Below are positions 1 through 64,000 of a DNA stretch of 64,000 nucleotides, piece after piece. Under the pieces are notes generated by a model, which had not been told where the DNA came from, did not search any database, and saw only the letters and a list, made by a program, of their open reading frames with translations. Location of the stretch: the NCBI GenBank assembly GCA_022072085.1, contig JAJVII010000057.1, forward strand, positions 1-64,000. Direction: 5' to 3'. The stretch comes from Phycisphaerae bacterium. Its GTDB lineage: Bacteria > Planctomycetota > Phycisphaerae > JAJVII01. The number at the start of each line of letters is the position of its first letter. Within the stretch, counting starts at the first letter, position 1. A program made the position numbers and the translations under genes.

Positions 1-81
1 GACAGGAAGATTATCGGCCGACCGCCCAATGCAACCGAAGGAAAAACGCTTGACAACGATCAGGCGGCGACGGCAACATGA
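1..81 (+). CDS. 3' end of an unidentified phage gene (partial)
   Basis: Frame 1 is open from the left edge to a TGA at 79-81 and would encode a 26-residue C-terminus beginning DRKIIGRPPNATEGKTLDN. The codons look like those of the neighbouring phage genes. Two consecutive ATGs at 78-83 overlap this stop, but the frame they open ends after 28 codons at 164. The fragment is too short to assign. It could be the end of the preceding tail gene, or part of a tape-measure gene whose frame is broken just here. Confidence 0.35.
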   Translation, partial: DRKIIGRPPNATEGKTLDNDQAATAT

Positions 82-178
82 TGCGTGGACTGGCGGGGTG
101 GACCGGCTACCCCGCTAAACAGATACGAAACAGAAGGCAACACAGAAGCACCTTGATGACCTAAAGAAACAGTATCAT

Positions 179-865
179 ATGTATTACAAGTATCTTGCCG
201 ACACTGGCCAGTTAGATGAAGTAAGACGAACCTCACTATTTCAGGCTGTAGCCAACGCACAGAAGAAGATACTGACAGACAGCCGCCAGCCCGTGACAGA
301 CTTCTTAAACCAAATACAAGAGGAAGTCAAAACAGCAAGAGCGGACTTAGAGAGGCCAAACACAGAATATGACAAACGCCTTACCGCTTTGTCACAATTA
401 GAAGGCGTAAAAGACAAGGACATACTAAAGGCGGTTGAACTATTTGATGAATTGAAGAAGATTGATGATGAAAAGAAGAGGATTGCCGACATTGACTTGC
501 TCAATCAGCAAGGGGCAAGCCTAACCAAGTCACTTGAAAGCCCAATTGAACAATACCAAGAGAAGATACAGGAACTACAAAAGTTGCTGGATGCTCACTC
601 AATTTCTCAAAGAACATACCTGAGAGGCATAGCAAGAGCTGAGGATGAATTGGCCGGAAGCCTGAAGGCAACCGGAAAACAGTTTGAGCATACCGTATCC
701 CGCCGTATAGACTTCCGCATACCTGACGCCTACCGGAAGGATCAACAGGCCGACCCTATAGAGACATTGGTAGGTGTATCCCGCCAACAGCTCACCGAAA
801 TAAGTAAAATCCCAAAGAGGCTTGACAGCCTTGTAAAGAAATTGGCGGATAAGACCCCATTGTAA
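179..865 (+). CDS. Tail tape-measure-like coiled-coil protein, C-terminal part
   Basis: Encodes 228 residues of mostly charged helix, with long heptad-like runs around residues 25-150. A segment near residues 120-150 (QEKIQELQKLLDAHSISQ...) resembles the helical C-terminal parts of tape-measure proteins of tailed phages. These set tail length and are threaded through the tail tube. That assignment is an inference; no catalytic motif is present. The ATG at 179 has no clear Shine-Dalgarno sequence. The frame stays open upstream to a stop at 116-118 and the upstream residues (KQKATQKHLDDLKKQYH) look equally coding. The true gene may therefore start earlier in another frame, through a frameshift or a sequence error near 85-120. 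The next gene starts 5 nt after its stop. Confidence 0.6.
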   Translation: MYYKYLADTGQLDEVRRTSLFQAVANAQKKILTDSRQPVTDFLNQIQEEVKTARADLERPNTEYDKRLTALSQLEGVKDKDILKAVELFDELKKIDDEKKRIADIDLLNQQGASLTKSLESPIEQYQEKIQELQKLLDAHSISQRTYLRGIARAEDELAGSLKATGKQFEHTVSRRIDFRIPDAYRKDQQADPIETLVGVSRQQLTEISKIPKRLDSLVKKLADKTPL

Positions 866-870
866 ATACT

Positions 871-1806
871 ATGAGTGTAACAGCTTCATTATTGGAAACA
901 CTTAGCGGCGGGAAAACTATTGAGGATAAGACAGTCATCCTATCCTCACAAGAGGTATGGGCCGCGCATACCGATAATCCCTCTTCCACTGAACAAGACA
1001 TTTTAGCTTGTGATGCTCTGCCGCGCCTCTGGTCAATCAGATTGAGGGATGGGGCGCAGGTAGTGAATCAACACGCCTCTGTTAGAGCTAAATCCAATGG
1101 GCTGATTTGGGATGTTACAATTTCCTATGAAACCCGTAAGGCTGGAACTGAAGGCGGGGCTGAAGCAGAGAATGAGGCTGGCCATTGGGATATAGGTTGG
1201 GATAAATCAACCGACAAAACTCAACAGGATCAGTATTACGCTTGGAAAGAAATATTGGGCTCTTTGTGTAATGTTCCCTTAGAGAACTCTGCCGGATTAC
1301 CCTTTGATCCAGTCATCCAAGAAACCATTTATGATGATGTATATACCTTATCCTATAAGTATTGGACGCTTCCTGACGGCATAAAAGAAGCGCCGATAGG
1401 TAAAATGAATGATGCTGAAGTGAAAATAGATGTAAAAGGAACATCTTACACTTTCCCTAAATGGTCATTACTGTTGGATGATGTCAGCTATAGGATAGTG
1501 GATGATGTTCCCCCATCCTATTGGGAAATCACCATACGCCTGATTTACCGAAAAGACACCTACAAGACTTCCTTGCGGGATACTTCCAAGATGAAAGTTG
1601 CTGGTGGAAGCGACAGCGGGGATGTAAGTAGAGAAGCCATTACAGACAATGCCGGATTTACTGTTGCTTCGCCTGTTGATATAGGGGCTAACGGCTTGCC
1701 GTTGGGGGCCGGTGAAGGGCCTCATTGGCTTCATTTCTACCTTCACCCTGAAGCCGACTTTGATGAGGTTTTGAGTGGCTATATAGCCGCTGTCGGAAGT
1801 GAATAA
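871..1806 (+). CDS. Phage structural protein of unknown family
   Basis: A 311-residue soluble protein without signal peptide or membrane segment. It is rich in aromatic and acidic residues and in predicted beta-strand, as expected for a tail or baseplate component, but I recognise no named family. It follows the tape-measure-like gene by 5 nt, and its TAA shares one base with the ATG of the next gene (TAATG), which suggests translational coupling. There is no obvious Shine-Dalgarno sequence at the start. Its position downstream of the tape measure would suit a distal-tail or baseplate protein; this is an inference from gene order only. Confidence 0.6.
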   Translation: MSVTASLLETLSGGKTIEDKTVILSSQEVWAAHTDNPSSTEQDILACDALPRLWSIRLRDGAQVVNQHASVRAKSNGLIWDVTISYETRKAGTEGGAEAENEAGHWDIGWDKSTDKTQQDQYYAWKEILGSLCNVPLENSAGLPFDPVIQETIYDDVYTLSYKYWTLPDGIKEAPIGKMNDAEVKIDVKGTSYTFPKWSLLLDDVSYRIVDDVPPSYWEITIRLIYRKDTYKTSLRDTSKMKVAGGSDSGDVSREAITDNAGFTVASPVDIGANGLPLGAGEGPHWLHFYLHPEADFDEVLSGYIAAVGSE

Positions 1807-2447
1807 TGATAGATAAGAGAGACTTACCAAAGCTTAGGCAGGCTGTCCGATCCACCCGCCCCCGCCTTCAGGGCCGCAACATACAGCCAAGCCCGATTGA
1901 CAGTTATATAGCTCGCGAGTTTTGGGCAAAGATTACAGGCGTAACGGAAGGGGTATATGAGTGGCAGGAAGTTACACCGGCATTAGATGAGACGGGGGAT
2001 TTGAATTGGAATGAGGCTGACAGATCAGATAGTGACGGCCGTTGCCTGAATGGGGATGTTGAAGCGGAAACTGTAGTCAGGATGTATGCCGTCTATTTTT
2101 GTGGGGCCGTCTATCACCTATTCCTAAGCCCTAATGCGGAAGTGAAAATTGACGAGGATACGATAGTTGCCGACAGTGACGGGGTGATAAGTGTCAATGT
2201 CGGATGGGGCCTTACCAAAGACATTCACGGGCCGGGCGTTGAGGCAAACCCCGCAGACTTTGTAGGCGAGTCATACGGTTTGCTCTACAGTGACGACGAA
2301 ATCAAAGCAAAGGTTGGCGAAGCAATGACAATAGACGGATCGGGTGCAATCAATTTAGGCGCGTTTGTGGAACCATTCACGCCTTATACCGTATCGGACA
2401 AAACAATTTGGTTAGACGCATACGGGCGAGTTGTAAATATATCATAA
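1806..2447 (+). CDS. Phage protein of unknown function
   Basis: Encodes 213 residues, with a basic N-terminus (residues 1-25) followed by an acidic, glycine-rich, apparently beta-rich body. No known domain, signal peptide or membrane segment was recognised. The start overlaps the stop of the preceding gene by one base, so the two are probably translationally coupled. The next gene begins 12 nt downstream. By position it is part of the tail/baseplate/fibre module, but this cannot be confirmed from the sequence. Confidence 0.6.
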   Translation: MIDKRDLPKLRQAVRSTRPRLQGRNIQPSPIDSYIAREFWAKITGVTEGVYEWQEVTPALDETGDLNWNEADRSDSDGRCLNGDVEAETVVRMYAVYFCGAVYHLFLSPNAEVKIDEDTIVADSDGVISVNVGWGLTKDIHGPGVEANPADFVGESYGLLYSDDEIKAKVGEAMTIDGSGAINLGAFVEPFTPYTVSDKTIWLDAYGRVVNIS

Positions 2448-2459
2448 ATAAGGATACAA

Positions 2460-3083
2460 ATGGCTTTAGTAAAAACAAATGGGACACAGTTCAATACCTC
2501 AACAGGCGAGTTTCACGCCGTTCAACTCAACCTTGACGGAACAGAAACAGACTTAGGGCCGATTAAAACGGCTACACTCTCTGTTGAAAATGCTACTGTC
2601 AATGTTGGGGATGTTGGGTTGGTGGATAGTAATGAGGATGCGATAGACCCCGCAACTTCACAGGATGTTCAGGAAGTAACGTCGGCTCTTGCGGGGCTGG
2701 CCACTACTGAGGATGTTGAGGCTGTAACATCGGCGGTTGAGGCATTGGCTACGGTTGAGACAGTAGGCAGTAAGGCTGGGCTGGCTGTAAGTGTGACTGA
2801 CGGCAACCGTCAGACATTAAAGACTGCTACGGAAGGAAAAGCGGCATACCTATTGAGTCTTGACATTACAGTAACGGCCAACGCCACTGTTGTAAGTGTA
2901 TGTCAGGATGATGACGGGGCTGGAACAAATGAAAGTGTTATAGCCTCTTGGACATTTGCTCAATACGGTGGCTTGTCTGTTAAATGGGATGTTTCGCCCG
3001 CAACAGCCGCCGGTAAATACCTGACCCTGAAAGTAAGCGGCGGGAATGCTACTGGCTTTGCTACGGCGGGGGTTGAAATATGA
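2460..3083 (+). CDS. Putative tail-fibre-like protein with coiled-coil repeats
   Basis: Encodes 207 residues. The N-terminal third is beta-rich. Residues about 68-100 contain repeated DVxxVTxAxxALAT blocks (QDVQEVTSALAGLATTED, then DVEAVTSAVEALAT), which look like a short trimeric coiled coil of the sort seen in fibre shafts. The C-terminal 100 residues are Ser/Thr/Gly/Ala-rich beta-sandwich-like sequence. An AAGGAT element lies just before the ATG. The stop overlaps the next ATG by 4 nt. A fibre or receptor-binding accessory role is inferred from composition and position; no homologue is recognised. Confidence 0.55.
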   Translation: MALVKTNGTQFNTSTGEFHAVQLNLDGTETDLGPIKTATLSVENATVNVGDVGLVDSNEDAIDPATSQDVQEVTSALAGLATTEDVEAVTSAVEALATVETVGSKAGLAVSVTDGNRQTLKTATEGKAAYLLSLDITVTANATVVSVCQDDDGAGTNESVIASWTFAQYGGLSVKWDVSPATAAGKYLTLKVSGGNATGFATAGVEI

Positions 3084-3637
3084 TTATACAAGGAAAACAA
3101 CCATACGTATTGGAACTATACGCTATGGACGGAACGTATGATTATCTCGTTGCAAAAATAGACGTATCCCATATGGACGTTGATAAAATCACACTTAACA
3201 GTCCAATCCCATACACGGGCGATTTTGCGATTGGATTTGGGGATGGACAATATATACGGGAACTCAATTTTAATGCAGCGTCTTGGTCTGGTATCAGCGG
3301 GTTGGTTGACTGGATTAATGGGGCACCGCCCCATGTTACAATTGGGGCAATCACCGGATGCGAGGATTTAGACATTAACAACTTTGGGATTGAATACGCG
3401 ACAATCGGGCAGTTCACATTTCCGCACAGCGTACAAGGATGCAGTTGGTTGGGTAGTTATTTAACGCAAACACAGGTTGACGGATTGCTGGCGGCATGTG
3501 TGAGAAGTGAAGCGGAATATGGGTGGTTAGATATGTCGGGGGGAAATGCCGCCGAACCGTCAACGTCTGGTTGGGCAGACGTTGACACACTTATATCGCG
3601 ATACTGGACAGTACAAGTGGAAGGTAATCATCCTTAA
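3080..3637 (+). CDS. Phage protein of unknown function
   Basis: A 185-residue acidic protein with many aromatic residues and several Gly-Asp turns (GFGDGQYIRELNF near residue 52). It has no signal peptide, membrane helix or recognised motif. It starts in a 4-nt ATGA overlap with the previous stop, so the pair is probably translationally coupled and may work together as a fibre and its partner. The next gene follows after 16 nt. Function is unknown. Confidence 0.55.
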   Translation: MIIQGKQPYVLELYAMDGTYDYLVAKIDVSHMDVDKITLNSPIPYTGDFAIGFGDGQYIRELNFNAASWSGISGLVDWINGAPPHVTIGAITGCEDLDINNFGIEYATIGQFTFPHSVQGCSWLGSYLTQTQVDGLLAACVRSEAEYGWLDMSGGNAAEPSTSGWADVDTLISRYWTVQVEGNHP

Positions 3638-3653
3638 ATGACAAAAGGACAAA

Positions 3654-3899
3654 ATGAATACAAAAATAATCGGTAATGGAACACTATATATGCCCGAAGA
3701 TGGCGAAATGGTTTGCCTCTACAATGGCGATTTGGAAATCATAGCAACGGCGACACAGGGACAAACGGCGGGCGCACCATCTACGCTTACCGTCCTGTCG
3801 GGAACTGTTGCGTATGTGCAATCACAGATACAGGCGTTGGGACTCAAGACCCTATCAACGGCGGAACGATACAGGCGGATTAGACAACAGGGGGCATAA
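3654..3899 (+). CDS. Small phage protein of unknown function
   Basis: Encodes 81 residues. The first half is beta-rich, with alternating hydrophobic residues. The C-terminal 25 residues are helical and basic (ending YRRIRQQGA). A clear ribosome-binding site (AAAGGAC) sits a few bases before the ATG. The stop shares one base with the start of the following membrane protein gene (TAATG). Small proteins of this kind between fibre and lysis genes are common in phages, but I cannot assign this one. Confidence 0.5.
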   Translation: MNTKIIGNGTLYMPEDGEMVCLYNGDLEIIATATQGQTAGAPSTLTVLSGTVAYVQSQIQALGLKTLSTAERYRRIRQQGA

Positions 3900-4153
3900 T
3901 GACTAACTGCGGGGAAAAACATTTCAAGGTTGGTGTGTGGATACTTTCAATTTGCCTACCTGTTGCGGTTGCATTGGCAGGATTTACCTACTGGTGTTGG
4001 ACAGAGACAACCGCACATGCCGATGTATTGGAAACACGGATTAATGACTTGGAAAAAACAAACGTTCAATTGCTGACTGAATTAAGGGCGTTCAGGGGCG
4101 AAACTGACAGGCGATTAGATGTAATTGAAAAAAAATTAGATAGACGAAACTAA
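3899..4153 (+). CDS. Small membrane protein with coiled coil, holin/spanin-region type
   Basis: Encodes 84 residues. Residues about 11-33 form one hydrophobic membrane segment (VWILSICLPVAVALAGFTYW). Residues about 42-82 are a strongly charged coiled coil (heptads through LETRINDLEKTNVQLLTEL). This layout is typical of small phage proteins encoded after tail genes near the lysis module, such as XhlA-like or Rz-like proteins, but there is no diagnostic motif. It is the last gene of the plus-strand run and is followed within 20 nt by a strong terminator. Confidence 0.55.
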   Translation: MTNCGEKHFKVGVWILSICLPVAVALAGFTYWCWTETTAHADVLETRINDLEKTNVQLLTELRAFRGETDRRLDVIEKKLDRRN

Positions 4154-4165
4154 ACAAATAAAATT

Positions 4166-4201
4166 AAAAACCCCCGTCCGTGTTGGGCGGGGGTTTTTTT
4201 T
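4166..4201. terminator. Strong intrinsic terminator, likely bidirectional
   Basis: A 9-bp stem (CCCCCGTCC at 4171-4179 with GGGCGGGGG at 4185-4193, one G-T pair) encloses the loop GTGTT and is followed by eight T residues (4194-4201). Five A residues precede it, giving a U-tract for the opposite strand. It sits between convergent genes ending at 4153 (plus) and 4219 (minus). Confidence 0.9.
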
Positions 4202-4218
4202 GTTGGTTGAGGCGGGGA

Positions 4219-4599
4219 TTACTTGGCGATGAACTTCATACCCCGTTTCGCGCCGGTTGTCTTAAAGGCGAAATCGGGGGCATGCTTCGCCAACAGCGTC
4301 TTGACGTTGCCGCAGTCAGGAACGGTCTTCTTGATTTCCAGCGTTGTTGCACCGTCCTTACCCGCCGCCTTGATTGCGGCAACCACAGAGGCGGCAACAG
4401 AGGCGTTCCCCTTACCGCCGCCCTTTGTCCGTTTGCCGCCCACAGGCATACCCGCCTCTGCATACAGGGCGTTCAATTCCGCTTCCTTTGCCTTTATGGT
4501 GTCGGCAAGCAAGACCCGCAGTTTTTCCCGTTTCTGTGCCGCCTCTGTTTCCAGTGCGGCGATTTCCTTACGCAGACCCTCAACGGTTGCCTCTGCCAT
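4219..4599 (-). CDS. Small coiled-coil protein with basic linker and winged-helix-like C-terminus
   Basis: Encodes 126 residues from the ATG at 4599, chosen because AAAGGGG lies 5 nt upstream; an in-frame ATG at 4614 lacks such a site. Residues about 1-48 form a charged coiled coil. Residues 50-66 are a Gly/Lys-rich linker (GGKRTKGGGKG). The last 60 residues look like a small winged-helix or similar DNA-binding domain. The order (coiled-coil oligomerisation, flexible basic linker, C-terminal nucleic-acid-binding domain) resembles that of H-NS-type nucleoid proteins, but no family signature is visible. It is the only reverse-strand gene of the phage-like segment and lies next to its boundary, where regulators or cargo genes often sit. 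Confidence 0.6.
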   Translation of the reverse strand: MAEATVEGLRKEIAALETEAAQKREKLRVLLADTIKAKEAELNALYAEAGMPVGGKRTKGGGKGNASVAASVVAAIKAAGKDGATTLEIKKTVPDCGNVKTLLAKHAPDFAFKTTGAKRGMKFIAK

Positions 4600-4830
4600 G
4601 ATTTCCCCTTTCAAGGGTTAGGTGTATAGACCAGTCAGGCATACCGTATCCGCCCCCCTATATCCCGTCAATACGTAAATCAAAAACTGCCCCTTAAACG
4701 CCCCGGCAAGGGCATTTGCAGGCGATTTGCGGGGGGTCAAAATCGGGCAGGTATCAGGGTGTGGCAATCCCCGTCCGTTTCGTTCCTGTGCCCGCACTGA
4801 CCCTTTATTTTTGAATGCTGGCGGGGGTGA

Positions 4831-4865
4831 GGGTTAATAACGGGTTGAGGCGGGTTAATAACGGG
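4831..4865 (+). repeat. Two 21-bp-spaced direct repeats near the element boundary
   Basis: GGGTTAATAACGGG occurs at 4831-4844 and again at 4852-4865, exactly 21 bp apart, about two helical turns. It lies in a noncoding stretch 50-90 bp inside the phage/host junction. The spacing and position would suit arm-type binding sites of an integrase or excisionase. This is an inference. Confidence 0.5.
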
Positions 4866-5583
4866 GTGAATGCCTTTGGAATGCCCTTGACTGGCAACCC
4901 AATATAGACCACAATGTAAGGATGTTGTGCCCTCCGGCCGCCGCGATGGTCAGCGCCCGCTTGGCCGTCTCCTGCCCGCGCACGTCGGCGAAGTCGATCT
5001 CGTAGCGGGCCGCCTGCGCGAACAGTTCCTGCCGATCCAGGTGCGTCGGCTCGACCTCCAGTTGGCCGGTCAGGAAGCCGACGGCCTCGGCCAGGTTGGC
5101 CACAGGGATCACGTCAATGTCCTCGACGATGGCCGCCTCGGGAGCATTCTCAGCCGGCACGATCACGCCGCGCATCTTCCGCGACGCCGCCAGCATCGCC
5201 GTCGCCAGCACGCCCTTGACCCGCCGCACGCGACCGTCCAGGGCCAGTTCGCCGACGACCAGCCAGCCGTCCAGTTCGCCGGCCGGCGGTCCGGGGACCT
5301 GGCCGTCCGCCAGCAGCATGCCCAGGGCGATCGGCAGGTCGTAGGCGGCGCCTTCCTTCTTCAGGTCCGCCGGCGCCAGGTTGATCGTGACGTTGCTCTC
5401 CGGCCGGGCGTAGCCGCTGTTGGCTAGCGCGGAGTGGACGCGCTCCAGCGATTCGCGGATGGCGGCGTCGGGCAGGCCGACGACGACGGGGCTCTTGAAC
5501 CCGCCGCCGTAGACGTCGACTTCGATCTCGCATGCGACCGCGTCAATCCCGCGCAGCGCCACCGACTGAAGACGTGCCAGCAT
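4855..5583 (-). pseudogene. comM: comM (YifB-family Mg-chelatase-like ATPase), truncated before the P-loop
   Basis: The start is the ATG at 5583 with AGGGAG 6 nt upstream. About 221 residues match the N-terminal domain of ComM/YifB proteins: MLARLQSVALRGID, VVGLPDAAIRESLERV, NLAPADLKKEG, GELALDGRVR, and finally RGQETAKRALTIAAAGGHNIL. In intact homologues this last phrase runs straight into the Walker A loop (MIGPPGSGKT). Here, at about 4918, the frame instead enters AT-richer phage-like DNA and stops at 4855 after some 21 foreign residues. The AAA+ and C-terminal parts, roughly 280 residues in intact ComM, are missing. ComM is a helicase that helps branch migration during natural transformation. 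The rest of the gene should lie beyond the other end of the inserted element, if the insertion is real. Confidence 0.85.
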
Positions 5584-5768
5584 GAGCATCTCCCTGATGG
5601 GGCGGACAACCGGCCTGCATTCTAAGCGGGTCAATGGAAAAAGCAAAAGCCAGGCCGAATCGGCGAGCAGCGAAACCGGAAACAGGAGCAGGCTGGGGAC
5701 TGATGCGCAGCGTACGACACGGCACGCGACATGACGATTGCCCACCCCCCTCTCACAGGCGCCCGACC

Positions 5769-7223
5769 TCAGTGGCGGACGTCCTTCGTGAAGTCCTCCG
5801 TGTGATAGCCGGGCCAGTATCGCCGGCGGCGGTCGGCTTCGCTGTCGCCCGCCGGCGGCTGGGCGACGAAATCGCCGCGACTGACCAGGTCGCTTCCGCG
5901 GGCGGCCAGGCGGCGGATCAGCTCGGACCGCAGCCGCCCGCGATCGGCCTGGGCGCCCGGCGAGCCGGACAGGTCGTGCAGTTCCCGCGGGTCGCCCTCG
6001 ATGTCGAAGAGTTGCTCCGTGCCGCCCTCGGCGTACCACATGAACTTCCACCGTCCGTCGGTGATGGCGGCGTATCGCTGCCCGGGCGTGCCGGTGGCTT
6101 CGAGATATTCCCGCCGGGGAACTTCGCCCCGCGCCAGCGCCGCCAGGTCCAGGCCCTCGACATCGTCTCCGCACCTCCCGCCGGCCGCCGCGACGCAGGT
6201 GGGCAGCACGTCAGCCAGCGTCACCGGCGCATCACAGGTGACGTCGTTCGGACAGCCCGCATAGGACATCGGCATCCGCAGCAGCATCGGCACATGGGCC
6301 GACGGCTCGTGGAAGAAGGTCTTGGCCGACGTCCCGTGGTCGCCGAGATATTCGCCGTGGTCGGAGGCGTAGAGGATCATCGCCTCGTCGAACAGGTCGA
6401 GATCCTGAAGCGCGGCGAGGACGCGGCCCATGTTGTAGTCATTCTGCGTGATCAGCCCGTAGTAGGCGGCCCGCGCCTCGCGGAGAACCTGCGGCGTCAG
6501 CCGATCGGTGCTCCAGCTCTGGCGGTGGCGAAGGAAGGCCGCGGGGCAACGGTCATCCGTGGCCCAGTCGCCGACGGCCGGCGCAGGGATGTCGCAGTCG
6601 CGATACATCGAGTAGTAGGGCTCCGGCGGGTCCAGCGGCGGGTGCGGCTTGGGGAACGAGCACCACAGGAAGAACGGCACGCTCGGGTCGCGCCGCTCGC
6701 GAATGTACTCGACGCACTGCTGGGCGATCCAGTTGGTCAGGGTGAGCGCCTCGGGCACGGTGGCCATCGTGGGGTAGAGTTCGTTCTGGCCCAGGCCATG
6801 ACGCGTCGGCTGGGGCACGTCATAGCCCAGCCGCCGCATGTGCAGGTAGTAGTCCTGCGGCAGGATCATCTCGTCGAAGCCGTGCCGCACGCGCTGCGGA
6901 CCGAAGTGCATCTTGCCGATGGCCGCGGTCTGGTAGCCCAGGGCCCGCAGCCGGCCGGGCTGCGTCGCATCGCGACCCATTACGTCGGCTGTCGGCCTGT
7001 TGCCGTTGCAGCCGTGGGTCATCGTCTGCTGGCCCGTCATGATCGACACGCGGGCTGGCACGCAGAGCGGACAGTCCGAATACGCCCGGCTGAACACCAC
7101 GCCGCGAGCCGCCAGGTCGTCGAAGTGCGGCGTCCGCATCCACGGCGGCGCCAGCGGACGCGTCGTGTCGTAGCGCTGCTGGTCGGCGGTGATCAGGACG
7201 ATGTTGGGACGGTCCGCGGGCAT
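5769..7223 (-). CDS. Cys-type sulfatase (alkaline-phosphatase superfamily)
   Basis: Encodes 484 residues. The ATG at 7223 is preceded by AGGAG at 7 nt. N-terminal RPNIVLITADQQRYD supplies metal-binding Asp residues. CPLCVPAR places the C-x-P-x-R formylglycine signature at Cys54-Arg58, and ASDHGEYLGDHG is the later metal-binding motif. Such enzymes hydrolyse sulfate esters after the Cys is oxidised to formylglycine by a separate activating enzyme, which is not in view. No signal peptide is apparent, so a cytoplasmic enzyme acting on imported sulfated sugars is suggested. It ends the phosphomannose isomerase-GH4-GH2-sulfatase operon, 23 nt after the GH2 gene. Substrate is unknown. Confidence 0.9.
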   Translation of the reverse strand: MPADRPNIVLITADQQRYDTTRPLAPPWMRTPHFDDLAARGVVFSRAYSDCPLCVPARVSIMTGQQTMTHGCNGNRPTADVMGRDATQPGRLRALGYQTAAIGKMHFGPQRVRHGFDEMILPQDYYLHMRRLGYDVPQPTRHGLGQNELYPTMATVPEALTLTNWIAQQCVEYIRERRDPSVPFFLWCSFPKPHPPLDPPEPYYSMYRDCDIPAPAVGDWATDDRCPAAFLRHRQSWSTDRLTPQVLREARAAYYGLITQNDYNMGRVLAALQDLDLFDEAMILYASDHGEYLGDHGTSAKTFFHEPSAHVPMLLRMPMSYAGCPNDVTCDAPVTLADVLPTCVAAAGGRCGDDVEGLDLAALARGEVPRREYLEATGTPGQRYAAITDGRWKFMWYAEGGTEQLFDIEGDPRELHDLSGSPGAQADRGRLRSELIRRLAARGSDLVSRGDFVAQPPAGDSEADRRRRYWPGYHTEDFTKDVRH

Positions 7224-7246
7224 CGTCGGCTCCTTGCACGGGAGAT

Positions 7247-9748
7247 CTACCTGCGGCGGATCCACGCCTCGGCGTCCTTCCAGTACTGGGCCGACTCCAG
7301 GGGAGCGTCGTCGAGCTGCCAATACTGGGTCATCATCCGTTCCTTGATGCGCGGGCGGCGTCCCATCCCGGCCAGATACGCCTTCAGGTCGGCAACGGCG
7401 ATCTTCGCCCTCGGCTGCCAGGCGCTGCCCGCCACGCAGGCCGCCAGCGACTCGAACATGGCCGCCGCTTCGGGCCGCCCGCTCTCCAATCCCGTGAAGT
7501 TGAAGCCGCTGACCATCAGCCGCCCGCGTCCGACGCGAAGGTCGAATAGGTAGGCGAACTTCCGCATCGTCCAGTCCGGCTGCAACTCGCGCAGCTTGAA
7601 GGTGAACACGTCGTAGCGGTCGCGGACGGCCTTGTCGACGCCCTGAACGATCGGCGCCACGGGCACGGGGAAACCGTCCAGGCTCAGCTTGTCGCTGTCG
7701 TCGATCAGGCCCGCGAACTGGAAATCGAGGAAACCGTCGGTCGGAAACGCCGCGACCGCCGGGTGCGGCCGCAGGAAGCCGCCGAGGTTGTGCCCGCGGT
7801 CCCAGATGACGGCCTTGAAGCGGTCCCACGTCGCCGGCAGGTAGTACCTCTCGCGCCGGGCCGACCGGTCGCGGGTCTCGGGCACGCGGTAGAGCATCAG
7901 CACGTCGCCGCCGCGGGCGAGCTGGTCGAAGACCGCCTCGCTGAAGCGGTCGGCGATGAGCAATCGCTCGTGCCTTCGCCCCCCTGCCCCAGCCAGTTGC
8001 GGATAGCGCTTCACGAGGTTCAGCCCATCCATCGCGAGCGTCGCACGCCTGATCGCCAGTTCGGCGGGCCGGTCCGGATAGAGCCAGAGGTTCCACTCGT
8101 TGGCGACCGTTCGGCCGCGGGCGAGCTTCAGTTGCACCGACAGCGTCATCGCCTGGGCCGCCGCGACAGCCGGCAGCGTCAGCGTCACCGTCGCCAGCCG
8201 TGACAGGCCCGGCGGCAGGTTCACGCGATCGAGCCGGCCGCCCATTGCAACGGCCTTGCTCCCGTTGCTCGCCAGCCGCCAGGTCAGCGTGCCCTCCCCC
8301 GCCAGCCAGTCGGTGCAATTGCTCAGCCAGACGGGGATCGTGATCCGCTCGCCATCGAAGAAGGTCCGCCGCGGCAGGTCGGCCACCAGCACCGCGTCGC
8401 TGTTGAATTTCGCGTAGCCGGCGACGTCCACCTCGGGCTTGAGGTCGTCGAAGCAGTCGAGCAGGCCGTTGGCGTTCTCGTATCGTTCGGTGTCGGCGAG
8501 TTGGAGGAAATGGAAGCCGACGAGCACGGGGCTCTTGCGGATGCTCTCGAAGACCTGCTTGTGCCAGATGAACTGGTGGCGGATGCTGGCGGCCCGCAGG
8601 CGGTCATAGTCGCGGTTCAACCCCTTGAGCTTCCGCAGCTTGATCAGCTCATCGATCCACCAGGGCTCCTCGGCCGCCGCCCGGGCGCGGGCGGACTTGA
8701 ACTTGCGCTTCAGGGCGTCCAGGTCGCGGAGGTTGATGTAGTGGCCGACCTCGTGGGCGACGACGGGATAACGCACGGGCACCTCGCGAGCGGTGGCTGC
8801 CCCGTCGCTGCGGGCCACCATCTCCTTGTCGGCGACCGAGCCGAAGATGGCCCAGTTGGCTGATGTATCGAACATGTCGTAGTGCGTTCCAAACGGCGCA
8901 AAGTACCCCATGTGCTGCACGTCCAGATCGACGCCGTCGCGGTCGGGCTCGCCGCGGGCACAGGTGTCGATGAACAGCCGCGTGTCGTCGAGGCGGCGAA
9001 GCTGGGCGGCCCGCTCGGCCACCTCGGGGTTGCGCCCGGGCTTGTTGATCTCGTTGCCCAGGCAGTAGACCATGAGCGAGGGGTGGTTGCGGATCCGCTT
9101 GATCGCATCGACCCAGTCTTTCCTGCGCACCAGCGTCGGATCGTGGTCCATCAGCTCTCGCTCGGCCTGGTACTTGCCGAAATACTTGCGGACCTCGACG
9201 TGCGTGAGCACGCCGAGGCGGTCCGCCGCGTCGAAATACGCCTCCGACGGCACGCGAGAATGGAAGCGGATGAAATTGAAGCCGAGCTTCTTCGCGGCCC
9301 GGATGAACTTCGCGTAGTACTCCTCTTCCGGCAGACCGAGCAAATTGGCGTGGTCGTGGGCTTCGCGGCCGCGGATGACCCCGCGGACATAGAACGGCTT
9401 GTTGTTCAGGTAGAGTTGGTTGCCGGCGGCGTGCACCTTGCGCATGCCGAAATCCTGGACGACGCGCCGCGACCCGCCGCCGCTCGACAGCGTCAGCGTC
9501 AGCCGATAGAGGAACGGCGCGTCGATGGTCCAGGGGGCGAAGCCAGGCAGCTTCGCGGTGAACTCTACGACCCGCCCCCGGCCCCCCGCCGGCACGCGCC
9601 CGCCGGCCACGCGCTTCCCGTCGGCGACGATCTTCCAGTCGCATCCGCGCACGTCCCGAGGCCGGGTGAAGGTCACCCGCACGCTGCTGTCATCGAAGTC
9701 CGGCGAAACGAACAGGTCGGGCAGGATGTCACGTCCGAGCGATGCCAT
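7247..9748 (-). CDS. Glycoside hydrolase family 2-like enzyme without N-terminal jelly roll
   Basis: Encodes 833 residues; GAGGAG lies 7 nt before the ATG at 9748. Residues 1-105 resemble the immunoglobulin-like domain of GH2 enzymes. A TIM-barrel region follows, with CLGNE (Glu233, putative acid/base) and VAHEVGHY (Glu333, putative nucleophile). The last 300 residues contain a beta-sandwich and a GATase/ThuA-like segment often seen in planctomycete GH2 proteins. The usual N-terminal sugar-binding jelly roll is absent, and the upstream gene ends only 33 nt away. There is no signal peptide, so it is likely cytoplasmic. Probably a beta-glycosidase (galactosidase, glucuronidase or mannosidase type) working with the adjacent GH4 and sulfatase; specificity cannot be read. 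Confidence 0.8.
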   Translation of the reverse strand: MASLGRDILPDLFVSPDFDDSSVRVTFTRPRDVRGCDWKIVADGKRVAGGRVPAGGRGRVVEFTAKLPGFAPWTIDAPFLYRLTLTLSSGGGSRRVVQDFGMRKVHAAGNQLYLNNKPFYVRGVIRGREAHDHANLLGLPEEEYYAKFIRAAKKLGFNFIRFHSRVPSEAYFDAADRLGVLTHVEVRKYFGKYQAERELMDHDPTLVRRKDWVDAIKRIRNHPSLMVYCLGNEINKPGRNPEVAERAAQLRRLDDTRLFIDTCARGEPDRDGVDLDVQHMGYFAPFGTHYDMFDTSANWAIFGSVADKEMVARSDGAATAREVPVRYPVVAHEVGHYINLRDLDALKRKFKSARARAAAEEPWWIDELIKLRKLKGLNRDYDRLRAASIRHQFIWHKQVFESIRKSPVLVGFHFLQLADTERYENANGLLDCFDDLKPEVDVAGYAKFNSDAVLVADLPRRTFFDGERITIPVWLSNCTDWLAGEGTLTWRLASNGSKAVAMGGRLDRVNLPPGLSRLATVTLTLPAVAAAQAMTLSVQLKLARGRTVANEWNLWLYPDRPAELAIRRATLAMDGLNLVKRYPQLAGAGGRRHERLLIADRFSEAVFDQLARGGDVLMLYRVPETRDRSARRERYYLPATWDRFKAVIWDRGHNLGGFLRPHPAVAAFPTDGFLDFQFAGLIDDSDKLSLDGFPVPVAPIVQGVDKAVRDRYDVFTFKLRELQPDWTMRKFAYLFDLRVGRGRLMVSGFNFTGLESGRPEAAAMFESLAACVAGSAWQPRAKIAVADLKAYLAGMGRRPRIKERMMTQYWQLDDAPLESAQYWKDAEAWIRRR

Positions 9749-9781
9749 GTAAGACTCCTCACGGATTCACGTCGACGTCAA

Positions 9782-11131
9782 TCACTTGAAGAACTGCGGC
9801 AACCACTGGCGATGGGCTTCGAACAGGTCAGCAATCACCTTCTCGATCACGTCCAGGTCGCGATGGGCGGGGTGGGCCATGGCCGCCTGGAGCACCAGCT
9901 TGCGATCGCCCGACATGGCCGCATCCACCGTCAGCTTGCCGAACTCATAGGCGCACCGCACCATGCCCTGGACGCTGAAGGGCAAAGCGCCGGCTGCATA
10001 GGGGACGGGCCCGTGGCCGGTCATCGTCGCGCCGACTTCCACGATGGCGTCGTCGGGCAGGTTGGGCGCCGCGCCGTTGTTGACGACGTTCACCGTCTCC
10101 AGGTTCCGCACGTCATTGGCAATCGAATGGATCGCACCGATGGCCTGGTCGCCGTGGGCGGCGTCTTCCTCGTCGTGGGCCGAGATGCTCGCTGCTCCGC
10201 CGGCGATCTGGTCGCGGATGCCCTGGCGTTTCTCGGCGCCCAGGTTCTCCAGCCAGGTCGAACGGTGCTCGAAACCCGGGGCCAGGTGGATGTCCTGGAG
10301 CTTGCGGAGATTGTAGTAGTAGCGGGCGTAGTAGACCGAGCCGGGCAGGATGCCGTAGTAGCGGAACAGGCGGCAGGCGTCGGCCTCGACCACGTTGAGC
10401 TGCGGGTTGCCGTCGATCGGCTCGTAGCCGGCCGGGCCGGACAGGTCGGCGTCGTCGATCAGCCCGTCGAGAATCGGGTAGAGATCGCGGCCCCGATGGT
10501 AGAGCTGGAGGCACCAGGTATGGTGGTTGACGCCGGAGACATAGGCCTCCACCTCGTGGGCCCGGGCCGTCGGGATCTTCAGCAGCTTGGCGGCCAGCCA
10601 TTTCACCCCCCAGACGCCGTCGCACAGGCCCAGGGTCTTCGTGTGCCCGGCCCGCACGGTCGCATCGCAGACCATGTTCGCGGGGTTGGTGTAGTTGATC
10701 AGCCAGGCGTTGGGGCAGTTGCGCTGGATGGCCTCGGCCAGCGCGACGACCTCGGGGATGCAGCGAAGGGCCATGAAGACGCCGCCGACACCGACGGTCT
10801 CGATGCCCAGTTCGCCGTATTTTTCGGGGATCGTCTCGTCGAGGTAGCGTGCCTTCAAGCCGCCGGTGCGGAAGCAGGAGAGGACAAAGTCGGCGCCCGC
10901 GAGGGCCTTGTCCTGGTTCATCTCGTAGCTGAACGTCAGCGGCAGCTTCTCGCGCCGGGCGGCCGCCTGGCCCCAGTCGCACATGAGCTTGACGTTGGCC
11001 TCGTTGACATCGTTCAGGACGACGTGGCTGCCGGCCAGACCGCCTTTGCGCGCGTAGTTGGCCAGGCTGGCGAACATGGAAGTCATGTACGCCGATCCGC
11101 CGCCGACGATGCAGATACGAACTCCAGGCAT
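9782..11131 (-). CDS. Glycoside hydrolase family 4, NAD- and metal-dependent
   Basis: Encodes 449 residues from the ATG at 11131 (GGAG 7 nt upstream; a further in-frame ATG at 11194 has no such site). The N-terminus VRICIVGGGSAYMTSMF is a Rossmann NAD-binding loop. LINYTNPANMV, the Cys in LGLCDGVWG and the His in SGVNHHTW are the NAD/Mn-binding motifs of GH4. GH4 enzymes cleave alpha- or beta-glycosides by a redox-elimination mechanism. The family includes 6-phospho-glycosidases, alpha-galactosidases and alpha-glucuronidases, and the sequence alone does not decide between them. It sits between a phosphomannose-isomerase-like gene and a GH2 gene in one operon, so a cytoplasmic oligosaccharide-degradation role is likely. 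Confidence 0.9.
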   Translation of the reverse strand: MPGVRICIVGGGSAYMTSMFASLANYARKGGLAGSHVVLNDVNEANVKLMCDWGQAAARREKLPLTFSYEMNQDKALAGADFVLSCFRTGGLKARYLDETIPEKYGELGIETVGVGGVFMALRCIPEVVALAEAIQRNCPNAWLINYTNPANMVCDATVRAGHTKTLGLCDGVWGVKWLAAKLLKIPTARAHEVEAYVSGVNHHTWCLQLYHRGRDLYPILDGLIDDADLSGPAGYEPIDGNPQLNVVEADACRLFRYYGILPGSVYYARYYYNLRKLQDIHLAPGFEHRSTWLENLGAEKRQGIRDQIAGGAASISAHDEEDAAHGDQAIGAIHSIANDVRNLETVNVVNNGAAPNLPDDAIVEVGATMTGHGPVPYAAGALPFSVQGMVRCAYEFGKLTVDAAMSGDRKLVLQAAMAHPAHRDLDVIEKVIADLFEAHRQWLPQFFK

Positions 11132-11190
11132 GCTTGGCTCCTTGGCAAAGCGGGGATTGTCGCAGACAGACGCACGGCCGTCCAGTCGCT

Positions 11191-12273
11191 TCACGCGGGC
11201 GCGGGGGCGACCAGGACAAGAGACAGATCGGCTGTGGTTGGGGTGTATCGCACCGCTTCAGTGGCGGCCGGCAAGAGGAACTTGGCGCCAGGGCGCAGGT
11301 CGATTCGGCGATCGCCCGCGACGGCGGCGCCCTGCCCCGCGGCGACGATGGCAACCTGCACGCGCGGCGGCTTGGGGACCGTCGCAGGCCCTGTGATGCG
11401 CAGGCGCGTGATGCGGAAGCAATCGGTCTGCTGCGGGCCGATGAGCAGTTCCTCGGCGAAGCCCTCGCCGGCACGGGTCGGCGCCGGCGTCACGCCGCAG
11501 CGCCGCCGCACGTCGGCCGCCGTCGGCAGCGGCGTGTAGTCGAATATCCGCATCGCGAAATCCGGGTCGCGGCCCATGAACCGCCCGGCCGGCGGAACGA
11601 CGATGCCTTCGCGTTCGAATTCGCAGCGGACCACGAGGTCCGTCGGCTCCATCACTTCGACCATCAGCACGCCCGCACCGATCGCGTGCGGCAGGCCGCC
11701 GGGCACGACGAACACGTCGCCGGGCGCGACGGGGATCGGGTCGAAACACGCCATCATGGCCGGGATGTCCTGCTCGAAGACAATCCGACGCCACTCGGCC
11801 GCCGGCGGCGGGCGCTGGAAGCCCAGCAGGATCGTCCCCGCGCAGCCCGGCCGCACCGCCAGCACGATGTAGGTCTCCAGTTTGCCCCAGCGCGAGCCGA
11901 GATGTTCTCGGGCGAAGGCGGCCGTCGGGTGGGCCTGCACGTGCAGCCGCATCGACGAGTCGAGCAACTTGGCCAGGAAGCCGAGTTCCGGGCCCATTCG
12001 GGCGAAGTGGTCGCCGCCGACGTAGTGGTCGGGGTCGGCTGCGAACAGGTCGCGCAGGAGGATCGGCCCGTTGCCGGCGTCCACGCGGGCCAACCCCTCG
12101 CCGGGCTCGGGCGGCAGGCCGGGGTTGGCGGCGGCAACGGTGGAGGCAATCCAGTCTTCGGGCCGATCGGAGTCAGCCGGGGCAGCCAGGCCCTGGAGGC
12201 GGTCCAGCATGAGCCCGCCGCGGTATCCCCGGCGGACGCGATTGGGCGGCAGCGGCAGCAGCGGCGGCTTCAC
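11191..12273 (-). CDS. Type I phosphomannose isomerase-like protein
   Basis: Encodes 360 residues from a GTG at 12273, chosen because AAAGGAG stands 5 nt before it. The frame also has an earlier start codon without a good site. Zinc-ligand motifs of class I mannose-6-phosphate isomerases are visible: HVQAHP (His111, Gln113, His115), KLETYIVL (Glu133) and PGGLPHAIG (His196), in a cupin fold. These enzymes interconvert mannose-6-phosphate and fructose-6-phosphate. It is the first gene of the carbohydrate operon, with GH4 59 nt downstream, and would feed released sugars into glycolysis. ManA is a plausible symbol, but substrate preference is not certain. Confidence 0.85.
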   Translation of the reverse strand: MKPPLLPLPPNRVRRGYRGGLMLDRLQGLAAPADSDRPEDWIASTVAAANPGLPPEPGEGLARVDAGNGPILLRDLFAADPDHYVGGDHFARMGPELGFLAKLLDSSMRLHVQAHPTAAFAREHLGSRWGKLETYIVLAVRPGCAGTILLGFQRPPPAAEWRRIVFEQDIPAMMACFDPIPVAPGDVFVVPGGLPHAIGAGVLMVEVMEPTDLVVRCEFEREGIVVPPAGRFMGRDPDFAMRIFDYTPLPTAADVRRRCGVTPAPTRAGEGFAEELLIGPQQTDCFRITRLRITGPATVPKPPRVQVAIVAAGQGAAVAGDRRIDLRPGAKFLLPAATEAVRYTPTTADLSLVLVAPAPA

Positions 12274-12354
12274 GCGGACTCCTTTGGCCGGACAGGATAG
12301 CACGCCGCTGCCGCCGGGCGGAAGGGGGTTGCGCCTCGGGGGGCGTCCCCTGGT

Positions 12355-12392
12355 GAAAAACGAGAGCCCCCCGGCGGCAGGCCCGGGGGGCT
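12355..12392 (-). terminator. Intrinsic terminator after the AsmA-like gene
   Basis: A 10-bp perfect stem (12365-12374 with 12383-12392, core GCCCCCCGG/CCGGGGGGC) has an 8-nt loop. On the minus strand it is followed by CTCGTTTTTC. It lies just past the end of the minus-strand gene at 12427 and upstream of the phosphomannose isomerase operon. Confidence 0.85.
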
Positions 12393-12426
12393 GGGTCTCA
12401 GGATCGCATCTGTGGCAGCGATTCGA

Positions 12427-13308
12427 TTACGGGTTGTCCTTGGGCTTGTTCAGCAGCTTGTCCAGCGTTCCACCGACATCAGGAACCTTGGGCAACTCCG
12501 TCCCGCTGCCGTCGCCGGAGCCGGCCGGCTTCTCGAACAGATTCTTCAGCGTGTCGCCACCCTGCTTGAGGATGCCCTCGGCTGCCTTGGGGTCCATGAC
12601 CTTGGTCAGGTCGCCCAGCCCGCCCTTGAGCACGTCGGCGGCCGGACCCAGCTTGTTGCCGGCCTCTTTGACCACCGCCGCCACGATGGCCGGCAGCACG
12701 CGGGCGACCACCTCGCTGATCACCAGGCCCTGGGCGTTCTCGTCGGTCAGGTTGGTCACTTCGAGCTTGGGGATCACGACCGTCGAGGTGCTGTTGACCA
12801 GGCCCTTGAGGGTGATGTGGGCCTTGATGTCGGTGATCGTGATCTTGTCGATCTTGAGCTTCTTGCCGCCCTCGGCCTTCTTCTTCTCGGGCTGGCTCGG
12901 CTCAGCCGACTCGAACTTCTTGAGGTTGTCCAGGATTTCGCGGACGTTGTTCTTGTTGCCGTCCTGCTCGAGATTGAGGTCAAGCCCCTTGAGTTCAAAC
13001 TTCGTCACGTTGATGGTGTCGGTGAAGACGCTGCCGGTCTTGACAGCCACGTCAAACACGCCGGTCTGAACCAGGTGCGGCGTCGAGTAGCCCTTGGGGT
13101 TGGCCACCGTCAGCGTGTCCATCATCAGCGTGCCGTGGATGAGGCTGAGGTTGAGGTCCTTGACCGTGGTGTCCACGCCCAGGGCGTAGGTCGCGCCCTT
13201 CTCGACGCCTTTGCGGGCGATGGGATTGATCAGCATCCAGAGCACGCCGACGGCCACGATCAGCAGCAGCACGATCCCGATCACGATCTTGAGGATGAGC
13301 TTCTTCAC
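12427..13308 (-). CDS. AsmA-like membrane-anchored protein
   Basis: Encodes 293 residues from a GTG at 13308, with GGAGGA 6 nt upstream. Residues about 4-27 form one N-terminal membrane segment (ILKIVIGIVLLLIVAVGVLW). The body then resembles AsmA/TamB-type proteins: beta-strand rich, with blocks of the form LMMDTLTVANPKGY and ITITDIKAHITLKG. Most of the protein should lie in the periplasm. AsmA-like proteins are implicated in envelope lipid or outer-membrane homeostasis. The C-terminal third is low-complexity and rich in Gly, Lys and Pro. It is a single-gene unit with its own terminator. The assignment is by overall pattern, not by catalytic motif. Confidence 0.65.
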   Translation of the reverse strand: MKKLILKIVIGIVLLLIVAVGVLWMLINPIARKGVEKGATYALGVDTTVKDLNLSLIHGTLMMDTLTVANPKGYSTPHLVQTGVFDVAVKTGSVFTDTINVTKFELKGLDLNLEQDGNKNNVREILDNLKKFESAEPSQPEKKKAEGGKKLKIDKITITDIKAHITLKGLVNSTSTVVIPKLEVTNLTDENAQGLVISEVVARVLPAIVAAVVKEAGNKLGPAADVLKGGLGDLTKVMDPKAAEGILKQGGDTLKNLFEKPAGSGDGSGTELPKVPDVGGTLDKLLNKPKDNP

Positions 13309-13346
13309 TGGTGTTCCTCCCAGGGTTCGAGATATGCCCGATCATA

Positions 13347-13405
13347 AGAATCTATCTCAATTGCCACACGGGTCGCGATCCCGCGTGGCAATTGAGATAG
13401 ATTCT
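13347..13405. repeat. Perfect 21-bp inverted repeat with short loop
   Basis: Bases 13347-13367 and 13385-13405 are perfect reverse complements (arms begin AGAATCTATCTCAATTG). After one mismatch the stem continues for 4 bp round a TCGCGAT loop. It lies 38 bp upstream of the GTG of the AsmA-like gene and is much AT-richer than its surroundings. It could be a stable RNA hairpin, an operator or a mobile palindrome; no U-tract follows. Confidence 0.9.
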
Positions 13406-13436
13406 AAACCCGCGGGCCGGCAAATTCAAAGGGCGA

Positions 13437-13465
13437 AGGGCCCGACCGCCGATCGGCCGGGCCCT
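13437..13465 (-). terminator. Possible terminator after the DUF11 lipoprotein pair
   Basis: A 12-bp stem with one mismatch (AGGGCCCGACCG / CGGCCGGGCCCT) and a 5-nt loop lies 42 bp beyond the stop of the minus-strand DUF11 gene. The minus-strand sequence that follows is only weakly T-rich (TTCGCCCTTTGAATTT), so it may be inefficient. Confidence 0.45.
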
Positions 13466-13507
13466 CGCACACAGGCTCCGTTGCGGCGTCCCGCGACGCC
13501 GCGGGGG

Positions 13508-15142
13508 TCATTCGTAAATGTGCGTGCTCTCGGTCTCCTCGACCGGCGAACTCGTGTTGTCGCTGGTCAGGGTGACCTTGAAGCGGACGTCGCCGGCCTT
13601 GTTGCCCTTAACGGTGATGCGATAGACGGCCTTGTCCTTGGGGGCCAACTTCGGCAGCGCCGCGAAGGTCACGTCCTGCCCGGCGCTCTGGGCGTTGGTA
13701 GGTCCCTTGGCCGACACGAGCGACTGCTCAGCCGGCAGCGTGCACTTGATGACGATGTTGGTGTCGTTGGCCGACCCCTGGTTGGTCACCGTCACCTCAT
13801 AAACCTCCTCGCCGCCGACCTCGATCGGGTCGCTGAGGTCCACGCACTCCAGCAGGACCGCCGGGATGCCCTGGACGTTGGTGGTCGCGACGGCTGTGCC
13901 CTGTCCGCAGACCGCCTTGGCGCTGACCGACGTGGTCACGTCGCCCATGGCCTCGCTGGTGGCGACCAGGCCGAGCTTCTTGGACGCCCCGGCCGCCAGG
14001 TCGCCCAGGCTCCAGGTGACCTGCCCGCCGGAGTACTTGCCGCCGTTGTCAGCCGACACGAACCGCATGCCGTTGCTCAGCGTCGCGGTCACGACGGTAT
14101 CGCCGGCCGCCGCGTCGCCGCTGTTGGCGACCGAGATGTCATAGCTGATGGGTCGGCCGGTGTAGCGCATCTTGGGCGCCGTTGCGGCGACCTGGAGCTT
14201 GGGCTCGGTAACGCTGCTGACTGCCGACGCGTTGGCCGACAGGCCGTTGTCGCCGGTTGCGCTCGCCTGGTTGGTAAACCGACCGGTCCGAGTCGCATGC
14301 AGGACGAGGTTGAACTCCTTGCTCTGGCCGGCCGACAGGTTGCCGGCGTCCATCGTCGCCTTGGCGCTGCCGTCGCCCATCCGCAGGCCTTCGGGCAGGT
14401 CCTGGGTGACCTTCACGTTGCGGGCCTCGCCGGTGCCGGCGTTGGTGACGACCAGCTTGACCGGCAGCGTCTGGCAGCGCAGCACGTTGTCGGCGGCGGT
14501 CATGGCCAGTTGCAGCTTGGGCTGCACGATGTTCAGGGCCAGGCAGCCCTTGGCGCTGTTGGCGTAGGCGGCGGTGGCGCACTGGGTCGGGCGGCCCGGC
14601 TCGGAAGCGACCGCCTCGACAACGATTTTCTTGGTCTGGCCGGCCGTCAACTCGTCCAGCTTCCAGGTCAGCGTCTCGCCGTTGGCGACGGCCTGTGGGG
14701 ACGAGCCGGACACCTTCAGCCCGGTCCCGACCGTGTCGGTGACGGTGACCGAGTTGAGCGGCCCCCGGGTCAGGTTGGTGACCTGGATCTCATACTGATA
14801 CTTCATCCCGACCAGGACGGTGTCCGGCACGATCTTCTCCAGCATCAGCGTGCTGGTGCGCCGGTCCCCGGTGGGGGTGATGACGGTCAGGTGCAGCTTG
14901 CCGTCGGAGTGCGACACGCCGGCCTCCATCGGCTGGGCCGGTTCCGAGTCGCTCACGTCCGCGGCCATGGGGCTGGCGGGCGCCGAGGCAATCGGCGTGG
15001 CAGCCGCGGGAGCGGGCTGGGCCGCCGCGGGCTGGGCCTGTGCAGCCGAGGCGGCCGGGGCTTCGGAACTGCATCCCGCAGTCATCGCCAGCAGCAGCGA
15101 AGTGACAGTCAACAGCAGCACGGCTTGCATCCGGGGTTTCAT
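13508..15142 (-). CDS. DUF11-repeat lipoprotein (shorter paralogue)
   Basis: Encodes 544 residues from the ATG at 15142 (AAAGGAA 6 nt upstream). The N-terminus is a lipoprotein signal with lipobox AMTAGC, followed by an Ala/Pro-rich linker to about residue 60. Four DUF11-type beta-sandwich repeats of roughly 110 residues follow. Each opens like KYQYEIQVTNLTRGP or EVYEVTVTNQGSAND and contains LPEGLRM-type turns. The C-terminus ends ETESTHIYE. It is about 60 percent the length of the gene just upstream, and the repeat regions are clearly paralogous. DUF11 repeats occur in large surface or envelope proteins, including the cysteine-rich chlamydial OmcB. A structural envelope role in this organism is inferred. 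Confidence 0.85.
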   Translation of the reverse strand: MKPRMQAVLLLTVTSLLLAMTAGCSSEAPAASAAQAQPAAAQPAPAAATPIASAPASPMAADVSDSEPAQPMEAGVSHSDGKLHLTVITPTGDRRTSTLMLEKIVPDTVLVGMKYQYEIQVTNLTRGPLNSVTVTDTVGTGLKVSGSSPQAVANGETLTWKLDELTAGQTKKIVVEAVASEPGRPTQCATAAYANSAKGCLALNIVQPKLQLAMTAADNVLRCQTLPVKLVVTNAGTGEARNVKVTQDLPEGLRMGDGSAKATMDAGNLSAGQSKEFNLVLHATRTGRFTNQASATGDNGLSANASAVSSVTEPKLQVAATAPKMRYTGRPISYDISVANSGDAAAGDTVVTATLSNGMRFVSADNGGKYSGGQVTWSLGDLAAGASKKLGLVATSEAMGDVTTSVSAKAVCGQGTAVATTNVQGIPAVLLECVDLSDPIEVGGEEVYEVTVTNQGSANDTNIVIKCTLPAEQSLVSAKGPTNAQSAGQDVTFAALPKLAPKDKAVYRITVKGNKAGDVRFKVTLTSDNTSSPVEETESTHIYE

Positions 15143-15279
15143 GGTGATTCCTTTCAATGGTCCTGTTGGCTTGTGGCGACCTGATTGGTCCTGTTCAGAC
15201 GAACGCTCGAATCGAAACGGGACCGGGGCGCGGGACCGTCGGCCGACAGCCGACCGCCCGCACCCCGGTTCCGCGGGGA

Positions 15280-17553
15280 TCATTCGTAGATCCGGGTGCT
15301 CTCGGATTCCTGCGCCGGCGCGGTCATCTGGTCGCTGGTCAGTTCGACCCGGAACCGGGCGTCGGCGGCCTTAGTGCACTTCACGTTGACCTTGTAGACC
15401 ACCTTGGCGCCGGCGGCCAGGCTCTTGAGCGGAGCGAACGTGACCACCTGCCCGTTGGCGGCGGCCCGCGTCGGACCGTCGCCGGAGACGTAGGCCTGCT
15501 CAGCCGGCAGCGTGCACTTGACCACGATGTTCGTGTCCTCAGCCGAGCCCTGGTTGGTCACGGTGATCTCGTAGGTCTCGTTGCCGCCGACCTCGATCGG
15601 GTCGCTGACGTCGATCATCTCCAGCAGGATCGCCGCGATGCCGGTGACCTTGGTGGAGACCTGCCCGCTCTCGGTCGCGCAGTCGGCGGTGACGGTCGCC
15701 TTGTTGGTGGCGTCGCCCATCTGCGTCAGCGTCAGGGTGACGGTCACCGTCTTGGAGGCGTTGGGGGCGAGTTGGCCGAGTTGCCAGACCACGTTGCCGC
15801 CCGAGAGCGTCCCGCCGTCGCTGGCGTTGACGAACTTGGCGCCTTCCGGCACGGCGTCGACGACCTTCGTGTTCCGCGCAGCCGCGTCACCCTTGTTGGT
15901 CACGGTGATCTGGTAGGTGGCCGGGCGGTTGATGTAACGCTGGGCCGGACCGGTCTTGGCCAGCGTCAGGATCGGCTGGCGGACGACGGTGTTGGCGGCC
16001 GGGGTGTCGGCCTTGAGCCCGCCATCGCCGGTCGCGGTGGCCTTGGCGGCGTACTGCCCCGCCTTGGCGGCCTTGGCCTTGAAGCTGAGCGGCTGGCTCC
16101 TTCCGGCGTCCAGGCGCGAGATCGTCTCGCTCACCGACGAGCGTCCGCTCTCGGTAGTCAGCCCGTCGGGCAGGTTGACGGTCACCTGGACGTTCTGGGC
16201 CGGCGCCTTGCCGGTGTTGGAAACGTCAAGCCGGTACTCGACCAGCTCGCAAATGAGGCACTCGGGTGTGGCCGTCAGGCCCAGCTTCAGCGCCGGGGCG
16301 TTGATTGTCACATCCGTGCAGCTCTTGGCGCGCAGGCCGTAGTCGGCTGCCGTCTCGGCGCAGTTGGTGAAGGTCCCCTGCTGCGTGCCCTTGACCGTCA
16401 CCGTGATCGTGCGGCTGCTGCCCGCGGGCAGCGTGCCCAGCGACCAGGAGAGGGCCTGCCCGCTCACCGCGGCCGCCGGGTTGCTGGCGACGTAGGCGAT
16501 GCCGGCCGGCAGCGTGTCGGTCACCTTGACGTTGGTGGCATCGACGACCTTGGCCGGGTTGCTCACGACGATGGTGTACTGGAAGTTCTGGTTCACGCCC
16601 TCAAGCTCGGGCCCGGTCTTGGTGATAGCCAACTGGGGCGCAACCCAGGTCTTGTGGACGATCTGGTGGGCAATCAGTTCGTTCTGGTGCGAAGCGGTGA
16701 TCGCAGCCGGACGGTAGACCTTGATGTCGATCTCGTTGACGCCCTCGGCCGGCGTGGTCTGGTTCAGCGTCGCGGTCGCCATCCCGTCGTTGCCGGTGGT
16801 CAGGGAGACCTCGCTCTTGTCGCCCGGGGCGAACGTGCCGGCCGGTCCGCTGAGCAGTTTGTAGTTCACGAGGTAGCCGGCCAGCGGCTCGCCCGTGCTC
16901 TGGCGGGTCACCTTGACCGGCAGCGGGTGCGGCGTGCCGACGATGTTCTGGGCGTCAGGCGGGAACTTCGCCTCGCAATCCACCCAGTGCTTGACCACGA
17001 AGACCTTGTGCTTGCTCCAGTCGTAGATGGCCGGGCAGTAGGCGATGACGTGCGTGTCGCCCTCGATCGGGCTGGTGATGACGCAGTAGGTCTGTCCCTT
17101 GCCAATGTGAACGTCGTCGGAGGGGTCGTCGTTGCCACGGGTGATCGTGTTCTCGACGCTGTTGGTGTGCGTCACGGCGTAGTCGTTGTCGACCTTGTAG
17201 CCGCGCGTGCTCAGCCAGCCGCTCTCGTCGACCTCGACGATTTCGCCGACGCTCCCTTTGGCGATCAGCCACTCCACGCGACGCCACGGCAGCGGGTTGC
17301 CGTCCTTGTCCTTGACGGTCGCGACGAACACGTGCTGCGTGCGCACGGGGTTGGTCGCCTCGACGGGGATCACCTCCAGCGTCGCGGCGTCGGAGTCGAA
17401 GTTCATCCAGTAGCCGCCCTCGCTGGGCTTGGCGTGGCTGCGTTCAAGCGGCCCGCCGTGGATGACGTACTTCGTGTATTGCTCCGAGTGGCACCCGACC
17501 AGGGCGATCAGTCCGAATACGAATATCGCTGCAAGCTTGAGGGCCTTGTACAT
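15280..17553 (-). CDS. DUF11-repeat lipoprotein with N-terminal Ig-like domains
   Basis: Encodes 757 residues; GGAGGA lies 8 nt before the ATG. It has a lipoprotein signal with lipobox LIALVGC at residues 16-22. Residues about 60-310 contain two Big_1/invasin-like segments (KDKDGNPLPWRRVEW... and RQSTGEPLAGYLVNYKL...GNDGMATATL). Four DUF11 repeats then run to the end (starting near LAITKTGPE, LKLGLTATPEC, LTLAKTGPAQ and ILLEMIDVSDP). The C-terminus ESESTRIYE matches that of the neighbour. Several Cys residues (PECLICEL, CTKAADA) could form disulfides. The gene starts an operon of two paralogues, 137 nt apart, under the promoter upstream at 17670-17698. It probably builds an outer-envelope structural layer; that is inference. 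Confidence 0.85.
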   Translation of the reverse strand: MYKALKLAAIFVFGLIALVGCHSEQYTKYVIHGGPLERSHAKPSEGGYWMNFDSDAATLEVIPVEATNPVRTQHVFVATVKDKDGNPLPWRRVEWLIAKGSVGEIVEVDESGWLSTRGYKVDNDYAVTHTNSVENTITRGNDDPSDDVHIGKGQTYCVITSPIEGDTHVIAYCPAIYDWSKHKVFVVKHWVDCEAKFPPDAQNIVGTPHPLPVKVTRQSTGEPLAGYLVNYKLLSGPAGTFAPGDKSEVSLTTGNDGMATATLNQTTPAEGVNEIDIKVYRPAAITASHQNELIAHQIVHKTWVAPQLAITKTGPELEGVNQNFQYTIVVSNPAKVVDATNVKVTDTLPAGIAYVASNPAAAVSGQALSWSLGTLPAGSSRTITVTVKGTQQGTFTNCAETAADYGLRAKSCTDVTINAPALKLGLTATPECLICELVEYRLDVSNTGKAPAQNVQVTVNLPDGLTTESGRSSVSETISRLDAGRSQPLSFKAKAAKAGQYAAKATATGDGGLKADTPAANTVVRQPILTLAKTGPAQRYINRPATYQITVTNKGDAAARNTKVVDAVPEGAKFVNASDGGTLSGGNVVWQLGQLAPNASKTVTVTLTLTQMGDATNKATVTADCATESGQVSTKVTGIAAILLEMIDVSDPIEVGGNETYEITVTNQGSAEDTNIVVKCTLPAEQAYVSGDGPTRAAANGQVVTFAPLKSLAAGAKVVYKVNVKCTKAADARFRVELTSDQMTAPAQESESTRIYE

Positions 17554-17669
17554 GGTCGGAATCCTCCATGGATTGGCGACGATGAAGCGTCAGTGAGCAC
17601 AGGGGCGACAGTTGTTCGCGAAACCATATGTGTCCGGACCAAGATGCACAGCTTTACCGAACACAATGG

Positions 17670-17698
17670 ATTGTTAGCTGGCAGACATTGAATGTCAA
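17670..17698 (-). promoter_or_regulatory. Promoter with palindrome for the DUF11 lipoprotein genes
   Basis: Read on the minus strand, a perfect TTGACA (17693-17698), a 17-nt spacer and AACAAT (17670-17675, four of six consensus bases) lie about 120 nt before the ATG at 17553. A 13-bp palindrome, GACATTGAATGTC (17684-17696), covers part of the -35 box and would suit a repressor or other regulator. Confidence 0.6.
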
Positions 17699-17767
17699 GT
17701 CAGCGCGGGGGCCTTTCTCGCGGCCCATCTTCTCACAGCCCTGAGAATCCGCCCCTGCCAGCGCAGC

Positions 17768-17800
17768 AAAAGGGCCCCCCGGCAGACGCCCGGGAGGCCC
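17768..17800 (-). terminator. Intrinsic terminator after the LTxxQ protein gene
   Basis: An 11-bp stem (17772-17782 with 17790-17800, one G-T pair) is followed on the minus strand by TTTTG. It lies 26 bp past the stop at 17826. Confidence 0.8.
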
Positions 17801-17825
17801 AAGCTCGCGTCATTCTCGCGACCGC

Positions 17826-18605
17826 TCAGTTATCCAGCGGTGGAAGGTCGACCGTAGAGCCTTGTCCGCCATCGCCTTCGCCGGCGCCACCCTGGCGGCC
17901 GCCGTCGGGATGCTCGGCCTGCGGCTTGTCGCCCTCGCCCTGCCGGGCAGCCGGGTTGTCGCCCGGTCCCTTCTTCACGCCGGGCTGATCGCCTTCGCCG
18001 CGCCTGGCGCCCGGATTGTCCCCCTCGCGCGGGCCGACCTTCGGGCGATCGCCTTCCCGGTGGCCGCCGCGCAGCGCCGTCTTCTGCTCCTCGGTCAGCA
18101 CGGCCTTGTAGACGAACTCCGAGACCTTTCGGCTCGCCTCCCACTTGGCCTTCTCGTCGCCGGGCGCGACGCCCTTGACCCGGTCGGCGATCTCAGTCTG
18201 GATCTTGCCCAACTGCTCCTCGGTCAGGTTGGCCCGGCGGAACTGGCCCTCAACGATCGCCGTCACCTGCGACCCGACCAGGGTCGCTTTTTGCTCGTCG
18301 GTCAGGGCGTCGTAGACCTGCTGCTGATACTTCATCATGACCTCGCGGATCTCCTTGTCCCGCGCGTTCAGCAACTCGTTGATCTTCTGCTTCTGGTCGT
18401 CGGTCAGGTTGCACTGGGCAGCCATCCGGTTCACCTCGCCGCGCATCGGCGCCGGCCTGGCCGCATCGCCTTCCCGCCGCGGCTCCCCCTCCTTCCGGGG
18501 CTGGTCGCCGTTGACACGCGGGGCTTCGCCGTCGCCCGCGGCGTTCCACGCCGTCAGCCAACCCGCCATCGCCAGCACCGCCAGCAACACCCACATGCGT
18601 TTCAT
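17826..18605 (-). CDS. Secreted LTxxQ-motif helical protein with EGD-rich tail
   Basis: Encodes 259 residues. Residues 1-23 are a signal peptide (MKRMWVLLAVLAMAGWLTAW). Residues about 60-185 are helical and carry three LTxxQ-type motifs (LTDDQKQK, LTEEQLGK, LTEEQKTA). This is a periplasmic arrangement reminiscent of Spy/CpxP-type chaperones and widespread in planctomycete secreted proteins. The last 75 residues are low complexity, repeating short units such as REGDNPGARRGEGDQPG, and are highly charged. The gene is monocistronic with its own promoter and terminator. A periplasmic chaperone or metal/stress sensor role is possible, but the family link is by motif only. Confidence 0.75.
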   Translation of the reverse strand: MKRMWVLLAVLAMAGWLTAWNAAGDGEAPRVNGDQPRKEGEPRREGDAARPAPMRGEVNRMAAQCNLTDDQKQKINELLNARDKEIREVMMKYQQQVYDALTDEQKATLVGSQVTAIVEGQFRRANLTEEQLGKIQTEIADRVKGVAPGDEKAKWEASRKVSEFVYKAVLTEEQKTALRGGHREGDRPKVGPREGDNPGARRGEGDQPGVKKGPGDNPAARQGEGDKPQAEHPDGGRQGGAGEGDGGQGSTVDLPPLDN

Positions 18606-18714
18606 GGCCGTTCTCCAGAGGGGCTATAGAATCCCGGCGGCGACGCCCCTTCGCCCGCCGATCACGCGTTCAACCAAATTGGCCCGGCAGCCCGTCAGCC
18701 GCCGAACGACCCCC

Positions 18715-18744
18715 ATTATACTTCGCCCGGCCCCGCGGCGACAA
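18715..18744 (-). promoter_or_regulatory. Promoter of the LTxxQ protein gene
   Basis: On the minus strand TTGTCG (18739-18744), an 18-nt spacer and a perfect TATAAT (18715-18720) lie about 110 nt upstream of the ATG at 18605, in the gap after the pectate-lyase-like gene. Confidence 0.65.
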
Positions 18745-18757
18745 TCAGCCGACCGAC

Positions 18758-21175
18758 CTATGGTTTCTCCGGTGCAATGGCCTTAAGCGACTTCTCGGCC
18801 GCGTAGCAGACCTCCGGGCGCGGGTCGCCGGTGGCCGTGTCGGCCAGCACTTCACGGATTGCGCCGGTCGGGTTGACCAGCCCTCCCAGCGCCGTCGCCG
18901 CCGCGGCCCGGACCGCGTAGTCCTTCGAATACAGCAGCAGCGACACCGACTGGGCCGTGAACGACTGCCCGTTCGGATCGAGCCGGATGGCCGCTTCGGC
19001 CGCGGCGATCTGAACGCGCGGCTCCTTGTCGGCCGTCAGGGCGATCAGCCTGCCGACAGACGCCCGCGCGGGCTCGCCGATGCAGCCGAGCGCCTCGGCT
19101 GCCCCGCGGCGGACGGCTGCGTCCTTCGAGTCCAGTGCCTTGACCAGCGCGGGGACCGCCGCCGCACCGATGCCGGCCAGCGCCTCGACCGCGTGGATGT
19201 GCAGGTCGTAGAGCGCGTTCCAGTTGCCCGAGGTCTCGGCCGACAGGGCGGCGATCAGGGCGTCGGTCGCCGGGGCGGCTGCGGCGCCCATGCGCGACAG
19301 GGCCCAGGCGGCTGGTCGGCGGGCCCAGAGGTCGCGGCCGCTCAAAGCCTTGGCCAGTTCCGGCGCCGCCAACTCCCCGGCGTCGGGCCCGACGCGCCCC
19401 AGCGCCCAGACTGCAAAGCCGCGCGGGTTGAAGTTCCACTTGCTGTTGACCACTTCCCAGTCCTTGCGGACCACGGCCAGCAGCGCGGGCACAGCCTGTT
19501 TGGCCTGCGGCCCGCCGATCGCACCAATCGCCCAGGTCACGAAGCAGGCCTTCCGCTGGTCGTCGGTCGGCATGGCCTCCAGCAGCAGCGGGATCGCCTC
19601 GGCGGCGACGGCCGGGTCCATCCGCGACAGGTTCAGGATCGCGTGAAAACTCGCCCGCGTATCGGTCTTCTCACGCTTCTGGTCCTGGCTGACGATGTCG
19701 GCCACCAGGTCGGCGATCGGCTTGCGGGGCTTCTCGAACACCTCGGACGCCGGGACCGGTCCCGGGCCGGCTCGCCGGGCGTCGGCGGCGCGGGCGGCTG
19801 ATTCCAGTTCGTCGGCCCGGCTGTTGATATAGCACTCGATCCAGGTGTAGCCCTTGTGCCGGTCGCCCTCGGTCGCACCGGCCGGGACGGCATTGTTCGC
19901 ATCGGCCGGCTCGGCAGGGTCGAGCCCGTGGGCCTTCTCCCACGCGTCGGGCATGCCGTCGCCGTCGGCGTCGGGAAGCGGCTTGCGCAACGCATCCAGG
20001 CCCGCCCCGGCGCCGCCCGGGGGCTCGTGGCGGCCCCACGACCCGGTCCCGGTGCGGACCTCGTAGACGGTCCGGGAGGTGACCGCGTCGCGCGGCAGGG
20101 CGCCGGCCGACCCCAGCACCAGGTCGCACGCCTGCTGGGCGGGGTGGATCTTCAGCGGCGTGGTCTTGAGCGGCGTGTCGGTCAGGGCCGGCGACGGTTC
20201 GGCCGGCGCGTCGAAGTAGCCGCCCGCCCAGCCCAGCCAGTTGCCACGCATGTAGACCGCGGCCTTGGCGTTCTTGTAGGGCGAGCAGTCGGGCATCGCG
20301 ATCGTGGCCGGCGGGTGGTAGATTCGCGGGAAGCCCCAGACCGCCCCGGGCCCCGCGAGGCATGTGTTGCCGACCAGGTTGCCCATCGGCGTCGAGCAGC
20401 CGGTGGCGAAGTCGTAGAGCACGTTGTCGACGAAGTCGCACTCCTGCTTGAGCTTCGTGTAGGCCGGCGCCCGGTCGTGGTGGTGGGCGAACAGGTTGTG
20501 ATGGATCGTGTAGTGCCCGCCGGTGTAACCGATGATCAGCGCGAAGTTGTGCGGCTCGTCCCCGCCCTCGAACTGGATGTCGGACTCCTCGATCGTGCTC
20601 CACTGAAGCGTGATCTCGCGCGAGTTGATCATGTCGACCAGCTCGTCGCAGCCCCACGAGACGCTGACGTGGTCGACGATCGCCCGCTGCGCAAAGTTCA
20701 CGCCCAGCGCGTCGGTGTTGACGGACGGCCCGCCGGGGGCACCGGCGTAGCGTGCATCCGGGCGAAACCGCATGTGGCGGATGATCACGTCTTCCAGCAG
20801 CTTCTCGGGCGTGCCTTCGACGCGGAGCAGGCCCTCGAAGACCACGCCGCCCGGCGACGTCTGACCGGCGATGGTGATCCGCCCGTCGCGAACGTGGATT
20901 TCGTGATACTTGCGGTTGGCCGGCCCGGGGATCACCCCGCTGACGTCGAAGACGACGATCCGCGGACCGGTCTGCACTTCGCAGGCGTCCAGGAAACTGC
21001 CCGGCCCGGAGGGGTTGAGGTTGGTCACGTGAACGACGCGGCCGCCGCGGCCGCCCACGGCCGCCGCACCGTAGCCTTCGGCCCCGGGGAATGCGGGCAG
21101 CGCGTCGGCCGCCCAGGCGGCCGGGGAGAACGCCATCCACGCAGCCGCCGCGAGCAGAACGCACGTGATTCTCAT
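18758..21175 (-). CDS. Secreted pectate-lyase-like beta-helix protein with C-terminal HEAT repeats
   Basis: Encodes 805 residues from the ATG at 21175 (GAAGGTG close upstream). The signal peptide ends AAWAA near residue 23. Mature sequence begins PAFPGAEGYGAAAVGGRGG, the entry typical of polysaccharide-lyase/pectate-lyase-like proteins. A right-handed beta-helix follows (INSREITLQWSTIEESDIQ, HYTIHHNLFAHHHDRAP). PDADGDGMPDAWEKAHGLDP near residue 395 is a calcium-binding dockerin/TSP3-like loop. Residues about 500-800 are HEAT-like helical repeats (AVPALVKALDSKDAAVRRGAAEALG). The protein should act outside the cytoplasm on pectin-like polymers. The lyase residues are not certain. It is divergent from the nitrilase gene. 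Confidence 0.8.
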   Translation of the reverse strand: MRITCVLLAAAAWMAFSPAAWAADALPAFPGAEGYGAAAVGGRGGRVVHVTNLNPSGPGSFLDACEVQTGPRIVVFDVSGVIPGPANRKYHEIHVRDGRITIAGQTSPGGVVFEGLLRVEGTPEKLLEDVIIRHMRFRPDARYAGAPGGPSVNTDALGVNFAQRAIVDHVSVSWGCDELVDMINSREITLQWSTIEESDIQFEGGDEPHNFALIIGYTGGHYTIHHNLFAHHHDRAPAYTKLKQECDFVDNVLYDFATGCSTPMGNLVGNTCLAGPGAVWGFPRIYHPPATIAMPDCSPYKNAKAAVYMRGNWLGWAGGYFDAPAEPSPALTDTPLKTTPLKIHPAQQACDLVLGSAGALPRDAVTSRTVYEVRTGTGSWGRHEPPGGAGAGLDALRKPLPDADGDGMPDAWEKAHGLDPAEPADANNAVPAGATEGDRHKGYTWIECYINSRADELESAARAADARRAGPGPVPASEVFEKPRKPIADLVADIVSQDQKREKTDTRASFHAILNLSRMDPAVAAEAIPLLLEAMPTDDQRKACFVTWAIGAIGGPQAKQAVPALLAVVRKDWEVVNSKWNFNPRGFAVWALGRVGPDAGELAAPELAKALSGRDLWARRPAAWALSRMGAAAAPATDALIAALSAETSGNWNALYDLHIHAVEALAGIGAAAVPALVKALDSKDAAVRRGAAEALGCIGEPARASVGRLIALTADKEPRVQIAAAEAAIRLDPNGQSFTAQSVSLLLYSKDYAVRAAAATALGGLVNPTGAIREVLADTATGDPRPEVCYAAEKSLKAIAPEKP

Positions 21176-21229
21176 TGCAGCACCTTCGATATGAGTCGCC
21201 GCCTGACGGGCGTGCTGAGCGACCGGGGG

Positions 21230-21258
21230 TTGAACAACCGGCTGCACGCTGACATACT
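21230..21258 (+). promoter_or_regulatory. Promoter of the nitrilase-oxidoreductase genes
   Basis: TTGAAC (21230-21235), a 17-nt spacer and CATACT (21253-21258, four of six consensus) lie 35 nt before the ATG at 21293, in the divergent gap between the pectate-lyase-like and nitrilase genes. Confidence 0.5.
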
Positions 21259-21292
21259 ATCTCTCTTAACCACGGGAGAAAGGAACGGTTTC

Positions 21293-22150
21293 ATGAAACG
21301 CGGCAGGATTCGCGTGGCCACGTGCCAGTTCACCGAGGGGTCCGACGCGCGGGCCAACGGGCAGGCGATCCGCGACCTAATGCGCGACGCCAAGCGCCGC
21401 CGGGCCGACGTCGCGGTGTTTCACGAGGCGGCACTGACCGGCTACCCGCCGGGCATGGGCTACAAGGACTGGTCCTATCTCGACTGGGACACGGTGCGGG
21501 AAGAGACCGAGGCCATCCGCGCCCTGGCCGCCCGGCTGGGTCTCTGGGTCATCCTCGGCAGCGCCCACCCGCTGACCGGCGATCACAAGCCGCACAACTG
21601 CCTCTACGCAATTTCGTCAGCCGGTCGCATCGTCGATCGCTACGACAAGCGATTCTGCACCGGCAGCGACCTGGAGTATTACTCGCCCGGCGACCACTTC
21701 ACGACGTTCAGGATCAACGGCGTCCTGTGCGGCATGCTGATCTGCTACGACGTCCGCTTCTTCGAGCTGTATCGCGAATACGTCAAGCTGGGCGTGAAGA
21801 TGATGTTCCACAGCTTCCACAACGCCCGCAGGCGCGAGAGCGGCGGCGGCATCTGGCGGGTCATCATGCGCCCGACGCTCCAGGCGATGGCCGGCGCCAA
21901 CGCCATGTTCATCAGCGCCCCCAACTCGTCGGCCCGTCACCAGAGTTGGCCGGGGGTGTTCATCACGCCGGACGGACGCATCGCCTCGACGCACCGGATC
22001 GGCCGGGCGGGCGTCATCGTCGACACGGTCGACACGGCCCGCAATTACTACGACGCCCCGGGCCGCTGGCGGGACCGGGCGATTCAGGGGGTGCTCAACA
22101 GCGGCCAACTGGTCGACGACCCGCGGTCGCGCAATCGGCGGGCGCTGTAA
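21293..22150 (+). CDS. Carbon-nitrogen hydrolase (nitrilase superfamily)
   Basis: Encodes 285 residues, starting after GAGAAAGGAA. The catalytic triad is visible: Glu45 in VFHEAALTGYPPG, Lys119 in RYDKRFC and Cys151 in LICYDVRFFELYRE. The length is normal for the superfamily, whose members hydrolyse nitriles, amides or carbamoyl compounds in the cytoplasm. A later GRIASTHRIGRAGVIV block matches the superfamily C-terminus. The substrate is unknown; omega-amidase/beta-ureidopropionase-type amidase activity is more likely than true nitrilase activity. It is followed after 87 nt by an oxidoreductase gene on the same strand, which may share the transcript. Confidence 0.85.
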   Translation: MKRGRIRVATCQFTEGSDARANGQAIRDLMRDAKRRRADVAVFHEAALTGYPPGMGYKDWSYLDWDTVREETEAIRALAARLGLWVILGSAHPLTGDHKPHNCLYAISSAGRIVDRYDKRFCTGSDLEYYSPGDHFTTFRINGVLCGMLICYDVRFFELYREYVKLGVKMMFHSFHNARRRESGGGIWRVIMRPTLQAMAGANAMFISAPNSSARHQSWPGVFITPDGRIASTHRIGRAGVIVDTVDTARNYYDAPGRWRDRAIQGVLNSGQLVDDPRSRNRRAL

Positions 22151-22237
22151 GAGCGTGTTTGAAAACCTACACGGGGCGGACCCGATTTCTGCGCCTTATC
22201 CGCGTCTTGGGCGGACACAAACCGAGGATGTTCAACG

Positions 22238-23272
22238 ATGGACGAGATTCGTGCCGGGCTGGTCGGGTTCGGGGGGTTTTGCAAGGGCGTTCACCTGCCC
22301 TGCCTTCGCCGCATACCCGACCTGCGGATCGCCGCGGTCTGTGACCTGGACTCGGCCCGCCGCGACGAGGCCCGCCAGCAGATCGGACCCGACGTCAGGC
22401 TTTACGCCGACCTGGGCGAGATGCTGTCAGCCGGCGGTCTGGACGCCGTCTATGTGATCGTCAAGCCGTCGGCCGCTCCCGCCATCGTGCCGCAAGTCGC
22501 CGCCGCGGGCCTGCCCGTCTTCTGCGAGAAGCCCCCCGGCGTGACCGCAAAGGACGCCCGGGCGATGGCCGACGCCTGCGCCGCCGCCGGGGTCATCAAC
22601 CAGGTCGCCTTCAACCGCCGCCACGGCCCGTTCGCCGCGCGGATGGCGCAGTGGATGAACGAAGCCGGCACGCCCGGGCGGATCGACGTCCGCTTCGGCC
22701 GCACGTTCTCCCCTTCGCCCGAGCAGATCACCGGCTCGGGCATCCACGCGATCGACAAGATGCTCTCCATGATGGGCCCGGTCCGTCGCGTGATGGCCGC
22801 CCGCGCGACCCCGCGGGGAGGCAAGGGCTTCGGCCATTTCGTCGCGGCCCTGGAGTTCGCCAGCGGCGCCGCCGGAACGTTCTGGCTGGACAATCGCATG
22901 CCCACGCCGATCGAGGAGTATCACGTCAGCGTCGTCAGCGCCGACACGCTGCACGTGCAGTTGCTGTCGCTCTATTTCCCGCCGCCGTCGGTCAACCGCA
23001 GTCAGCGGTCGCACGTCGTCCGCCGCCGCCTGGATTACCGGGAATGGGACCCCACGACCGGTCCGATCATGGATGACCGCAGCGAGATGTTCGAAATGCC
23101 CGAACTGAAGGACCTGGACGTGCTGCTGATGGGCGGGGGCTACCTGGGCGAGCACGAGGCCTTTGCCGAGTCGCTGCGCCGCGGCCGACCGGCCAGCCCG
23201 ACCTTCGCCGAGACGGTACATTCGATGGAAGTGGCCGAGGCCATCCAGGCGGGCGTCAGCCGCGAGTTCTGA
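22238..23272 (+). CDS. Gfo/Idh/MocA-family oxidoreductase
   Basis: Encodes 344 residues; GAGGA lies 9 nt before the ATG. N-terminal RAGLVGFGGFCKGVHLPCL is the Rossmann NAD(P)-binding loop. VFCEKPPGVT near residue 98 is the family EKP motif carrying the catalytic Lys. The C-terminal half is the alpha/beta dimerisation and substrate domain, with GSGIHAIDKMLSMMG containing the usual His-x3-Asp-like pair. These enzymes oxidise or reduce sugars, inositols or related polyols. Planctomycetes have many paralogues, and the specific substrate here cannot be read. It is convergent with the rhomboid gene, whose stop is 37 nt away. Confidence 0.9.
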   Translation: MDEIRAGLVGFGGFCKGVHLPCLRRIPDLRIAAVCDLDSARRDEARQQIGPDVRLYADLGEMLSAGGLDAVYVIVKPSAAPAIVPQVAAAGLPVFCEKPPGVTAKDARAMADACAAAGVINQVAFNRRHGPFAARMAQWMNEAGTPGRIDVRFGRTFSPSPEQITGSGIHAIDKMLSMMGPVRRVMAARATPRGGKGFGHFVAALEFASGAAGTFWLDNRMPTPIEEYHVSVVSADTLHVQLLSLYFPPPSVNRSQRSHVVRRRLDYREWDPTTGPIMDDRSEMFEMPELKDLDVLLMGGGYLGEHEAFAESLRRGRPASPTFAETVHSMEVAEAIQAGVSREF

Positions 23273-23309
23273 TCCTTCCGCTCGCCTGCTCTTGCCGCAC
23301 TCCGACGCA

Positions 23310-24440
23310 TCAGGCGGCGGTGGGGGAGGCCGATCCGCGAACGCCGTAGATGGCCCAGAACGCCACGCCCCCCAGCGCCCCGCCCAGGTGGGCGAAGTAG
23401 CCGACGTTGCTGGTGCCCTGCATCTGGGACGTGGTCCCCATGAGTTGCATGCCGATCCACCACGCGAAGGCGATCGCCGCCGGCATCATCAGGATGGCCC
23501 GGACGTTGACGAACATCCGCAAGGGAAGCAGCATCCAGATGAAGACCATGATCCGGTTCTTCGGGAAGCGAAGCGAGTAGTAGGCCAGCAGACCGGCGAT
23601 GCCGCCGCTGGCGCCGATGGAGACGGTCTCGCTGCCGGGCGCGGCGACCATCAGGGAGAGCACGTCGCCGATCAGGGCGGCCATCACCACCAGGGCCAGC
23701 CAGCGTTTCCAGCCCAGGTCCTCCTCCACGTTGTCGCCGAAGATGAGCAGGAAGTAAACGTTGCCGATTAGGTGCCACCAGTTGCCGTGCAGGAGGAACG
23801 ACGTGATGAAGGTGATGCCGCCGTAGCGGAACGGCGCGCTGTTCTTGAGCCCCAGGCCCAGGATCACGGCGTAGTTCTCGGAGAGGAAGCCGATCAGCGA
23901 GAAGGAAATGATGACGATGGCCATGATCCAGGTGCCCCAGGCCTGGCGGAATTCGCCGGCCCCGCCCTTCTCGACGGGCAGCCCCATGATAAGCGGAATC
24001 CAGAGGGCCGGATGGCCTGGGCCGGAGAGGTCCTCCTCGGCCTCGTCGATGAGCATCTCGCGGCGGACGCGGGCGATCTCCTTCTGGTCGGTCGAAGAGA
24101 GCAACGCGCCAGCGGCGGCCGCATCCTTCGAGGCGACCGTTTCCAGTTCCAGCGCGTCGAAGAAGGCCACCTTGCACGTGTTGCAGGCATCAAGCGGCGG
24201 CGTGCCGTCGGCGGCGCCGGGGACGAGCGTCATCGCCCTGTAGCAGAAGGGACAACTGCGCCGGCCCGGGCGATCGCCCTGCCCGGCAATCTGCCAGAGC
24301 CGCCGCAGGCAGGCAGGATCGACCATGCGGTCGAGGGCCTCGGCTTCGAGCAGCCGGCCCTGGCAGGAGTGGCAGAGCCAGTACGCACCCAGGCTGCTGG
24401 GGCGGGCTTCCATCGATTCGCGGCAGTTGGGACAGAACAT
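23310..24440 (-). CDS. Rhomboid intramembrane serine protease with N-terminal zinc ribbons
   Basis: Encodes 376 residues. Residues 1-90 carry four Cys pairs (FCPNC, CHSC, CPFC, CNTC), forming two predicted zinc ribbons. After a linker, about six membrane segments start near residue 170. Rhomboid signatures are present: HGNWWHLIGNVYFL (residues 218-231), catalytic Ser278 in GASGG and His351 in YFAHLGG. Rhomboids cleave membrane-protein substrates within or next to the bilayer. The cytosolic zinc ribbons may bind substrate or adaptor. The gene appears monocistronic. Zinc-ribbon rhomboids are known in several phyla; the physiological substrate is unknown. Confidence 0.9.
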   Translation of the reverse strand: MFCPNCRESMEARPSSLGAYWLCHSCQGRLLEAEALDRMVDPACLRRLWQIAGQGDRPGRRSCPFCYRAMTLVPGAADGTPPLDACNTCKVAFFDALELETVASKDAAAAGALLSSTDQKEIARVRREMLIDEAEEDLSGPGHPALWIPLIMGLPVEKGGAGEFRQAWGTWIMAIVIISFSLIGFLSENYAVILGLGLKNSAPFRYGGITFITSFLLHGNWWHLIGNVYFLLIFGDNVEEDLGWKRWLALVVMAALIGDVLSLMVAAPGSETVSIGASGGIAGLLAYYSLRFPKNRIMVFIWMLLPLRMFVNVRAILMMPAAIAFAWWIGMQLMGTTSQMQGTSNVGYFAHLGGALGGVAFWAIYGVRGSASPTAA

Positions 24441-24822
24441 CGACAGACCCCCGGACTACTGGACAGATCGCCAGTCTAATCGATGCCTCCAGCAACGGCA
24501 ATCGGCAACTGGAATCTTGAAAGGCCGGCTACTCCGGTTGGAGCATGCCTGCCCCCTTCCCGGGGAGTTTCCTGGAGGGTTCCCATCCCACGCCGTGCCT
24601 GCTCTGCACCGGCCTGCAACTGCCTGTATTGGCCTGTATCCGGGGCATTCGCCCGCGGCCGAGCCCGGCCGATGCGATTGGCCGGGCGCAGCCGGCGGAC
24701 CCCGGTCCGGGTAGGGGTCGATCGGCCTCTCGCTTGCTGCATGCCTTAGAATGCGGCCAAACGCATTCTGTGATGGGGGTCGGCCCTGGAACCCGGGGGG
24801 GCTCGCAAGCCGGTCGGCCGGG
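24441..24822. other. Intergenic gap with a small palindrome
   Basis: No credible gene is seen in these 382 bp between two minus-strand genes. An 8-bp perfect palindrome with a 6-nt loop (AGAATGCG GCCAAA CGCATTCT, 24748-24769) lies 54 bp past the end of the PQQ-repeat gene. It could be a weak transcription stop or a protein-binding site. The rest is G+C-rich sequence that must contain the rhomboid promoter, which I could not place. Confidence 0.5.
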
Positions 24823-27800
24823 CTACATCGCCAGCTTGTCCTTGCTCAGCAGGATCACGCGGCCGGCCTGCACAGTCGCGGACATGTGGCCGTGGACATC
24901 GAACGGGCCGACGCCCTTCTCAGCCACCGTGCCGAGCAGTTTGCCGTTGGAGCGATCGAAGACCTTGACCTCGAAGTTCTGGCGGTCGCCGATGCGAGCG
25001 ACGAGGCAATCGCCGTAGAGGCGGCCGAGCAGGCGGACCTCCGGCCTGGCCTGGTAGCCGACCTGCTCGGTGCGGAACAGCAGCTTGCCGGTCGCGCAGT
25101 CCACGATGCGCAGGTAGAAGCCCTGCCCGGGATGATTCTCGATGCCGGAGGCCCGCTCGCCGTCGATCAGCACGTCATACATCGGCTGCGGCCCGCGGGC
25201 CTCCTTGGGATCGCGCTGCCAAAGCACGGCCCCGCTGCGGGCGTCGAGCATGTAGATCATCTTCTGGTCGTAGTCCTCCTTGGTCACGGCCAGGTACTTC
25301 GGGCTCAGCGCGAACCGCATCGCGGGCTCGCGGGTCATGTCGTTGCTGTCGATCAGCCGCTTCCAGAGGACCGCCAGCCGGTCGGTGTCGACCATGATGT
25401 AGTAGAACCCGTCGCTGACAACGAGCAACTCGCCGCTGTGGGCGACGGGCAGCTCAGCCGGTCCGTTCTCCAGCAGCGGGTGGGCGGCGAACATCGTCAG
25501 GTCGGGCAGGCCCAAGCGGCCGATCAGCTTGCCGGTCGCGCGGTAGCGGACGGTCACGTTGAAGGGCAGCTTGCGGACGCTGACGATGCGGTCGCCGCGC
25601 GTGTAGAGCGGGGCGTAGACGTCGCCCAATTCCTTCACCTGCCAGACAACCTCGCCGTTGGCGCTTTCGGTGGGGATGTAAAGAGCCAGCGTCTCGGTCT
25701 GGCCGGACAGCACGAGCAGGTCGCCGCTCATGACCGCGCGGGCAATCTCGAAATCGAACGGGACGCGATACTGCCACTTCGGTTCGCCGGTGGCCACGTC
25801 GAACGCCAGCACGTCATACAGGCCGTGCACGACCACGATGCCGCCGCCCTTGCCGTCGCCCAGCACGAACGCCTCGAAGAACCCGGCCTCGGCGCCCGTC
25901 CCGCGCAGCCGCATGTCCACCCGCTCCCAGGCGATCTTGCCGGTTGACAGGTCGATCGCGGTCAGGTTGAACTTGTTGTCCAGCCGCTTGCGGACCCGGG
26001 CCCCGATGAACATCAGGTCCGACCGAACACTGCGGTCGCCGCGGCGCTCCAGCACCAGCCGGGCGGCGCCCTCCTCGTCGGTGAACTCCATCGGCCGCGA
26101 CTTGATGGGCGTCAGGACGGTTTCCGCCGGCGGATCGGCCGACGGGGCCAAGACCATCGAGCGGTACTTCTCCGGCACGGCCAGCCCGCTGATCCGGGCG
26201 GCGTCGGCCAGCCGCCACATCCGCATCCGCGACTCGGGACCGGGCCGAGCGGCCGCCTCGCCCATCAGTTTCTCCAGCGTCTGCTGGGCCGCCTGCGTCC
26301 CGGGGAACTCCCACAGCCGTTGGAGCAGTTCATCGCCGTCGCCGACACCCAGCTCGCGGGCAGCCGCCTGTGACAAGCTGGCGGCGAACTCAGGCGCGGC
26401 CTTCTGCAACTGCATCAGCCGCGCCGACGCCAGTTCGCCCGCCCGCGCCGTCAGCGTCCGCGGCAGCGGCGAGACCGTGCTCAGGTAGAGCGGCAAGCCC
26501 TTCTTCATCAGCGTGACGGTGCGGCCCAACTCGCGGCCGAAGAAGTCCTGGTTGATCAGAGGCTGGGCCCGGTCCAGGACCTGTGCCGCCGTGGCCAGCA
26601 CCTTGTCCCGCTCGGCCTCGACCAGCGGCGAGACCGGATATTCGTGGTTGCCGTACGTGGAGATGATCGTCCGCAGCGCCCGGCCGGCGCCCTCCAGGTC
26701 CCCTCGCCGCTCGTAGGCTTCGCTGACGGCGAAGAGCGTTTCGATTTCCTCTGCCAGCGTCGAGCAGGTGCGGCTCATGCCCAGGGCGTTGTTCAATTCG
26801 TCCTGGCTGCGGCCGGAGCGGATCGCCTGGCGGGCCAGCCGCTCGTGAACGCCGTAGAGCTGCTGGTTGACCGCGGCGCGGAAGTCGAGGTCCTCGCTGC
26901 TCATCGTCGCCAGGCAGGTGTTCAGCAGCGCAGCCGCATCGGCGTAGCGGGCGTCAGCGACGGCCAGTTCGGCGCGGGCGAAGTCGGCCTCGGGACCGGT
27001 CCGCCGGGCCAGCTCGGCCTTCACCTTGTCGCGGTCATAGACCATCTGGATCGAGCGCGGGTCCATCCGCAGCTCGAAGGGCACGCCGTATCGCTCGAAG
27101 GTGACGCGCGAGAAGGGCATGAACGGGCCGTAGCGATTCTGCGGGACCACGTCGCCGATGACGGCCTTGCACTGGCGGATCTGCTCTTTGATCTGATCGT
27201 TCTTGTTGGGGACCTCCTCCAGCGACTTGAGCGTGTCGGGGATCAGGCTGGAGATGTAATAGGAGCTGACGGCGGCCACCTCGCCGGTGAGGTAGCGGCG
27301 ATCGGGCAGGACCTTGCGATCCTTGAGGTCCACGACGCCCATGTGGTAGGCCCAGCCGATGGTCAGGCCGTAGCTGCCGATCCGCAGGTACCCGTACGTG
27401 GGCACGTAGACCTTGTTGTCCTGCGTCAACGTCGGCCTGGCCGCCAGCGAGAACCAGCGATTGTTGATGCCGATCTCGGCCCATGCGTAGGGGCAGTAGT
27501 TGCGGTAGCTCATCACCGGCGAGTCGTCTTTCGCGATCAGATCCGGCGAGACCCAGGTCTCCTTGCCGGTCGCGGGGTCCAGCAGGTGGACCGGGCTCCA
27601 GCGCTGGCTGTAGACGAAGACCAGTTCGCCGGTAGCCGCCTGGCCAAGCAGGTAGGCGACGCCGCCGTTCTGCGGGCGGCCGTGTTCGTCCTTGCCACCT
27701 TCGCGCGGGCGGCACCAAACGACCTTGCCGTTGCGGCGGTCCAGGCAGAGCATCAGGCTGGTGTCGACGGGCAGGAAGTAGACGCGGTCGCCGATCAGCA

Positions 27801-29544
27801 GCGGCCGCTGGTTGTACCAGAACATCGGCATGTGCGGCTTGACCGGGTAGTACTGCTCTGTGCCGCCAAACTGCCGCGTCGCGTCGTGAATTCCGGGCCA
27901 GTAGGGGTAGCGCATCAGCCACTTGACGCGCCCCGAAAGGGAGTCCATCGCGCAGATCGCCCCGGCGTTGGTGCAGTAGTAGACCGTCCCCTGGTGGTAG
28001 AGCGGCGGGCTGGTGAAACTGCGGATGCGGTTGCGGCGGTGCTCGGCGAACCCCCCGGCGAACTTGCCCGGCGCCAGCGTGCAGACCGGCGTGCGCCACT
28101 GCACGCGCCCGGTCGTGCTGTCGAACGCGATCACGCCGTATTCGCTGTCGGTGTGCGTCTCGCCCTCGATGTTGTCCAGCACGTAGCCGGCGAACACCGT
28201 CCGCGGGCCGCCGGCCGGCGCCGCCTCGAAACGCATCTTCGCCTCCTCGGGCGTCGAGGCGACCATCGGACCATAGGCCCACTTGAGTTGGCCGGTCACT
28301 TCGTCCAGCGCGACCAGGCTCGGGCCGGCCTTGCTGATGACGGTGAAGACCCGGCCGTCCTGGACCAGCACGTCTTCCTGCGGGTACTGCCGCTCGTTGA
28401 AGTTCTGCCAGACGGCCCGGCCGCCCAGGTCGTTCGTCCAGCGCAGCTCGCCGTTGAGGATCGAGCGGCAGTAGACGATGTTCTTGTGGCGGTAGATCAC
28501 GCTGTTGCCGGTCATGACGGGCTGGCTGTAGACGTAGAGGTCGCGGCGCGAGCCGGGCAGCGTGAAGTTCCACGTCGGCGGGGTCAGGCCCAGCGGGTCG
28601 GTCGTCGGCGGCATCAGCGTGTAGTCGTCGCTGGCGACGTTGGGGTCGCTGGCCAGTTGCGACTCGAAGGGCTGCGGCGTCAGTGCAGCCTCCGAGACGA
28701 CCTGCCGCAGCCGCTGGAGTTGGATGGGGTCCAGTTCCCCCCGTCCGCCCCCCCCCGCAGCCGGCTGGGGCGTCTTGTCGGGCGGCGTGCTCAGCATCCG
28801 GCGGCAGTAGGCGATCTTGAGGTCCAGTTCCGGCGTGTGCAGGCCGGGGTCGGGGAAGAAGTCGCGAACCGTGGTTAGATATTCCAGGGCCGCCAGGTAG
28901 TGCCCCGAGTCCAGGGCCGCGTTGCCCAGTTCCGTGACCGCCCGCCCACCGTAGCTGGTCGCCAGCATGTTGTCGATGACGTCCGAAAGCCCCAGCAGGG
29001 AGTACTGGCGGCGGGCCTGCTCGAAAGCCTCGGCCGCCGGGGCGTCATACATCGTGCGGTAGTAGCCGAGTTCCTTGGCCGGGAAACCGAGAATCCGGCG
29101 CTGGCAATACTGCGAGGTCGGGACGAAGACGCCGTACTGCGAGACGCGATAGAGCGTCCGCGGATACTTCTCGATCACGAGCTGGTAAATCTTCAGGGCC
29201 TCGCGATACTGCTTGTCCTGCTCCTTCTTAAGCGCCGCCTCGACCAGGGCGATGGCCCGCGTGTCCTCGTCAAGGTTGGTCAGCGTGAAGAACTCCGGCT
29301 CGGACGAGAGCTTCATCTCCTCCGGCTTGTCGGGGGTCCAGCCCTGGAACGGATCGCCGTAGCCCCGCTGATTCCTCAGCAGATTGATGAAGGGCGGCAC
29401 GTAGCCGGCATAGATGTCCTTATACGGATCGCGGGCTGCCGGGGCGGCCGGCTGGGCCCACAGGCAGGCCGGCAGAGCCAGAACGGCCGACAGAGCCAGC
29501 GCCAAGGCCCTGCCGGTCACGGGCGAGGACAGGCGGCGAAGCAT
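24823..29544 (-). CDS. Giant secreted PQQ-like beta-propeller protein with TPR-like helical region
   Basis: Encodes 1573 residues from the ATG at 29544, whose A is shared with the TGA of the upstream DUF58 gene (TGATG). A signal peptide ends near LWAQPAAP (residue 33). Residues about 95-260 are TPR-like (KEQDKQYREALKIYQLVIEKYPR). Two beta-propeller regions with PQQ/quinoprotein-type blades follow (VALDEVTGQLKWAYG, CLDRRNGKVVWCRP, AIDLSTGKIAWERV, MLDARSGAVLWQRD), separated by a helical stretch about residues 890-1150. No PQQ-dependent dehydrogenase active site is evident, so it is more likely a scaffold or binding protein, as in BamB-like propellers. It is the last gene of the MoxR-BatA operon. 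Confidence 0.85.
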   Translation of the reverse strand: MLRRLSSPVTGRALALALSAVLALPACLWAQPAAPAARDPYKDIYAGYVPPFINLLRNQRGYGDPFQGWTPDKPEEMKLSSEPEFFTLTNLDEDTRAIALVEAALKKEQDKQYREALKIYQLVIEKYPRTLYRVSQYGVFVPTSQYCQRRILGFPAKELGYYRTMYDAPAAEAFEQARRQYSLLGLSDVIDNMLATSYGGRAVTELGNAALDSGHYLAALEYLTTVRDFFPDPGLHTPELDLKIAYCRRMLSTPPDKTPQPAAGGGGRGELDPIQLQRLRQVVSEAALTPQPFESQLASDPNVASDDYTLMPPTTDPLGLTPPTWNFTLPGSRRDLYVYSQPVMTGNSVIYRHKNIVYCRSILNGELRWTNDLGGRAVWQNFNERQYPQEDVLVQDGRVFTVISKAGPSLVALDEVTGQLKWAYGPMVASTPEEAKMRFEAAPAGGPRTVFAGYVLDNIEGETHTDSEYGVIAFDSTTGRVQWRTPVCTLAPGKFAGGFAEHRRNRIRSFTSPPLYHQGTVYYCTNAGAICAMDSLSGRVKWLMRYPYWPGIHDATRQFGGTEQYYPVKPHMPMFWYNQRPLLIGDRVYFLPVDTSLMLCLDRRNGKVVWCRPREGGKDEHGRPQNGGVAYLLGQAATGELVFVYSQRWSPVHLLDPATGKETWVSPDLIAKDDSPVMSYRNYCPYAWAEIGINNRWFSLAARPTLTQDNKVYVPTYGYLRIGSYGLTIGWAYHMGVVDLKDRKVLPDRRYLTGEVAAVSSYYISSLIPDTLKSLEEVPNKNDQIKEQIRQCKAVIGDVVPQNRYGPFMPFSRVTFERYGVPFELRMDPRSIQMVYDRDKVKAELARRTGPEADFARAELAVADARYADAAALLNTCLATMSSEDLDFRAAVNQQLYGVHERLARQAIRSGRSQDELNNALGMSRTCSTLAEEIETLFAVSEAYERRGDLEGAGRALRTIISTYGNHEYPVSPLVEAERDKVLATAAQVLDRAQPLINQDFFGRELGRTVTLMKKGLPLYLSTVSPLPRTLTARAGELASARLMQLQKAAPEFAASLSQAAARELGVGDGDELLQRLWEFPGTQAAQQTLEKLMGEAAARPGPESRMRMWRLADAARISGLAVPEKYRSMVLAPSADPPAETVLTPIKSRPMEFTDEEGAARLVLERRGDRSVRSDLMFIGARVRKRLDNKFNLTAIDLSTGKIAWERVDMRLRGTGAEAGFFEAFVLGDGKGGGIVVVHGLYDVLAFDVATGEPKWQYRVPFDFEIARAVMSGDLLVLSGQTETLALYIPTESANGEVVWQVKELGDVYAPLYTRGDRIVSVRKLPFNVTVRYRATGKLIGRLGLPDLTMFAAHPLLENGPAELPVAHSGELLVVSDGFYYIMVDTDRLAVLWKRLIDSNDMTREPAMRFALSPKYLAVTKEDYDQKMIYMLDARSGAVLWQRDPKEARGPQPMYDVLIDGERASGIENHPGQGFYLRIVDCATGKLLFRTEQVGYQARPEVRLLGRLYGDCLVARIGDRQNFEVKVFDRSNGKLLGTVAEKGVGPFDVHGHMSATVQAGRVILLSKDKLAM

Positions 29545-30446
29545 CAACGGCCCTTTCGTCTGCGGGCGAGGCGTTCAGCGAGGAACTTGCTCAGCGAGTC
29601 GTCCAGGCGGGCGTCGGTGTCGATGCGTTCGACGTCGAAGCCGAACCGCATGGCCATCTGCCGCAGTTCCGACTCGTGGCGGCGCTGGGCGCGGATGTAG
29701 GCGTTGCGCAGGTCGCGCGGCTCGCAGAGCAGCCGACCCTCCTGCTCGGGCCCGATGAAAATAGTCTGGCCCCGGAACGGGAAGTCGCGCTCCTGCGGGT
29801 CGCGAACGTGGAACATGCTGACATCGTGGTTGCCGAAGCTCATCTGGCCCATGCCCAGGTTCAGGGCGTCGGTGTCGGCCAGGAAGTCGCTGATGACGAA
29901 GACGAGCCCGCGGCCCTTCATCTGCGGGGCCAGCGCGGACAGGGCCTTGCCGATGTCGGTCTGCCCGCCCGGCTTGGCAGCCGACAGCAGGCCGGTCAGA
30001 TTGCGGAAGTGGCTGTGCGACCCCTTGGGGGGAAGTTGTGCCCGGACTTCTTCGTCGAACAGCAGCAGGCCGAAGGTGTCCTTCTGCTGCATGAGCAGGT
30101 AGGAAATGGATGCGACGAGGGTGGCGCCGTAGTCGAACTTGCTCATGGCCGCCCCGTCGCCGGCAAAGTGCATCGAGTTGCTGGTGTCCAGGAGGAAGTA
30201 GACCCGCATGTTGGTTTCCGCTTCATACTGCTTGACATAGAAGCGGTCGGTCTTGGCGTAGACCTTCCAGTCCAGGTGCTTGGTGTCGTCGCCGGCGACG
30301 TACTGGCGGTGCTGGGCGAACTCCGTGCTGATGCCCAGCAGCCGGCTCTTGTGCATGCCGGCCATGTAGCTTTCCACCAGGCGCAGGCTGCGAATCTCGA
30401 AGTTCTTGATTCGCCCGATCACATGCGGATCAAAATAATCAGCCAT
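29544..30446 (-). CDS. DUF58 / vWA-type protein of the MoxR system
   Basis: Encodes 300 residues, with GGAG 8 nt before the ATG. The DUF58 signature GDDTKHLDWKVYAKTDRFYVK lies near residues 52-72, followed by a vWA fold with MIDAS-like DTSNSM near residue 87 and a later ISDFLAD. The protein appears cytoplasmic. DUF58 proteins are nearly always encoded next to MoxR AAA+ ATPases and are thought to act with them in metal insertion or complex maturation. Here it lies downstream of two MoxR genes and is translationally coupled to the PQQ giant. Confidence 0.9.
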   Translation of the reverse strand: MADYFDPHVIGRIKNFEIRSLRLVESYMAGMHKSRLLGISTEFAQHRQYVAGDDTKHLDWKVYAKTDRFYVKQYEAETNMRVYFLLDTSNSMHFAGDGAAMSKFDYGATLVASISYLLMQQKDTFGLLLFDEEVRAQLPPKGSHSHFRNLTGLLSAAKPGGQTDIGKALSALAPQMKGRGLVFVISDFLADTDALNLGMGQMSFGNHDVSMFHVRDPQERDFPFRGQTIFIGPEQEGRLLCEPRDLRNAYIRAQRRHESELRQMAMRFGFDVERIDTDARLDDSLSKFLAERLARRRKGR

Positions 30447-30471
30447 GCGGAGATCTCCATCACCGATCTAA

Positions 30472-30587
30472 CACGAAGGGACACTAAGGAGGAACGCGAA
30501 GGGACACGAAGACGGCGTTGTGATACTTCAAGAGAAGATCGAGTTGCCTTCGTGGTCCTTCGTGTCCTCCATTCGCGGCCCTTCGTG
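30472..30587. repeat. Imperfect 40-bp inverted repeat of CACGAAGG-type units
   Basis: Arms at 30472-30511 and 30548-30587 match as reverse complements at about 31 of 40 positions, with perfect ends (CACGAAGGG / CCCTTCGTG) and repeated GGACACGAAG units inside. The loop is 36 nt. It occupies most of the 172-bp gap between the MoxR and DUF58 genes, inside an otherwise tight operon. A long RNA hairpin or a dispersed repeat element would fit. Confidence 0.75.
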
Positions 30588-30618
30588 TTGATCCTTCGGT
30601 CCTCGTGTTGAGCGTCGC

Positions 30619-31647
<1,029 letters not shown>

Positions 31648-31650
31648 CGC

Positions 31651-32742
31651 TTACCTCGCTTTCAGGCTTGTGCTTAAGGGCTTAAGGAGTGACCGGGTCC
31701 AACGGGACACCGGCCCTAGCGTCTTGGCATGCGCCCGCTCGACCAGGGCGCCCAGCAGTTGATCCAGGGTCAGCCCCTCCGCGGCCGCCCGGAAATCCAG
31801 CAGCAGGCGGTGGGCCATCACCGGCCTGATCACATCCACCACGTCCTGGCGGGTCACGTGCCGACGCCCGCGTGCCAGGGCGATCACCTTGCCGCCCAGC
31901 AGCAGCGCCTGGGCCGCCCGCGGCGAGGCGCCCAGCCGCACCGAATCGCCGACGTGCTCAGCCGCCCCTTCTTCGCCCGGGCGGCTGGCCCGCACGATCG
32001 CCAGCGCGAAGTCCTTCACCGACGGCGTGACGGGCACTTCGCGGACCAGCCGCTGCATCGCCAGCACCTCGGCCGCGTCGCTGACCCGCTGGGCGGCGGT
32101 CCGTCCGGTGCCGGTGGTCATGTGGACCATGCAGCGTTCCTCTTCCATGCCCGGATAGCGCTGCTCGATGCTCATCATGAAGCGGTCGACCTGGGCCTCG
32201 CCCAGCGCCCAGATGCCCTCGGTGTCCAGCGAGTTCTCGGTGGCCACGAGCATGAAGGGCTTGGGCAGGAAATAGGTCTGCCCGCCCGTGCTCACCTGCC
32301 GCTCCTGCATCACCTCCAGCAGCGCCGACTGCGTCCGCGACGGGCTGCGGTTGATCTCGTCGACCAGCAGCAGATTGGCGAACACCGGGCCCTTGAAGAA
32401 GCGGAACGAACGCTCGCCGGTGGTCATGTTGTGCTCGAGGATTTCCGCGCCGATGATGTCCGTCGGCAGCAGGTCGGGCGTGAACTGGAGGCGGCTGTAG
32501 TTCAGCCCCAGCACCTCAGCCAGCGTCTTGACCAGCAACGTGCGGCCGAGCCCCGGCATGCCGGTCAGCAACACGTGGCCGCCGGCGAAGACCGCGACCA
32601 GCAGGTGCTCGATCACCCGGTCCTGCCCGACGACGATCTTGCCCAGTTCCTCGCGGATGGCGTGAAACCGCGCGTGGAACTGGTCGGCCGTCATCGGCTC
32701 GGCCAGCATCTCATCAACTCCAACTTTGACTTCGGCTTCCAC
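31651..32742 (-). CDS. MoxR-like AAA+ protein with Arg in place of the P-loop Lys
   Basis: Encodes 363 residues, paralogous to the next gene downstream. Walker A reads GMPGLGRT: the invariant Lys is Arg67, codon CGC at 32542-32544. Walker B is kept (LLLVDEINRSPSRTQSALLEVMQE), but sensor 1 is altered (VATENSLDTEGIWALGEAQ instead of the usual ATQNPIEQEGTY type). ATP hydrolysis is probably lost or weak, while nucleotide binding or hexamer assembly may remain. It could be a regulatory or structural partner of the intact MoxR, as a mixed ring or antagonist. It is transcribed after three lipoprotein genes and 3 nt before the intact moxR. Confidence 0.9.
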   Translation of the reverse strand: MEAEVKVGVDEMLAEPMTADQFHARFHAIREELGKIVVGQDRVIEHLLVAVFAGGHVLLTGMPGLGRTLLVKTLAEVLGLNYSRLQFTPDLLPTDIIGAEILEHNMTTGERSFRFFKGPVFANLLLVDEINRSPSRTQSALLEVMQERQVSTGGQTYFLPKPFMLVATENSLDTEGIWALGEAQVDRFMMSIEQRYPGMEEERCMVHMTTGTGRTAAQRVSDAAEVLAMQRLVREVPVTPSVKDFALAIVRASRPGEEGAAEHVGDSVRLGASPRAAQALLLGGKVIALARGRRHVTRQDVVDVIRPVMAHRLLLDFRAAAEGLTLDQLLGALVERAHAKTLGPVSRWTRSLLKPLSTSLKAR

Positions 32743-32760
32743 GACTCTGCCCTTTCTCGG

Positions 32761-33870
32761 TCAAGGGGCCGCGGTCCCGTTCGGGGCCTTTGCGCTATCG
32801 CCCGACGGGGCCGGCTTGTCCTTGTCAGGGTCCTTCTTCCGGTTGCGGTCCGGATCCCACCCGATCTTCTCGAACTTCGCCTCCACGTGCTTGTCCGGAG
32901 GGTTGGGAGCCCATCGCGAGTAGTCCAGCTTCTTGCCCGCGAAATACCTGTCGAACAACTGCCGCGACGGGGCGAAGACGATCTCGTCGCCGGGATGCCA
33001 CGGGCAGTACGGCGACCCCCAGGTCAGCAGCAGCGGCACGGTCTTGTTGTCCTGGAACCCCCCGACCGTCTTGACGATGTCCTGCGACCCGTAGTCGCCC
33101 TGGAGCAGGTCGAGCATGACCTCCTCGTTATCCAGCACGCTGCTGCCCAGCGCGTCCAGGTCCTGGTCGCTCACGTCGATCAGGTCCACCACGTGCGTGC
33201 CGGCCCGGTGGTCGCGCAGGCCGAACCCCGTTCCCGTCAGCGGCGCGTAGCTCTCGAAGGTCAGCTTCAGGCTGAAGCCCTGCATCATGTCCTTGAAGAC
33301 CGGCTGAAGCTCGCGGTAGATCTGGAGCTGCCGCGGCGTCGGCCCGGGCGTCGCGGGATTGTTCTCGTCCCGCTGCGGCTGGTTCTGCGGCGGCTTGAGC
33401 AGCTTGAGCGAGACGGCCATCTCGCCGGCAGTGCCGACGTAGTTGCGGCTCTTGAGCAGCGGCACCATCTGGAACCGCACGACGTTGTTCTTGGCATAGT
33501 CCGCGAAGGCCAGGAACGGCGAGACGTAGCGCAGCTCGTTGAGGTCGTCAACGTGGAAGACGGCCGCCGACTCGCGGGCGCCCTTCTCGGCGTCCCGGAC
33601 CTCGTGGCTGACCAGCGTGACGCCCCTGCCCATCTGCTTCATGCGGTCCAGGATGGCCGCCTTCTCCAGCAGCGGAGCGAGCTGAAGGTCGCCCCCGGCG
33701 CTGCCCCCGAGGTCCAGCAGCCGCCGCGAAAACTGAAGCCGCTCGGTCACCGTGGCGCCGCCGCCGGGTTCCAGCAGCACGTGCAGGTCGAGCTGGAGGC
33801 AGCCGCCCAGTAACAGCAGCGCCGCCATCGCCGCCAGCCAGGCACAGGATGTCGCAATCGGCCGAGTCAT
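32761..33870 (-). CDS. Lipoprotein of a three-member tandem family (member 3)
   Basis: Encodes 369 residues. The lipoprotein signal ends in LLLGGC. The mature start LQLDLHVLLEPGGGATVTERLQFSRRLLDL resembles small lipoproteins of the LppM/DUF3153 kind, but the rest is not a family I know. Blocks shared with the next two genes upstream include GVTLVSHEVRDAEKGAR, LQPVFKDMMQGFSLKLTFESYAPL, and a DNEEVMLDLLQG stretch. The C-terminus is Lys/Pro/Ala-rich. GGAG lies 7 nt before the ATG, inside the end of the preceding gene. It should be an envelope-anchored partner of the MoxR/vWA machinery. Confidence 0.8.
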   Translation of the reverse strand: MTRPIATSCAWLAAMAALLLLGGCLQLDLHVLLEPGGGATVTERLQFSRRLLDLGGSAGGDLQLAPLLEKAAILDRMKQMGRGVTLVSHEVRDAEKGARESAAVFHVDDLNELRYVSPFLAFADYAKNNVVRFQMVPLLKSRNYVGTAGEMAVSLKLLKPPQNQPQRDENNPATPGPTPRQLQIYRELQPVFKDMMQGFSLKLTFESYAPLTGTGFGLRDHRAGTHVVDLIDVSDQDLDALGSSVLDNEEVMLDLLQGDYGSQDIVKTVGGFQDNKTVPLLLTWGSPYCPWHPGDEIVFAPSRQLFDRYFAGKKLDYSRWAPNPPDKHVEAKFEKIGWDPDRNRKKDPDKDKPAPSGDSAKAPNGTAAP

Positions 33871-33874
33871 CCGC

Positions 33875-34903
33875 TTACTCCGAGTCCTCGCTCTTGCCCG
33901 ACTGGTGATCGCCCTTGTAGCCGTCCTTGTTGAAGTCGGCCGCCCGCGGCGGACCGGTTCGCTTGTCGAACGTCAGCGTCTTGGCCTTGCCGTCCTTGTC
34001 GACGAAGTCGCGGTCGAACAGTTGCCTGGACGGGCGGAAATAGATCTCCGGCACGCCGCCGGGATGAAACACCGGCAGCGTCGAGTTGGTCCCGTGCTCC
34101 TTGACGTTCGCGACGACGTTGGGACCGGCCAGCTTGCCCTGGAGCAGTTCGAGCATGACCTCCTCGTTGTCCAGGAAGCCGTAGCCGAACTGGTCGAGGT
34201 TCTCGTCGGAAAAGTCGATCAGGTCGAACCGGTGCGTGCCGGCCCGCATGCCGCGGTAGCTGTAGTATTGGCGGAACCTCAGCGGGGCGTACGTCTCGAA
34301 CGTCAGCTTGATCTTGAAGTCGGTCATCATGTCGCGGAAGACCGGCGCCAGGTCCCGCAGAATCTGCTGCTCCTGCGGCGACGGCGGCGGAGGCGCATCC
34401 TTGCTGTCGTTGCGCTGCTCCTTGCCGCTGAGTTTCACAGCCACCGCCATCTGGCCGGCGTGTCGCCCGTACCACGTGTCCTCGACGACCGGGAACAGGT
34501 CGAAACTGATCGAGCTGCGCTCGGTGTAGTTGCCCGTGGCCAGGAAGGGCGACACATAGCGCAGGTCGCGCAGGTCGGGGATGTGATACACGGCCGTCGC
34601 CTGCCGGGCGCCCTTTTCGACGTCCTCGACCTTGTGGCTGACCAGCGTGATGCCCTTGCCCATGTGCTTCATGCGTTCGAGGAACGCGGGCTTCTCCAGC
34701 AACGGGGCCACCTGGAGTGCCGCATTGTCCGGCACGTCCAGGTCGAGCAGACGCCGGCTGAAGCGGACCTTCTCGGTGACCGTCGCCCCGCCGTCGGGGT
34801 CCAGCATGATGTTCACGTCGATCTGGAGGCAGCCGGCAAGCGGCGCCATCGCCGCCGCCAGCAGGACCAGTCCGATGCGTGTCCCTGATCTTCGCATATC
34901 CAT
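33875..34903 (-). CDS. Lipoprotein of a three-member tandem family (member 2)
   Basis: Encodes 342 residues from the ATG at 34903; an ATG two codons later (34897) is equally possible, and neither has a convincing Shine-Dalgarno sequence. The lipobox is APLAGC. The sequence then runs LQIDVNIMLDPDGGATVTEKVRFSRRLLDL, followed by the same conserved blocks as its neighbours (GITLVSHKVEDVEKGAR, YHIPDLRDLRYVSPF, FETYAPLRF, DNEEVMLELLQG). Gaps are 19 nt to the gene upstream and 4 nt to the gene downstream. The family is unidentified. Retention of three copies in one operon suggests a hetero-oligomer or a set of specialised subunits. Confidence 0.8.
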   Translation of the reverse strand: MDMRRSGTRIGLVLLAAAMAPLAGCLQIDVNIMLDPDGGATVTEKVRFSRRLLDLDVPDNAALQVAPLLEKPAFLERMKHMGKGITLVSHKVEDVEKGARQATAVYHIPDLRDLRYVSPFLATGNYTERSSISFDLFPVVEDTWYGRHAGQMAVAVKLSGKEQRNDSKDAPPPPSPQEQQILRDLAPVFRDMMTDFKIKLTFETYAPLRFRQYYSYRGMRAGTHRFDLIDFSDENLDQFGYGFLDNEEVMLELLQGKLAGPNVVANVKEHGTNSTLPVFHPGGVPEIYFRPSRQLFDRDFVDKDGKAKTLTFDKRTGPPRAADFNKDGYKGDHQSGKSEDSE

Positions 34904-34922
34904 TCGGCGGAGAGGACAGGCC

Positions 34923-35930
34923 TCACCCGCCCTCCTTCCTGGGGGCGCCCGGGTCGCCCTTCCAACCGATCTCCTCGAAGCGGGCCGGCACGTCACCGAT
35001 GCGGTGATGGTAGAGCGTCTTGCCCTCGAAGAACCGCTTGAACAGCGGCATCGACGGCTGGAAATAGACCGCCCCCTCGCGATGGAACACCGGCAGCGTC
35101 GCGTTGGTCGTCCAGTCCTTCAGGTGATCGGTGATCGTCGGGCTGTCCAGTCGCCCGCGCAACAGGTCCAGCATGATCTCTTCGTTGTCCAGCAGCGGAT
35201 AGCCGTACTTGTCGCTGTCGCGGTCCGGCGCAAAGTCGATCAGGTCCACCTTGTGCGTGGCCGACCGGCTGTCGCGCCAGCCGAACGACGACTTGAGGAT
35301 CGGCGCGTAGCTCTCGAAGTTGATGCGGATGCTCAGGCCCTTCATCATGTCGGCGAAGACCGGCTGAAGCGTGCGGAGTACCTGAAGGTCAGCCGGCGTG
35401 GGCTCGTCCGGCTGCGACGTCGGCTCGCGGCGGCGAGTCGCGGGGGGATACTGCGGCTGGAACTGCACGCCCATCCACCCGCCCAGGTATTCCCACGAGC
35501 TGCCGTCGCGCATCGGGGCGTGCCAGGTGAACTTCATCGCCGGCACGCTGCTCACTTCCTGCCGCGGCAGGAACGGGGCGATGTATACCAGGTTGCCCAG
35601 GTCCGGGATGTGGTAGACCGCGACGGCCTGGCGGGCGCCCTTCTCGGCGTCCTCGACCTTGTGGCTGACCAGCGTAACGCCCCCGCCCATGTGCTTCATG
35701 CGTTCCAGGAACGCGGGCTTCTCCAGCAGGGCCGCGAGGTCTTTGCCGCCCAGGTCGAGCAACTGGCTGGTCAGCAGCAGCCGCTCGTGGATGTCGGCGC
35801 TGCCGTCCGGGTTGAGCACGATGTGCGTGTCCAGTTCCAGGCAGCCGCCCAGCGGGCAGAGCGTCCCCAGGATCGCCGCCAAGGCGATCAGGCCAAGCAC
35901 CCGGGATGTCGCTGCCTTGAGCCTGAGCAT
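34923..35930 (-). CDS. Lipoprotein of a three-member tandem family (member 1)
   Basis: Encodes 335 residues from the ATG at 35930. The longer open frame upstream has no good start. The signal peptide carries the lipobox CPLGGC, then LELDTHIVLNPDGSADIHERLLLTSQLLDL. It shares GVTLVSHKVEDAEKGAR, YHIPDLGNLVYIAPF, FESYAPIL and DNEEIMLDLLRG with the next two genes. It differs most in the central region (residues about 115-170), with a Trp-rich insertion and an Arg/Pro/Thr linker. Function is unknown. By position it belongs to the envelope part of the MoxR/BatA operon. Confidence 0.8.
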   Translation of the reverse strand: MLRLKAATSRVLGLIALAAILGTLCPLGGCLELDTHIVLNPDGSADIHERLLLTSQLLDLGGKDLAALLEKPAFLERMKHMGGGVTLVSHKVEDAEKGARQAVAVYHIPDLGNLVYIAPFLPRQEVSSVPAMKFTWHAPMRDGSSWEYLGGWMGVQFQPQYPPATRRREPTSQPDEPTPADLQVLRTLQPVFADMMKGLSIRINFESYAPILKSSFGWRDSRSATHKVDLIDFAPDRDSDKYGYPLLDNEEIMLDLLRGRLDSPTITDHLKDWTTNATLPVFHREGAVYFQPSMPLFKRFFEGKTLYHHRIGDVPARFEEIGWKGDPGAPRKEGG

Positions 35931-35976
35931 GAACGTTCCATTCAATCCGGCCGGATCACCCGGCCTGCCGTTGAAA

Positions 35977-37224
35977 TCACCGCAACACGCGGGCTGCGCC
36001 CCAGTTGGCCACGTCGCCCAGGTCCAGATCGCCGGCATTGGTCACCTCCAGCGTGAGCGTCTTGACGTCTGCGACCGGGACGCTGACATGGATGGGTTTG
36101 TCGCCGGTGCCCTGGATGACGGGGCTCTTGTAGAGCTCCTTGCCGTCGCCCAGGACGCGGTAGACGACGCTGCCGCGGTCGGCCATCCGCGAAGCGATGC
36201 CGATATCGCTCTGGAACTGCTTGAAGCGGCCCTTGAGGTCGAACGAAAGCGAACTGTCGGCGTGGACGCCGATGCCCCACGGGTAGCGCTGCCCGGCGAT
36301 GCTGATCGGGTCGCCCTGGGCGCTCTGGTCCATTCGGAACGGCTGCGGTGGCGCCAGTACGGTGCTCTCGGTCGCCGCGGTCGGAGTCAACTGCGAGAGA
36401 TACTGCACGCGGCCGCCGAGGATCTGCACCTGCGAGATTTCCTCCACGTCCACCTTCAGGACGGCCTTGCTGTCCCACAGCGGCTGGAGATACCACTTGC
36501 CCAGGTGGACCCGCTTGAGGTAGCCCTGGATCACGCTGTCATCGCGGCCGGTCAGACGCACCTGCACGTCGCCCTTCCAGGGCACTTCGGGCTGCCGAGC
36601 CGCGTCGGCCAGGCGGACGCCCTTGACGTAGAGAATCCGCAGCGGAACCTTCTGGAGCAGGACCTCGTGGTCCAGCGTCAATTCGGTCCGCTCCAGCTTG
36701 CGCACCACGCCGGGGTAAACCGACCCGCGGTGATCCAGCACCTGGTCCAGCGACGGGCTGTTCTTGCCCAGTTCGCTCTCGACCAGTTCCTCGGCTTTTC
36801 GGCCGGAGAAGCCGGCCAGCGGCAGCGAGACGAAACCCTTCACGAACGCCAGGTCGATCTGAACCACGCCGGCCATCGCCGTCTCGACAACCACAATGTC
36901 GCCGTCGTTGTGCAGGATGCGTCCACGGAGATGCCCGCCGTTGATGAAGCGGAACTCCTGCGTGCCGCTCTGGACCAGCAGCGGATTTCGGCCGAGGAAG
37001 CGGATGGCGATGATCTGCTCCATCGGAACGTCCTGCTTGTCGCCGGTGGGCAGCAGCACTTCGAGGCTGGCCCCGTCTGCGCTGACGCCACGCACCAGTC
37101 CATAGACGCGAGTGTTGTCGTACAGCCAGATTTCCTCGGCGTGGGCCGCGGCCGCCCACAAGCCGACACCCGCCGCCGCGACCAGCAGCGCCGCCGTCAA
37201 TCGCCTGCCAGGGAACGCGTTCAA
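35977..37224 (-). CDS. Secreted NPCBM-domain protein
   Basis: Encodes 415 residues from a TTG at 37224 that overlaps the preceding stop by 4 nt, with GAGG 7 nt upstream. The signal peptide is cut near AAHAEE (residue 30). Residues about 30-260 contain two or three small beta-barrel-like repeats (LYDNTRVYGLVRGVSADGASLEVL; GGHLRGRILHNDGDIVVVE). Residues about 275-415 match NPCBM/NEW2 domains (YPWGIGVHADSSLSFDLKG, RGSVVYRVLGDGKELYKS, TLEVTNAGDLDLGDVANW), which bind carbohydrate. It should be a periplasmic or surface glycan-binding component. Its place between the giant membrane protein and the three lipoproteins suggests they act together. Confidence 0.8.
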   Translation of the reverse strand: MNAFPGRRLTAALLVAAAGVGLWAAAAHAEEIWLYDNTRVYGLVRGVSADGASLEVLLPTGDKQDVPMEQIIAIRFLGRNPLLVQSGTQEFRFINGGHLRGRILHNDGDIVVVETAMAGVVQIDLAFVKGFVSLPLAGFSGRKAEELVESELGKNSPSLDQVLDHRGSVYPGVVRKLERTELTLDHEVLLQKVPLRILYVKGVRLADAARQPEVPWKGDVQVRLTGRDDSVIQGYLKRVHLGKWYLQPLWDSKAVLKVDVEEISQVQILGGRVQYLSQLTPTAATESTVLAPPQPFRMDQSAQGDPISIAGQRYPWGIGVHADSSLSFDLKGRFKQFQSDIGIASRMADRGSVVYRVLGDGKELYKSPVIQGTGDKPIHVSVPVADVKTLTLEVTNAGDLDLGDVANWGAARVLR

Positions 37225-40200
37225 TGCTGGCCCTCCTGCTTGTCCGGCTGGGTCGTCGGGGCCGGTTTCTTGCTCTCCTGCTTGACGAACGACGCATAAT
37301 ACGCCGTCAGCAGCTCGCGGTAGCGCTGCGGGAACTTGTCCGCGTTCTTCAGCGCCTCGACCATCCGCGTCCGCATCTCTTCCGGAAGCGAGGCGTCCGC
37401 CTGGATCAGCCCGATCAGCGCTTCAGGCCGGGTCATGCGGACCCACTCCTCGGCGCTCATCTGCTCGGCCTCGCCGGCCACCGGCGCCGGCGGCGGCTTC
37501 ACCCGCGCTTCCAGCAGGTCCTTGAGGTCCTGCACCGCCGAGCCCAGCACCGTCAGCGACCCGACCTGGATCACCTTGCCGGCGTCGTCGCGCTGGCCCT
37601 CGAGCTTGAGGATGATGGCCCGGTCGGCGTCCGGGGTGGCGGCCTGGAGTTCCTTGACGTACCCGGCGAACTCCGCCTTGAGGTTCAGCAGCGCCCCCAC
37701 GCCGCTGCCCTTGATCGCCCCCTGCACCTCGGGCGTCATCCCGTTCACCTTGCTGACCGCCTCGTCCAGGATGGCCGCGACGGACTGCTGGAAGCCGGCT
37801 GACCGGCCCCGGTCCGCCTTGTCGATCGCCGTCGCCGTCGGCGACGCGCCGGCCTGCTCGGTGAACCGGTGCAGCTTGCGCAGCACGTCCTTCTGGAGCA
37901 GGAAGGCCTCGTTCAGGCGGTTGATGACCGACTCGGCCAGTTCGAGATCCTGACGCTTCTCCTCCTTGCTGTCGCGGATGAGATACTTGCGGTCGAACGC
38001 GTCCACGCCGTTCTGGCGGCGGTTCTCGGCGGCGGTGTCGGTGACCGCCTGCTCAAGCGCGATGTACTGGAGCAGGTCCTCCAGCGACCGCACGTTGTCG
38101 GACTGCAACTGCTGGGTGACGGGCATCACGTCCTTGGCCGCGATCAGTTGCGTCGACTCGCCGAACTCGTCCTTGATCTTCGCCAGCAGGCGCTGGACCG
38201 CCGGCGAGCCCTGCGGCTCGTTCAGATCCTTGCCGTCGGCGTCCTTCTTCTTCTCGACGGCCTTGGCCTGGGCATCGGCCAGGGCGGCGTTGGCGTCGGA
38301 CTGCCACTCGGCCAACCGCAGCAGCTTGAGCCTGATAAACCGCGGCATCTCGATCTTCGGGTCGCTGTTGGCGGCCAGGTAGACCGAGCGGCCGCGGACG
38401 CTGTCCTCGATCTCGGCGGTCCTGCGGATGGCGCCGGCCAGCGTGGTCACGGGCTCGGGCAGGACCTCAGGCCCGACCGGCGGGGCCACGGGTTCCTCGC
38501 CGCCGTTGCCGGTGTTGTCCGGAGCAGTGGTCGTCTGCTGGCCGGTCGTGCTCGGCGGCTTGGGCTTGGTCGGATCGATGTCGATCTCGGGGTTGACGTT
38601 CTCGCGCTTGGCCAATGCGACCTTCAGGTCCAGCGGGGAGTCGCTCTCGACGCTCTGGCCGGCCATGAGCAGGCCGGTCACCACCTTGTTCAGCGTCGCG
38701 ATGACCTCTTTCTGATTGTCGATGATCTGGGAGGGCTGGTTGTTGGCGATCAGCAGCGAGGCGTTCTTGAGATTGTCGTTGACCCGTTCCTTGCGGAGCA
38801 GGCTGAACGCCGCCAGCAGCGGGTCGCGGATGCCGGTGCGGTTCTGCTTGTCGGCGCGGCGCATCAGGAAGTCGATCTGGACCTCCAGGCTGGTCTCCTT
38901 GTCGAAGACGGCCTTCTGCCGCTTGCCCAGGGTGATCAGTTCCTCCTGCTGCTTGTCGGTCAGGTCGTAGATTTCCTTGCCGATGTAGACCGGGGCGATC
39001 TTCTGAGTGACGTCCAGGACGTCCTCCTGCTCCTGGCCCATCATCTTGGCATCCACGGTGCAGGTCTGGAGGTCGCGCCAGTCGAAGACCTTCATCACAA
39101 TCCGCTGGGCGATCAGCACCGACATTTTCTGGCGGTCGTGGGCGTTCCAGCCGTCGTCGTCGACGGCGTCCAGCGCCGCCATGCGCATCGCCTTGAGCAC
39201 CTTGGGGTCGGCTGCCGCCGAGGTCCGCGGGCGGGCCTTCTTCAGCCCGGCCTCGACCTTGACCATGTGGCCCTTCTGCTCGTCGATCAGCTCGGCCAGC
39301 AGGTCGGCGATCACGTTCAGCTTGGCCGCCATGAAGTCCACCTGCATGCTGTTGCGCTCATACTTGTCGCGCAGCACGGTCATGTGGACTTCCATCGTCC
39401 GGGCCGCCAGGGCCGCCCGCTCCTGGGCGTCCATCAGCTCGGCCCATATCTTGTCGTTCTCCTCTCCGGTCCCCTTTGCTTTCCACTGTTCGGCCTGCTC
39501 CCACGCATTGAGCTGGTTGGACCAGGTCAGCAGGGCCTCGGTCAGGATGCCCTTGGCCTGCTCCAGCGCCGCGAACTGGAACTCCACCGGATTGACCAGC
39601 TTGACGTGGTAGACGTCGGCCGTCGGATACCGCACCATCGGGCGCGACGGGTCGGGGTTGTTGTCTCGGGCCCGGATGTAGTAAGTCAGGTTGCCGCTCT
39701 CGGGCAGATCCTCCATCTTGGCCAGCTTCCATCCGAACCGCGCCGCCACCAGCTTGGGGCGCGGCTGCATGTTCTCCAGCGTCGGGTCGATCGGACCGGT
39801 GATGCGGTTGCTCAGCACCGCCTCGGCCGTCTTGGTCGGACCCTCCTCGACCTGGTACACCACCTCGACCTTGTCCAGGCCGTAGTCGTCGGTCACGTCG
39901 AAGACCATGTTCAGCATCGCGTTTCGCGTCTCGGTCAGGTCCGGCAGCGGGCTGACCATCTCGATCCGCGGCAGGTTGTCCTCCTGCACCGTGATATCGT
40001 TGGCGATCGGAATCGCCTCGCGCATGCCGCTCTTCTCGTACAGCTCCACCGAGTAGTGCCCGCCGCGGCGGAGCGTCATGTCCTTGTAGAATTCCGTGTC
40101 GCTGTTGCGGGCCATCTCCTCGCGCTTCTGAAGGATGTCCCGCACGGCCTCCAGCGCGTCAGACGCCTTGCGCAGGTCGCCCGCGGCATCGCCGGCATGA

Positions 40201-42107
40201 CGGGCAGCCAGCGCATCGCATGACGCCTGGAGCCGGTCGGTGATCGGCTTGCCGGCCCAGCCCAGGGCCTCAGCCGCCTCGACGGCTGCGCCGGCCGCCT
40301 CGGCCTTGGAGCGATCCAGGGCCACCGCTGCGTGGGTCACATTGGCTGCCACCAGGTCCGCCTGGACCACGAGGTCGGCGCCGGCCTGCCGAAGCGATTC
40401 GCGCTGCTGAACCTGCTCGGGGGTCGGCTTGGCGTCGGGCTTGGACAGCGCCTGCGCCAGCGTCCCGGCCGCCGCCGAGAGTGCGTCGGCCTGGGCGACC
40501 AGGCCCTTGAGGGCGTCGGCGGCGTCGCCGACGTTCTGACTGGTCGTCTTGTCGCTGCCGCGCGGAGCGGCGGCCAACTGGCCGGACAGCGGCCGGACCT
40601 TGTCAGCCAGCGACTTGAGGGCGGTCGCCGCGTCGCCCAGTTGGGCCGCCTTGAGGGCGTCGGCGGCGCGGGCCACGTCGGGCGCGAGGCGGTATCCCGG
40701 CACGCCGGCCAGTTCGCCGGCCTTGCGCATCACCGTGCTGTTGTCAGCGTCGCGCTGGGCGTATTCCTGCGCCCCGGCAGCCAGCAGGGCCAGCGCCGAC
40801 CGCAGATCGCCGATCAGCAGGAGCTGGCGGTCGCGCAGGTCGCTCATGCGGGCCGATTGCGCGTCGGAAATCGGGGACTTGTCCTTGCCCGTGGGCAATT
40901 CGCCGACAAGTTGGCCCAGGTCGACCTGGGTCTCGCGCAGCTTGGCCAGGATGCGGACGACCTCGCGGTCGGCCACCGACAGCGGATGCTGGTCCGACAG
41001 TTCCTCGTCCAGATCGAAGATCGCCTTGGTCAGGGGCATGGAGGTCAGGAAGACCATGTGGACATTCGTGCCCTGGGGCCCGTCGATTTCGCCGCGATCG
41101 ACGCCCTTGCGGTCGGGTCGGCCGACGTAGCTGGGATAGTCGTAGTCGACCAGCACCTTGGTGACGTAGGGCTGGGGGGTGACCAGGACGGTCATGATCG
41201 GCGTTTCATAGTCGCCGCCGCTGACGCGGAACTCCAGCGACTCCTTCACCTGGTCGAACTCGTAGGTCGCAACGCCGGTCCCGGCCGGCCGGTCCGGCCT
41301 GCGCTCGACCAGCAGCTTGACCGGGGCGCTCCATCGTCCGTCGATGGAACGATACTGCAACTCGACGCTGGGCGGAACCGTGCCCGACACCTGGATCTCC
41401 AGCGGCATCTTCTTGAACGCCGCGACGGACCAGCCGCCTTCGGGCATCGGGACTTCCTGGACGCCGTCCTTTGTGATCACAGGGCGATAGACCGCAATGT
41501 CGGTGTCGTGGGGCCAGGCGTAGCGGCTGAACGGGTTGATGAACCGCACGAGGCCGGCCCGGGCGTAGTTGGGCATCGTCCACGACGCCCCGGCCAGCAC
41601 GACCACCACGCCCAGCGTCGCAGCCAGCCATCGGAGCATGACCCGTCCGGACAGCCCCTGCGACGGGCGGACCTGGTCGGCAAGCGGCTCAAGCCGGTCC
41701 AGGGCTTCGCCGACCAGTTGGCGTCCGGTCTCGGTCTGGGCCTCCTGGATTTCATCCTGTCGGCCGACCAGTTCGTAGAGGTCCAGGAGCATCGCCTGGC
41801 CCTGCGGGGTGACCGCGTCCATGTAACTGAGCACTTCGGTGTTGTTCCATCGACGGCCCAGCGGCCGCAGGACGCTGAACCAGACCGCGCTGCCCATGGC
41901 CGCAACATAGAACAGCAGCAGGACCAGGCGGACGGGCCAATCCAGGTGCTGCATCCAGTCCAGCGTCATGATGACCACGGCGACGACCAGCGCGACGACG
42001 ACCACGCGGGCAACGCCGGTCAGCAGATGGCGCAGCCGCAGTTGCCGCCGGAAGGCGTCGCACAGGCGGTCCAGACGCTTGATGTGGCTGTCGCGGTTCT
42101 CGCCCAT
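37221..42107 (-). CDS. Giant DUF4175-like membrane protein
   Basis: Encodes 1628 residues from the ATG at 42107, chosen because GAGGG lies 7 nt upstream; an in-frame ATG at 42152 lacks such spacing. Two membrane segments lie near residues 30-50 and 56-76 (VVVVALVVAVVIMTLDW; LVLLLFYVAAMGSAVWF), with a third near residue 155-170. The rest is long helical and beta-rich periplasmic sequence with coiled coils. The N-terminal layout and neighbours match DUF4175-type proteins encoded with MoxR/BatA genes. Residues about 1120-1180 form a low-complexity Pro/Thr/Gln/Gly linker. Its stop overlaps the next start by 4 nt. Likely an inner-membrane scaffold of the complex; function unproven. Confidence 0.75.
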   Translation of the reverse strand: MGENRDSHIKRLDRLCDAFRRQLRLRHLLTGVARVVVVALVVAVVIMTLDWMQHLDWPVRLVLLLFYVAAMGSAVWFSVLRPLGRRWNNTEVLSYMDAVTPQGQAMLLDLYELVGRQDEIQEAQTETGRQLVGEALDRLEPLADQVRPSQGLSGRVMLRWLAATLGVVVVLAGASWTMPNYARAGLVRFINPFSRYAWPHDTDIAVYRPVITKDGVQEVPMPEGGWSVAAFKKMPLEIQVSGTVPPSVELQYRSIDGRWSAPVKLLVERRPDRPAGTGVATYEFDQVKESLEFRVSGGDYETPIMTVLVTPQPYVTKVLVDYDYPSYVGRPDRKGVDRGEIDGPQGTNVHMVFLTSMPLTKAIFDLDEELSDQHPLSVADREVVRILAKLRETQVDLGQLVGELPTGKDKSPISDAQSARMSDLRDRQLLLIGDLRSALALLAAGAQEYAQRDADNSTVMRKAGELAGVPGYRLAPDVARAADALKAAQLGDAATALKSLADKVRPLSGQLAAAPRGSDKTTSQNVGDAADALKGLVAQADALSAAAGTLAQALSKPDAKPTPEQVQQRESLRQAGADLVVQADLVAANVTHAAVALDRSKAEAAGAAVEAAEALGWAGKPITDRLQASCDALAARHAGDAAGDLRKASDALEAVRDILQKREEMARNSDTEFYKDMTLRRGGHYSVELYEKSGMREAIPIANDITVQEDNLPRIEMVSPLPDLTETRNAMLNMVFDVTDDYGLDKVEVVYQVEEGPTKTAEAVLSNRITGPIDPTLENMQPRPKLVAARFGWKLAKMEDLPESGNLTYYIRARDNNPDPSRPMVRYPTADVYHVKLVNPVEFQFAALEQAKGILTEALLTWSNQLNAWEQAEQWKAKGTGEENDKIWAELMDAQERAALAARTMEVHMTVLRDKYERNSMQVDFMAAKLNVIADLLAELIDEQKGHMVKVEAGLKKARPRTSAAADPKVLKAMRMAALDAVDDDGWNAHDRQKMSVLIAQRIVMKVFDWRDLQTCTVDAKMMGQEQEDVLDVTQKIAPVYIGKEIYDLTDKQQEELITLGKRQKAVFDKETSLEVQIDFLMRRADKQNRTGIRDPLLAAFSLLRKERVNDNLKNASLLIANNQPSQIIDNQKEVIATLNKVVTGLLMAGQSVESDSPLDLKVALAKRENVNPEIDIDPTKPKPPSTTGQQTTTAPDNTGNGGEEPVAPPVGPEVLPEPVTTLAGAIRRTAEIEDSVRGRSVYLAANSDPKIEMPRFIRLKLLRLAEWQSDANAALADAQAKAVEKKKDADGKDLNEPQGSPAVQRLLAKIKDEFGESTQLIAAKDVMPVTQQLQSDNVRSLEDLLQYIALEQAVTDTAAENRRQNGVDAFDRKYLIRDSKEEKRQDLELAESVINRLNEAFLLQKDVLRKLHRFTEQAGASPTATAIDKADRGRSAGFQQSVAAILDEAVSKVNGMTPEVQGAIKGSGVGALLNLKAEFAGYVKELQAATPDADRAIILKLEGQRDDAGKVIQVGSLTVLGSAVQDLKDLLEARVKPPPAPVAGEAEQMSAEEWVRMTRPEALIGLIQADASLPEEMRTRMVEALKNADKFPQRYRELLTAYYASFVKQESKKPAPTTQPDKQEGQH

Positions 42108-42195
42108 GTGCCAACCCTCAAACTTGAACTCAAACTCGTCTTTCGACTTCATCCCCAGCCGCCGGCCCTATTCGGGCTCGCCGGCGGACCCGGGA

Positions 42196-43473
42196 TCACC
42201 TCTCGAAAATCGGCAGATAGCCGCGCGGGGCCAGCAGCACCATCGCGGCCATGGCCGTCGCGTAGGCGGTGTTGTCCGACTGGTCGGCGAACTCGCCGTC
42301 TTTTCGCTGGATGTGGGCCAGCACGTTGGCGGCCTTGTGGTACCAGGGCTGCCAGTATTCGTCGCCGCACATGTACATCGCCAGGGCGGCGTAGAAGCAG
42401 CCGTAGACGTAGTAGCGCCGCTCCTTCAGGTCGTCGATGGTGTAGCGGGTGTACTCATAGCGGATCTGGTCGCGCGTCTTGGGGATCATCGGGTGGTCGA
42501 TGCGGCCCTGGTTGACCAGGGCGATGATGCCCGTGCCGGTCAGCCCTTCACTGGCCGCCATGATGCCGTGATAGCGGTAGCGGAAATGCTTGCCGTCGGG
42601 CATCGCGCAGCTGACGACGAAGTCCACGCCCTTCTTTATCGACTCGGCGTTGACCGTGAAGCCGCACTTCTTGGCTGTCCGCAGGACCCACAGCATGTTG
42701 GCCGTCACGGACATGTCGCTGAAGCCCTCGCGGCTGAACTGGTAGCGCCACCCGCCGTCGAGCTTCTGGCTGCGGGCGATCGCCTGCACCGACTTGGCGA
42801 TCACGTCGCGCGTCTGGGGGCGCCACGGCATGTCACCGTAGGCGAACAGCAGGGCCAGCGTCGAATAGGCGTGCTCGTAGGCCGGGCCCAGCTTGTTGGC
42901 CCCCTTGCCCGAGATCACGCCGTTGGTCTGGACGTTCTTGAGGATGAACTCCATGCCGCGGTCGATCTGGCGGCCGTAGGGACCGATCCGCGGGCGGGAG
43001 CCGTCGGCCATGAACGCCAGGCAGGCCAACGCGGTCACGCCGGTGTTGCCGGGATACTCGGGGTCGGACCAGCCGCCGTCGGGGTCCTGGGTGCGGGCGA
43101 GGTAGGCCAGCGCCTTGTCGGCCATCTCGCGCGGGGAGGTGGTCCGCGTGCTGCCCTCGGGGGCGTTAAGGTCGGGCACCTGGAGATTCAGAAGCTGGGC
43201 CGGCAGATCGCTGCGGTCGCCCTGCCGCGGCATGACCAGGAACGCCGGATCCTTTCCGGGATGCAGCGGGCCCTGCTGACGTTCGCGCATCGCCAGCAGC
43301 CGCTGGGCCTGGGCCTCGGAGTCGGGCTGCGTGGTCGGCGCGACGGCCGGCCTGTTGTCCGGCTCGGCGGCCGGGGCGTCGTCGCCGACGGCGGCCGGGA
43401 CGATCACCCATCCCAGCGCCGCGACCGACAGGGCCAGGACGGCCAGCGCCATCGCGAGCATGCGGTTGGACAT
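42196..43473 (-). CDS. Secreted prenyltransferase/squalene-cyclase-type alpha-toroid protein
   Basis: Encodes 425 residues with GGAGG upstream of the ATG. A signal peptide or anchor lies at residues 5-30, followed by a Pro/Thr/Gln-rich linker. Residues about 110-420 carry prenyltransferase and squalene-oxidase repeats (ALAYLARTQDPDGGWSDPEY, AIARSQKLDGGWRYQF, VLAHIQRKDGEFADQSDN). The DxDD motif of real squalene cyclases is not seen, so this is likely a binding toroid like those of planctomycete BatA operons rather than a terpene cyclase. It lies between the vWA protein (27 nt) and the DUF4175-like giant. Confidence 0.8.
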   Translation of the reverse strand: MSNRMLAMALAVLALSVAALGWVIVPAAVGDDAPAAEPDNRPAVAPTTQPDSEAQAQRLLAMRERQQGPLHPGKDPAFLVMPRQGDRSDLPAQLLNLQVPDLNAPEGSTRTTSPREMADKALAYLARTQDPDGGWSDPEYPGNTGVTALACLAFMADGSRPRIGPYGRQIDRGMEFILKNVQTNGVISGKGANKLGPAYEHAYSTLALLFAYGDMPWRPQTRDVIAKSVQAIARSQKLDGGWRYQFSREGFSDMSVTANMLWVLRTAKKCGFTVNAESIKKGVDFVVSCAMPDGKHFRYRYHGIMAASEGLTGTGIIALVNQGRIDHPMIPKTRDQIRYEYTRYTIDDLKERRYYVYGCFYAALAMYMCGDEYWQPWYHKAANVLAHIQRKDGEFADQSDNTAYATAMAAMVLLAPRGYLPIFER

Positions 43474-43500
43474 AACGGGTCGACCTCCGAAGCAATTGAC

Positions 43501-45984
43501 CTACAGCAGGCCCCACCACTTGCGCAGGGACCACTCGGCCGCAGCCAGCACCAGGAACAGCGTCAGGAACGTCCAGCCGTCCCACAGATGGGTCGTGAAC
43601 TCGCGCGGGACCTTCTGCGGATCAGCCGGGATCAGCGAGGGCAGCTTGGACAGTTCGGCCATGTCCTTATACGGGAATTCCTTCTCGCCCTTGGCCAGGA
43701 CGGGGCGCTCGGCAAAGTAAATCTCCCCCCCGGCAGGCTGGACGAGATCGGCCATCGCGTTGGGATAGGCGCTGGTCTTGAGGCGTTCCAACGACTGCAT
43801 CGCAACGGTGAACTCGGTCTTGACGTCGAACAGGGGCTTGGCTTCGCTGTCGGCGTCCGGGGCGCTCTGGCGGGAGCGGATCTCCATCTTGCCCAGCCGC
43901 CGCGTGCGGTACTTGCCGCGGAAGTTCTGGGCGCCGGACGCGTCGCGCGTCATGCGGACCTTGTAGTCTTCGCTGGGCCCGGTGACGGTGACGTAGATCA
44001 CCTGGTCCTGCAACTGCTGCCACAACGCCGGATCGAGGATGCGCAGCGTGATGCCGACATCCTCACCGGGCGGGTAGCTCACCCGGTCGGTGCCGATGCT
44101 CACCTGCTGCTGCGTGCCGGTCAGCCTGGCCTCGCCGAGGTGGCGGATCGCCCGCGTCCAGAACCGGTCGTAGTCGTAGCTCTCGTGCGGATACCGCCAC
44201 AGCCAGAGGCTGTCGATGGCCGAGAAGAACACCGCCCCTTCGCCGTAACGTTGGATGGCCATCAGGATGTCGCCGCGGCCGTCGTCCTCGCCTTCCTTCT
44301 TCATCAGCACGATGGCCTTGGGCTTCTTGCGCAGCACCGGGTGATGCCAGTAGAGTTCGGGGAAGGTCGCCCAGACCGCGTCGTTGGTCGGCTCGTAGGT
44401 GCTGATGGCCATCAGCGGATGCCGGGCCCCCTCGGGGGTCCGCTCAGCCTTGAATGGCTTCTCGAAGTGCATGTCCAGGTCCGGGTGAACGTTCTTGTCG
44501 ACCTCAACCGGCAGCAGGCCGCGCACGGGGTTGGAGTGGACCTGGATCAGCTTGGCCAGTCCCTGGTTGCGTCCGGCAACGATCATCAGGCCGCCCCCCT
44601 TGGCGACCATGTGCTCCAGCCCGCCCATTTGCTGCACGGTCAACCCGTTGGGGTCCACGTCCATGAGGATACAGACGTCGTAGAGGGACCATTCGTCCAG
44701 CGTCGAGGGCAGCCGCTCGATGTTCTCGTTGCCCTGCTGCGTGTAGTCGATGTCGGCCGCCTGAAGCCACGTGCTCATCTGGACGATCGGGTCGCGCATC
44801 AGCGCGGGGACCATGTAGAGGTATTCGCGCGACGGCTCGCCGCAGATCAGCAGCACGCGCAGCGTCCGCTTGATAACCCGGATGGTCACCTCGGCCACGT
44901 TGTTGCACGCGCGGTCCAGCGTCGGAAGGAGCATGCCGTTGCCCTTGTCCTTGCCGGCCAGGGCCTCGTAGTCAGCCCAGTCCAGTTCCCGCTTGTCGCC
45001 GTGGACCACGATGCGGAACCGCCGGTTGCCCTCGATCAGCGGGATCATCGGGATCTCGATGTCCCGCTCGCCGCGGGTCAGTTCGTCGGCGCCCTTCAGC
45101 TCGCGGGTGGCCTCGGGAATCTTCTCGAACGGCTCGTCGGGCTTGTCCGCGTTCTTTTCGTACAGGTCTACCGTCGTGGCCAGGCGGTCGTCGACCTCGT
45201 TAGTCACGCTCACGTGGAAGGTCAGCACGTCGCCCAGGCTGGCGTCGGAGGGGACGTTGATCGGCGGGTTGATCCGCAGGTCGCTCAGCTCGTGCGGCGA
45301 ACCCAGGACCACCGCGTCCACGCGGACGCCGCGCTCCCCAGCCGCCCGGGCGGCAGCCGCCAATCCGGCCCCGCCGGTCTGACGTCCGTCGGTCAGCACG
45401 ACCACGCCGGAGACCTTGTCGCCGGTCAGCCGATCCAGCGTGCCGATGATGCCGTCGCCGATGTTGGAGTAATCGCCGTGGGGCTTGATCGCTTCCAACA
45501 GGTCGCCCTTGAGTTCGTCGGGAACCGCGGTGCCCTCGTACTGCGGCACACTCTTGACACGCTCGGGCGCCGCCGAGAAGTGAAAGACCTGCACGTTGTG
45601 GTTCTTGGCCAGTTCCGTGGTCAGCATCCGGACGGCCTGGCGGGACGAGTCGAACCGCGTCCTCCTGGCGGCCGTGCTGTCGGCCAGCAGCGGATCGCGC
45701 GTCGACGCCGGGAACGACATGCTGTCCGAATCGTCCACCAGCAGCGCAACCACGGGCGTACGCTCGGTGGTCACGGTCTGCGTGATGGTCGGCTTGGCCA
45801 GGGCAACCAGCACCATCAGCGCCACCAGGGCCCGAAGCGCCCACAGGCCGATCTGCTGCCCGAAGGTCAGGTGGTGCGCCTGGCGGGCCTCACGTCGGTA
45901 GAGATAGAAGTAGAAGACAGCCAGCGCCGCCGCGCACACCAGCAGGAAAGGCGCCAGTCCCTGGGCCGAAAGGGCGAACTTCAC
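43501..45984 (-). CDS. Membrane vWA / glutamine-amidotransferase-like protein
   Basis: Encodes 827 residues from a GTG at 45984 overlapping the previous TGA (GTGA), with GGAGG 8 nt upstream. Two N-terminal membrane segments (about residues 10-28 and 45-65) precede a vWA domain with MIDAS motif LLVDDSDSMSF (near residue 83) and LTDGRQTGG. The middle part (residues about 370-620) looks like the class-I GATase-like domain common in these proteins (LLICGEPSREYLYM, MIVAGRNQGLAKL). A C-terminal membrane segment ends the protein. Such proteins pair with BatA and MoxR. The vWA domains face the periplasm, probably as metal-dependent adhesion modules. Confidence 0.85.
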   Translation of the reverse strand: MKFALSAQGLAPFLLVCAAALAVFYFYLYRREARQAHHLTFGQQIGLWALRALVALMVLVALAKPTITQTVTTERTPVVALLVDDSDSMSFPASTRDPLLADSTAARRTRFDSSRQAVRMLTTELAKNHNVQVFHFSAAPERVKSVPQYEGTAVPDELKGDLLEAIKPHGDYSNIGDGIIGTLDRLTGDKVSGVVVLTDGRQTGGAGLAAAARAAGERGVRVDAVVLGSPHELSDLRINPPINVPSDASLGDVLTFHVSVTNEVDDRLATTVDLYEKNADKPDEPFEKIPEATRELKGADELTRGERDIEIPMIPLIEGNRRFRIVVHGDKRELDWADYEALAGKDKGNGMLLPTLDRACNNVAEVTIRVIKRTLRVLLICGEPSREYLYMVPALMRDPIVQMSTWLQAADIDYTQQGNENIERLPSTLDEWSLYDVCILMDVDPNGLTVQQMGGLEHMVAKGGGLMIVAGRNQGLAKLIQVHSNPVRGLLPVEVDKNVHPDLDMHFEKPFKAERTPEGARHPLMAISTYEPTNDAVWATFPELYWHHPVLRKKPKAIVLMKKEGEDDGRGDILMAIQRYGEGAVFFSAIDSLWLWRYPHESYDYDRFWTRAIRHLGEARLTGTQQQVSIGTDRVSYPPGEDVGITLRILDPALWQQLQDQVIYVTVTGPSEDYKVRMTRDASGAQNFRGKYRTRRLGKMEIRSRQSAPDADSEAKPLFDVKTEFTVAMQSLERLKTSAYPNAMADLVQPAGGEIYFAERPVLAKGEKEFPYKDMAELSKLPSLIPADPQKVPREFTTHLWDGWTFLTLFLVLAAAEWSLRKWWGLL

Positions 45985-48257
45985 AGGCTCACCTCCCCGC
46001 CGCGACGGACGGCTTCAGCGGCCGGGTCGGCCGACGGTCCGCGGCGGCGTCCGAACCGCCACGCCAGGAACGACTCGACGCCCAGCATGATCGCCAGGAT
46101 CCAGAACAACAACGATGCCAGCTCGGTCACCGTGTGCAGGTTGGCCGCCAGCTCCTCGATGGACCGGCCGGGGCTGACCCACGTCCACGACGACCCGCCG
46201 AAGGCCGTCGCGAAGCTCTCCTCGGTCAGCCGCGACAGATCCCCCTCCCCGCTCCGCGGATCGATATTCACGACGAACCGCCGCCGCGGGACGCGTTCCT
46301 CGATGGTGTCCACCTCGTAGACGCCGTTCCCCTGCGTGTCGCGGAAGCTGAGCTGATAACTGCTGGCCTGGGCGGCCTGCTCGGACCCGGCCGAATTGGC
46401 CGGCTGCGTGGTCGTCGCGGACGGGTCCACGTCGCGGAACGATCCGACGCGGTCGTGCGGCGTGGCCAGGACCGGCGAGCCGTCGGGCAGTTTGATCATC
46501 ACCTGCTGTTTGCTGATGTAGACCGGCTGCTCGAAGACGTCGCCGACGGTCAGGTTCACCGCCGCGTCAGGCTGGTCGACCATGTATCGCAGCAGATCCT
46601 GCACCATCACCAGGTACTGGCCCATCGCCGGCAGCCAGCTCCACTGCGGACCGGCGGTGCAGTTGGTGAACAGCACCCGGCCGCCGACCGTCGAACTGGG
46701 ATACCGCTTGGCGACCACCGCCGGGGTCCCGTCGCTGAGGCTCAGCAGCACCTGTCCGCCGCGCACCTCCACCGGCAGGTGGTGCATGAAGACGGCCTCC
46801 TTGGCCGATCCGAAATCCGTCAGGTCAGCCAGGCCGGCCACGGGCTCGTCCAGCTTCAGGTAGGGCGGCTGGGCGCCGGCCGGCGCGGGCGTGTCGGTCT
46901 CGATCAGCCGGACCGGCATCAGCCCGCCGCCGTTCTTGAACAGCAGGCGGTTGTAGTCCAGGCGGTTGACGTGGTCGCTCATGAATATCCACAGCGTGCC
47001 GCCGTCGGTGACGTAGCGTTCCAGCTTGGCGACCATCGACTCGTCGCTCAGGTCAACGCCCGCCAGCACGACCACCTGGTAGTCGTCGATGTTCTGGTAG
47101 ACCAGTTGGCTGGACGGGACGGTCCATGTGGTGAAGTGCGACAGCCGCGGTCGGCTGGGGTGGTTGGGCGGGGCAATGGCGTTGGCGAAGGTGTGGCTGT
47201 CCGCGGACCCGGACCCGCCGGCCGAGTCGTCCAGGATCAGCACCTTGACCGACTCGGGAACCTTGCACAGGAAGTAGCGGCTGTTGTCCGCGCGGTAGGA
47301 GTCGCCGTCGATCACGGCCTGCACGAGGTATTCGCCCGGCTTGGCGAAGCGGTAGGTGAAGGTGTGGTGGAATCCCCCGGAGGGCAGATTGGCCACCGGC
47401 TGGGTGTCCTTCACCTCGTCGTTGACGATGAAGTTGAGTTTGGATTCAGGCGCGGGGCTGGGCACTTCGCCCACGCACTTGACCGTCACCTGGAACTGCA
47501 CCGGCGTCTCGGTGGACATGACGTACTCCACCGGGTGCAGGTCGGTGACCATGTAGTTGAACTGCGGCGTGCCGCCGCAATCGACCATGAAGACTTCGCA
47601 TTGCTTCTGAAGCCTGGCCAGAACCTCGGCCGTCGGTCCCGTCTTCTTGTCAGGGATCCAGGTGTTCTGCTGGAAATCCGAGAAGACGTAGACCTCCGCC
47701 TTCCTGCCTTCGAGCATCTTCTCGATGTCCGCCAGCCCGCCGCTCATCGGGGCCGATGAGCAGGTCGGGCGCAGCGAATCGATCTCGGCCTTGGCGGTGT
47801 GCAGGTCCTCCTGGTTGTCAACGATCGTCCGGGCCTGGTCGCCCAGGAGGATCACCGTGACATGCGTTCCCTTGGGCAGACCGGCCACCACGCCAGCCGC
47901 CTTGCGCTTGGCCAGCCCGAAGCTGGTCGTCTCGGTGGTCTGCTGCTGCATGCTGGCCGTGCCGTCGATGAGGATGACGACGTTGCGGCTCTGCTCGCCG
48001 CTGCCGGTCTGGTGGCGGATGATCGGGCGGGCGATCGCCAGAACCAGCAGGACGATGGCCGCCGTCCGCAGAATCAGCAGGATGCGGTCCTGCCGCTTGA
48101 TCTTCTCCTGCTCCTTATTGTCCAGCAGGAAGCGGATCGTCGGCAGTTCGATCTGCCGCTTGCGGCGTCGGAAGAGCCACTCGATGATGATCGGGATTGT
48201 CGCGGCGGCCAGGGCGGCCAGCATCCACGGATTGAGAAACAGTGCCGATGGCGACAA
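45981..48257 (-). CDS. BatA-like membrane protein with vWA domain
   Basis: Encodes 758 residues from a TTG at 48257, with GGAGTG 7 nt upstream; no better start exists in frame. The N-terminus is BatA-type: FLNPWMLAALAAATIPIIIEWLFRRR, then RTAAIVLLVLAIARPII. A vWA domain with ILIDGTASM near residue 96 follows, and then a large GATase-like region (SVKVLILDDSAGG; TLWIFMSDHVNRLDYN). A C-terminal membrane helix (LLFWILAIMLGVESFLAW) ends the core. BatA proteins work with MoxR ATPases and have been linked to stress tolerance in other bacteria. It is the first gene of the 23-kb operon. Confidence 0.85.
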   Translation of the reverse strand: MSPSALFLNPWMLAALAAATIPIIIEWLFRRRKRQIELPTIRFLLDNKEQEKIKRQDRILLILRTAAIVLLVLAIARPIIRHQTGSGEQSRNVVILIDGTASMQQQTTETTSFGLAKRKAAGVVAGLPKGTHVTVILLGDQARTIVDNQEDLHTAKAEIDSLRPTCSSAPMSGGLADIEKMLEGRKAEVYVFSDFQQNTWIPDKKTGPTAEVLARLQKQCEVFMVDCGGTPQFNYMVTDLHPVEYVMSTETPVQFQVTVKCVGEVPSPAPESKLNFIVNDEVKDTQPVANLPSGGFHHTFTYRFAKPGEYLVQAVIDGDSYRADNSRYFLCKVPESVKVLILDDSAGGSGSADSHTFANAIAPPNHPSRPRLSHFTTWTVPSSQLVYQNIDDYQVVVLAGVDLSDESMVAKLERYVTDGGTLWIFMSDHVNRLDYNRLLFKNGGGLMPVRLIETDTPAPAGAQPPYLKLDEPVAGLADLTDFGSAKEAVFMHHLPVEVRGGQVLLSLSDGTPAVVAKRYPSSTVGGRVLFTNCTAGPQWSWLPAMGQYLVMVQDLLRYMVDQPDAAVNLTVGDVFEQPVYISKQQVMIKLPDGSPVLATPHDRVGSFRDVDPSATTTQPANSAGSEQAAQASSYQLSFRDTQGNGVYEVDTIEERVPRRRFVVNIDPRSGEGDLSRLTEESFATAFGGSSWTWVSPGRSIEELAANLHTVTELASLLFWILAIMLGVESFLAWRFGRRRGPSADPAAEAVRRGGEVSL

Positions 48258-48630
48258 GGCATCACACTCCGTTACAGGCTCATTCGAGTCCGGTCCGCCG
48301 CGTCTGGCTCAAGCGGTCCGGCCGGTCGCAGGCCGTCGGGACGGCCGCGCCGCTGTAATCCAACCGTCGGATCGAACGCTTCAACTCAACTTCAACGTCA
48401 ACTTCTGCTTCATGGCCGCCAGAACCTGGCCGGGCGAGGGGACTCTTCGGGCAACCGCCGCCTAGCACCTTCCGGCTCAACACGGAGCGCCGCGGCGCCG
48501 CAACGCGATTCATACCAGATTACAGCATCCCCGGACAGCCCATTTGCCCGCGAGGGCAAGGCCATGTCTGCTTATAACCCTTCCTCCTGCTCCAAGTGTC
48601 GCTCGCGACAGGTATTTTGGACGACGTGGA
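48258..48630. other. Intergenic gap upstream of the BatA operon
   Basis: No credible gene is seen in 373 bp. A small palindrome TTGCCCGCGAGGGCAA (48544-48559) lies beyond the end of the nucleotidyltransferase gene and may be a weak transcription stop. On the minus strand a purine-rich stretch with TTGAAG/TTGAG units (about 48378-48412) precedes the BatA start. The operon promoter must be here, but I could not place it with confidence. Confidence 0.45.
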
Positions 48631-49692
48631 TTACCGGTGCAATCTGGATGCGAGGAAGGCGACAAGCGCCCGCCGACGAGCACGCCGACTGTCCAGACAA
48701 AGGGCCTTGATCCGCCGCCCGCGCCACACCCCGCCGCAACGATAGAAGACCTCGATAAGCCGCAGCATCCGTTCCTGTCGGCGCCGGTCCAGGGCCTCCT
48801 CGTCCGCCCAGCGCGGGTCGGGGCTGCCGCTCAGCACGCCGGCAAGCAGCATCGACAGCGCCAGCACGCGCCGGTACGCGCACTCGGCCGCCAGTTCCCG
48901 GGCCCGCCGCACGCCCGATTCGTCCATCCGGGCATTCAGCAGCAGCAGGTCCAGCAGCGAGATCAGCGAGGTGAACTGGTGGTGGTATCCCCAGTGCCCG
49001 CACAGGTGGACCAGCGAGTGCGCCGGCGAGAGGATGCGGCAGGCCCGCCCGGCAATCTCGGTCCGACCCGCCTGTTCCCAGACCTGCTCGCCGGTCAGGA
49101 TCGAGCCGTCAGACCAGGAGGCCGACACGTCGCTCCAGTGCAGGTCAATCTGCACCTGCGGGCGAGCCGCGTCGTGAAACTCGACGCTGTTGAAGTATCG
49201 CAGCCGCCGCCGCACGCTCATCCTCGTCGAGGGGACCATGCCCATTTGCAGCAGCATCGGCTCGACAAGATCGTACTTCTCCCGGTCGATGAGCAGGTCC
49301 AGATCGACGAACGGACGCCACGCCGGCTGCGGGTAGATCGTCCCGGCCAGCGCCGCCCCCTTGAACAGCAGGAACCGCACGCCCCGTTCGTCCAGCCCCG
49401 CCCCTACGGCCGCCAGCGTGTGCTCAAGTTGCATCACCAGCGCCGTCTGGGCCAGCGCCATCGGGTGCAGTTGCTTCGCCGCCGACGCCGCCAGCCGCAG
49501 GCGTCCCTCGCGATGCAGGCTGTGCATCAGCGGCAGCAGGTTGTGTCGCCGGCCCATCGACAGCAGCACCGGCTCGGGCACGCCCTGGGCCGACGCGACG
49601 TACGACGGGTCAGCCGCGGCGCGGATCACGTCCACCACCATCGCCAGCGGCGCGGGCAGCGACAGGCCGGGCAACGTGGCGGGCTCGCTCAT
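48631..49692 (-). CDS. Nucleotidyltransferase-5 family protein of the RiPP-like cluster
   Basis: Encodes 353 residues, starting in a 4-nt ATGA overlap with the kinase gene. The NTP_transf_5 signature is visible: FLLFKGAALAGTIYPQP (Lys111-Gly112) followed by RPFVDLDLLIDREKYD with the metal-binding Asp130 and Asp132. Conserved HWSDVS and HLCGHWGYHH segments follow. In lasso-peptide clusters such as that of pseudomycoidin, a protein of this family works after an HPr-kinase-like enzyme to decorate the phosphorylated peptide end. Cytoplasmic. The same role here is inferred from gene order and overlap with the kinase. Confidence 0.8.
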   Translation of the reverse strand: MSEPATLPGLSLPAPLAMVVDVIRAAADPSYVASAQGVPEPVLLSMGRRHNLLPLMHSLHREGRLRLAASAAKQLHPMALAQTALVMQLEHTLAAVGAGLDERGVRFLLFKGAALAGTIYPQPAWRPFVDLDLLIDREKYDLVEPMLLQMGMVPSTRMSVRRRLRYFNSVEFHDAARPQVQIDLHWSDVSASWSDGSILTGEQVWEQAGRTEIAGRACRILSPAHSLVHLCGHWGYHHQFTSLISLLDLLLLNARMDESGVRRARELAAECAYRRVLALSMLLAGVLSGSPDPRWADEEALDRRRQERMLRLIEVFYRCGGVWRGRRIKALCLDSRRARRRALVAFLASRLHR

Positions 49693-50729
49693 CTCCTCAG
49701 CGCCTCCGCAACCCCCAGGGGGCCGTCGCCCAGCACCAGTCGACGGACCTCGGCTTGCGCCACCAGGTCGGCCAGCACCTGGAAATGAGCCTCAGCCGAC
49801 GCCGGGTTGATCAGCGACAGGTTCTGCTCCATCAGGGCGTTCAAAGCCTCCGTCCGCGTCGCCGGCTCGAAACGCGTGGGCCCCTCCCCTGCGATCCGCG
49901 GCAGCAGCACGCCGTCGACGTCCGCCGCGCTGAGCACACGTCCGGGCCACGCCCGCAGCGGGTCCAGCGAGTACTTGAAGCGGCCGTCCGCGCCGGGGCC
50001 CTCCGCCGCGACGGGGCCCCCCTCGCACAGCGGCGCCAGTCCCGGCAGCCAGCGCATGCTCGGCGGGCGCAGGCCCACGCGGCTGGGAAAGCCGTGCGCG
50101 ACGATGCGGCCGTCCTCGCGACCGAGCAGCACCCAGTCGTCGCCGAGGAACTCGCCGCCAGCCTCAGCCAGCGCCGCCGCCACGGTCGTCTTGCCGCAGC
50201 CGCTCGACGCCGCCAGCAGCCAGCAGCGCCCGTCGACGCGCACGCCGGCTGCGTGCGTCGGGAACAGCCCGAGGCTCGACAGCGTCCAGCAGACCGGCAG
50301 ATCCACAAAGAAGATCATCCCCAGGCGGCCGTCGAGTTGCTCGCCGTCCGCCACGAGCCCGCCGATCCGCCGCGACGGGAAGTCGATCCAGACGTGGCCG
50401 TGGCAGCCGTAGTCCAGCAGCGCCTGTTCGCCATCCCCGCCGGCGCGGCGATAGCCGACGACGTCGAATCGGCCGTAGATCAGGGGTTGATTGCTGCGGG
50501 TGTGGTGAAAGAACAGCTCGCCGCGGCGGAAGTCGTCCAACTCCGCCGGCGACAGAGCCCGTCGGCCCGACAGGTCGATGACGCCGCCCCCCCGTGGCCC
50601 GGCATTGCCCTCGCCGGCTGAGGCATTGCGGGCCCACCCCAGCCAACGATCCACCTCCGGCAACAGCGCCGCCGGCAGGCCGACCAGGTCGAGGGTCACG
50701 CCGTGAATATCAAATCGATGCAAAGGCAT
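49689..50729 (-). CDS. HPr-kinase-like (HprK-related) protein of the RiPP-like cluster
   Basis: Encodes 346 residues from the ATG at 50729. The frame stays open to a GTG at 50909, but that start would swallow the small peptide gene at 50755-50829 and has no ribosome site. A P-loop, LLAASSGCGKTT (Lys180), is followed by EFLGDDWVLL (Asp197/Asp198), the arrangement of HPr kinases and of the lasso-peptide kinases related to PadeK. These phosphorylate a Ser hydroxyl on the peptide. The N-terminal 140 residues are a variable domain. It sits 25 nt after the second peptide gene and is coupled to the nucleotidyltransferase gene, so the small peptides are its likely substrates. Confidence 0.85.
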   Translation of the reverse strand: MPLHRFDIHGVTLDLVGLPAALLPEVDRWLGWARNASAGEGNAGPRGGGVIDLSGRRALSPAELDDFRRGELFFHHTRSNQPLIYGRFDVVGYRRAGGDGEQALLDYGCHGHVWIDFPSRRIGGLVADGEQLDGRLGMIFFVDLPVCWTLSSLGLFPTHAAGVRVDGRCWLLAASSGCGKTTVAAALAEAGGEFLGDDWVLLGREDGRIVAHGFPSRVGLRPPSMRWLPGLAPLCEGGPVAAEGPGADGRFKYSLDPLRAWPGRVLSAADVDGVLLPRIAGEGPTRFEPATRTEALNALMEQNLSLINPASAEAHFQVLADLVAQAEVRRLVLGDGPLGVAEALRR

Positions 50730-50754
50730 CAGCGATTGCTTGACTGGCCGCGAC

Positions 50755-50829
50755 TTACGGCTGGCTGAGGCCAGCCAGGAGACCGACGTTGCCCCGTTTG
50801 CTGACTTGCGGCTTGCTGTAGGGTCGCAT
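50755..50829 (-). CDS. Putative RiPP precursor peptide B (24 aa)
   Basis: A 24-codon gene with GGGAG 9 nt before its ATG. It begins MRPYSKPQVSKRGNV and ends AGLSQP. It aligns with the other peptide gene over MR-x-Y-x-KP-x-V-x-x-R-x-NV and a following Gly-Leu/Leu-Ile/Leu-Ala part. Tyr4-x-x-Pro7-x-Val9-x3-Gly13 matches the YxxPxL(x3)G leader pattern read by RRE proteins in lasso-peptide clusters. Only about 11 residues follow Gly13, too few for a lasso core. A Ser stands third from the end. It is flanked by the other peptide gene and the kinase, both on the same strand. Direct support is the paralogy, ribosome site and context. Confidence 0.65.
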   Translation of the reverse strand: MRPYSKPQVSKRGNVGLLAGLSQP

Positions 50830-50958
50830 AGTGAATTGCTCCCGCCACGGGTGAAAATGCGTCCTGCGAAAGCCGGGCGACGCCCCCGGCGGACATCTTC
50901 CTCATACACAATACAACCGCGCCATTCATCGTCAAGCCCCTGCCGCTGGCCGAGAGGC

Positions 50959-51027
50959 TCACGAAGCTGCGATCAGCCCGCGGACGTTCGACCGGGTCAC
51001 GACGCGAGGCTTCTCGTACTTCCGCAT
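50959..51027 (-). CDS. Putative RiPP precursor peptide A (22 aa)
   Basis: A 22-codon gene with AAAGGAA 7 nt before its ATG. An in-frame ATG at 51045 would add six residues (MPKELI) but has no good site. It begins MRKYEKPRVVTRSNV and ends RGLIAAS, with Ser as the very last residue. Tyr4-x-x-Pro7-x-Val9 fits the RRE-recognised leader motif of lasso precursors. It is paralogous to the peptide gene 130 bp downstream. C-terminal Ser is the residue phosphorylated by HPr-kinase-like lasso tailoring enzymes, and such a kinase is encoded next door. Whether it is a full precursor or a leader-like peptide is open. Confidence 0.7.
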   Translation of the reverse strand: MRKYEKPRVVTRSNVRGLIAAS

Positions 51028-51130
51028 GATCAGTTCCTTTGGCATGACGCGCGCCGATCGGCCTGGGTCAACTCATACATACTTATCGTCCCGCAACCCG
51101 TCAATCAATAAGCTGCCGTTCGAGCGGGCG

Positions 51131-51592
51131 TCACGGATAGCGGTGCAGTTCGGCGAACCGGCCGTCCGGGTCGGCGGCCTCGAACAGCGGCCGGCCTTCC
51201 AGCTCGACCCATGCGTGCCCGTCGCCGGCGAAGTCGGCCCGGCTGATCGCCAGGTGGACGCTGGCAACCAGCCCCATCCGCCGCGCCCAGCGGAACAGGA
51301 CCAGGCTCCGCGGCAGGCAGCGGCGGCGGTTGCCCAGCAGAACCGCCAGGAAGATGTTCGTCCACCGGCGTACGAGCGCCAGCGTCGCCAGTTCGTCGGG
51401 CCTCGCGGCGTGCGAGCCCTGCCCGCCTTCCGGCTGGTCCCAGCCTTCGCAGAGCCGCTCCAGCGGCAAGCGGGCGATCCGCCGTCGCGCCTCAAGCAGG
51501 TCGCGCCATGTCCGCCACGCCAACGGCCATCGCCGCGGCGACAGCAGGCTAGCCAGCCTGCCCAGCCGGCTTCTGTTCCGATCGCAGTTCAA
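51131..51592 (-). CDS. Lasso-type B2 protein (transglutaminase-fold leader peptidase)
   Basis: Encodes 153 residues from a TTG at 51592 (GAGG 6 nt upstream), overlapping the PqqD-like gene by 44 nt. The C-terminal domain has the McjB/B2 triad: Cys92 in RRRCLPRSLVLFRWARR, His126 in GHAWVEL and Asp141 in EAADPDGRF. B2 proteins cut the leader from RiPP precursors delivered by a separate RRE (B1) protein. Here B1 and B2 are separate genes, as in many Gram-positive and planctomycete clusters. The two small peptide genes follow 103 nt later on the same strand. Confidence 0.85.
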   Translation of the reverse strand: MNCDRNRSRLGRLASLLSPRRWPLAWRTWRDLLEARRRIARLPLERLCEGWDQPEGGQGSHAARPDELATLALVRRWTNIFLAVLLGNRRRCLPRSLVLFRWARRMGLVASVHLAISRADFAGDGHAWVELEGRPLFEAADPDGRFAELHRYP

Positions 51593-51869
51593 TCGCGCCC
51601 TCGGCGACCAGTTGATCGATCAGTTCGCGGAGGTCAGCCGACGCCGTCGCTTCGTCCACGTCGTATTCGGCCAGGATCGCCGCCAGCAGGTCGCTCACGG
51701 GCCGCCGGCCGTCGATGCGGTCCCAGACGAACGTCCCCACCTCGTTGAGCGAGAAGAAGTCGCCGCTGACCAGATTGAGCACAACCCGCTCCTGCTCAAC
51801 CTGCCGCGCGCTGACCCGGCCGAGAATCGTCGGACGGGAGCCCCAGAATGCCGCGTCGTCCTGCGCCAT
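51549..51869 (-). CDS. PqqD-like RiPP recognition element (B1) protein
   Basis: Encodes 106 residues, with GGAGG 5 nt before the ATG. The PqqD/RRE fold is visible in VVLNLVSGDFFSLNEVGTFVWDRIDGRRPVSDLLAAI and the following helices (DEATASADLRELIDQLVAEG). Such domains bind the leader of a RiPP precursor and pass it to the peptidase or modifying enzyme. It is the first gene of the cluster and overlaps the B2 gene by 44 nt, so the two products are made together. The C-terminal extension (residues 95-106) is Ala/Gly-rich. Confidence 0.85.
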   Translation of the reverse strand: MAQDDAAFWGSRPTILGRVSARQVEQERVVLNLVSGDFFSLNEVGTFVWDRIDGRRPVSDLLAAILAEYDVDEATASADLRELIDQLVAEGAIELRSEQKPAGQAG

Positions 51870-51949
51870 GGTTGCCTCCGGTCATTCGAGCCGTCAGACA
51901 TGCTACCGGCCGCCAGGCCGCGCAGGCAACAACGGATCGCCGCACCGGC

Positions 51950-52576
51950 TCACCTGACCGACGGGGCGTAAGCGTCCAGGGACTGCATGTAGGTGATGAG
52001 CAACCATATCTGCTCGACGGCCAGTTCGTCCTTGAACGCCGGCATGACCAGGGCCCGGCCGTCAGCCGCTTTGGCCCCGCCGTCGTGGCCGTCGTGGATC
52101 TTGCTGAACCAGGAGCGCGGCGCGCCGCGATGGATCGTCACCGCGAACCGCGTCCCGAAGGCGTGCCAGTTCATGCTCTCCACTACGCGCGGCATGTCGG
52201 GCCCGCGGCCGTCGGCGTCCGGGCCGTGGCAGCGGGAGCAGTAGTTCTCGTAGAGCACGGCCCCGCGGCTGACGGCCTCGGGATCCTTGTTGGCGTCGAA
52301 GGGGTTGCGGGTGTGGCTGAGGGCGGCGTCGGCGGCGGTCGCCTGCTCGACCGATTGGCCGGTCTCCCTGGCACGCTGCGCGAGGAAAATGTCGCGCGGC
52401 GTTCTGCTCGGGTTGGCCGCCACGGCCGCGGACCACGCCTCCTTGTCCGCCGGCCGAATGGCCACGCCCAGCGGCCGCGGCCCGCTGCACCCCCACACCC
52501 CGCCCGCGACGATCGCCGCCAGCAGCGTCGCCCCGACCAGCACCCGCACCCGCCTGCTTCGTTCGTTCGTCCGCAT
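51950..52576 (-). CDS. c-type cytochrome lipoprotein
   Basis: Encodes 208 residues from the ATG at 52576 (GGGAG 5 nt upstream). The N-terminus is a lipoprotein signal with Cys30 in GGVWGC. The heme-binding motif CSRCH is at residues 113-117 (VLYENYCSRCHGPDADGRG), and VMPAF near residue 180 supplies the probable Met ligand. It is a mono-heme class-I cytochrome, similar in layout to the small cytochrome subunits of quinol:electron-acceptor complexes (ActE type). It is likely anchored at the periplasmic face of the membrane. No partner oxidoreductase is in view. Confidence 0.85.
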   Translation of the reverse strand: MRTNERSRRVRVLVGATLLAAIVAGGVWGCSGPRPLGVAIRPADKEAWSAAVAANPSRTPRDIFLAQRARETGQSVEQATAADAALSHTRNPFDANKDPEAVSRGAVLYENYCSRCHGPDADGRGPDMPRVVESMNWHAFGTRFAVTIHRGAPRSWFSKIHDGHDGGAKAADGRALVMPAFKDELAVEQIWLLITYMQSLDAYAPSVR

Positions 52577-52636
52577 GTAGTCTCCCATCTGTCAGGACGC
52601 CGCAGCCGACTTCACATGCAGATTGTAGGCCGCCGG

Positions 52637-54310
52637 TCAGCGCAGGGTCAGCCGCTTGTATTGGCTGCGGCGGTGGGCCAGACGGTCGCTGCCCGCATCG
52701 GCCAGCGACTTCTCGTAGGCCTCGAAGTTGCCCTCGAACCATCGTGTCCGCCCGCCGCCCTCAAGGATCAGCAGGTGCGTGCAGATGCGGTCCAGGAAGA
52801 AGCGGTCGTGGCTGATGACCATCGCGCAGCCGGGGAAGTCGATCAGGGCCTGCTCCAGCACGCGCATCGTGCCGACGTCCAGGTCGTTGGTCGGCTCGTC
52901 CATCAGCAGCAGGTTGCCGCCGCGGCGCAGCAGCTTGGCCAGGTGGACGCGGTTGCGCTCGCCGCCGGACAACTCGCCCACGTGCTTCTGCTGGGCCGGT
53001 CCGCGGAAGTTAAATCGCGACACGTAGGTCCGCGAGCTGATGCTCAGATCGCCCAGCTTGAGCTGATCCTTGCCGTCGGTGATTTCCTCGAAGACCGTCC
53101 GGCTGCCGTCCAGGGCGTCGCGGTGCTGGTCGACGTAGGCCAGCGACACCGACTCGCCCAGGTGAATCTCGCCGGCGTCGGGCGTCTCCTGGCCCATGAT
53201 CATGCGGAACAGCGTCGTCTTGCCCGAGCCGTTGGGCCCGATGACCCCGACGATCCCGCCGCGCGGCAGCTCGAACGAGCAGTCGGCCAGCAGCGGCGTC
53301 CCGTTGTAGCCCTTGCTCACGCCGCGGACGCGCAGCACGTCCTGGCCCAGCCGCGGACCCGGGGCGATCTGGATCACCGCGTCGCTGCGGGCATCCTGGG
53401 TCTGCTGGCCGGCCAGTTGCTCGAAGGCGCTGATGCGGGCCTGGCTCTTCTTGCGGCGGCCCTGCGCGGATGTGTTGATCCACTCCAATTCGCGGGACAG
53501 CGTGCGCTGCCGCTCGCTCTCGCGCTTCTCGCTGACGCGGAGCAGCTCGGCCTTCTGGGCCAGCCAGCTCGAATAGTTGCCCTCGAACGGCAGCCCGCGC
53601 CCGCCGTCCAGTTCCAGGATCCACTTGGTGATGTTGTCCAGGAAGTAGCGGTCGTGCGTGACGATGATGACCGTGCCGGGGTATTCGCGGAGCTGGGCCT
53701 CCAGCCAGGCCACCGTCTCGGCGTCCAGGTGGTTGGTCGGCTCGTCCAGCAGCAGCAGATCGGGCTTCTCCAGCAGCACGCGGCAGAGCGCGACGCGCCG
53801 CCGCTCGCCGCCGGAGAGCAGCTTCACCGGCATGTCGTCCGGCGGCAGCACGAGGGCGTCGGCGGCGATGTCCATCAGCCGGTCGAGCTCCCAGCCGTCG
53901 GCGGCGTCGATCTGCTCCTGCAATCGGCCCATCTCCTCCATCAGCTCGTCCATGCGATCGGCGGCGGCGGGATCCGACAGTTCCTCGGTGATCTTGTTGA
54001 ACCGGTCGATCAGCCCCTGGATCGGCGCGACGGCCGCCAGCAGGTTCTGGCGAACGGTCGCCTCCAGGTCCAGCGCCGGCTCCTGGGCGACGTAACCGAC
54101 CCGCATGCCCTTGGCCAGGCGGGCCTCGCCGTGGAAGTCCTTGTCCACGCCGGCCATGATCCGCAGCAGCGAGGTCTTGCCCGAGCCGTTCTCGCCGACG
54201 ACGCCAATCTTCGCGCCGTAGAAGAACGACAGGCTGATGTCCTGGAACACGAGCTGGTCGCCGTAGCGCTTGGCGACGTCGCGCATCTCGAAGACGAATT
54301 GGGGCGGCAT
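52637..54310 (-). CDS. ettA: ABC-F ATPase, EttA type
   Basis: Encodes 557 residues with GGAGG before the ATG. Two ABC domains are present with Walker A GENGSGKTS (near residue 41) and GPNGSGKTT (near residue 350). Signature motifs LLSGGERRRVALCRVLLEKPDLLLLDEPTNHLD and ELSGGERNRVHLAKLLRRGGNLLLMDEPTNDLD follow. The linker and arm region between them is EttA-like, and length is the usual one for EttA (about 555). EttA binds the ribosomal E-site and gates entry of initiation complexes into elongation according to energy state. No membrane segments. It appears as a single-gene unit. Confidence 0.9.
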   Translation of the reverse strand: MPPQFVFEMRDVAKRYGDQLVFQDISLSFFYGAKIGVVGENGSGKTSLLRIMAGVDKDFHGEARLAKGMRVGYVAQEPALDLEATVRQNLLAAVAPIQGLIDRFNKITEELSDPAAADRMDELMEEMGRLQEQIDAADGWELDRLMDIAADALVLPPDDMPVKLLSGGERRRVALCRVLLEKPDLLLLDEPTNHLDAETVAWLEAQLREYPGTVIIVTHDRYFLDNITKWILELDGGRGLPFEGNYSSWLAQKAELLRVSEKRESERQRTLSRELEWINTSAQGRRKKSQARISAFEQLAGQQTQDARSDAVIQIAPGPRLGQDVLRVRGVSKGYNGTPLLADCSFELPRGGIVGVIGPNGSGKTTLFRMIMGQETPDAGEIHLGESVSLAYVDQHRDALDGSRTVFEEITDGKDQLKLGDLSISSRTYVSRFNFRGPAQQKHVGELSGGERNRVHLAKLLRRGGNLLLMDEPTNDLDVGTMRVLEQALIDFPGCAMVISHDRFFLDRICTHLLILEGGGRTRWFEGNFEAYEKSLADAGSDRLAHRRSQYKRLTLR

Positions 54311-54376
54311 GAGTGCAAGTCCTCCGGTCCGAGCCTGGGTAATGGCCGGGCATTATAGCACGGCCCGGCTATGTCG

Positions 54377-54413
54377 AATGATTCTCCACCCGCTATGCAG
54401 GTGGAAAATCATT
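54377..54413. repeat. 14-bp inverted repeat after the HDOD gene
   Basis: Arms at 54377-54390 and 54400-54413 (AATGATTCTCCACC / GGTGGAAAATCATT) pair with one mismatch round a 9-nt loop. It lies immediately after the stop of the HDOD gene (54416) and before the ettA promoter region. It may act as a transcription stop without a U-tract. Confidence 0.7.
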
Positions 54414-54415
54414 GG

Positions 54416-55312
54416 CTACGCCGGTCGGGCCAGGGACTCGGGGACAGGGGGGTCGAGCAGCGCGGGCAGGCGGAACTCGCGGGCCAGGGCCCGGTAGCGG
54501 AGCAGGCACTGGCTGACGAACTCGAACAGGTCCGGCGGCTCCATGCCGAAGGTCGTCCGGGCGATCTGCGTGAGCTGGGCGCAGAGATCCTGGCGCTGGC
54601 TCACGATGCAGTCGCTGACCAGGGCGGCGAAGAAGACCATCCCGGGCAACAGGGGCGTGACGGCCTGCTCGATCGCGCCGGGCAGGTGGTGCTCCAGCGC
54701 CGCCCTGACGACGACATCGGGCAGTTTCCAACGCGACAGCACTCCGGCGGCCACCTGTGCGTGGGTATAACCGAACCGCTCCTGCTCGGCGACGAACAGG
54801 TCGAGGCACGGCGCGGTGGCGAACTGGCGCAGCAGCCGCTCGTACTCCGGCTCGAAGCGGGCCATCACCAGCACGCCGATCTCGGACAACAGCCCGGTGA
54901 GGTAGGCCTCCTCGACCTGGCCGGGGGCGTGCTGCTGACAGACGAGGGCGGCGGCAACGGCGATGAGGATCGAACGGTCCCACCAGTTGAACGCCTCGAA
55001 GCCCGGACTGGTGTAGGTGGCCAGCGACCGGCGCAGCGACTGCGAAAGGATGATTGCCCGGACGCGGCGCAGGCCCAGCAGGACGACGGCCTGCTTGAGC
55101 GAGGCGATCCGCCGGGGCATGCCGAACAGCGGCGAATTGATGGTCTTGAGGATCTCGGCCGTCAGCGCCGGATCGCGCTCCAACTCGGAGCAGAGCGAAT
55201 CGACGTCGACGTCCAGTGATGCGAGCCGGGCGTGAATGCGGATCAGCGCCTCGGGCAGCGCCGGCAACGCGCCGGGCGTGTCGAGGCTTTCAAGCCAGAC
55301 TTCCGTGCTCAT
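54416..55312 (-). CDS. HDOD-domain protein
   Basis: Encodes 298 residues, with GGAGG before the ATG. Residues about 15-215 form an HDOD domain: LPALPEALIRIHARL, ELERDPALTAEILKTINSPLFGMPRRIASLKQAVVLLGLRRVRAIILS, then YLTGLLSEIGVLVMARF. HDOD proteins look like HD phosphohydrolases but lack the metal-binding HD pair and take part in signalling. The C-terminal 70 residues are helical. Context gives no clue to the pathway; the flanking genes have their own signals. Confidence 0.85.
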   Translation of the reverse strand: MSTEVWLESLDTPGALPALPEALIRIHARLASLDVDVDSLCSELERDPALTAEILKTINSPLFGMPRRIASLKQAVVLLGLRRVRAIILSQSLRRSLATYTSPGFEAFNWWDRSILIAVAAALVCQQHAPGQVEEAYLTGLLSEIGVLVMARFEPEYERLLRQFATAPCLDLFVAEQERFGYTHAQVAAGVLSRWKLPDVVVRAALEHHLPGAIEQAVTPLLPGMVFFAALVSDCIVSQRQDLCAQLTQIARTTFGMEPPDLFEFVSQCLLRYRALAREFRLPALLDPPVPESLARPA

Positions 55313-55667
55313 GAAACACCTCCTGGTCGGGGTTCAGGGGTGCAACGTTCGACGGCAATCGACAGCGGCGTGGCGATGGCATCGCCCGAACTGCACGTTC
55401 TCTCTTCACGCGGTCGTCACGGTGTACAACATGCTCAGCCGGCTTCGAGCCGGAATGTGCGGGCGCGGATGCGCGGACTGCCTTCGGTCGGTCAGGAGAC
55501 AAGAACGCCGATCTCGCCGGATCGTCTAACGCGACATGAACTCGCTTCCCCCGAAGCATCCGCAGCCAAGCCTCCGCCCCCCTGGCCCGCTGATGGCCTA
55601 ACCCGGCCACGCCGCGGGAGTTTCGGCGGAGATAGGTAGAGTCTGCGAATTTCCTCGTCCGCGACTA

Positions 55668-55828
55668 GGCTCTGTCTGACGAATCGCTCTGGCTTCGAGC
55701 GGCTGCGTTCGCGGCTGGCGGCGTTGGCCTGCATCGGCGATACGGAGGAGTATCGCCTGCTTCGGCCGCCTTGCCAGCCACGAACTCGCTCGCTCTCTGG
55801 CCGACGACCGATTCGTCAGACAGAGCCT
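55668..55828. mobile_element. MITE-like 161-bp element with 20-bp perfect terminal inverted repeats
   Basis: Bases 55668-55687 and 55809-55828 are perfect 20-bp inverted repeats (AGGCTCTGTCTGACGAATCG). The interior also folds back on itself: the stretch from GTTCGCGGCTGG to GCGATA pairs imperfectly with TATCGC to CCAGCCACGAAC, around a short GGAGGAG tip. No coding region is seen. The ends resemble those of IS-family termini, but no target duplication is evident. It fills most of the gap between the TPR lipoprotein and HDOD genes. The remaining 355 bp (55313-55667) show nothing else. Confidence 0.7.
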
Positions 55829-55835
55829 TGTGCGG

Positions 55836-56489
55836 TCATCCCCCCAGCCGAGCCAGGTCCGCCTTCACGCCGGGCTCGTCCGGATTCAACTGAAGCGCCC
55901 GCTTCAGTTCATCCTTGGCCAGATCGTTCCGACCCGTCTGAAGATAGTATCGCCCCAGCGCCGCATGCGGAAACGCCAGGTTGCCGTCGACCGCAATGGC
56001 CTCCTGGAACCGGCGCTCCGCCTCATTCTGCTGGCTCTGGCGTGCGTATTCCTCGGCCATCCGCACCAGGCCCATCGCCCTCTCGCGCTTGTCGCTGGCC
56101 GACAGATCGGCGCCGACGTCGGCGGCCGTCTGCGGAGCGTCCGCGCCGACTTCGCGGCGGCACTCCTCCAGACCCTCAGACGCCCCGCGGTGGCCGGGGA
56201 AGTTGGCCAGCGTGCGGCTGTACCAATACATCGCCTCGCGCGGGTTGTGCAGGCGCTGATGGCAGCGGCCCATGAGGTAGAGCACGTTGGGGTCGGCGGC
56301 GTTGTAGTCCAGCGCCTCGGTCAGCGGGCCCAGCGCGGAGCGATACTCGCCCTGCCAGTAGTAGGTCTGGGCGGAGTAGAGCAGGTCTTCCTTGCTGGGC
56401 TTGTCGCATCCGGCCAGCGTGCCGGCAAGAAGTGCGAATGCAACGATGATCGCTGCCCTGATGCCGGGATGTGCAGAGAGTCGATTCAA
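55836..56489 (-). CDS. TPR-repeat lipoprotein
   Basis: Encodes 217 residues from a TTG at 56489, supported by GGAG 5 nt upstream. The lipobox is GTLAGC (Cys28). Helical TPR repeats are visible: LLYSAQTYYWQGEYRSALGPLTEALDYNAADPN, VLYLMGRCHQRLHNPREAMYWYSRTLANFPG, then after a linker EAERRFQEAIAVDGNLAFPHAALGRYYLQTGRND and LKRALQLNPDEPG. It is likely an envelope-attached scaffold protein. Function cannot be read from the sequence. The flanking genes give no operon context. Confidence 0.8.
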   Translation of the reverse strand: MNRLSAHPGIRAAIIVAFALLAGTLAGCDKPSKEDLLYSAQTYYWQGEYRSALGPLTEALDYNAADPNVLYLMGRCHQRLHNPREAMYWYSRTLANFPGHRGASEGLEECRREVGADAPQTAADVGADLSASDKRERAMGLVRMAEEYARQSQQNEAERRFQEAIAVDGNLAFPHAALGRYYLQTGRNDLAKDELKRALQLNPDEPGVKADLARLGG

Positions 56490-57130
56490 GTGATCTCCAC
56501 GGGTTGCGGACGGGATCAGGCGAGCTTACCTGCCGATGCCGCCGACACTTAGAGGCCCACCTGCGCATCGACCCGCCAGTCGAGTCGAGATTGAATCTAC
56601 ATCGGCAGAAAGCTCATTTCAACTCAAAACTCAATCGTCCTCCCCCCGCGCTGAGCGCAAGGAAAGAGGTGGGCGAGTGTCCCCCGACGGACACCCACGG
56701 CTTGCGCACGCGAAGCCTGCCCACCTCATATCGGACCGGACGCGGGACCGCGACTAACGACCGGAAACGCCGAAAGACCCCGGCTGAAAAGGGGGGCCGA
56801 GGCGCAAGCCGTCTTCGTCCGTCAGTCCGCCGACGGACCAGGATTTCGGGGGACCTGGTTCACTCGACAAAGCTTGAAGAAGAGGCAGACCCTGTCGAAC
56901 ACCGCTTCGCGTGCTACCTGAACTATAGTGAAGCTGCGACCCGCCTTCAATTCAAAAGTCGCGTGAGCCGCCACGACCCGATGGGCAATGTTCACCATTC
57001 GCAACAGCGATGTTGACAAAAAACAACATTCTTCTAGTCCCAAATAGGTCCTTGACATTCCCTGTGAATTGCCGTAAATCTTGGAGGTGTAAGTTGTCCG
57101 GGCACCACGGATGGATACTTGCCGCTCTCC
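56490..57130. other. Long intergenic region with a structured element
   Basis: In this stretch I see no convincing gene. A three-way-junction-like element lies at 56666-56727. A TTGACA box (57052-57057) with a weak -10 further on could be a promoter, and GGAGG with a following TTG at 57094 opens a 44-codon frame with a hydrophobic start, but a sigma-54-type promoter lies inside that frame. I therefore do not call it a gene. Confidence 0.4.
56666..56727. ncRNA. Candidate three-way-junction RNA or structured DNA element
   Basis: A 9-bp closing stem (GAGGTGGGC at 56666-56674 with GCCCACCTC at 56719-56727) encloses two hairpins: GTGTCC/GGACAC (56677-56682 with 56689-56694, loop CCCGAC) and GGCTT/AAGCC (56699-56703 with 56713-56717). 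The arrangement would form a compact three-way junction in RNA. No known family was recognised; it could also be the end of a mobile element. Confidence 0.4.
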
Positions 57131-57146
57131 TGGCATGCCTTTTGCA
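57131..57146 (+). promoter_or_regulatory. Sigma-54-type promoter of the PEP-CTERM gene
   Basis: TGGCATGCCTTTTGCA matches the -24/-12 consensus TGGCACG-N4-TTGCA at all but one conserved base, with GG (57132-57133) and GC (57144-57145) exactly 10 nt apart. It lies about 220 nt before the ATG of the PEP-CTERM/SUMF1 gene. PEP-CTERM genes in other bacteria are known to be controlled by RpoN with the PrsK/PrsR two-component system, so the match is meaningful. Confidence 0.65.
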
Positions 57147-57363
57147 TGCACACTCCCATCGGAGGGCGGAACACGCCCCGACCCCAGAGCCATCAACACG
57201 ACGCTCAGCAGGTCATGACAGGCTTTGAACTGGTCTTTGATCGGCTGCGCTGATAGACTTCTGCGTCTTCGCCAGTGAGATGTCGGGCGCCTTGGCCGGG
57301 CGACCCGATCGCATGTGAGTCGTCCTGCCCTCCCGGGCTGGACAAAAGAGAGAGGGAATCCCC

Positions 57364-58362
57364 ATGCGTTTCTTCGCCGGGTCACCCCTGCGCTGGGTGG
57401 CTATCGCCGTAATTGTCGTCGCCGGTCCCGCCTCCGCTGTCGCCGCGCTGGTCGACTCGGTCACCATCGAGAGCGCCGGCAACACCGCCGACGGCAACGG
57501 CCGCGGCGCAGTCGCCTATCGCTACAACATCATGACGCACGAGGTCACCGTCGCGCAGTACGTCGAGTTCCTCAACGCGGTGGCCGACAGCGACCCGCAC
57601 GGCGTGTTCACCAGCAAGAGCGACGCCTACGACCTGATCACGCGCACCGGGTCGGACGGGTCCTATAGCTACGCCGCCAAGTCCGGCGCCGGCAACCTGC
57701 CCATGCAGCGTGTCTCGGTCTTTAGCGCGATGCGCTACGTCAACTGGCTCCAGAACGGCCAGCCCACGGCGCCGCAGGGCATATTCACGACCGAGGATGG
57801 CGCCTACGACATGTCCCAGGCCAACCCCACGCGAGACGTGGGGGCGTCCTTCGTCCTGCCGACGATGGACGAGTGGTATAAGGCCGCCTACTTCGATCCC
57901 ACGCTCAACAGCGGCACGGGGGGCTATTACGACTATCCCACCTCCAACAACCTGGCCCCCACGGCCCAGGCGCCGGCCGGCGGGAGCAACTCAGCCAATT
58001 TCAACAACGTCCTCTCTTCGCCTCCCTACAACAACGTGGGGGCCTACACCGCCACAACCAGCCCCTGGGGACTCTATGATGCCGCCGGCAATGTCGCCGA
58101 GTGGACCGAGACCCTCGTGAGCACCAACACCTACGCCGCCATGGGCGGCAGCTTCAACGCCTCCACCGCCAACGCGTTCATGGCCGGGGCCTTCGCCGGC
58201 AGTGGACCGACGATCACCTACCGGGACGTCGGCTTCCGCGTGGTCGAGGTGAACATCGCCTCCACGTCGGCCCCGGAGCCCGCGACGCTGGCGATTCTGG
58301 GCCTGGGCGGCGCGGGCCTGGGCCTGATGGCCCGCCGACGCTCCCGTCGCAACCGCGCGTAA
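57364..58362 (+). CDS. PEP-CTERM sorted protein with SUMF1 (formylglycine-enzyme-like) fold
   Basis: Encodes 332 residues; GAGAGAGGG stands 7 nt before the ATG. The signal peptide ends near VAALVDS (residue 29). Residues about 30-290 are a SUMF1/FGE-like C-type-lectin fold (MTHEVTVAQYVEFLNAVA, VLPTMDEWYKAAYFDP, PWGLYDAAGNVAEWTET, YRDVGFRVVEV). There is no Cys in the entire protein, so it cannot be an active sulfatase-maturing FGE. The C-terminus is a PEP-CTERM signal: APEPATLAILGLGG, hydrophobic stretch, then RRRSRRNRA. Such proteins are sorted by exosortase to the surface, often with exopolysaccharide. A sigma-54-type promoter precedes it. Confidence 0.9.
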   Translation: MRFFAGSPLRWVAIAVIVVAGPASAVAALVDSVTIESAGNTADGNGRGAVAYRYNIMTHEVTVAQYVEFLNAVADSDPHGVFTSKSDAYDLITRTGSDGSYSYAAKSGAGNLPMQRVSVFSAMRYVNWLQNGQPTAPQGIFTTEDGAYDMSQANPTRDVGASFVLPTMDEWYKAAYFDPTLNSGTGGYYDYPTSNNLAPTAQAPAGGSNSANFNNVLSSPPYNNVGAYTATTSPWGLYDAAGNVAEWTETLVSTNTYAAMGGSFNASTANAFMAGAFAGSGPTITYRDVGFRVVEVNIASTSAPEPATLAILGLGGAGLGLMARRRSRRNRA

Positions 58363-58403
58363 CGCATTGTCCAATGACGCCCCCCTCCCCTCCTCCGTTC
58401 GAA

Positions 58404-58423
58404 CCGCGAACGGAAGTTCGCGG
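58404..58423. terminator. Hairpin after the PEP-CTERM gene
   Basis: An 8-bp perfect stem (CCGCGAAC/GTTCGCGG) with a GGAA tetraloop lies 42 bp past the PEP-CTERM stop. No U-tract follows, so it may be an inefficient or factor-assisted stop. Confidence 0.4.
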
Positions 58424-58596
58424 ATAGTCGGCTGCCTCCGCGGTCGGCTGGGAGTCAACCAGTGGGGCGCCCCCCTCTCTGCCTCTGCCGCCCCCGGAAC
58501 CACGCCCCTCCGGACGCATACGGCTTATCGCATTGACCCTGTCCGTTCGCGGACGCATAATGGTCGGATTCGTTTTACCCGACGGAGAGGATCCGC

Positions 58597-61245
58597 ATGA
58601 GTTCCGCCCCTGCACGCTTCAACTATCCCGCGTTGTCCGACCTGCTGGCGGACGCCGAGCGGCTCGGCGTGCGGCTGCCGGTCAGCGACGACCTGTCGGT
58701 GCTGGGCCGCCCGGTCGCGTTCGGCCGACTGACGCTGCCCAACCGTTTCGCGGTCCAGCCGATGGAGGGCTGCGACGGCGACCTCCAGGGCGCCCCCAGC
58801 GAGCTGACCGTCCGCAAGTACGAGCGGTTCGCCGCCGGCGGCGCGGGCATGCTCTGGTGGGAGGCCTGCGCCGTCGTCCCCGAGGGCCGCGCCAACCCAC
58901 GGCAGATATGGCTGCACGACGCCACCGCCGACGCCTTCGCCCGCATGGTCCAGCGGACGCGCGAAGCAGCCGCCTCGGCCGGCGTCAAGCCGGCGCTGGT
59001 CCTCCAGCTCACCCACTCCGGCCGCTACAGCCGCCCGGGCAAGAAGTCCGCGCCGATCATCGCCCACCACAGCAAGGTTCTCGACTCGCGGCACAACCTG
59101 GCGCCCGGCTACCCGCTGATCAGCGACGAAGAACTGGACCGCCTCCAGGAGGCCTACGTCGTCGCCGCCCGGCTGGCGGCCCAGGTCGGCTTTGACGCGG
59201 TCGACATCAAGAGCTGCCACCGCTACCTGCTCAGCGAACTGCTGGCGTCATTCACGCGCGAGGGCTCGCGGTACGGCGGCTCGTTCGAGAACCGCACGCG
59301 CATGATCCGCGAGACGGCGGCCAGGGTCGTCGCCGCCGTCGGCGATCGACTGGTTGTCTCCACGCGGCTGAACTGCTACGACGCGATCGAATACCCCTTC
59401 GGCTGGGGCGTCGCCCGCGACGAGGTGAAGCCCGACCTGGCCGAGCCCATCGAGTTGGTCGGCCAACTGGCCAAGCTGGGGATGCCCGGCGTGAACGTCA
59501 CCATCGGCAACCCGTATTTCAATCCGCACGTGAACCGGCCCGCCGACTGGACCATCGCCAACTGGCCCGCGGTTCCCGAGCACCCGCTGGTCGGGGTCGG
59601 GCGGATTCTCGACGTGGCCCGCCAGATGCAGCAGGCCCATCCGAAGCTGACGCTGGTGGGCAGCGGCTATTCGTGGCTGCGCCACCACCTGCCGCGGATC
59701 GCCGCCGGCCTGGTCAAGGAGCGTTGGATCAGCGTGGTCGGGGTCGGCCGCGGGGCGCTGGCCTATCCGACGTTCGTCAAGGACATCCTGACCCGCGGGT
59801 CGATGGACGCGTGCAAGGTCTGCGTCTCCTGTTCGAGTTGCACGCAGATCATGCGCGACGGCGGGCGCAGCGGCTGCGTCATCCGCGATCCCGAGGTCTA
59901 CGAGCCGATCTACAAGCAGGGCCGCCACCGCGACCCGCAGGTGATGCGTGAGATGGCCGAGCAGTGCCGCCAGTGCGCCGATCCGACCTGCGTGTCGGCC
60001 TGCCCGGCGGGCATCAACATCCCCGAGTTCCTGGCCCGCGTCGCCGAGGGCGAGTTCCACTCCGCCTACCGCGTGCTCCGCCGGGCCAACCTGCTGCCGG
60101 AAATCTGCGGCGCGGTCTGCCCCGTCGAGGTCCAGTGCCAGGGCAACTGCATCCGCCAGTACCTCAGCGACGAGGGCGCGGTGCAGATCGCCGAGATCCA
60201 GCGCTGGGTCAGCCGCATGGCCGTGGACGAGGGCTGGGCGGCCCTGGAAGCCCCCGACGCCCCGACCCGCCGCGAGATCGCGGTCGTCGGCGCCGGACCA
60301 GCCGGTCTGGCCGCCGCCGCCCGGCTGCTGGAGCTGGGCCACGAGGTCACCGTCGTCGAGCGCTCGTCGCGCCCGGGCGGCAAGGTGAACTCGGTCATCC
60401 CGGTCACGCGGATGCCCACCGACGAAGCCGAGTTGGAACTGCACGCGATCTTCGACCCCATCGGCAGCGACCGGCTGCACTGGCGGCTGAACACCGCGCT
60501 GGGGCCCGATTACGACCTCCAGGACCTGCTCGCGGAGGGCCATGACGCGGTGCTGCTGGCGTTCGGGCTGGGCAACACCACCGGCCTGGCCGACGCCGCC
60601 GGGCGGCCCGAAGGGGTCATGGACGCCCTGGCGTTCCTGGAGCACCTCAACCGCAACGCCGACCATCGCGTCACCGGGCGCGTCGCGGTCATCGGCGGGG
60701 GCAACAGCGCGATCGACGCCGCCACCATGGCCGCCCGCCGCGGCGCCAGGGACGTCTACGTCCTTTACCGTCGCGGCTACGGCGAGATGCCCGCCTGGCC
60801 CGGCGAGCGCGACGACGCCCTGCACGCCGGCGTCAACCTGATGCCCTTCATGCAGCCGGTCGGGTTTGTCACCGACGGGACCGGCCGTGTGCGCGGCCTC
60901 AAACTGCGCCGCACGGCGTTGGGCGCCCCTGACGGCTCGGGACGGCGCACGCCGGTCGAGATTCCCGGCAGCGACTTCGACTTCGACGTGGACCTGGTGA
61001 TCGAGGCCATGGGCGAGGTCGTCCCCCAGGCCGTCCGCGAGGTGCTGTTCAACCTGGAGATGGACCGCGGCGGGCGGATCAAGGTGGACGAGCACTGGAT
61101 GACCAGCCTGCCGGGTGTCTTCGCCGCCGGCGACCTGGTCAACGGCGGGGCGACCGTCGTCCGCGCCATCACCGAAGGTTTCAAGACGGCCGATGCCATC
61201 CACGCGTACGTGACGCGACCGGCCACCACGCCCTCACACTGGTAG
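58597..61245 (+). CDS. Old-yellow-enzyme / GltD-type fusion flavoenzyme
   Basis: Encodes 882 residues; GGAGAGGA lies before the ATG. Residues about 30-410 are an OYE-type FMN barrel (LPNRFAVQPMEGCDGD, LQLTHSGRYSRPG, DIKSCHRYLLSELLASF). A four-Cys iron-sulfur motif CKVCVSCSSCTQIM follows near residue 407. Residues about 450-530 are a GltD/DPD-like 4Fe-4S domain (CRQCADPTCVSACPAGINIPEF, CGAVCPVEVQCQGNC). Then come FAD (VVGAGPAGLAAAARL) and NAD(P) (VIGGGNSAIDAATMA) domains and a C-terminal GVFAAGDLVNGGATVVRAI. The combination suggests an NAD(P)H-dependent enoate or dienoyl reductase with internal electron transfer. It is about 200 residues longer than 2,4-dienoyl-CoA reductase; substrate unknown. 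Confidence 0.85.
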   Translation: MSSAPARFNYPALSDLLADAERLGVRLPVSDDLSVLGRPVAFGRLTLPNRFAVQPMEGCDGDLQGAPSELTVRKYERFAAGGAGMLWWEACAVVPEGRANPRQIWLHDATADAFARMVQRTREAAASAGVKPALVLQLTHSGRYSRPGKKSAPIIAHHSKVLDSRHNLAPGYPLISDEELDRLQEAYVVAARLAAQVGFDAVDIKSCHRYLLSELLASFTREGSRYGGSFENRTRMIRETAARVVAAVGDRLVVSTRLNCYDAIEYPFGWGVARDEVKPDLAEPIELVGQLAKLGMPGVNVTIGNPYFNPHVNRPADWTIANWPAVPEHPLVGVGRILDVARQMQQAHPKLTLVGSGYSWLRHHLPRIAAGLVKERWISVVGVGRGALAYPTFVKDILTRGSMDACKVCVSCSSCTQIMRDGGRSGCVIRDPEVYEPIYKQGRHRDPQVMREMAEQCRQCADPTCVSACPAGINIPEFLARVAEGEFHSAYRVLRRANLLPEICGAVCPVEVQCQGNCIRQYLSDEGAVQIAEIQRWVSRMAVDEGWAALEAPDAPTRREIAVVGAGPAGLAAAARLLELGHEVTVVERSSRPGGKVNSVIPVTRMPTDEAELELHAIFDPIGSDRLHWRLNTALGPDYDLQDLLAEGHDAVLLAFGLGNTTGLADAAGRPEGVMDALAFLEHLNRNADHRVTGRVAVIGGGNSAIDAATMAARRGARDVYVLYRRGYGEMPAWPGERDDALHAGVNLMPFMQPVGFVTDGTGRVRGLKLRRTALGAPDGSGRRTPVEIPGSDFDFDVDLVIEAMGEVVPQAVREVLFNLEMDRGGRIKVDEHWMTSLPGVFAAGDLVNGGATVVRAITEGFKTADAIHAYVTRPATTPSHW

Positions 61246-61323
61246 GCCGGCGGCGACGCTTCACCGCCCCGGGCCTGCCAGCCGCGATATCGCCTGCCGA
61301 CAGGCGAATGACTCTGGACCGCC

Positions 61324-62826
61324 ATGCTCCTGCTCAAGACCGAACATCCTGTCGTCGAGACGCCGCCGGCTGACCAGGCCTGCCCGGCCCAGGCCCCGCC
61401 CTTGTCAGGGGAATCCGACGCCGTCCACGAACGCATCGCCGCGACGCTCCGCCAGCCCGGCCACCTCTCGGTCTGGCAACTCTGCAAGATCGTGATCATC
61501 CTGGCCGTCCCCGTGTTCGGCCAGCAGGTGCTCATGCTCATGCTCAACCTGTCGGACTTCATTCTGGCCGGCCGCAAGACCCCCAACGTGGAAGTCGCCA
61601 TCGCCGCTGTCGGCATCGGCGGGCAGGTGCTCTGGCTGATCAACGTCGCCTTCATGATGATCGGCGCCGGGGCGACGGCCGTCATCTCCCGGTCGATCGG
61701 CCAGACCGACCGCCCGACCGCCGACCGCACCGCCCACCAGGCGCTGCTGCTGTCGGTGCTCATCGCCGTGGTCGCGACGGCAGCGGGGTTCGTCTTCGCC
61801 CCCCAGATGCTCCACGGGCTGGGCCTGAACGACGAGGCCCTGTCCGCCGGCGTCGTCTACGTCCGCATCATCCTGCCCGGCCTGCCGATCGGCGTGCTGA
61901 TGTTCATGGGGTCGGCCTGCCTCCGCGGCGCCGGCGACACGCGCACGCCGCTGCTGGTCATCGCAGTGGCCAACGTTGTGAACATCGCCCTGTCCTGGAT
62001 TCTCTGCGTCGGGCTGATCGGCCCGGCCCTGGGACTGACGGGCATCGCCATCGGCACGCTGGTCGCCTACCTGCTGGGCGGGGCGTTCATGCTCGCCCTG
62101 CTCCGCATCGGCCGCGGCGGGCTGCACGTCCGCGTGCGTCCGCTGCGCCTGGACCCGGGCCTGATCGGCCGGGTTCTGCGCATCGGCGTCTTCTCCGGGC
62201 TGGAGGGGCTGCTCATGGCCGGCGCCTCCACGGCCGTCGTCGTGTTCATCACGGCGCTGGACCCGGCCGGCCAGCCGCCGGTCAACTACCCCGCCTACGT
62301 CGCGGCGCTGCGGCTGGAGTCGATCAGCTTCCTGCCGGGCTTCGCGTTCGCAATGGCCGGCGGCGCGGTGGTCGGCCAATCGCTGGGCGCCGGACGACCG
62401 GACCGCGCCGTCCGTTGCGGCTGGTGGTCCTACGCCCTGGGCGGCGGCGTGATGACCGTGGCCGGCCTCCTGTTCGTCCTGTTCCCGACCCAGCTTGTGC
62501 ATCTCTGCGTCAGCAAGTCAGCCGACCCGGTCATGATCTCCCGCGCCGCCACCATGGTCCGCATCTGCGGGTTCGAGCAGCCGTTCCTCGCGGCGATCCT
62601 GATCTTCGGCGGACTGCTCCGCGGGGCAGGCGACACGCGATTCCCCGCGACCATCACCGTCGCCGGCGTGGGCGGCCTGCGCGTGCCGGGCATCTGGCTG
62701 GCGACGAGGCGGCTGGGCTTCGGCGTCATCGGCGCCTGGTGCGTCATGTGCGGCGACCTGGTCGTCCGCGGCAGTCTGATGGTCTGGCGCTTCGTCCACG
62801 GCGGCTGGAAGAAGACCCGCGTCTGA
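61324..62826 (+). CDS. MATE-family efflux transporter
   Basis: Encodes 500 residues. After a 50-residue hydrophilic N-terminus there are about 12 membrane segments (IVIILAVPVFGQQVLMLMLNLSDF; AVGIGGQVLWLINVAFMMIGAGATAVISRSIGQ). MATE-type repeats occur in both halves, including LRGAGDTRTPLL and LRGAGDTRFPAT, an internal duplication. MATE proteins export cationic drugs or metabolites using Na+ or H+ gradients. The start has only a weak ribosome site. It follows the OYE-GltD fusion gene by 78 nt and could share its transcript. Confidence 0.9.
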   Translation: MLLLKTEHPVVETPPADQACPAQAPPLSGESDAVHERIAATLRQPGHLSVWQLCKIVIILAVPVFGQQVLMLMLNLSDFILAGRKTPNVEVAIAAVGIGGQVLWLINVAFMMIGAGATAVISRSIGQTDRPTADRTAHQALLLSVLIAVVATAAGFVFAPQMLHGLGLNDEALSAGVVYVRIILPGLPIGVLMFMGSACLRGAGDTRTPLLVIAVANVVNIALSWILCVGLIGPALGLTGIAIGTLVAYLLGGAFMLALLRIGRGGLHVRVRPLRLDPGLIGRVLRIGVFSGLEGLLMAGASTAVVVFITALDPAGQPPVNYPAYVAALRLESISFLPGFAFAMAGGAVVGQSLGAGRPDRAVRCGWWSYALGGGVMTVAGLLFVLFPTQLVHLCVSKSADPVMISRAATMVRICGFEQPFLAAILIFGGLLRGAGDTRFPATITVAGVGGLRVPGIWLATRRLGFGVIGAWCVMCGDLVVRGSLMVWRFVHGGWKKTRV

Positions 62827-62949
62827 GAACGCCCCCCGCCGCCCGGACCGGCGACGCGGCCCGGGTGGCGTCCGCATCGGTTCCGATGTAATATCAACCC
62901 CCAGGTCGCCCGCACGATCGCCCTTCTTGCACATCCGACGGGGTGCAAC

Positions 62950-64000
62950 ATGAAACGATGGCTTCCAGTCGCCGTCCTCCTGCTCACCGCAGCGTCATCC
63001 TCCCGGGCCGACCAGGACTACGTCCCGATTGACTCGGGCGACTACGCCTCGGCCGACGCGGCCCGGGCCGCCTGGCAGCCGAGCGATCGCGGCAGCGGCC
63101 GGATCGACGTGGCCGACGACGGCGGCCAGCGGTTCCTCCGCCTGCCCTGCAACTTCGCGACCAACGACAACTGGCGGGTCGCGTGGGACAAGACCGGGCG
63201 GTGGGACCTCTCCCGCTGCCCGACGATCGAGATCGAGGTAGCCGCCCGCAACGGCCGGGCCGCCGACATCCTGCTCTACTTCCATAGCGGCGACGGGTGG
63301 TACAGCGGCCACTTCGCCGCCGCGCCCGGCCGAAGCACCGTCGCCCTGGCCCGCAAGCAGTTCGGGCTGGAGGACAAGCCCGGCGCCTGGGACCGGATCG
63401 ACCGCGTCCGCCTCTGCGTCACGCGCGACGTTGCCGCCGACCGCGAGGTCCTCGTGCGGAACATCCGCGGCGTGGTGGCCGACGCCAAGGTGGCCGTCTA
63501 TCGCAACGACGACGGCATCAAGGCCGAGAGCGGCGTGCCCGAATACGTCCGCCAGATGGCCGACCGGCTCGACCGCATCGGCGTCGCCTACGCCATCGTC
63601 GGCGACGCGGAGGTGGCCGCCGGGTCGCTGGCCGGGATGAAGCTCGCCATCCTGCCGCTGAACCCCGTGCTGCCCAAAGCGGCCGCCGACGCGATCGAGA
63701 AGTTTGTCGCCGGCGGCGGCAGGCTGATCGTCTGCTACAGCCTGCCGCGCCCGCTGGACAGCCTGCTCGGCATCAGCAACGCCGGGGCGACCGAAGGCAA
63801 CCGCAAGAACCACGCGTTCGAATTCACTCCCGTCGGCGCGGATAAGCCGTTGAGCATCCTCCAGAATTCCTGGTGGGCCCACGACGTGCGGGTCGCCGAC
63901 GGGACGACCGTCCGGGCCGCGTGGCTGGACGCCGACGGGCGCGACACGAAGCGGCCGGCCGTCACGAAGAACGCCAACGGCTTCTTCATCGGCCACGTCC
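62950..64000 (+). CDS. Secreted protein with carbohydrate-binding-like N-terminus (partial at right edge)
   Basis: 350 residues are visible; the frame is open to the window end. GGGGTG precedes the ATG at 62950. The signal peptide is MKRWLPVAVLLLTAASSSRA. Residues about 22-165 look like a beta-sandwich carbohydrate-binding domain (GQRFLRLPCNFATNDNWRV, WDLSRCPTIEIEVAARNG, GDGWYSGHFAAAPG). Residues about 175-270 look like a GATase-like domain as in beta-galactosidase trimerisation folds (YVRQMADRLDRIGVAYAIV, LAGMKLAILPLNP, KFVAGGGRLIVCYS). It probably belongs to a secreted glycoside hydrolase or related enzyme. The catalytic part would lie beyond the edge. Confidence 0.7.
   Translation, partial: MKRWLPVAVLLLTAASSSRADQDYVPIDSGDYASADAARAAWQPSDRGSGRIDVADDGGQRFLRLPCNFATNDNWRVAWDKTGRWDLSRCPTIEIEVAARNGRAADILLYFHSGDGWYSGHFAAAPGRSTVALARKQFGLEDKPGAWDRIDRVRLCVTRDVAADREVLVRNIRGVVADAKVAVYRNDDGIKAESGVPEYVRQMADRLDRIGVAYAIVGDAEVAAGSLAGMKLAILPLNPVLPKAAADAIEKFVAGGGRLIVCYSLPRPLDSLLGISNAGATEGNRKNHAFEFTPVGADKPLSILQNSWWAHDVRVADGTTVRAAWLDADGRDTKRPAVTKNANGFFIGHV

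Follow-up and report, generated by a model that had tools for sequence, protein, structure and literature searches.

Six consecutive genes on the minus strand, at positions 48631-51869 of the window (the whole stretch of 64,000 nucleotides that was analysed, part of the 88.9-kb contig C30 in a planctomycete genome of 5.5 Mb), encode an RRE, a B2 peptidase, two micro-peptides, a kinase and an NTP_transf_5 protein (Table 1). All six open reading frames listed by an earlier sequence-only reading were found there, and RRE and B2 overlap by 44 nt, kinase and NTP_transf_5 by 4 nt, as it had described. The cluster edges were set by the flanking genes, which are unrelated: upstream are genes for a cytochrome c and for a protein of the ABC-F type (52637-54310), downstream those for BatA/VWA proteins. 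Neither an exporter gene nor an immunity gene borders the cluster, and an Rfam search of the locus gave no match.

Table 1. Features of the six-gene cluster, with the profile match or sequence signal on which each assignment is based.
Feature	Position	Strand	Evidence
Discrete RRE (PqqD-like, B1-type), 106 aa	51549..51869	-	PF05402, 74 bits, 1.2e-20
Lasso-type B2 leader peptidase (transglutaminase-like), 153 aa, TTG start	51131..51592	-	PF13471 and NF033537
Precursor-like peptide A, 22 aa, MRKYEKPRVVTRSNVRGLIAAS	50959..51027	-	AAGGA shortly 5' of ATG
Promoter-like TTGACG-16-TATTGT, 5' of peptide B	50908..50935	-	match to consensus only
Precursor-like peptide B, 24 aa, MRPYSKPQVSKRGNVGLLAGLSQP	50755..50829	-	GGGAG 5' of ATG
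HprK-like kinase, 346 aa	49689..50729	-	TIGR04352, 44.5 bits, 1e-11, below cut-off
NTP_transf_5 protein, 353 aa, 4-nt overlap with kinase	48631..49692	-	PF14907, 117 bits, 1.6e-33

The B2 protein scored 45 bits with NF033537 (cut-off 33) and 44 bits with PF13471, and it is the sole Transglut_core3 protein above cut-off in the genome. Its catalytic triad had been given as Cys92/His126/Asp141. The first two residues are invariant, as is Trp128 (alignment A6), but Asp141 is not conserved (Asp in 8/80), so that conservation does not name the third member. A structure model of B2 (pLDDT 87) yielded nothing in Foldseek at E≤0.001; weaker matches, to transglutaminase-like proteases and arylamine N-acetyltransferases, were given no weight. 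Sequence searches of the PDB with B2 and the NTP_transf_5 protein gave no match. The kinase lies below the cut-off of its best NCBIfam model (200 bits) and scored merely 16.6 bits with Hpr_kinase_C; His159, Gly177, Gly179, Lys180, Asp197 and Asp198 are all kept (alignment A3), which completes the motif reported for lasso kinases and BsfK (PMC10368454). In the NTP_transf_5 protein KG and DLD (130-132) are kept (alignment A4).

The two micro-peptides and the RRE

Both peptide genes start with ATG behind a purine-rich ribosome site and lie between B2 and the kinase in the direction of the operon. They are indeed the paralogous YxxP peptides of 22 and 24 codons that had been claimed, with 48% mutual identity over 22 residues, and both carry a leader of the RRE-binding type. 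TTGACG and TGTATGAG are common to the regions upstream of A and B; promoter-like sites of the kind listed in Table 1 numbered 1 against 0.1 expected in shuffles, as matches to the consensus only. NCBIfam lasso-precursor models did not match the peptides of the window or the shortest ones of its relatives, and longer ones scored below threshold.

Lasso leaders have Tyr at -17, Pro at -14, Leu at -12 and usually Thr at -2 (PMC10368454). Counted from Tyr4, peptide A has Pro+3, Val+5, Leu+14 and Ile+15, and peptide B Pro+3, Val+5, Gly+9, Leu+14 and Ala+15; the YxxPxL-like motif noticed before is thus in register with lasso leaders. Position -2 is Ile in peptide A and Ala in peptide B instead of the usual Thr. 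BsfA, whose kinase targets Ser3, provides an experimental precedent for Ile at this position (PMC10368454), and Ala is otherwise found only in L079 among the loci examined. From this register the putative cores would be AS in peptide A and LSQP in peptide B. A single core Ser is present at Tyr+18 (core position 2) in both, as it is in the peptide of the acidimicrobiian locus L115.

The RRE (alignment A5) matches the lasso RREs PbaB1 (9x90, 1e-20) and TbiB1 (5v1u, 2e-18) and also LppB (9x8z, 5e-7), and its Asn42 and Asp79 are the counterparts of Asn33 and Asp70 in the YxxP cleft of LppB. In RRE structures the leader aromatic is contacted by Asp70 of LppB and by Gln79/Glu75 of PbaB1 (PMC13381572). 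Across related, not independent loci, a leader Tyr pairs with an RRE Asp in 45/46, a leader Phe with Ser in 5/5, and a leader Trp with Glu, Gln or Thr in 5/5 and with Asp in 0/5; because the loci share ancestry, we read this as a pattern and not as a probability. Such pairing of the leader aromatic with a single RRE position is what the structures of LppB and PbaB1 predict, and it suggests that the peptides are linked to the RRE.

Related clusters and the lack of a cyclase

The search for B2 relatives covered 392 genomes from the phylum, 397 from the class and 154 from a different class, and that for RRE relatives covered GTDB contigs; the loci were annotated with profiles built in this analysis. 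Two sorts of cluster were obtained, one with a cyclase and ordinary lasso precursors and one without a cyclase. The search for a similar set in other Planctomycetota, proposed in the sequence-only reading, thus returned cyclase-less RRE-B2-kinase-NTP clusters with YxxP or FxxP peptides, and the homologous loci do carry small peptides. Two planctomycete loci (L055 and L060, family code f49) have the gene order of the window, RRE-B2-peptide-peptide-kinase-NTP, next to a Poly_export gene. The cyclase-less set with YxxP peptides is also present in L097, L101, L103 and L115, and the set recurs in L079, L099 and L100, all three cut by contig ends; for the latter three and for L103, the label 'cyclase-less' is drawn from contigs that end close to the cluster. 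L103 has an ABC-2 exporter at the cluster, the peptides of L097, L099 and L101 are 29-40 aa long, and tandem peptides number 8 in L079 and 3 in L100. A cluster without cyclase was found in Natronococcus (L171) as well. L115, from another phylum, encodes a leader-only peptide of 24 aa, MKRPYKKPTLTDLGLLRKLTRFSF, behind an AGGAGG ribosome site, and the stop of this gene overlaps the RRE start (TGATG). The peptides of the relatives have the motif register alone in common with those of the window.

Five loci which we call Brocadiales-like (L070, L072, L074, L077 and L078; the name is guessed from their family code) share with the window the tree group, RRE-B2-kinase, the NTP protein in most cases and the lack of a cyclase, but in them the FxEPKL leader motif is doubled and a radical SAM gene separates kinase from RRE; their cores have 6-11 residues. 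L110, whose RRE has the highest identity (56%), pairs it with an NTP protein and a gene of methyltransferase-like type; B2 and a YxxP peptide are missing, so the locus was rejected as a different system. No close relative for a selection test was found, the single genome of the same family having no match to the kinase or B2.

In the RRE+B2 tree the window falls inside a group of 13 loci, all cyclase-less (support 99/94), and Ser/Thr is present in the core of 22/22 precursors of this group. The exact placement of the window is weak: L115 is its sister at 77/68, the window is long-branched, and joining it to the f49 loci was not rejected (p-AU 0.08). Taken alone, the window RRE comes nearest to those of the f49 loci (40%), and an RRE-only tree with PDB RREs gives no resolution. 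Cyclase status shows 10 changes on the RRE+B2 tree; since absence occurs elsewhere in the tree too, the state has changed more than once.

The lack of a lasso cyclase, also claimed before, was borne out: Asn_synthase profile matches lie on C14, C11, C39, C70 and C1, and none on C30, the contig of the window. An apparent cyclase just past the window end (C30:65697-67526), a weak match to a profile of our own, is GlmS (SIS and GATase). With the core register chosen from the leader motif together with position -2 (manually in the window and L188), Asp/Glu is present at core positions 7-9 in 36/39 loci with cyclase versus 1/16 without (Fisher p 1e-9), and the median core length is 26 residues with cyclase, 12 without and 11 in the tree group of the window. 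Peptide B contains no Asp or Glu, and the single one in peptide A lies in the leader, with none past residue 5. The cores have no acidic acceptor, so a macrolactam cannot form; a lasso ring is ruled out on chemical grounds, in line with the earlier expectation of a linear product. The locus has the discrete RRE and B2 leader peptidase of a lasso cluster; it departs from one in the cyclase and in the precursors, whose cores count 2 and 4 residues.

Known systems and the proposed pathway

The designation 'new RiPP class' was too strong, because cyclase-less RiPPs with kinase and NTP transferase were described in 2026 as LPPs, the linear polyphosphorylated peptides of Bacillota (PMC13381572). LPP systems, the nearest yet described, share with the window a discrete RRE, a YxxP leader, an HprK-like kinase, an NTP transferase and the absence of a cyclase; their main modification is phosphorylation near the leader junction, which may likewise apply here. 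Their peptidase, LppS, is of the SipW-like signal peptidase type and their exporter is MsbA-like, whereas the window has a cysteine peptidase of the B2 type and lacks an exporter beside it; their precursors have 35-200 aa with YxxPxVLxHQxIxFETxxS, whereas the FETxxS part is absent from both window peptides of 22-24 aa. The archaeal-type (SipW-like) signal peptidase (TIGR02228) has no match above cut-off in the genome (one weak match lies on C13), and MsbA-like exporters (PF00664) match on C18, C9 and C46, none on the contig of the window; the system is therefore not an LPP, yet we propose that it may work like one. The phosphorylated lasso peptides paeninodin, pseudomycoidin and Bsf (PMC9266682, PMC10368454) have in common with the window the RRE, B2 and HprK-like kinase, and the latter two also the NTP transferase; Bsf in addition has Ile at leader -2 and phosphorylation of Ser3. 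In all three a lasso cyclase accompanies a complete core that bears an acidic residue for ring closure; the window has neither. The general arrangement of RRE-guided RiPPs, an encoded precursor beside an RRE and a modifying enzyme, is present.

The kinase motif, Cys92 and His126 of B2, and the precedents for kinases and PsmN lead us to propose the following route with machinery derived from lasso systems, which we favour by a little over an even chance. Each micro-peptide would be bound by the RRE through its YxKPxV leader and presented to the kinase, which would phosphorylate the single core Ser; the NTP_transf_5 protein would then extend this phosphate with a sugar or nucleotide, and B2 would cut after the position that matches leader -1. 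The product would be a linear, decorated peptide of 2-4 residues (AS, LSQP). For comparison, PadeK phosphorylates a C-terminal Ser, PsmN adds hexose to phospho-Ser (PMC9266682, PMC10368454, PMC13381572), and BsfK and LppK phosphorylate Ser3, adjoining the leader (PMC10368454, PMC13381572). We counted against the route that cores of 2-4 residues are shorter than those of precursors described in the literature compared, that the usual Thr(-2) and an adjoining exporter or immunity gene are lacking, and that the kinase falls below curated cut-offs.

The cluster could instead be a decaying lasso cluster that has lost its cyclase and precursor cores and is otherwise kept by inertia, as the repeated flips of cyclase status on the tree and the ending of peptides A and B exactly where a lasso core would start might suggest. 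We consider this improbable, since the conserved family residues are kept in all four enzymes, the two paralogous peptides retain start signals and motif, a cyclase is missing from every member of the group of 13, and L115 has the leader-only form too, with a perfect ribosome site. In an equally unlikely reading the micro-peptides are no substrates and have a regulatory or adaptor role: as mimics of a leader they would fill the RRE and govern how B2 or the kinase acts on another protein. The peptides are essentially RRE ligands, almost coreless, there is no exporter, and a promoter-like site of its own precedes peptide B; however, similar peptides in related clusters carry cores of 6-30 residues, and the core Ser/Thr is always there in the group of the window. 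In PEARL-type pathways a small molecule is built on the end of a carrier peptide. That the micro-peptides serve as such a scaffold, with B2 freeing the product, would fit the leader-only form and an NTP transferase able to load a building block, but neither a peptide-aminoacyl ligase nor an oxidative enzyme was recognised adjoining the cluster, and we regard it as a rather doubtful reading.

Chance occurrence of the two short ORFs is very improbable. They are short, and the dN/dS between A and B is about 0.65, over 22 codons that are too few to mean much; but in dinucleotide shuffles of the 401-bp B2-kinase gap, counted on both strands, two YxxP micro-ORFs appeared in 0/3000 and at least one in 46/3000, the gene position recurs, and leader and RRE covary. 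A lasso peptide made by a cyclase encoded elsewhere is hardly credible: the two divergent Asn_synthase proteins on C39 and C70 have no RRE or B2 gene in the 16 kb around them, and, unless there is a further precursor, the peptides offer no residue for the ring.

The arrangement recurs in distant bacteria and so looks like a little-known route to very short phosphorylated peptides. More tentatively, at somewhat less than even chances, the loci may form a distinct family of B2-type linear phosphopeptide RiPPs in Planctomycetota and Acidimicrobiia, with a precursor that has shrunk in places to a leader plus 2-4 residues and a decorated di- to tetrapeptide as product. No description of the B2-type leader-only form was found in the literature available without subscription. 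If the proposal is true, the range of linear phosphopeptide RiPPs would reach past Bacillota and take in another type of leader peptidase, and the window peptides would be very small substrates for the study of RRE-guided kinases and the NTP_transf_5 step. About half of the discrete lasso-type RREs lack co-occurring B2 and cyclase and had been set aside as possible false positives (PMC7470986); the present loci show that some of these are real clusters, in which B2 is kept and the cyclase is absent. Precursors this short can be skipped by gene callers and mining tools.

Leader aromatics and RRE residues

Over all loci compared, and across phyla, the residue in the RRE column of window Asp79 covaries with the leader aromatic: Tyr is nearly always paired with Asp, Phe with Ser, and Trp with Glu, Gln or Thr. 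This covariation could be a means of matching precursors to RREs in genome mining.

Other loci in the window's genome

A second RRE of this genome (L082) ends in a lasso-leader-like tail (KYSPPTLNVYRDMQDLLALDPPMPGLGDVDW), and RRE and tail look as if they were a precursor-RRE fusion. Two glycosyltransferase genes come after it, along with one for an HprK-like kinase and one for an NTP protein; B2 is absent from this set. Neither RRE nor B2 was found near the Asn_synthase proteins of L085 and L086.

Coordinates of features at the compared loci
Locus	Position	Feature	Detail
L082 (window's genome)	7645-8115 = G000:C16:92644-93114	second RRE	C-terminal tail with YxxPxL motif
L085 (window's genome, G000:C39)	7503-9434	divergent Asn_synthase protein	GATase domain
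L086 (window's genome, G000:C70)	11080-12891	divergent Asn_synthase protein	GATase domain
L070	4810-5091	precursor-like ORF	doubled FxEPKL leader, FFxSF-type core
L072	5402-5593	precursor-like ORF	as L070
L074	4478-4669	precursor-like ORF	as L070
L077	11128-11316	precursor-like ORF	as L070
L078	11424-11591	precursor-like ORF	as L070
L171 (Natronococcus)	7753-9198	archaeal RRE-B2-kinase-NTP cluster	three YxxP peptides
L079	860-2518	eight tandem YxxP micro-genes	after RRE and B2, before kinase
L140 (HGW-Firmicutes-14)	3743-3832	LPP-type peptide, 29 aa, MKRKYIKPIIVIEETITFETGWSCWDLPQ	RRE, kinase, NTP close by

Precursor forms

Downstream of the doubled-leader ORFs in the Brocadiales-like genomes (L070, L072, L074, L077, L078) lie kinase, radical SAM, RRE and B2 genes, and a cyclase is absent at these loci. 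No cyclase adjoins the Natronococcus cluster, in which one peptide carries an extended stretch of glycines behind its leader. The L140 peptide falls below the reported length range, 35-200 aa, of precursors of linear polyphosphorylated peptides (LPP) of Bacillota (PMC13381572). The L079 micro-gene peptides follow the pattern RRExLAKVxEG...VT[GDE]; degenerate copies occur besides the eight, and TTGACA-17-TATCTT is present upstream of the first.
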